Shown: positions 1 through 9,581, numbered from the stretch's first letter. The stretch is 9,581 nucleotides of DNA from Bacteroidota bacterium (GCA_013696965.1 JACCXN010000036.1:1-9581); one strand, 5' to 3'. Notes: generated from the letters alone by a model not told the origin. A program made the numbers and translations.

Positions 1-185
1 CTTTTTGGTATGGCTTTCCGATAAATATTACAAATCTCGTCCCATGGAATGAGGTTTGCCAAAATAACCCATCGATTATCTGAATTTAATTTTTTTTCGA
101 ATGGGGACTCAAATCCTTCTAAAACCAACTGGTTTTTACTAACATAATTTGGAATTGGTGCACGCTTTTTTGGTGGTTTCTTCAT
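1..185 (-). CDS. Transposase, IS1182/IS5-like, N-terminal part (cut by window edge)
   Basis: The minus strand reads from an ATG at 185-183 as an open frame of 61 codons to the window edge. It begins MKKPPKKRAPIPNYVSKNQL, followed by a segment with GFESPFEKKL and NRWVILANLIPWDEI. The pattern 'QL..GFE.PF...L...NRWV.L...IPWDE' is the usual N-terminus of DDE transposases of the IS1182/IS5-like group, ahead of the catalytic domain, which would lie outside the window. The purine-rich AAGGAAAT just before the ATG supports this start. The product would act as a DNA-binding and strand-transfer enzyme for its own element. Only the first ~60 of an expected 450-550 residues are visible, so whether the gene is intact is unknown. 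The identification rests on recalled family pattern, not a search. Confidence 0.75.
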   Translation of the reverse strand, partial: MKKPPKKRAPIPNYVSKNQLVLEGFESPFEKKLNSDNRWVILANLIPWDEICNIYRKAIPK

Positions 186-246
186 ATTTCCTTGCACTTG
201 ATGTGCCGAATATAGGTATGTTTGTCTGATTTACAAAGTGATAGGT

Positions 247-262
247 GTTTTTCAGCAGACCC
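247..262 (-). repeat. Probable terminal inverted repeat of the IS
   Basis: Read on the minus strand this is GGGTCTGCTGAAAAAC, about 60 nt upstream of the transposase start. A GGGTCTGCTGAAAAA-type terminus is common in IS1182-like elements, so the outer end of the element is placed near 262. The matching repeat at the other end lies outside the window, so neither the end nor a target duplication can be confirmed. Confidence 0.5.
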
Positions 263-405
263 TATTTAAAAAGCAATATATTTAAAAAACATACTATCTT
301 TTTTGTATTTATGGTTTCGCCATCTATCATCCTTATAAAAAACACACATGGTGAACAATGTAATAAATCTATTGAAAGACTATTATCTAAAATATGAGGA
401 TTTGG

Positions 406-559
406 CTATCCTAATTTACCTATTGAATTATAAATTAAGATTGTTCCTAATAATTGACCAACAACCTGATTATTTTGGTTAAATAATGGAGAGCTCCTGA
501 TGATCCAGGTTCTACAGCACCTTGATTAAAATGCAATCTCCACATTGGTCTGTCAAAGG
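406..559 (-). pseudogene. Remnant of a trypsin-like serine protease (active-site serine region)
   Basis: The minus strand encodes WRLHFNQGAVEPGSSG. Then, in another frame, it encodes SPLFNQNNQVVGQLLGT, followed by a stop at 408-406. Joined, these give the GxxEPGSSGSPLFNQ...VVGQL block around the catalytic serine of secreted S1 proteases of the lysyl-endopeptidase type, which Bacteroidota often export by T9SS. The frame break falls at about 489-496, where removing two bases (GC) restores GSSGSPLF. No catalytic His or Asp region, signal peptide or downstream domain is recognisable on either side. It is therefore a fragment lying between an IS end and the propeller gene, probably left by deletion. 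The family reading is good for such a short stretch, but the extent is approximate. Confidence 0.6.
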
Positions 560-594
560 AAGGGGAATATGCATTTTGTTTAAGAATTACACTT
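560..594 (-). repeat. Direct repeat copy A (copy of the propeller gene leader and start)
   Basis: This ~34-nt stretch matches 2238-2270 with one substitution and one single-base indel. On the minus strand it reads AAGTGTAATTCTTAAACAA, then AATGCATATTCCCCT. It lies about 26 nt beyond the stop codon of the propeller gene and runs directly into the protease remnant. Confidence 0.8.
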
Positions 595-619
595 GTTGAT
601 TTTCATGCTTAAATGCAAT

Positions 620-2251
620 TCAATTAACAACAATTCTTCTAACGGCTCTTTTTCTATCTGCAATTATTTCTATGAAATAAATTCCTTTGGCGTGCTTATT
701 CATGTCAATAAATCTTTCATAATCACCTTTAACTCCGAAAATATTTTCTGTATAAATTTTCTGCCCCTTTGAATTAATTATGTTTAGCTGTAAATCACAG
801 GACTCAGGTAAATTACATTCGATCTGGAAAGTGCCGCTTGTTGGATTTGGATAAATATTACACGAGAGTAAGGATCTATCTGAAAATTCATTTACACCTA
901 TTATAGCTTGTGTTGTATCATATTTGATCTTAATCAAAAACACTTCATCGTCACCTGTCAATGAAAGAGATCCGAGAGTAAAGTTTCCTCCAAACGCACC
1001 CGTAACATACAGATCGCCTTGCTCGTTACCAACTAAATCTATACCATGACCACCACCGCCATAAGATCCTTTCACCCATTTTAAACTACCATCAGTATCA
1101 TAATTTGCTAAGAACACATCAATACCACCGCTTGTTGAATAGATTGTTTGATTGTCAAATACTGCATGACCGGTACTACCTCCCGAACCAAAATATCCTG
1201 TAATAAATATATTTCCGTTGTTGTCTGCGTATAGTTCCCTCAGTATATCGATGCCGTTACCTCCCGCAGTTTTTACCCATTGGCAATTACCTACACTATC
1301 ATATTTAGCAATAAAAATGTCACTTGCACAATTCATAGGAGAAGTAATACTTATTGTATCAAAATACGAAACAGAAGAACCCGTATAGGCACCATAATAT
1401 CCTCCAATAAAGATTTCTCCTTTGCTATTTACATCAATGGCTTTAGGTGATTCAGTATCAGAGCCCTTAATTGTTTTTACCCATTGTAGATTAGCGTTAG
1501 GGTCATATTTGGCTAAAAAGCCATCGAAATTTCCGCTGCTTACAATCTGTAAGGAATCTGTAATATATTGAGTCCCTCCGAAATTACCTGTAGTATAAAT
1601 ATTTCCTTTTTTATCCAAACACATATCAAAAGTCTGAATCATTGAAACATGACAAAAAAATTCTTTCACCCATAAAAAAGTTCCATCAGAAGCATACTTA
1701 GCGATAAAAGCCTCTTTTTGCATCGCATACCCTTCAAATAAAGAATCTTTCCAGCAATATCCGGCAATATAAACTTCATCATTCTGATTTATGCAAATTT
1801 CATGAGGTGTACTATGTTTTATTATTGGTTTACTGAACAATAAATTTCCATTCAGATCATATTTCATAAAGTACATTCCCCCATTGGTTAGCATAGCCCC
1901 TTCATATTGCATGTTTCCGCTATAATAACCAGAGACAAAAACATTCCCATTTCCGTCAACGGCATTTATTGCACTGATAGCCATATGTTTTGAATAAAAT
2001 ATTTTCTGCCATTTTAAATTACCCACACTGTCGTATTTCAAAATAAAACCACCCATATCAGTTGAATCAGGTTGGTGATATGGCCCGGTAAAGCTGCCCG
2101 AAACAATCACATCGTTATCTTTTGAATTTGAGATCGACCAGCCATAGCTGTTCCGTGAAAATTTTTTACTCCTTGCCCATTCAAAGGAAGACTGAGCAAG
2201 CCCTGATGAAACATATAAAAAAAGAAAATATAAGAAAAGGGGAATACGCAT
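620..2251 (-). CDS. Secreted SBBP-type beta-propeller protein with T9SS sorting domain
   Basis: I choose the ATG at 2251-2249 (543 residues). It starts a clear signal peptide, MRIPLFLYFLFLYVSSGLAQ, whereas the open frame upstream to 2395 encodes nothing export-like. The mature part is a series of propeller blades. Each has a strand such as 'G.I.ITGYF.G' followed by 'FLAKYD..GNLQWVK'. The YD..G.L.W elements start near residues 73, 131, 186, 249, 317 and 384, which suggests a six- or seven-bladed SBBP-like propeller. Residues ~464-543 are a T9SS type A C-terminal domain (NIYPNPTSG, then NSKGQKIY, KGIYFIEI and a basic RKRAVRRIVVN tail). The protein should therefore cross the outer membrane by T9SS and be released or anchored at the surface, probably as a binding or scaffold protein; no catalytic motif is visible. 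It is transcribed divergently from the glycoside-hydrolase gene. No Shine-Dalgarno is seen, as usual in this phylum. Confidence 0.9.
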   Translation of the reverse strand: MRIPLFLYFLFLYVSSGLAQSSFEWARSKKFSRNSYGWSISNSKDNDVIVSGSFTGPYHQPDSTDMGGFILKYDSVGNLKWQKIFYSKHMAISAINAVDGNGNVFVSGYYSGNMQYEGAMLTNGGMYFMKYDLNGNLLFSKPIIKHSTPHEICINQNDEVYIAGYCWKDSLFEGYAMQKEAFIAKYASDGTFLWVKEFFCHVSMIQTFDMCLDKKGNIYTTGNFGGTQYITDSLQIVSSGNFDGFLAKYDPNANLQWVKTIKGSDTESPKAIDVNSKGEIFIGGYYGAYTGSSVSYFDTISITSPMNCASDIFIAKYDSVGNCQWVKTAGGNGIDILRELYADNNGNIFITGYFGSGGSTGHAVFDNQTIYSTSGGIDVFLANYDTDGSLKWVKGSYGGGGHGIDLVGNEQGDLYVTGAFGGNFTLGSLSLTGDDEVFLIKIKYDTTQAIIGVNEFSDRSLLSCNIYPNPTSGTFQIECNLPESCDLQLNIINSKGQKIYTENIFGVKGDYERFIDMNKHAKGIYFIEIIADRKRAVRRIVVN

Positions 2252-2270
2252 TTGTTTAAGAATTACACTT
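2238..2270 (-). repeat. Direct repeat copy B (over the propeller gene start codon)
   Basis: This copy covers the first codons and the untranslated leader of the propeller gene and matches 560-594 almost exactly. Together the two copies bracket the whole gene in direct orientation. Confidence 0.8.
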
Positions 2271-2278
2271 TTAATACC

Positions 2279-2286
2279 CAAAAATA
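2279..2286 (-). promoter_or_regulatory. Possible -7 element for the propeller gene
   Basis: The minus strand reads TATTTTTG, a match to the Bacteroidota -7 consensus TAnnTTTG, 28 nt upstream of the chosen start. The -33 region is poor (TTTTC rather than TTTG, with 23 nt spacing), so this is tentative. The 171-nt divergent region 2252-2422 must carry promoters for both genes. Confidence 0.3.
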
Positions 2287-2422
2287 TTGCCTTAATATGT
2301 AGCTTTAGTGAAAATGCCGCTAAAAGGCTGCATTGAAGAGTCAAACACCATAAAATGTTCGACAGTTGTTGGAAGTGTGATTTATTATTGTACATTTATT
2401 TCCTCAAATAAAACCCCAAAAC

Positions 2423-3358
2423 ATGAAAAAAACTCTCTACTTTCTGATTTTTATAGGATTAATAGGGCCTGCAAAGGAAACTGCTGCCCAACCTATTTCG
2501 CAAGTATTTTATGCTCAAAACTACTGGATGCCAAATAAACCTGCATTTGGTTTCACTGGTCAATTAGAAAGCTGGTGGACGGAAATTAACGCAAGTGGCG
2601 TAAAATATATACGTGTCGGAGGTAAAGCTTATGACGGATCAGGAATGTGGCCGATTCCAACATTATTAGGAATTATAGATACTATCAGAGCCAGAGGCTT
2701 TGAGCCGATAATACAGGTTCCAATAAAGATTAATCTATCAGTGGCTCAAAATGCTATAGATAATGCGGCAATAATATCTGATATAAATGTGACTAATGCA
2801 AAAAATATAGTTTATTGGGAAATAGGAAATGAACCGGATGGTTCTTATTCAGGTGTAAATAATTATCACACCAATCCGATAATTGCTGATTACATCAAGC
2901 AGGTTTCAACAGCCATGAAAGGAGTTCTTGGCCAATCGGGCATAAAAATAATCGGGCCATGTTTGTCTTACTATGATTTTCCCAAATATGCTTCCTTTCT
3001 GGGTGGTGCAGATAACATTACAGGTTCGGGTGCAAATGGATATTACATCGATTATGTTGGGTTTAACACTTATCCTTTCAGTAAAGCTCAATTACAGGCG
3101 GGAACTGCCCGACAGGACATTATAAACTATGTTAACTCTCCGTTTCAATTTGACGATATTTTAGATACCATTAATGCCCGCATTGCCCTGGTGGGAAGAA
3201 CAGGTAGTTTAAAGCCTTTTGTTACAGAAGTTAATATAAGCGCTTATCAGGATAATACCAACGCAACTACACGTGGGCCAATCGGTGTTGGACCGAAGTT
3301 TTTTAGGAGGACAATTTTGGGCGGAAATGATGGCAAAAGGAATGGAAAAGCAAGTTGA
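2423..3358 (+). CDS. Secreted glycoside-hydrolase-like protein, N-terminal catalytic part (frame broken)
   Basis: The ATG at 2423 begins the signal peptide MKKTLYFLIFIGLIGPAKET with cleavage likely after AAQ (residue ~23). What follows looks like a clan GH-A type TIM-barrel hydrolase. NIVYWEIGNEPDGS places a probable acid/base Glu at residue 137. LKPFVTEVNIS places a probable nucleophile Glu at 269. YVGFNTYPF lies between them. Such enzymes cleave glycosidic bonds in polysaccharides, but the family (GH5/30/39/79-like) and substrate cannot be fixed by eye. Meaningful sequence ends at Lys292 (3298). Beyond it the frame gives an arginine- and glycine-rich nonsense tail to the stop at 3358, while the true continuation is in the next frame from 3300. 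Joined, the gene runs 2423-5801 and would encode 1125 residues. Confidence 0.85.
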   Translation: MKKTLYFLIFIGLIGPAKETAAQPISQVFYAQNYWMPNKPAFGFTGQLESWWTEINASGVKYIRVGGKAYDGSGMWPIPTLLGIIDTIRARGFEPIIQVPIKINLSVAQNAIDNAAIISDINVTNAKNIVYWEIGNEPDGSYSGVNNYHTNPIIADYIKQVSTAMKGVLGQSGIKIIGPCLSYYDFPKYASFLGGADNITGSGANGYYIDYVGFNTYPFSKAQLQAGTARQDIINYVNSPFQFDDILDTINARIALVGRTGSLKPFVTEVNISAYQDNTNATTRGPIGVGPKFFRRTILGGNDGKRNGKAS

Positions 3359-5801
3359 ATCAATGGCTTTTTGGAGCGTTATAGAAGGAGAGCCGGGAGA
3401 TACATACGAAACTGATATAGGTTACATTGGAACAGAACTATTACAGAAACGATCTACTTATTGGCACTACAAAATGATGGCCGACAACTTTAAGGGCACA
3501 TTTTTTCCTTCAGTAAGCGTAAATCAACCAAATATAAAAGCTTTTGCCGCTAAATCTTCTGATCGCATAGTTGTAATGATTTTAAACGAGCAAAACTCCG
3601 GCAGCTTGGCATTTAAAGTAAGATTGGACAACACGGGCTCGGTTGGGGCAGGATTAGATATTGCATTTAACGTTACAGGCGCTACCGCAGGAGCAAACCA
3701 TGTAAGTACAGTTAATATCCAAAATCAATCAACCGTTTTGCTTATTTTCAACTGTAAGGGCGCAATATCTGAGCGGTATGATTATACTTTGAGTAACGCG
3801 ATAAACGATCAGGGACCCCAAACAATCACCATTCCAGTAGCAACTTCATTAATTGGTGCAACGATTTCAAATGATATTGGCAATGCGCAACTTTGCTCTT
3901 CCGGTGGAGTTTGCAGTTTTTTTAATTATACTCCTTCAAATTATGTTTATAGTTGGACAAGCCCTTATGGACCCGTTAATTATACCGGCAATTCCGTGGA
4001 ATATTGCTCTTTAGTTGTAGGAGGTCAAACAATTTATACATTTACAGCAACTGATCCTTCTACCACATGTTCTACAACTCAAAATGTAACTGTAAATGAT
4101 TGTGGTCCAATTACCGGCTTTGATTTTTATGCATATGTTTGCGGTGCAACACCTTCTAATTGTGGTGCTAATAATGGAGGCGCTATGGTTTGCGCAGGAG
4201 GAGCATCAACTTATAGCTATAAATGGGACGGAGGTGCTTATGGTACTAACTCTTCAATTACCGGATTATCACCTGGAATGCATACAGTTGTTGTTAAAAA
4301 CGCACCGCCTGCTATTGGTGGTTTAACAAGAACTTTACAGTTTTATGTTCCTATTACAGGAACTCAACCTGCTATTAGTGCAGGCCCAGACAGAACTATT
4401 GGCAGGTTCTGCCGTGTAATTCTCACCGCAGTGCCAAATTTAACTTCAAGTGGGTATACCTATAATTGGTACAAAGGAACCTCTACAACTCCATTTAGCA
4501 ATTCCTATACAACTAATATCAGTGTTTGGAATACAGCTACCTATAAAGTCGTGGTTACTTCACCAAGTGGATGCACTAATTCTGATTATGTAAATATAAA
4601 CATGACTCTTACACCACGTTGCATCACTGATTTACCAAGTATAAGCACTGCTATTGAATGCAAATACAATATAGGCTCAGGCGGACCTTTGCCTCCTGTT
4701 AATGTGTTAAACTCATCAGTAATTATTAATTCTGATCAGTTCATTGACAATGTTACTATAGTGCCGAACAATGTTAACCTTACCGTTATTGATTGTGAGC
4801 TGGCGTTTTCTGAAAACTCAAAAATAATTGTTCTGCCAGGAGGAAAGTTAGAAATCCGAAACTCTTTTTTTCATGGTTGTGAAAATTTAAAATGGGGCGG
4901 TATAGAGGTTAAAGGAAACAATAACGTTTCAGATCAATTAATTGTAACGGGATCAGCTTTTGCAAACACAGACTATGTAATAAAAACAGATAAAACCTTG
5001 AATATTTATATTGAGGATAATATTTTCGCCAATGGAATTACCGCCATAGAGTTGGATAGAAATAAAGATTTCGTGATAAGAAATAATTATTTTTACAATT
5101 ATGATATCGCTATAAAGGCTTCCAGGACACCTGTTGCAAATGTTCGATCACTTATAAAGGAAAATATTTTTGAGAAGGTGAAAACTGCCATTTATTTTGA
5201 AAATGATAACCAGTCGAAGTTAGATATCGTATGTAATAAATTCGACAACTATGAAGATTATGCAATTTATGCTCAAAATACAATACTAAAAGATCAGGGT
5301 AGTAATATTGAAGCAGGAAATTCTTTTGTTTCAACTTCTGTAAAGTTAAATCATAAGTTACGCCATAATGGTAATACTATGAATTATTATTATGATCCAT
5401 CAAATCCTGTTACACTCGTTACTTCAGGTGGTATGAGTGCTATTGCCCAAGCCGCCTCTTCGGATGGTACTTGTTCAGATATTAATGACAGACGTAGTAA
5501 TCCTAATCCGAATGTAGGAAGTGATCCTGTTTATGGAAACTCAAAGAGTAAATTAGATCTTTATTCTGCGCCAAATCCGAATTCAGGAGAAGCAACAATT
5601 TATTATAACTTGGGTGAAGAAAAACAAGGAACATTAACAATAATGGATATGTATGGAAATGTGATGAATTGCATAAAAGTAACGAGTGAATCCAATCAAG
5701 TTAATTCTGATTACAGCAATTATTCTTCCGGAATCTATATGATTTCATTAACGAATTCGAAAAGTGAAGTAATTAACAAAAAGATGATTATAGCAAAATA
5801 A
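3273..5801 (+). CDS. Continuation of the glycoside-hydrolase-like protein: Ig, SprB-like, beta-helix and T9SS domains
   Basis: This is the downstream part of the gene starting at 2423, in the +1 frame. The joined protein enters at 3300 (FLGGQFWAEMMAKG). The codons at 3273-3299 are only an open overlap, and neither the GTG at 3273 nor the ATG at 3327 looks like a natural start. In joined numbering: the end of the barrel and a beta-sandwich run to ~445; an Ig/PKD-like domain covers ~473-558; a SprB-like repeat covers ~558-628 (YKWDGG, TGLSPGMHTVVVKN); a second Ig-like domain covers ~648-729; a right-handed beta-helix covers ~758-973 (repeated NSFFHGC, DNIFANG, NNYFYNY and ENIFEKV turns); and a T9SS type A tail covers ~1045-1125 (YSAPNPNSGE, SSGIYMISL, NKKMIIAK). 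The product should be surface-bound or released, combining a glycan-cleaving head with binding or adhesive modules. Without a frame correction this part has no signal peptide and would not be exported. Confidence 0.8.
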   Translation: MGQSVLDRSFLGGQFWAEMMAKGMEKQVESMAFWSVIEGEPGDTYETDIGYIGTELLQKRSTYWHYKMMADNFKGTFFPSVSVNQPNIKAFAAKSSDRIVVMILNEQNSGSLAFKVRLDNTGSVGAGLDIAFNVTGATAGANHVSTVNIQNQSTVLLIFNCKGAISERYDYTLSNAINDQGPQTITIPVATSLIGATISNDIGNAQLCSSGGVCSFFNYTPSNYVYSWTSPYGPVNYTGNSVEYCSLVVGGQTIYTFTATDPSTTCSTTQNVTVNDCGPITGFDFYAYVCGATPSNCGANNGGAMVCAGGASTYSYKWDGGAYGTNSSITGLSPGMHTVVVKNAPPAIGGLTRTLQFYVPITGTQPAISAGPDRTIGRFCRVILTAVPNLTSSGYTYNWYKGTSTTPFSNSYTTNISVWNTATYKVVVTSPSGCTNSDYVNINMTLTPRCITDLPSISTAIECKYNIGSGGPLPPVNVLNSSVIINSDQFIDNVTIVPNNVNLTVIDCELAFSENSKIIVLPGGKLEIRNSFFHGCENLKWGGIEVKGNNNVSDQLIVTGSAFANTDYVIKTDKTLNIYIEDNIFANGITAIELDRNKDFVIRNNYFYNYDIAIKASRTPVANVRSLIKENIFEKVKTAIYFENDNQSKLDIVCNKFDNYEDYAIYAQNTILKDQGSNIEAGNSFVSTSVKLNHKLRHNGNTMNYYYDPSNPVTLVTSGGMSAIAQAASSDGTCSDINDRRSNPNPNVGSDPVYGNSKSKLDLYSAPNPNSGEATIYYNLGEEKQGTLTIMDMYGNVMNCIKVTSESNQVNSDYSNYSSGIYMISLTNSKSEVINKKMIIAK
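3299..3304 (+). other. Frameshift site in a T6 run
   Basis: The bases AAG TTTTTT AGGAGG contain six T. With five T the frame reads K-F-L-G-G-Q-F-W and joins both halves of the glycoside-hydrolase gene without loss of sense. The simplest reading is a one-base insertion (a mutation or a sequencing/assembly error). Confidence 0.8.
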
Positions 5802-5823
5802 TTCCTATTTTTATTCTAATTTT

Positions 5824-5852
5824 AAAAGCCGCTAAAAAAAAGCGGCTTTTTT
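5824..5852 (+). terminator. Rho-independent terminator
   Basis: The arms AAAAGCCGCT and AGCGGCTTTT form a perfect 10-bp stem around a loop of seven A, followed by further T. It lies 22 nt after the stop of the glycoside-hydrolase gene. The A run on the left arm means it could also act on the minus strand. Confidence 0.9.
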
Positions 5853-6005
5853 CTTATAATATAAAGAATGTTAATGTTTACAGGGATTCTTCTACTATTT
5901 GAAAGTAATTAAAAAGACTATTTTTGTTCAGATTGGATTTGCTTTTCACAAATTGCTTATTGTTCCTTGTTAAAAGGTTTTACCATCAACAGATCCTTTT
6001 GTCTT

Positions 6006-6081
6006 ATTTCCAATTATACGTGCCATAAGCTTTGTTTCACAATAAAACTCCCCAGAAAACGTATTTATTATAATTGGAAAT
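6006..6081. repeat. 13-bp perfect inverted repeat with 50-nt spacer
   Basis: ATTTCCAATTATA at 6006-6018 is exactly complementary to TATAATTGGAAAT at 6069-6081. No T run follows, so it is not a simple terminator. Its role is unknown. Confidence 0.6.
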
Positions 6082-6180
6082 CGCTTTAAAAAAAACTTTG
6101 CATTCGTGTAATCTGCTACCCTTAGTCCCACAATGATTTCCAAGGGTATTCGGGTCAAAAAATAATTAAATATTTCTTTT

Positions 6181-6256
6181 ACTCCGTACATACTCCTTGT
6201 TATCTGCCTGTTATCTCCCTATTACTTCATTCTAACTTTAACATTACTAAATCTAA
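6181..6256. repeat. Degenerate 11-bp phased tandem repeat
   Basis: About seven units with an 11-bp step (one of 10): ACTCCGTACAT, ACTCCTTGTT, ATCTGCCTGTT, ATCTCCCTATT, ACTTCATTCTA, ACTTTAACATT, ACTAAATCTAA. The minus-strand core is roughly AACAGGGAGT and the match decays toward the right. Such helical-turn spacing could mark a protein-binding array or curved DNA, but no function can be read from it. Confidence 0.5.
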
Positions 6257-6345
6257 GTGGCATGACAGACCTAAGACAAACCAAACTGTAAGGAATTATG
6301 ACCCCCATAAAAATTCACTACTAACCATAAAAGTTTGGAACGAAA

Positions 6346-6710
6346 ACCCTTGCGCACAGGTAAGCACATTCACAATTCCCTCAAAAATCCATCCCACAAA
6401 CCAAAAATTGTAAATAAGCTTCCCTCTTCCTTCCCCAGGCTAGATTTCAATTTTTTTACCCCTCCCTTTTAAAAAAACAAAACACCCAAACACACTGAGC
6501 CCCTGTCACTGTACAATACGTTGTGCAATTTGAAAGTAATGCAAACTTCCTAGACAAGTGGGTAATGCCAACGGCTAACATTGCATATCCTCAAGTGGCG
6601 GTCTTGGTGCTCTATTCAAAGCCTGGAATTTCTATTAACTTTGCTGCTCACGGTTTTTGGTTCGGTGCAATAATCGCCACCTGGGTATATGCAAAAAACG
6701 TTAGCCGTAA
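6346..6710 (+). repeat. Long dispersed repeat, copy 1
   Basis: This copy is homologous to 9105-9468 in direct orientation. Shared blocks include CAAAAATTGTAAATAAGCTT (6402-6421), a pyrimidine-rich patch, CCTGTCACT, and the whole 6558-6680 part with few changes. The left edge is fuzzy (CGCAC..GGT...AGCACATT in both). The right edge is sharp, just past GTTAGCCGTAA. The 68-codon open frame crossing it is destroyed in copy 2 by a TAG and a one-base indel, so the repeat is non-coding. Confidence 0.85.
6571..6708 (+). repeat. attC-like palindromic site, copy 1
   Basis: Outer arms ACGGCTAAC (6571-6579) and GTTAGCCGT (6700-6708) are perfectly complementary. Inside them TTGCATAT (6581-6588) pairs with ATATGCAA (6687-6694), and GTGGCG (6595-6600) pairs with CGCCAC (6675-6680). 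Unequal bulges separate the arms, and the loop is ~74 nt. This two-box layout, with a GTT-type 3' core and mirrored 5' core, resembles integron attC sites such as the Vibrio VCR. The core GTTAGCC departs from GTTRRRY at one base. No integrase is in the window. Confidence 0.5.
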
Positions 6711-7033
6711 GCATTGCGGGGCGGTATGACAGACGTGACATTCAGCCTTTTTCATTAAGCAACTTTTCTGCAAATTTAGAACGTTCAGGGCAGCCCTTCG
6801 CTTCGTGCTTTTTTCCTTTTTATCCCCCCACAAAATATTAAAATTGCCAGCCCCAAAATTGCACATTTGTTTTTGCCGCCTCCCATAAAGCTGACACACA
6901 TTGGCAAAATCAAAAGAGCAATTTCCCTGCGCAAGTTTCTGCTTTTTTTAGTATTATTGTTACTTTGGTGGTTGACTTTAGAAAAAACATTATTTTTACA
7001 ATAATAATTAAAAACAGACAATTTCAATTTTTT
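6711..7033 (+). promoter_or_regulatory. Unique spacer between repeat copy 1 and the TPR gene, with possible promoter
   Basis: No gene is supported here; open frames on the minus strand have no recognisable sequence or start signals. Sequence similarity to the other repeat copy ends at the left edge. The best promoter candidate is TATTATTG at 6952-6959, one base from the -7 consensus TAnnTTTG, about 75 nt ahead of the TPR start. No clear -33 element is seen. If the block is a cassette, its genes would need such an internal promoter. Confidence 0.3.
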
Positions 7034-8062
7034 ATGGTCACATTTTCACTCAAAGGAAATCAAACAAGAAAAAGCAAGAATTCTTCTATTTTACAATTTT
7101 TTATAATTCTTTTCACATTAACCTTTCAATTAGCCTCATTTGGACAATCATCAAAAGACTCTGTAGATGTATACCAGGCACCTTCAATGCGTCTGATTAA
7201 AATAAATGATGATAATAAAGAAGTTAGCAATGTTGAAATTGGAAAATCCATTTTAATAATTTATCATAAAAAAAACAAATCATTTATCATAAATTATAAA
7301 GATGAAAAAAATGAAGGTAAAGATTTAAAATTGACATTTGTAAGTGCGACTAAGGAACCTAATTATTATATAATGAAAGATATTAAAGGGAATAACTCTT
7401 ATGTCGATAATCAACTAGAGGGCTTAAAAACATTAGCAATTTTACCAGAAAAAAAAGATGGGGATTATGCTTTAATAGTTTTAATTAAAGATGCTGTTAA
7501 GCTTAAAAACTTAACAGCTGAAGAACATTTAAGTAATGGTCTTACTAAACTAAAGGAAGGTGATATTACAAATGCGATAATAGATTTTGATAAAGCCATA
7601 GAACTTAACCCAAAATTAGAAGTAGCATATGATTATAGGGGATTAGCAAAGGTGCAAAGTGGTGATTTAGTTGGTGCAATTCAAGATTATAACTCGGTAA
7701 TAGAAATTAATCCAAAGAACAGAGAAATTTATCCATACAGGGGATATGTTAAACAACAACTGAAAGATTATCGTGGAGCGATTCTGGACTATACAAAATC
7801 AATTGAGTTAAATGTAGAAAATATAGAAATGATATATCTTAATCGAGGCGTAGCAAAGGAAAAATTAAAAGATTACCAAGGTGCAATTAGAGATTACACA
7901 AAAGCCATTGAGATTAATCCTAAAAATAATCTAGCCTACCTAAATCGAGGTCTTATTTATGTACATTTGGACAATAAAGAAGCTGCGTGTATAGACTTTA
8001 GCAAAGCTGGCGAACTTGGAGAAAAAGAGGGATATGAAAATATTTTGAAATTTTGTCAATAA
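7034..8062 (+). CDS. Exported TPR-repeat protein
   Basis: I use the ATG at 7034 (342 residues) because the open frame upstream has only a TTG at 6965. A basic N-region (KGNQTRKSKN) leads into the hydrophobic stretch SSILQFFIILFTLTFQLASF, ending FGQ at ~38, so a signal peptide is likely. Residues ~45-155 form an unrecognised lysine-rich beta domain. Residues ~161-331 hold about five TPR units with the standard signature (G.A...L.DY.GAI.DYTKAIEINPKN..AY.NRG). TPR arrays bind partner proteins, so this is likely a periplasmic scaffold or chaperone-like protein. It has no T9SS tail. It lies 135 nt ahead of the next gene, in the same direction, and both sit between the two long repeats. The name is certain only at domain level. 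Confidence 0.85.
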   Translation: MVTFSLKGNQTRKSKNSSILQFFIILFTLTFQLASFGQSSKDSVDVYQAPSMRLIKINDDNKEVSNVEIGKSILIIYHKKNKSFIINYKDEKNEGKDLKLTFVSATKEPNYYIMKDIKGNNSYVDNQLEGLKTLAILPEKKDGDYALIVLIKDAVKLKNLTAEEHLSNGLTKLKEGDITNAIIDFDKAIELNPKLEVAYDYRGLAKVQSGDLVGAIQDYNSVIEINPKNREIYPYRGYVKQQLKDYRGAILDYTKSIELNVENIEMIYLNRGVAKEKLKDYQGAIRDYTKAIEINPKNNLAYLNRGLIYVHLDNKEAACIDFSKAGELGEKEGYENILKFCQ

Positions 8063-8197
8063 GTGTAAAACGACAATAATTTATTTAATATTAATGAAGC
8101 AATTTATATATTTAGAAAAGTGATATAAAAAGTAGCTCAATTTCCTTGCTAATAAAAATTACAAATTGACATAAAAAAAAACTATAACAATAAAATT

Positions 8198-9046
8198 ATG
8201 ATGAATATTGAAGAATATGTAAAAACAGAAAAATCTAATTATTATATCCCTTTCATTTTTCCAAATAGAAATATAATTGAGGGTTTAATGAAATATGATT
8301 CTTTCTTAGATAAAATATTCCAAAGTAATCCTTTCATAATATTGATAGGGAAGGATTTAAAAGAACTTTTAACAACTGATTTTTACACAGATGAAATACT
8401 GTTATTGCAGTTCGAAAATAATCACAAAAAAAAAGCTGAAATAAAAAAAGAGTTAAAATTTTATAGGGAACAATATTATATAGAAAACGAAAAGGAATTT
8501 GAAAAATTGAAGTCCTGGTCGGGTAATTACAAAAGCTTGTTAAACATTAACCCATACTTATTTTTTTCAATTTATAACAATATTTATGTTGAAGTCATTT
8601 TAAAATCAAGTCAAAGATATTCATTAAAAAATTTATTTAATAAAATATCCTACGCACATTTTAATTTCAATGATTATGGATCTGGTGAAGGTGACCTTTA
8701 CTTTGACCAACAATATATTTTATGTATACCAAATATTTATTATTGTTCATTGCCTGAAAAGACAATACTAACGTCTCAAAATTTAAATTTTGGAAAATAT
8801 GAATTTAAAACATTAACTGAATTATATCATCAAGACAATAGCTATATTGATTGGTTAATTAATACCACTTCCTATTGCATATTAGATTTTCAAAAGCTCT
8901 ATCACTTTGACGAATTAGAAAGAAATCATTATTTAAGCGAGGAATCTCTTATATTGAATTTTGCTAAATCATTGCATTATGCATTAATGTTAAAACAAAA
9001 CGATATAATAGAACAGGGGCTAAATGACAATATGTATGAATTCTAA
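8198..9046 (+). CDS. Unrecognised protein with ExoX-like C-terminal motif
   Basis: This gene encodes 282 residues, very AT-rich and asparagine/tyrosine-rich, with no signal peptide or membrane segment, so probably cytoplasmic. I do not recognise the N-terminal ~190 residues; there is a charged, helix-prone stretch at ~72-106 (NNHKKKAEIKKELKFYREQY). Residues ~198-240 read FGKYEFKTLTEL, then HQDNSYIDWLINTTSY. This follows the pattern 'FGKYKGKTL.EI...D.SYI.W' of the small ExoX-like C-terminal domain found on exonuclease X-type and various phage or accessory proteins. The nuclease core itself is not visible. The start may be the first or second ATG (8198 or 8201); the leader is A-rich with no Shine-Dalgarno. 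It is the last gene before repeat copy 2, and no terminator follows. Confidence 0.7.
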   Translation: MMNIEEYVKTEKSNYYIPFIFPNRNIIEGLMKYDSFLDKIFQSNPFIILIGKDLKELLTTDFYTDEILLLQFENNHKKKAEIKKELKFYREQYYIENEKEFEKLKSWSGNYKSLLNINPYLFFSIYNNIYVEVILKSSQRYSLKNLFNKISYAHFNFNDYGSGEGDLYFDQQYILCIPNIYYCSLPEKTILTSQNLNFGKYEFKTLTELYHQDNSYIDWLINTTSYCILDFQKLYHFDELERNHYLSEESLILNFAKSLHYALMLKQNDIIEQGLNDNMYEF

Positions 9047-9104
9047 TAATTAGTAATCTAAAAAATAGCTACTTTGAAGAGTGTGCAAAATTAACGGTTG
9101 AGCT

Positions 9105-9468
9105 TTCCACGCACGGTTTCAGCACATTTCCAATTCACACTAATCTCCCCTCAAAAGCCAAAAATTGTAAATAAGCTTCCCCCTTTCCTAAAGAAGAATT
9201 TTAATATTTTCCTCCCCTCACAAAAAAAGGAAAAAAACACGCTAACCCGCAGAAAGCCTGTCACTATTCATTGACGTTACACTGCAATTCGCAATTAATC
9301 GTAGTGATCTAGAAAAGTGGGTAATGCCAACGGCTAACACTGCATATTCGCCAGTGGCGGTCTAGGTGCTCTATTGCAAAGCCTGGAATTTCTATTAACT
9401 TTGCTGCTCACGGTTTTTGGTTCGGTGCAACAATCGCCACCAGCGTATATGCAGAAACCGTTGGGCGT
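9105..9468 (+). repeat. Long dispersed repeat, copy 2
   Basis: This is the direct-orientation partner of 6346-6710, beginning about 58 nt after the stop of the 282-residue gene. The first ~200 nt are diverged with islands of identity (9158-9181 is identical to 6401-6424). The last ~140 nt are about 91% identical (12 substitutions, one indel by my hand alignment). Similarity ends just after GTTGGGCGTAA. Confidence 0.85.
9330..9468 (+). repeat. attC-like palindromic site, copy 2
   Basis: The 5' core is ACGGCTAAC (9330-9338) and the 3' core is GTTGGGC (9460-9466), which fits GTTRRRY exactly. Inner arms are CTGCATAT (9340-9347) with ATATGCAG (9447-9454), CGC (9349-9351) with GCG (9443-9445), and GTGGCG (9354-9359) with CGCCAC (9435-9440). 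The 5' core GGCTAAC is complementary to GTTAGCC, the junction that begins the preceding block at 6700, rather than to its own 3' neighbour, as expected for a linear cassette array. Confidence 0.5.
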
Positions 9469-9581
9469 AATGCGTGCATTCAAAAAATTCGGATTTGAAA
9501 CCGTAATTACTTTCGAAAAATTTTAAGATTTTAGTTGATATTTCTAATATTCAAACCCTGTTGATTAAGTCAAATCCTTGA

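Follow-up and report, generated by a model that had tools for sequence, protein, structure and literature searches.

The question raised by this locus is whether two genes lying between direct copies of a palindromic sequence form a gene cassette of the integron type, and, if so, which enzyme might move it. The window, that is, the whole stretch of DNA analysed, is the complete contig C36 (9581 bp) from a draft assembly of 3.86 Mb in 106 contigs. The first-pass annotation had proposed a cassette of 2760 nt at 6701-9460, and these limits are exact with respect to the GTT cores (6700-6702 and 9460-9462), being set by the integron convention of a cut between G and TT (G|TT). The two direct copies are present, with 91% identity between 6550-6616 and 9309-9375 and 93% between 6617-6710 and 9377-9470, at a spacing of 2759-2760 nt. 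Similarity of the two repeat regions runs from approximately 6363 to 6710 (78% over 354 nt) and ends just past the 3' core, as had been claimed, and the cargo indeed differs in composition from its surroundings (GC 0.26 at 7000-9060, the two-gene part, against 0.35 at 1-6576). The copies were thus recognised correctly, but the length of 138 nt given for the site is to be corrected to an inner conserved unit, AAC...GTT, of 126-127 nt. The features of the window are collected in Table 1. The product of the first cargo gene carries a hydrophobic stretch at its N-terminus. The DNA to the left of the cassette is probably the cargo of a preceding, larger cassette beginning beyond the contig edge, and the two genes in it are related to both genes of a 7.3-kb cassette on contig C28.

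Table 1. Features of the 9581-bp window, with positions counted from its first nucleotide
Feature	Position	Strand	Remarks
Upstream DNA, probable cargo of a larger cassette to the left	1..6700	not assigned	Start lies off the contig
Conserved 3' cassette terminus before site 1	6363..6576	+	Same terminus as 9121-9335
attC-like site 1 (AAC...GTT), closing the preceding cassette	6577..6702	+	Covariance model R1, 143.4 bits; covariation
Cassette start arm GTTAGCCGTAAGC	6700..6712	+	Complementary to 9326-9338, conserved mismatch at position 11
Gene cassette, 2760 nt	6701..9460	+	Unique DNA with two genes and its own 3' recombination site
Cassette span	6701..9460	+	First T of one GTT core to G of the next core
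Cargo gene 1, 342-aa tetratricopeptide-repeat protein	7034..8062	+	Pfam TPR_1, 2e-27
Cargo gene 2, 282-aa protein, ExoX-like_C motif its only recognised feature	8198..9046	+	Pfam PF20600, 2.4e-7
Conserved 3' cassette terminus before site 2	9121..9335	+	Common to 6363-6576 and other cassettes
Cassette end arm GCCAACGGCTAAC	9326..9338	+	Complementary to the start arm
attC-like site 2, closing the window cassette	9336..9462	+	Covariance model R1, 148.4 bits
Next cassette, start portion	9461..9581	+	Cassette of about 395 nt repeated elsewhere in the genome

Genome site searches were performed with nhmmer and covariance models. BLAST detected 32 copies of the site in the own genome, and a covariance model built from 28 of the own-genome sites detected 52. 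Many of these copies form same-strand runs with spacings of about 0.3 to several kb, and the genes between them are unrelated to each other; the further copies that the first-pass annotation proposed to look for are therefore found as tandem arrays of diverse cassettes separated by sites in one orientation, as in integrons. The aligned copies agree from AAC to GTT and diverge outside, and many contigs terminate exactly inside a site. Both window copies fold better than shuffled sequences, the best fold being that of the bottom strand of site 1 as single-stranded DNA (-24.9 kcal/mol, z -4.8; top strand -20.3 kcal/mol, z -2.6). Changes that keep the pair were observed on both sides of 12 of the 17 inner stem pairs, 97.3% of the cells of the inner stem alignment pair, and not one of 500 shuffles reached any of the five covariation measures. 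Judging from this covariation and the bottom-strand fold, the site is conserved in structure more than in sequence, as is an attC site, which, according to PMC2727003, recombines through its bottom strand in integrons. An Rfam scan of the window gave nothing above gathering scores and matched no attC family.

The first bases of an integron cassette pair with the bases just before the AAC of its own site, because both derive from one circular molecule. This pairing was found for 20 cassettes of the own genome, where a start and its own end matched at 7.25 of 10 positions (3.98 for other pairings), and for 65 cassettes of 13 other assemblies (7.66 against 3.51), in which the two flanks of a single site matched at 3.38 of 10; in neither set was any of 20,000 permutations as good. 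The window cassette follows the same rule, with GTTAGCCGTaaGC at 6700 against GTTAGCCGTtgGC read backwards from 9338. Positions 1-9 of the start and end arms agree in 94-99% of 77 of the 85 cassettes, percentages that are somewhat flattering, as 8 poor matchers among the 65 were excluded. At position 11 every start has an A, which pairs with the end in 3% of the 77 cassettes, and this unpaired A, being at a fixed place, is thus part of the site. As in integrons, each cassette begins with bases that pair with its own R'' box, and its boundary is G|TT. The core is another matter: the GTTRRRY / RYYYAAC consensus, to which the window sites had been likened, occurs in just 2 of 77 starts, whereas the shorter GTTR occurs in 76.

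Movement of whole cassettes is visible between genomes. A 1317-bp cassette, which appears to encode an ArsR-type regulator, a MerT/MerP-like membrane protein and a small cysteine-rich protein, is shared by four genomes of four families (G077, G081, G097 and G048) with 96.6-98.1% identity; its neighbours differ among the genomes, and identity drops to background at CGTT on both sides. The breakpoints thus fall at the GTT core, where a cassette should break. A search of this mercury-type cassette against plasmids gave no match. Within the own genome, the cassette that starts at the right end of the window (C36), about 395 nt long, recurs behind other sites on C12, C4 and C14, and continues on C68. 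The many near-identical palindromic copies might also suggest a dispersed repeat of the MITE or REP type that marks no cassette boundary, but such a repeat does not entail that the DNA following each copy is complementary to the DNA preceding the next copy, as is seen in nearly all cassettes, nor that whole-cassette transfer breaks at GTT, nor that sites share one orientation downstream of a recombinase. MITE or REP copies would be unrelated to the intervening DNA, whereas here the cassette ends pair. This explanation is already refuted, unless both end pairing and transfer are artefacts, and we give it next to no credence.

The integrase reported as lacking is indeed lacking from the window, but not from the genome, where two IntI-like tyrosine recombinases are encoded on other contigs. 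One of them (C44:131213-133153) is 646 aa long and carries a tyrosine recombinase domain at its C-terminus (PF00589, PF13495); its gene reads toward a site located 1.47 kb downstream (L041:8629-8755). Its best NCBIfam match is the integron integrase family TIGR02249, with 223.6 bits, below the cut-off of 265; the match is split into two stretches, and profile positions 178-239 are absent. The scores for XerC (161.8 of 335 bits) and XerD (156.6 of 329.6) are also under their cut-offs, and both are lower than that for TIGR02249. The second recombinase (C14:2321-3448, minus strand) is followed by two sites on its own strand. The search suggested earlier for intI or another tyrosine recombinase therefore ended with an enzyme at the head of an array, and with the integron integrases as its best family.

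Both recombinases and their Bacteroidota relatives lack the IntI-specific domain of about 41 residues, which is located around patch III. In comparison with VchIntIA (PDB 2a3v), the query fragment skips from residue 187 to residue 212, whereas an integron integrase runs through 179-246, and the stretch concerned measures 70-71 residues in every array-type Bacteroidota recombinase aligned, IntI1 and the IntI of a relative (G141) having 112. This domain has been cited as necessary for integron-mediated recombination (PMC9668308). The relative from Algoriphagus ornithinivorans was modelled (pLDDT 87.6, pTM 0.57), and the best Foldseek match of the model by E-value was 2a3v, with other tyrosine recombinases close behind. 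VIA-align gave XerA (5hxy) a higher Z than IntI (2a3v), but with an rmsd of 14.6 A, a ranking to be read only as a sign of the common tyrosine-recombinase fold. The recombinase tree is weakly resolved, with the C44 enzyme placed apart from the rest; it is too weak to speak for the monophyly of the patch-less group or for its relation to IntI, and was not used as evidence.

A candidate attI point was found beside the recombinase gene, as in integrons. On C44, the start arm GTTATAAGCaaGCCT matches the end arm of the downstream site and lies 139 bp past the stop codon, a position that marks the predicted attI point. In 22 platforms the first cassette starts 49-225 bp after the recombinase stop codon, and in some others the arm-matched start lies beyond 230 bp; each predicted attI point was located solely from the arm of the first site, to which the cassette start was matched. 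The predicted points are preceded by a shared motif, tATAAAnnA, giving the consensus tATAAAnnA|GTTR. The patch-less recombinase points away from the array in some genomes (G036, G081, G067, G110), and the arrays without a recombinase in the stretch examined include G144 and L087. Among the named Bacteroidota loci, 16 have a contig end no more than 700 bp downstream of the recombinase, against one with such an end upstream, and in three draft genomes (G142, G083, G140) the contig stops at GTT itself. Since assemblers stop at diverging paths, these contig ends are suggestive of a sequenced population in which several cassettes can hold the first place.

The association of the sites and the recombinase extends beyond the own genome. 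Among 149 genomes of the same class, sites were detected in 79 with model R1 and in 102 with the broader model R2, and the recombinase in 82 (E<=1e-60). Both occur together in 74 of these 82 (odds ratio 12.9, p 1.6e-10, uncorrected for kinship), while 28 of the 102 site-bearing genomes have no recombinase at this threshold and 8 of the 82 show the reverse. A site-blind test used 80 named loci, picked by recombinase sequence alone and then searched with R2. It placed 46 of 48 sites downstream on the recombinase strand (E<=1e-4, 24 loci), the DNA covered in these Bacteroidota loci being 469 kb upstream and 236 kb downstream. The loci include the isolates Arundinibacter roseus, Flavobacterium aciduliphilum DSM 25663, Algoriphagus ornithinivorans DSM 15282, Winogradskyella ursingii, Algibacter onchidii and Zunongwangia mangrovi, and on a closed plasmid of the isolate Chryseobacterium sp. 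SNU WT5 the recombinase is followed by six sites. Several more tyrosine recombinases are encoded in the own genome, so another host recombinase, of the XerCD type or other, could be imagined to move the array while the head gene hitch-hikes. None of the six other own-genome tyrosine-recombinase loci searched, however, has a site nearby, and across Bacteroidota it is specifically the head family that is followed by attI and sites, which makes this alternative very improbable.

Relatives of the recombinase were also found directly upstream of two resistance genes, blaVEB-3 on a Klebsiella michiganensis plasmid and tet(X3) on an Acinetobacter indicus plasmid. The latter, considered as an intact cassette, is kept as a lead only, as its start and end arms match poorly and the site is cut short. 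The blaVEB cassette, by contrast with its neighbours in class 1 integrons, the attC sites of which R2 does not find, has a site recognised by this model (49.2 bits, E 1.6e-8); as R2 found none of the canonical attC sites of aadA, aadB, arr-2, cmlA and aac, the model is specific. The cassette has the ends GTTAGCGGTAATTT and GTTAGCGGTAGTTT, which again mismatch at position 11. The GTT at which it starts is shared by class 1 integrons (L246, L247), by the copy behind the recombinase (L244) and by the copy that follows the attI-like sequence ATATAAACTA (L248). Thus, blaVEB appears to have passed between the Bacteroidota system and ordinary integrons; the simplest reading is that it is a Bacteroidota-type cassette that entered class 1 integrons, the direction and timing of the passage being presumptive. 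In a published custom class 1 array carrying blaVEB-1, the junctions were at attI1, attC-aadB and attC-dfrA5 (PMC8024014, eLife), so that study is itself no proof that the blaVEB attC recombines.

Clusters of attC sites without an integrase are known as CALINs, and the arrays might be regarded as ordinary integron cassettes of this kind, served in trans by a canonical IntI, with the patch-less recombinase as a bystander. The cassette anatomy is of the integron type, and the presence of blaVEB with a site of this family in class 1 integrons means that IntI1 very likely handles it. Canonical IntI above the TIGR02249 cut-off is, however, encoded in one of the 149 same-class genomes (G141) and is absent from the own genome. 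The genome that has it contains no R1 or R2 site at genome-wide thresholds (one weak R2 match, of 19.8 bits, lies at its IntI locus, on the divergent side of the gene), and it is the patch-less recombinase that heads the arrays. Supply in trans is therefore improbable, if somewhat less so than movement by another host recombinase.

The sequences themselves display arrays, GTT boundaries, end pairing, compensation in the stem, recombinase and attI at array heads and cassette transfer, and the cassette proposed at the outset is supported as a whole by the arrays, the recombinase at the head and the breaks at GTT. We therefore hold it highly probable that the window carries a single cassette from an integron-type array in the chromosome, moved by the head recombinase via an attI-like point. 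Each cassette would end in a long imperfect palindrome (about 127 nt plus arms) working like attC, with a folded single strand as the presumable substrate. In a free circular cassette the site may fold with a complete outer stem, which requires both ends of that cassette to come together, and the head recombinase would then join the folded site to the attI-like point at GTT, about 50-230 bp from the recombinase gene. Cassettes could be removed by recombination of site with site. Once in an array, a site has a foreign cassette as its neighbour and would lose most of its outer stem, so that capture may be favoured over loss. As its position and co-occurrence with the sites suggest, the patch-less recombinase would be the enzyme of the array; it would then act without the IntI-specific domain.

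The system would work like an integron but fails a test by which the IntI family is defined, and it is not classed as an IntI integron because the IntI domain is missing, the TIGR02249 score lies below the cut-off and the core departs from GTTRRRY. Integron surveys look for an IntI with its special domain and for attC models, and almost no integrons have been reported in Bacteroidota. IntegronFinder 2.0 gave one complete integron in Bacteroidetes proper, that of Salinibacter ruber M1 (PMC9024848), and no description of arrays of the present type in Bacteroidota was found in the open-access literature searched. About two thirds of the 149 same-class genomes bear integron-type sites, and it is likely that they belong to a widespread Bacteroidota class of integrons in which an integrase without the IntI-specific domain acts on folded attC sites and cassettes, including blaVEB, are exchanged with the class 1 integrons of pathogens. 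If this is true, a major platform for gene exchange in a dominant bacterial phylum has escaped notice. The system would then allow the purpose of the IntI-specific domain to be tested directly, and it would indicate an origin for at least one resistance cassette of clinical importance.

Among known systems, an 'integron-like' subgroup of simple tyrosine recombinases has been described in which the insertion is not fully conserved (PMC8138268), the relevant passages of that paper not tying the patch-less members to cassette arrays or attC-like sites. The xerD-tet(X3)-ISCR2 region of Acinetobacter plasmids contains a related recombinase, 53% identical to the Flavobacterium aciduliphilum enzyme, but the gene product is truncated, and the apparent half-site after tet(X3) was not found by the site model. 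The closest likeness is to chromosomal integrons such as that of Vibrio cholerae (VchIntIA, PDB 2a3v), which share arrays of diverse cassettes, near-identical long palindromic sites, G|TT limits, an attI beside the integrase and the recombinase family (TIGR02249 as the best family, 2a3v as the best Foldseek E-value). They differ in the insertion of about 41 residues in IntI, which the Bacteroidota recombinase lacks (112 against 70-71 residues), and in the core, GTTRRRY against GTTR; unlike them, the Bacteroidota system often has large cassettes (up to several kb) and a recombinase gene that often reads toward the array. In class 1 integrons, blaVEB sits among ordinary cassettes whose attC sites R2 misses, whereas its own attC is found by R2 and shows the position-11 mismatch, and copies of the cassette also follow a patch-less recombinase and an attI of the Bacteroidota type.

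The longer family-specific termini, which extend past the attC-like site and are common to cassette ends and starts in the window, are also present on contigs C50, C96, C63 and C15. The window's right end carries the start of a small cassette (about 395 nt) that recurs behind different sites in the same draft genome (G000). On contig C68 of this genome, two arms matching each other lie 21 kb apart (G000:C68:5073-26277) and no intervening site was detected between them; this is either a very large cassette, or the intervening sites are too divergent for detection.

Two secreted proteins encoded in the left part of the window have their counterparts, at 26-29% identity, in the pair encoded by a 7.3-kb cassette on contig C28. 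The second gene is spread over two frames in the window and its C28 relative is a single frame of 1486 aa; therefore, the window gene is frameshifted or misassembled. At the head of the C44 array, the first cassette encodes a 239-aa protein with the DnaA C-terminal helix-turn-helix, read in the direction opposite to the array.

A mercury-type three-gene cassette of 1317 bp is nearly identical across four genomes from four families, with differing neighbours. Only one relative, G141, encodes a canonical IntI; its single weak match to the broader site model (R2) is located upstream of intI and divergent from it, and the flanking arms, judged by eye, obey the start/end pairing rule.

Coordinates of the features (L, DNA stretches analysed)
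Feature	Location	Strand
Genes, window left part	620-2395; 2423-3358; 3273-5801	-; +; +
Family-specific termini	window 6363-6576, 9121-9335 and 6703-6960	
~395-nt cassette	window 9461-9581; G000 contigs C12, C4, C14, C68	
239-aa protein gene	L041:7536-8255	-
1317-bp cassette	L225:11760-13196; L083; L081/L082 (minus); L093 (minus)	
G141, weak R2 match	L221:2174-2295	-
G141, intI	L221:3295-4530	+
blaVEB-3/tet(X3) regions, plasmid records	L244:7001-8763; L245:6001-8025; L246:3002-4074; L248:4001-5074	

In these plasmid records, blaVEB-3 and tet(X3) have relatives of the patch-less recombinase, which lacks the IntI-specific domain, directly upstream. The own site of the blaVEB cassette belongs to the Bacteroidota attC-like family, and this cassette is seen in two settings, in class 1 integrons and behind a Bacteroidota-type attI.
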